Positions 1 to 7,420 of a DNA stretch of 7,420 nt are shown one piece after another. The stretch spans positions 1-7,420 of the forward strand of contig JABIQT010000722.1 in the NCBI GenBank assembly GCA_018667995.1, read 5' to 3'. Position numbers and translations under genes: made by a program. The stretch comes from Candidatus Latescibacterota bacterium. GTDB lineage: Bacteria > JAAXHH01 > JABIQT01. The notes below the pieces were generated by a model. It was not told where the DNA came from and did no database searches. It saw only the letters and a list, made by a program, of their open reading frames with translations. The stretch's first letter is position 1, and every line of letters begins with the position of its first letter.

Positions 1-493
1 CCCATCCGTAGTATTTTATGGCCGTGTATTCTTGCGCCACATAATGGGCCGTTGCCTCCAGCATAGGTTTTGGATCGGCCGGATCCGCCCATACGCTACT
101 CACGTAGACTCGTATTTTCTCACGGTGGCGCCCTCCGAGAAGGACGTATAACGGAATCCTGAGCGTCTTGGCAGCGGCATCCAGGATAGCCATATCCAGG
201 CCGCTCAGAGCGTGGATTGCCAGGCCTCTTGTGTCGTATAGACGCCGGCAGACTTCGTACATCTGCTCCCACAGTTTTGAGGTGTTTAGTATATCCTCTC
301 CAATAACCGCAGGCGCAAGACAGTCGTCAATAATTGACTTCGCACTGAATACGCCCTTACCGGACTGGTGCGGTACGAAACATTCCCCAATTCCTTCGAT
401 GCCTTCATCGGTTTTTACGCGTACCAGGACCCAACCACCGTGCGGATACTCGTAGGATCTCAGTATACTACTGGATATGCCAGATATAACCAT
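1..493 (-). CDS. Mandelate racemase/muconate lactonizing (enolase superfamily) enzyme, 3' part missing
   Basis: Only the first 164 residues are visible; the gene runs off the left edge. The visible part is the N-terminal capping domain of the enolase superfamily, with WVLVRVKTDEGIEGIGE (residues 21-37) and the family signature around ALSGLDMAILDAAAK (95-109), followed by the linker VLLGG (117-121). The first barrel strand ends in AIKYYGW (158-164). K160 matches the first lysine of the KxK motif of mandelate racemase, but the second lysine is Tyr162, so this is probably an acid-sugar dehydratase-like member rather than a racemase. These enzymes abstract the proton alpha to a carboxylate with Mg2+ bound in the barrel; the metal ligands lie outside the window. 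The ATG at 493 is preferred because an in-frame TAG immediately precedes it and GAGGG (498-502) lies 4 nt upstream. It starts 23 bp after the molybdoenzyme gene and is probably the last visible gene of that operon. The family is clear; the substrate is unknown. Confidence 0.88.
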   Translation of the reverse strand, partial: MVISGISSSILRSYEYPHGGWVLVRVKTDEGIEGIGECFVPHQSGKGVFSAKSIIDDCLAPAVIGEDILNTSKLWEQMYEVCRRLYDTRGLAIHALSGLDMAILDAAAKTLRIPLYVLLGGRHREKIRVYVSSVWADPADPKPMLEATAHYVAQEYTAIKYYGW

Positions 494-516
494 CTAACCC
501 TCGTATCGTGGTTGCA

Positions 517-1554
517 TTACGCCTGCGCACCGTGGCTCTCAAGATAGGCACGTTGTTCCTGAAACAGACCGGTGACGCCTGATAGGCGCATGCCGGTGAC
601 TTGAGCTCCTTCTGATTGTTCGGTATCTGAGTTTTCGTAGAATCGTGCTGCAGTCAAAATCGTATCCCGGAGGTCTGCGCCGCTAAGATCGGTGCCCACG
701 AAGTTGGTCCCCTCAAGATCAGCGCCACGCAGGTCGCACCGGGCCATGTTTGCGCCTCGCAAGCTGCTGTTCGACAGATTGGCCTCACGCAGATCCACAT
801 CCTGCAGCGAAGCCCGCTGCAGATTGCAGTTTTTTAGTTGTAGACGTGAGAGGTCGCTGGTCTTTGGTTGCCAACCGGATAGATCAATACCTACTAGGAC
901 TCGGTCCCGATATCGTGCCAAATCTGTAGATTCGAGAAAGCGTGTGATTTGAGCCGGTCGCATGCTGCCAGATTCGTATCGTTGATCGCCAGGCCAGGGA
1001 TCGCCGTTGTTGTGGTACTTGCTGGTCCGTTCCCAGAATCCCAGGCGGTCCTCCTTGAGGAGTGTAATCCTGTGTAGCCACTTCAAGCTCTTGTAAAAGT
1101 ATCGGGAGGGTGTGATCGATCTTAGGGGACTGCCATGCGCGACTTCGAGCGGCCTACCTTGGGCCTCCGTGACCAGCCAAGTGTTCTCACAGGCTAGCGC
1201 AAGCGGAAGAGAGGTGTCATGATTGCGCTGTGAGTGTGCTCCGAACCAGACAAATCCCGCTTGCTCTCTAACACGAGCCCTCTCGAGCAGCTCCGAGAGC
1301 GGAAATCCCCGGAACTTCATGGCTCGGTATGACCAACCCGTGACACAGTGAATGTCGGTCTTCAGTGTATTTACCGAGAGTGCACGGACTTCTTCGAGTG
1401 GCATGCTTAAAGGATTGTCCACGAGGCCGTCAACGGTCAGACGCCAATTTACCTCATCCAAAGCTTCTGGCGATGGCGACCGTTCCCCGGTGAGTTGGAA
1501 GGACGTGGTAGGCATCTGATTGGGGGGAAGCCATGAGTCGCGGCGGTCAGTCAT
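517..1554 (-). CDS. Sulfite oxidase-fold molybdopterin oxidoreductase fused to C-terminal pentapeptide repeats
   Basis: This encodes a 345-residue two-domain protein. Residues about 36-190 are the oxidoreductase molybdopterin-binding domain of the sulfite oxidase/MsrP family. It shows LTVDGLVDNP (39-48), the Mo-ligand cysteine C70 in IHCVTGWSY, the GSPLR turn (141-145), the YKSLKWLHRI strand (154-163) and the LGFWERTSKYHNNGDPW end motif (171-187). After a linker, residues 223-307 form about 17 tandem pentapeptides of A(D/N)LxG type (for example ADLEG and ADLRD; WQPKT at 228-232 is degenerate), enough for about four coils of a right-handed quadrilateral beta-helix. No signal peptide, twin-arginine motif or membrane segment is visible, so it is probably cytoplasmic, whereas many relatives are exported. 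A 67-residue upstream extension from a TTG at 1755 is possible, but it would lie inside the dioxygenase gene and shows no family similarity. The ATG at 1554 overlaps the preceding stop by 8 bp (ATGACTGA). The redox function is well supported; substrate and electron acceptor are unknown. Confidence 0.9.
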   Translation of the reverse strand: MTDRRDSWLPPNQMPTTSFQLTGERSPSPEALDEVNWRLTVDGLVDNPLSMPLEEVRALSVNTLKTDIHCVTGWSYRAMKFRGFPLSELLERARVREQAGFVWFGAHSQRNHDTSLPLALACENTWLVTEAQGRPLEVAHGSPLRSITPSRYFYKSLKWLHRITLLKEDRLGFWERTSKYHNNGDPWPGDQRYESGSMRPAQITRFLESTDLARYRDRVLVGIDLSGWQPKTSDLSRLQLKNCNLQRASLQDVDLREANLSNSSLRGANMARCDLRGADLEGTNFVGTDLSGADLRDTILTAARFYENSDTEQSEGAQVTGMRLSGVTGLFQEQRAYLESHGAQA

Positions 1555-2392
1555 CGCGTCCCCAGAGGTCCAGGCCCAGGAGATTCCTGCCGAGCGTGGA
1601 AAGGTTGGCTGGCGGGTTATCAGTTTCCAGGCGGCGATCATCACCTGGGAAGGCTGTGCCTTGTGGGTGCAGGCGCTCGCGCCACATTCTGATACGCTGC
1701 TCCCGGGCCTCTTCCGTGGGTGAAACGGCAGGAGACATGGATATATACTGGGCAAGCCTCGGGAGGTCCGATGTATTTCGGCCGTTTCCGTGCGGGAGTA
1801 GGCTGTGCCAGATCAGAAAATCGCCCGCATTTCCGGGAATGGACGTAACATCCAATCCATTAAGGTCCGGACGGTTTGGATCGCGGTCTTCAGGTTGCGT
1901 ATTGACCCAATCCAGAAAGCGTCGGTGAAAGCCAGGAACACACTGGAAACCTCCCTGGTCAGTGCCCGTGTCCGTCAGGTAAAGGACTCCCTGCACACGA
2001 GTTGTGACGGATGTCAGGCCTGTCGTGTCCATGTCCCAATGAATCATCCCGGGGTGATCCCAGTCTGGTTTATCCGATCGTACCGGCGGTTTCATATTCG
2101 CGCGGTCCATGCTCACCCAGAGTTTTTCGGTTCCCCAAATTTCGGTAAATGCCTGGTAGATTTTGGTGGACTGCCGGTTATTCCACAGGCCCTGGGTCTG
2201 GTACATCTCCACCATGCCACCAGGTCGATGTGGTTCCCGGTACCAGTCATTCTGGTCGTTGGGGTCCATGCCGAGAAACTGCCAGATCTCATCGACCACG
2301 GCATTCAGCTGGTATAGAGGAACGGAGTCAGGGATGACCACATATCCGTTTTCTTCCCAGAATGCCATCTGAGTGGCGGACAGGACGCTCAT
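1547..2392 (-). CDS. Phytanoyl-CoA dioxygenase (PhyH) family Fe(II)/2-oxoglutarate oxygenase
   Basis: This encodes a 281-residue soluble protein with the PhyH double-stranded beta-helix fold. The iron-binding HxD motif is H118-W-D120 (MIHWDMD). The distal ligand is H201 in LLPHGNGRNTS, and R212 (DLPRLAQY) is the expected 2-oxoglutarate-binding arginine. Other family marks are GVLYLTD (135-141), the GGFQCVPGFHRRF segment (147-159) and GDFLIWH (190-196). The family hydroxylates small molecules or lipids using O2 and 2-oxoglutarate; the substrate here cannot be predicted. I chose the ATG at 2392 because GGGGAG lies 4 nt upstream. A TTG four codons earlier (2404) sits at the edge of that ribosome binding site and would lack one of its own. 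The gene lies 69 bp after hisF, and its last 8 bp overlap the start of the molybdoenzyme gene, suggesting translational coupling and a shared pathway. There is no signal peptide. Confidence 0.9.
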   Translation of the reverse strand: MSVLSATQMAFWEENGYVVIPDSVPLYQLNAVVDEIWQFLGMDPNDQNDWYREPHRPGGMVEMYQTQGLWNNRQSTKIYQAFTEIWGTEKLWVSMDRANMKPPVRSDKPDWDHPGMIHWDMDTTGLTSVTTRVQGVLYLTDTGTDQGGFQCVPGFHRRFLDWVNTQPEDRDPNRPDLNGLDVTSIPGNAGDFLIWHSLLPHGNGRNTSDLPRLAQYISMSPAVSPTEEAREQRIRMWRERLHPQGTAFPGDDRRLETDNPPANLSTLGRNLLGLDLWGRDD

Positions 2393-2396
2393 ACAG

Positions 2397-2402
2397 CTCC
2401 CC
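2397..2402 (-). promoter_or_regulatory. Ribosome binding site deciding the PhyH gene start
   Basis: On the minus strand this reads GGGGAG, 4 nt before the ATG at 2392. It touches the alternative TTG codon at 2404-2402, which argues against initiation at that TTG. Confidence 0.6.
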
Positions 2403-2461
2403 AATTCACCGGTATCGTACTGAAGTTGGTTTTGGATCGAAGCAGATTGACGGTTGGTTGA

Positions 2462-3238
2462 CTAGGTCAATCTGACGGGCAGTCCCAACTCGTCGAGATA
2501 GGACTTGATATCGTGGACCGAGTAGTCACCGTAGTGTAGCATGGACGCGACCAACGCAGCATCAGCCCCACCGAGTGTAAAGGCCTCATCGAGGTGCTCA
2601 GGATGCCCGCCTCCGCCCGAGGCAATTACAGGAATCGAAACCGAATCAGAAATAATGCGGGTAAGTATCAGTTCATACCCTTCGCGCATGCCATCCGTAT
2701 CGATGGCATTGACGACCAGTTCCCCCGCCCCAAGCTTTTCACCACGTATTGCCCATTTGACGGCGTCCATACCCGTGGGCTTCCGACCGCCATGCGTCAC
2801 GATTTCATAACCTGAAGTGAGCACCGCGAGCGCATCGTTCTTTCTAACGTCCATGGAGAGTACTACGGCCTGAGCGCCGAAGGCTTCAGATACCTCTGTA
2901 ATCAATTCGGGATTTTCCACGGCGGCAGTGTTGAGATTCACTTTCTCGGCTCCGGCCGCCAGGACGCGTCCGCAGTCTTCCACGGACCTCAGCCCACCGC
3001 CGACCGAAAAAGGGATGAAGACCTGAGATGCCACTTCTGAGACCACATCAATCATTATGTCTCGCCGGTCGCTTGATGCGGTAATATCATAGAAAACTAA
3101 CTCGTCGATACCGTCTTCGTAGTATGAGCGGGCCGCCGCAACCGGATCACCTACTTCCTTGGTGTCAACGAACTGCACACTCTTGACGAGCTTTCCGTCC
3201 CGAACATCGAGACATGCAATAATCCGCTTACTTAACAT
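2462..3238 (-). CDS. hisF: Imidazole glycerol phosphate synthase cyclase subunit HisF
   Basis: This encodes a full-length 258-residue (beta/alpha)8 barrel. HisF uses ammonia delivered by HisH to convert PRFAR into imidazole glycerol phosphate and AICAR, linking histidine and purine synthesis in the cytoplasm. Both catalytic aspartates are present at canonical positions: D11 (ACLDVRDG) and D130 (LSMDVRKN). K19, the phosphate-binding glycines in FSVGGGLRS (77-85) and VIASGGGG (204-211), YDITASS (50-56) and THGGRKPTG (148-156) are also conserved. From memory it resembles the HisF type of deltaproteobacteria such as Desulfovibrio more than the WbuZ-like HisF paralogues used in surface-sugar synthesis, which lack several of these motifs. 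The ATG at 3238 gives the usual N-terminus (MLSKRIIACLD); the ribosome binding site is weak (GGAT). It follows hisH by 15 bp, so the two subunits are made together. Its normal neighbour hisA is absent. Confidence 0.96.
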   Translation of the reverse strand: MLSKRIIACLDVRDGKLVKSVQFVDTKEVGDPVAAARSYYEDGIDELVFYDITASSDRRDIMIDVVSEVASQVFIPFSVGGGLRSVEDCGRVLAAGAEKVNLNTAAVENPELITEVSEAFGAQAVVLSMDVRKNDALAVLTSGYEIVTHGGRKPTGMDAVKWAIRGEKLGAGELVVNAIDTDGMREGYELILTRIISDSVSIPVIASGGGGHPEHLDEAFTLGGADAALVASMLHYGDYSVHDIKSYLDELGLPVRLT

Positions 3239-3253
3239 AGCCGCGATCCATTG

Positions 3254-3880
3254 TCATACGTCATCTGTTTCGCCATCCCATTCTGCGAAATTCTTTAGCA
3301 TACGTAAACCAACCGGTCCGCTCTTTTCCACATGAAATTGTACGGCAAAGAGATTTCGGTGGCCGAGAGCAGCAGTGAATTCAATTTCGTGGTCAGATGT
3401 GGCAAAAACGTGTGAGGATTCTGAAGGTTCGGGGTAGTAAGAGTGCACGAAATACACTTCGTCAATAGGACTGAGACCTTCGAGTATAGGGTGATGTCTC
3501 TTCACGGCGAGGCGATTCCACCCCATATGGGGCACCTTCGTATGCTCCTGGACTGGCTCAAACCGGCGACAATTACCTTGTATGAGATCAAGGCAATTGG
3601 CCTCGTCTTCTTCGGAACGGGTCATGATAATCTGGCACCCGATACAAATTCCGAGAATAGGGATCCGGTGCCAGTAGGCATCGGTCAAGGCCCTATCGAT
3701 CCCCGTCTCTTTCAACACTCGCATGGCTGACTTGGCACGACCGACACCCGGAAAAATCAGGCGTTCTGCACCACGGACTTCGTCGCTGTCCTTAGTGATG
3801 GTAGAAGCCACGCCCATATGATCCAAGGCGCGCTTGACCGAAGTCGCGTTTCCGGCTTCGTAGTCGATAATGTGAATCAT
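3254..3880 (-). CDS. hisH: Imidazole glycerol phosphate synthase glutaminase subunit HisH
   Basis: This encodes a 208-residue class I glutamine amidotransferase, the usual HisH length. It hydrolyses glutamine and passes ammonia through the HisF barrel. Visible motifs are IIDYEAGNATSV (4-15), FPGVG (43-47), the nucleophile C79 in LGICIGCQI, KVPHMGWN (115-122), YFVHSYY (143-149) and the catalytic His183/Glu185 in QFHVEKSG. The triad is intact, but the proline usual between His and Glu (HPE) is Val184. It is the first gene of the minus-strand operon, 43 nt downstream of the start site predicted from a promoter at 3930-3959; the ribosome binding site before the ATG at 3880 is weak (AGAAA). The GICIGCQI form and the GNATS N-terminus again resemble the deltaproteobacterial type. 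The function is well supported, although a specialised paralogue cannot be excluded because no other his gene is present. Confidence 0.95.
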   Translation of the reverse strand: MIHIIDYEAGNATSVKRALDHMGVASTITKDSDEVRGAERLIFPGVGRAKSAMRVLKETGIDRALTDAYWHRIPILGICIGCQIIMTRSEEDEANCLDLIQGNCRRFEPVQEHTKVPHMGWNRLAVKRHHPILEGLSPIDEVYFVHSYYPEPSESSHVFATSDHEIEFTAALGHRNLFAVQFHVEKSGPVGLRMLKNFAEWDGETDDV

Positions 3881-3912
3881 TTGATTTCTGGGTTTGATGT
3901 GCGGAATAATGT

Positions 3913-3932
3913 CAGTGATAGACAGTGAGATA
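3913..3932. repeat. Direct repeat CAGTGA with 10-bp period at the hisH start site
   Basis: CAGTGATAGA (3913-3922) is followed directly by the imperfect copy CAGTGAGATA (3923-3932). The 10-bp phase is one helical turn, and the pair covers the predicted transcription start and part of the -10 element of the hisH promoter, a position suited to a repressor. It is short, and chance remains possible. Confidence 0.35.
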
Positions 3933-3959
3933 GTAAACGGAAAGACGTTCGACTGTCAA
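3930..3959 (-). promoter_or_regulatory. Sigma70-like promoter for the hisH operon
   Basis: Read on the minus strand, a perfect -35 box TTGACA (3959-3954) is followed after 18 bp by TACTAT (3935-3930), which keeps the key T, A and final T of the -10 consensus. Transcription would start near 3923, giving a leader of about 43 nt before the hisH ATG. This is the best promoter candidate I found in the window. Confidence 0.6.
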
Positions 3960-4076
3960 GGAAATTAACGGTCGAATTGGTGTGGCGACTAGGCCGTGAC
4001 TGAGTGCCCATTCAAACTGTTCTCGAGTTCCTGGAGTGAGCCCATACATGCGTGATTTCTCGGAGCCAAATACTCC

Positions 4077-4105
4077 TTGACGCACCTGTCAACTTCCCCC
4101 AAAAT
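4077..4105 (+). promoter_or_regulatory. Candidate promoter for the alcohol dehydrogenase gene
   Basis: TTGACG (4077-4082, 5 of 6 matches to the -35 box) and CAAAAT (4100-4105, 4 of 6 matches to the -10 box) are separated by 17 bp. Transcription would start near 4112, just before the hairpin at 4113-4143. The -10 match is modest. Confidence 0.4.
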
Positions 4106-4112
4106 TACCAAC

Positions 4113-4179
4113 TGGCCGATTGTTCGACTCTGGCAATCGGCTATGCGATGTCATGAACTATATCAAATATGCCAATCGG
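4113..4179 (+). promoter_or_regulatory. Leader hairpin plus third copy of its arm at the ribosome binding site
   Basis: CCGATTG (4116-4122) and CAATCGG (4134-4140) are perfect inverted copies. With flanking pairs, including two G-U pairs, they can form an 11-bp stem (4113-4123 with 4133-4143) around a 9-nt loop. A third copy, CAATCGG (4173-4179), overlaps the likely ribosome binding site GGAG (4178-4181) of the dehydrogenase gene. The elements could be protein-binding half-sites or competing RNA stems. No T-run follows, so it is not a classic terminator. Confidence 0.45.
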
Positions 4180-4191
4180 AGAATAGAATCG

Positions 4192-5235
4192 ATGAAAGCA
4201 GCACTTATGGAGGCCTTCCAGAAGCCTCTCGTAGTTCGAGATGTGCCTGATCCGAAGCCACGGCAGGGCGGTGTCGTTATCAAAGTCGAAGCCAATGGTA
4301 TCTGTCGAAGCGATTGGCACGCCTGGATGGGGCATGATACCGGTATTACGGTCTTTCCGCATGTACCAGGCCATGAGATGGCAGGCGTGATATCGGCTGT
4401 GGGTGCAGGCGTTCGCACGGTGCAGATTGGTGACCGCGTGACCGTTCCCTTCTGTGGGGGATGTGGGTATTGTCCTCAGTGCCAGGCTGGCCAGCAGCAC
4501 ATATGCGACAATGAATTTCAACCTGGATTCACTGGATGGGGTTCCTTTGCCGAGTTCGTGGCCATCCCCCATGCCGATACGAACATTGTTGCTCTGCCAG
4601 ATTCCCTGGGATTTGTTGAGGCTGCCAGTCTTGGCTGTCGGTTCATGACCGCTTTCCGCGGAGTCGTGGATCAGGGAGGCGTTTCTGCAGGAAAAACAGT
4701 GGCCGTCTATGGATGTGGTGGTGTGGGATTATCGGCAATCATGATAGCCACGGCCCTGGGAGGCCGGGTAATCGGCGTGGACATTGATGACGACAAACTC
4801 GCGCAGGCGACGAATCTTGGGGCGAGAAGTGTAGTCAACGCCAAAGAAGTAGATGATCCGGCACTCTATATTCGCGAAGTCACCGGCGGCGGCGTCGACG
4901 TGTCTATCGACGCTTTGGGAATGAGAGAAACGAGTCGTAATTCTGTCAGATCGCTTCGCAAGCGGGGAAGGCACGTGCAAATAGGCCTGACCCTGGCAGA
5001 AGAAAGCGACGTGGCCATACCTATGAACGAGGTTATTGCGCGGGAACTGGAGATTGTGGGTAGTCACGGGATGCAGGCCCATCGTTATGATGCCATGCTC
5101 CGAATGATATCAGACGGCCTGGTATCGCCTGAACGACTGATTGGCAAGCGTGTGTCGCTGGAGGAAGCCGGTCCGGAACTGGAATCCATGGGCAGATTTG
5201 CCCAGCACGGCGTTACCGTCATTGACCGGTTCTAG
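4192..5235 (+). CDS. Zinc-dependent alcohol dehydrogenase (medium-chain dehydrogenase/reductase family)
   Basis: This encodes a 347-residue cytoplasmic NAD(P)-dependent oxidoreductase that interconverts an alcohol and an aldehyde or ketone. Catalytic zinc ligands are C38 (ANGICRSDWHAW), H61/E62 (VPGHEMAG) and probably C149 (SLGCRFMTAF). The structural zinc lobe has C91, C94, C97 and C105 in CGYCPQCQAGQQHIC, with an additional C88 just before it. The nucleotide-binding motif is GCGGVG (174-179), and D197 at the end of the second Rossmann strand (IGVDIDDDK) points to NAD rather than NADP. I chose the ATG at 4192 because MKAALMEAF is the typical N-terminus of this family and GGAG lies 10 nt upstream; a TTG 24 codons earlier is less likely. 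It is divergent from the hisH operon and convergent with the methyltransferase gene. The 68-bp gap to that gene shows no convincing terminator. The exact substrate is unknown. Confidence 0.93.
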   Translation: MKAALMEAFQKPLVVRDVPDPKPRQGGVVIKVEANGICRSDWHAWMGHDTGITVFPHVPGHEMAGVISAVGAGVRTVQIGDRVTVPFCGGCGYCPQCQAGQQHICDNEFQPGFTGWGSFAEFVAIPHADTNIVALPDSLGFVEAASLGCRFMTAFRGVVDQGGVSAGKTVAVYGCGGVGLSAIMIATALGGRVIGVDIDDDKLAQATNLGARSVVNAKEVDDPALYIREVTGGGVDVSIDALGMRETSRNSVRSLRKRGRHVQIGLTLAEESDVAIPMNEVIARELEIVGSHGMQAHRYDAMLRMISDGLVSPERLIGKRVSLEEAGPELESMGRFAQHGVTVIDRF

Positions 5236-5303
5236 GGGGACTGATGAGATGCGGAGATTAACAACTGGGTAGATGCCGACGTCTGATCGCGCGGATTAGT
5301 CCT

Positions 5304-6098
5304 TCAAGTCTGAACCACGATGAACAGTCTTCGAAACGGGTAGAGCGTCCGGCCGTCCTCCCGGCCTGGATAGGCGGATCTCAGCCGTTGACGGTACGCA
5401 TTGAGAAATGTTTCACGATCTTTGTCACTCAGACCGTGCAGTACAGGTCTTAACCCCGTTCCCTTTACCCACTCCAGGACGGGATCATCTCCGGTCAGAA
5501 TCTGCAGGTATTCGGTCTCCCAGATGTCTATCTCCATGGCAGTCTTTGATAGCAGGTCGTAGTAGAAGTTAGCGTCTTCAACCCATCTGCGTCCCATCGA
5601 ATCCCTGAGATCCCTATTACCCAGATTATGCTCCTCAAGCGTCTCTCTCATTAGTCTGTGTGAAGGCGCGCTCCAGCTCAATGGCATCTGAGCTGCGAAG
5701 AATCCTCCCTCTGACAGATGCGATATCATCTTAGGAAAAAGATGATCGTGGCCATCCACCCACTGCAATGCCGCATTGGAGAATATGACGTCTGGCTTGT
5801 CTTCAGGGCGCCACCTGTTGATGTCCACCCGTTGCCATGAGATACTGCTCTTCATCGTTCGGGCATGATCCAACATTTCATCCGAATGATCGATGCCGAT
5901 AACGTTGGCGGACGTCCATTTTTCGGCGAGGATTGCCGTAATCTCTCCCGCGCCGCACCCCAAATCGTAGACCAGTCTGGGATTCTCAGCTGGTAAGCGG
6001 TCGAGGAGTTCCAGGGCGGGGCGCAATCGATGGTCTGAGAATTGGCGATACTGCTGGGGATTCCAACTGGTCACATTGACTTCGGATTTGTCCAGCAT
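5304..6098 (-). CDS. tam: Trans-aconitate 2-methyltransferase homologue
   Basis: This encodes a 264-residue class I SAM-dependent methyltransferase. In E. coli, Tam methylates trans-aconitate, a spontaneous isomer of the citric acid cycle intermediate cis-aconitate that inhibits aconitase. The similarity to E. coli Tam, recalled from memory, runs end to end: WNPQQYRQFSDHRLRPALEL (12-31), the SAM-binding motif DLGCGAGE (45-52), the acidic residue D70 in IGIDHSDEM, FSNAALQWV (106-114), AAQMPLSW (135-142), FYYDLLSK (178-185), VDIN (91-94), EIDIWETEYLQ (189-199), EWVKGTGLRP (209-218) and the C-terminal RRLFIVV (256-262). It has about 10 extra N-terminal residues. The ATG at 6098 has GAGAG about 7 nt upstream. 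It follows the peptidase gene on the same strand by 97 bp and may be co-transcribed with it. No citric acid cycle gene is nearby. A closely related small-acid methyltransferase is the main alternative. Confidence 0.9.
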   Translation of the reverse strand: MLDKSEVNVTSWNPQQYRQFSDHRLRPALELLDRLPAENPRLVYDLGCGAGEITAILAEKWTSANVIGIDHSDEMLDHARTMKSSISWQRVDINRWRPEDKPDVIFSNAALQWVDGHDHLFPKMISHLSEGGFFAAQMPLSWSAPSHRLMRETLEEHNLGNRDLRDSMGRRWVEDANFYYDLLSKTAMEIDIWETEYLQILTGDDPVLEWVKGTGLRPVLHGLSDKDRETFLNAYRQRLRSAYPGREDGRTLYPFRRLFIVVQT

Positions 6099-6120
6099 GG
6101 TCGCACTCTCGGTAGCAGCA

Positions 6121-6149
6121 TTCCCTATTGGATATCATCTGAGAGGGAA
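6121..6149. repeat. Short inverted repeat between the peptidase and methyltransferase genes
   Basis: TTCCCT (6121-6126) and AGGGAA (6144-6149) form a 6-bp stem with a 17-nt loop in the 97-bp gap upstream of the methyltransferase. No T-run follows on the minus strand, so it is not an evident terminator. It could be an operator or chance. Confidence 0.25.
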
Positions 6150-6195
6150 CTATTCCATTGGCCAGATATGCGGGCATGCGACTGAATATCTGTTT

Positions 6196-7420
6196 TCAGA
6201 AGCGATACCAAGGCACCTGTTCAACTCGGCAGAGCACTGATTCCATATCGTTGAAGAGGATTTTCTTGGGCTTGCTGCGTACAGCGGGTAGCTCGAATTG
6301 TGCACCAACGCCCTGTATCGGTACACGCACAGTAGTGCGCATTCCATCCTCAGATTCGATGGTGATGGGAACGGCCATCTGGAACTCACGAGGAACATTT
6401 CCCTGACCTACTTTGCAGTGAACCACGTAGCGGTTACCGGCGACCTGCTCCACCCTATAACTGAAGAGGTACGTGGGTATTTCTGCGCCATACACCCATT
6501 GGTTAAAGAACCATCCCAAATCCGAGCCAGCGTGCTCTTCCATAATCTGTTGAAAGTCGGATGTGGAGGCCTGCTTTCCCCGATATTTGTCGTAGTACTC
6601 CCGCAAGCCAGCCAGAAAACGTCCGTCGCTTCCTGTGTCCAGATCTCTCATGTAACTGCGTAGCATGTGAAAGACCCATGCGCCTTTCTGGTAGACTATG
6701 GTGCTGTAGTTGATGCCCATGATGGCTGAGCTGTTTCGATATCCAAGCCAGAGGGGGCCTGCTTGCCGTCCGCCTCGGGATGGGCCGTCGCTAATCTCTA
6801 TGATGTGTTTCTTCCAAATACGAAGCAGGTCAATATACCGCTCGAAACCATCCTGCTCCGTCTCAAGAAAGAGCAGGCCGCAGTAGGTGGCCAGACCCTC
6901 ACTCAGCCACTGGTCATGATAGCTGGTGAAGTCCACATCGATGCCCCACCACTGATGTGCCACTTCATGCGCTCGGAAAACGGCTTCGTAGCCTCTCGGT
7001 GACAGGTCGAGCGTACCCGACCAGGAAAGGTGCAACATACCTGGAAAGGCCAATCCATGAGGGAACGGTGTTTCAGTTACATAGAGCCGGTCTGCCTGAA
7101 CCTGGCCGAACTGCTGGCGGAATAGTTTAAAACTCCCGACCACGTCATCACTCACCTCCTGATCCAAGTCTCCTCGGTTGTCCTCTATGGCCAGAACGGT
7201 GATGGGTACCATACCAAAATCCTGAATTTCGTGAGGATTGTAGTATCCGATGTTGAATGCCGCATTCCGAATGGCACCTTTTGTCAACCATCGCGATGTG
7301 GTCATGACTCCCTTGGACTCGGAATGCTGTAAATCGCCTACACTTATCAGCTTCAGCTCTTTTGGAGCAGTGAATGTGAGATCAAAGGTAGCCGCGTCAC
7401 GGCCACCATGGCGAGGATAC
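6196..7420 (-). CDS. M1-family zinc metallopeptidase (aminopeptidase), 5' part missing
   Basis: The last 407 codons are visible; the reading frame stays open to the right edge, so an apparent ATG at 7305 is internal. Visible residues 1-58 (YPRHGGRDAATFDLTF, then SVGDL and AAFNIGYY) are the end of the N-terminal beta domain typical of M1 peptidases. The zinc site is HEVAHQWWG starting at H151, with the third ligand E174 18 residues after the second histidine (WLSEGLATY). The transition-state tyrosine is Y243 in IVYQKGAWVFHML. The substrate-binding GAMEN region is divergent (GLAFPGMLHLSW), so specificity may differ from classical aminopeptidase N. The last 90 or so residues look like an Ig-like beta domain (FSYRVEQV to ITIESEDGM to KILFNDMES). 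Whether it is exported cannot be judged because the N-terminus is missing. It lies 97 bp upstream of the methyltransferase gene on the same strand. The function is probably cleavage of N-terminal residues from peptides. Confidence 0.92.
   Translation of the reverse strand, partial: YPRHGGRDAATFDLTFTAPKELKLISVGDLQHSESKGVMTTSRWLTKGAIRNAAFNIGYYNPHEIQDFGMVPITVLAIEDNRGDLDQEVSDDVVGSFKLFRQQFGQVQADRLYVTETPFPHGLAFPGMLHLSWSGTLDLSPRGYEAVFRAHEVAHQWWGIDVDFTSYHDQWLSEGLATYCGLLFLETEQDGFERYIDLLRIWKKHIIEISDGPSRGGRQAGPLWLGYRNSSAIMGINYSTIVYQKGAWVFHMLRSYMRDLDTGSDGRFLAGLREYYDKYRGKQASTSDFQQIMEEHAGSDLGWFFNQWVYGAEIPTYLFSYRVEQVAGNRYVVHCKVGQGNVPREFQMAVPITIESEDGMRTTVRVPIQGVGAQFELPAVRSKPKKILFNDMESVLCRVEQVPWYRF

Follow-up and report, generated by a model that had tools for sequence, protein, structure and literature searches.

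The reverse strand of the window, by which we mean the whole 7,420-base stretch of DNA analysed, carries a gene (517..1554 (-); supported by translation, Pfam and 72 full-length homologues) that joins a sulfite oxidase (SO)-fold molybdoenzyme to a pentapeptide-repeat rod. The fusion is genuine, occurs widely and, within a known enzyme family, represents a domain architecture that is apparently undescribed. The evidence points to a rod that docks onto the protein's own catalytic domain, and we infer from structural models that it may act as a wall of the substrate pocket, the best-supported mechanism and one with about an even chance of being right.

Two domains in one reading frame

Translation of 517-1554 (-) gives a 345-aa protein with no internal stops and both domains in a single frame. 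The catalytic domain, Oxidored_molyb (PF00174), occupies residues 29-174 (1033..1470 (-); E = 2.3e-32, 112 bits versus a cut-off of 24) and matches the structure of MsrP/YedY (1xdy, Z 20.6). Cys70 (1345..1347 (-)), the predicted Mo ligand, lies in a C-V-T-G-W-S motif, aligns with the E. coli MsrP Cys and is invariant across the alignment of 72 homologues, which together with the Pfam match identifies an SO fold and bears out the first-pass annotation of a complete Mo-pterin domain with its Cys ligand. PruR pterin-binding proteins share the fold of the catalytic domain (Z about 15, L096 protein model) yet bind pterin rather than Moco, so the fold alone is no proof of Mo binding. A linker follows (residues 175-217; 904..1032 (-)), containing a Y180-H181-N182-x-x-D185-P186-W187 segment that the alignment shows to be common to the fusion and its unfused cytoplasmic relatives.

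The rod itself spans residues 218-307 (634..903 (-)) and is a right-handed quadrilateral beta-helix of tandem A(D/N)LXX repeats (PF00805; E = 1e-19, 70 bits versus a cut-off of 20.2). As had been read from the sequence, about 17 pentapeptides run on in frame from the Mo-pterin domain (residues 223-307, nt 888-634), and DSSP assigns the predicted model one strand per five residues between about 219 and 304. A C-terminal cap follows (residues 308-345; 520..633 (-)), with a helix at 332-340 in the secondary structure of the model and a consensus family motif, GLLEDQEAFL. When aligned with VIA-align 2, the rod and C-terminal helix matched the Rfr protein 2g0y closely (Z 19.7, rmsd 1.5, 119 residues), and the match takes in the cap helix both there (217-345) and on MfpA (196-345). 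The rod thus resembles known pentapeptide repeat proteins (Rfr proteins 2g0y/2f3l, MfpA, Qnr and HetL) in its quadrilateral beta-helix and C-terminal cap helix, but differs from them in being joined to a molybdoenzyme and in having a single conserved face.

A widespread but patchy fusion

Among 84,980 species genomes scanned, 171 related stretches were found; 80 of these were retained, most of them matching over the full length. Both Pfam domains were present in 72/72 complete, non-redundant homologues, so the fusion is not a product of chance or of an assembly join. The join of two separate genes, which the first-pass annotation had named as a possible refutation, is ruled out by these 72 independent full-length cases.

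Nor is the fusion peculiar to this genome: about a dozen phyla contribute at least 72 full-length examples. By record title, the hosts are Acidobacteriota, Actinomycetota (Acidimicrobiia), Myxococcota, Pseudomonadota (Nevskia and others), Planctomycetota, Verrucomicrobiota, Chloroflexota, Calditrichota, Latescibacterota, Zixiibacteriota and Fraserbacteria, and named carriers include Rhodopirellula sp. JC639 and Sessilibacter corallicola. The distribution is patchy: the fusion occurs in 4/16 genomes and 4/5 genera of the window's own phylum and, at full length, in 8/294 genomes of Planctomycetota (a ninth match covers the catalytic part only), while none was found at full length among the sampled genomes of other families of the domain. 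One genome (G005) has a match over residues 29-305 with an internal TGA. In the single-cell genome Verrucomicrobia SCGC AAA164-E04, two contigs (L081 4393 and L082 4454) encode identical fusion proteins, and a stop occurs close to the 5' end of the frame that was matched; the two are probably an assembly duplicate with the true start further on.

No paper describing a Mo-pterin/pentapeptide fusion was found in the literature searched (a mention in an older review of the fold is possible), which agrees with the earlier impression that this is not an established architecture. A search for YuiH together with sulfite oxidase likewise returned nothing.

Relationship to cytoplasmic enzymes of the sulfite oxidase fold

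No N-terminal export signal is visible in the 345-aa translation. The first-pass annotation had noted this absence, correctly, and had called it unusual for the fold, which it is not: uncharacterised single-subunit cytoplasmic enzymes are already recognised as group 3 of the SO family (PMC7759655), and because both these and the nearest unfused group are cytoplasmic too, the missing signal is ordinary. In a catalytic-domain tree built with a quick method, the 78 fused rows all fall on one side of a single branch (SH-aLRT 95). Closest to them among the unfused is a group of proteins of about 200 aa that carry the same PPGQ, HCVTxWS and GDPW motifs as the fusion and lack a signal peptide. With no export signal, no dimerisation domain and a sister position in this tree, the fusion falls with the cytoplasmic single-subunit group, an assignment made by setting it beside the description of group 3 rather than against its exact membership. 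We take these group 3 enzymes to be YuiH-type.

Like the fusion, the unfused enzymes carry an N-terminal PPGQ.xT..FPV motif, followed by DxHCVTxWS, Y..KS.KW and GFWE..GYH..GDPW..ER, and have no export signal. Unlike the fusion, these members of the sister clade end at about 200 aa, stopping in the alignment soon after the shared GDPW segment, without a rod or any rod-like wall. Several catalytic-domain residues are found only in the fused set, where nearly all are invariant (G23-E24, S108, R110, H112, S115, Y154 and L157), and these are sequence-based candidates for pocket-side or interface positions. In one genome (G001), an unfused SO-fold protein of about 200 aa, also cytoplasmic (L120 1536-2090 (-)), occurs in addition to a fused copy, so the two types can coexist.

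Among characterised proteins, MsrP (YedY; group 1 of the SO family), a protein methionine sulfoxide reductase, has the same Mo-pterin fold (1xdy, Z 20.6, rmsd 2.4, 178 residues) and shares a C-V-x-x-W-S pattern around the Mo-ligand Cys (C-V-E-A-W-S in E. coli MsrP versus C-V-T-G-W-S in the fusion). MsrP has no SO dimerisation domain, and according to Pfam the fusion lacks it as well. Judging by the Cys motif, the chemistry of the fusion would be MsrP-like and of the reductase type. The fusion nevertheless differs from MsrP in its added rod, in sequence (22-24% identity to the E. coli protein for most members), in its score against the MsrP family NF003767 of NCBIfam (61.6 bits versus a cut-off of 207) and in having no visible Tat signal at its N-terminus; Pfam found no msrQ in the window.

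Sulfite oxidase, SorA, SorT, SoxC and assimilatory nitrate reductase also share the catalytic fold (Z about 15-20) but have their own C-terminal dimerisation domain and an Arg190-type Cys loop, and the fusion has neither. Pfam detects the Mo-co dimerisation domain (PF03404) in none of the 72 members at E 0.001. Chicken SO Arg190 binds sulfite (PMC5856855); in the fusion no sulfite-binding Arg stands five residues after the Mo-ligand Cys, where the window protein has Ser (C70-V-T-G-W-S-Y) and aligned members Ser or Thr. The SoxC, SorA and SorT equivalogs score 47, 34 and 30 bits against cut-offs of 420, 600 and 570, and every NCBIfam equivalog of the SO family is below cut-off for the fusion.

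A conserved rod face proposed to lie near the active site

We grouped rod residues according to where they lie on the four-sided coil and compared outward-pointing residues face by face. Conservation was confined to a single face (mean entropy, 1.28 bits versus 2.17, 2.26 and 2.41 on the others), with residues 240, 260, 280 and 300 at its center. Shuffling of positions gave p = 0.0004 for this contrast, with a shuffle that takes no account of how common N (at i-1) and G (at i+2) are in any pentapeptide. In the alignment, the conserved residues are K241 (832..834 (-)), which is only ever Lys or Arg (72/72 homologues); N259 (invariant), L260 and S261 (Ser/Thr) on the second coil (772..780 (-)); and D279, L280, E281 and G282 (invariant) on the third (709..720 (-)).

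An AlphaFold2 model of the window protein, computed as a single chain without cofactor from the 72-sequence alignment, reached a pLDDT of 95.7 and a pTM of 0.90; the two domains are therefore placed confidently relative to each other. Prediction of the full protein alone, proposed earlier as a check, thus returned a fixed domain arrangement. With VIA-align 2, the catalytic part matched MsrP and sulfite oxidases, and many alignments with SO structures ended at rod residue 242, 261 or 262, of which 242 and 262 lie one coil apart on the conserved face. Opposite these ends are chicken SO 451-452, plant SO 375, yeast nitrate reductase 426-429, SorT 380-383 and TtSO 366, a placement read from first and last aligned residues, where an isolated residue may match by chance. 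The plant and yeast positions are presumably equivalent to the chicken SO Arg450 site, and K241 is the rod residue nearest to that site by the alignment ends. Chicken SO 451-452 adjoins the substrate-binding Arg450, which binds sulfate or sulfite (PMC5856855). For the Rhodopirellula member, a model made from subfamily B sequences alone, again as a single chain without cofactor (pLDDT 89.9, pTM 0.78), is less certain and partly dependent on the first, whose alignment also includes these sequences, but ends on the same SO places (residues 238-240 and 259, equal to window 241-243 and 262), with R238, the counterpart of K241, on SO 450 in two entries. From the alignment ends of both models, we take the rod face to sit where the SO dimerisation domain covers the pocket.

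The explanation that we favor is a cytoplasmic single-subunit SO-fold molybdoenzyme with an MsrP-like Cys motif, in which the rod is a permanent C-terminal domain. Its conserved face would pack on the Mo-pterin domain, over the active-site side that SO covers with its dimerisation domain, and would form a second wall of the substrate pocket in place of that domain. The strictly basic K241, near the Arg450 place in the models, would then bind an anionic or strongly polar substrate. The fusion, its conservation and single clade, the one conserved face and the domain arrangement are computed results; on the explanation as a whole, with the rod face over the active site and K241 near the Arg450 place, we are evenly divided, and the conserved face could act merely as a structural interface. 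Going further, a rod that acts in the active site and donates a Lys or Arg at the Arg450 site would mark a widespread, unstudied family of cytoplasmic molybdoenzymes with a substrate of their own, a proposal that we make tentatively and hold at somewhat less than an even chance.

Pentapeptide rods are common in bacterial genomes, and the few with a known role are mostly DNA mimics; no pocket-wall role for them is described in the papers searched. Here about a dozen phyla keep a rod fused to a single redox enzyme, and the rod has one conserved face that seems to be directed to the active site. If the pocket-wall role is true, the sulfite oxidase pocket would have a second, unrelated means of closure, and the fusions would make up a molybdoenzyme family so far unstudied, with K241, N259, E281, H112 and Y154 as clear targets for mutation.

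Other possible roles for the rod

The rod may instead serve chiefly in dimerisation or oligomerisation, taking the place of the SO dimerisation domain, its C-terminal helix pairing subunits as in MfpA and Qnr and its conserved face merely holding the rod to the catalytic domain. The match to solved pentapeptide proteins, which includes the cap helix, and the retention of GLLEDQEAFL in most family members are consistent with such a role, but subfamily B has a different C-terminal motif and the strongest conservation lies on the rod face, not in the C-terminal helix. We consider it unlikely as the chief role. An oligomer role for the helix is nonetheless possible, and the two explanations are compatible rather than opposed.

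The first-pass annotation had suggested that the rod docks a partner, for instance the coupled dioxygenase. This PhyH-type dioxygenase, assigned by Pfam, lies directly upstream (1547..2404 (-)), and its stop overlaps the fusion start codon by 8 nt, so the two are probably co-translated. Further upstream are hisF (2462-3238 (-); NCBIfam TIGR00735, over cut-off) and hisH (3254-3880 (-); TIGR01855, over cut-off), giving the order hisH, hisF, phyH and fusion on the same strand (window 1547-3880 for the first three). Outside the window, the PhyH (66% identical) and HisF order recurs in G011 and G013 only; among the loci, L036 keeps the order hisH-hisF-phyH-fusion and L007 has hisF-phyH-fusion. The conserved face could serve as a binding surface for the dioxygenase, a redox partner or a protein substrate, but gene calls across 75 loci revealed no family-wide conserved partner, synteny being lineage-level only. 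Because the dioxygenase accompanies the fusion only in close relatives (three genera of the order), it is unlikely to be the reason for the rod, and the suggestion fails for the family. The structural alignments, moreover, have the conserved face looking onto the catalytic domain of the same protein, and docking of any separate protein appears improbable to us.

That the rod is a Qnr/MfpA-like DNA mimic carried by an enzyme is extremely unlikely: despite the similar fold and weak model matches, the rod scores far under the curated NCBIfam cut-offs of these gyrase-protecting families (35 versus 240 bits for Qnr, 27.9 versus 360 for MfpA), and its conserved residues form no acidic strip.

Several further features of the neighborhood were observed. 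The remaining histidine operon genes are not in the window, although hisHF-phyH-fusion travel together in three genera of the order. In Nevskia relatives (upstream flanks of L058, L060, L065, L067 and L076), the fusion has constant neighbors, a glutathione synthetase-like gene and, on the opposite strand, algH-, yqgF- and pyrB-like genes (named by eye from sequence). In the window, an enolase-superfamily enzyme (2-493) and an M1 peptidase (6196-7419) are cut by the ends of the contig.
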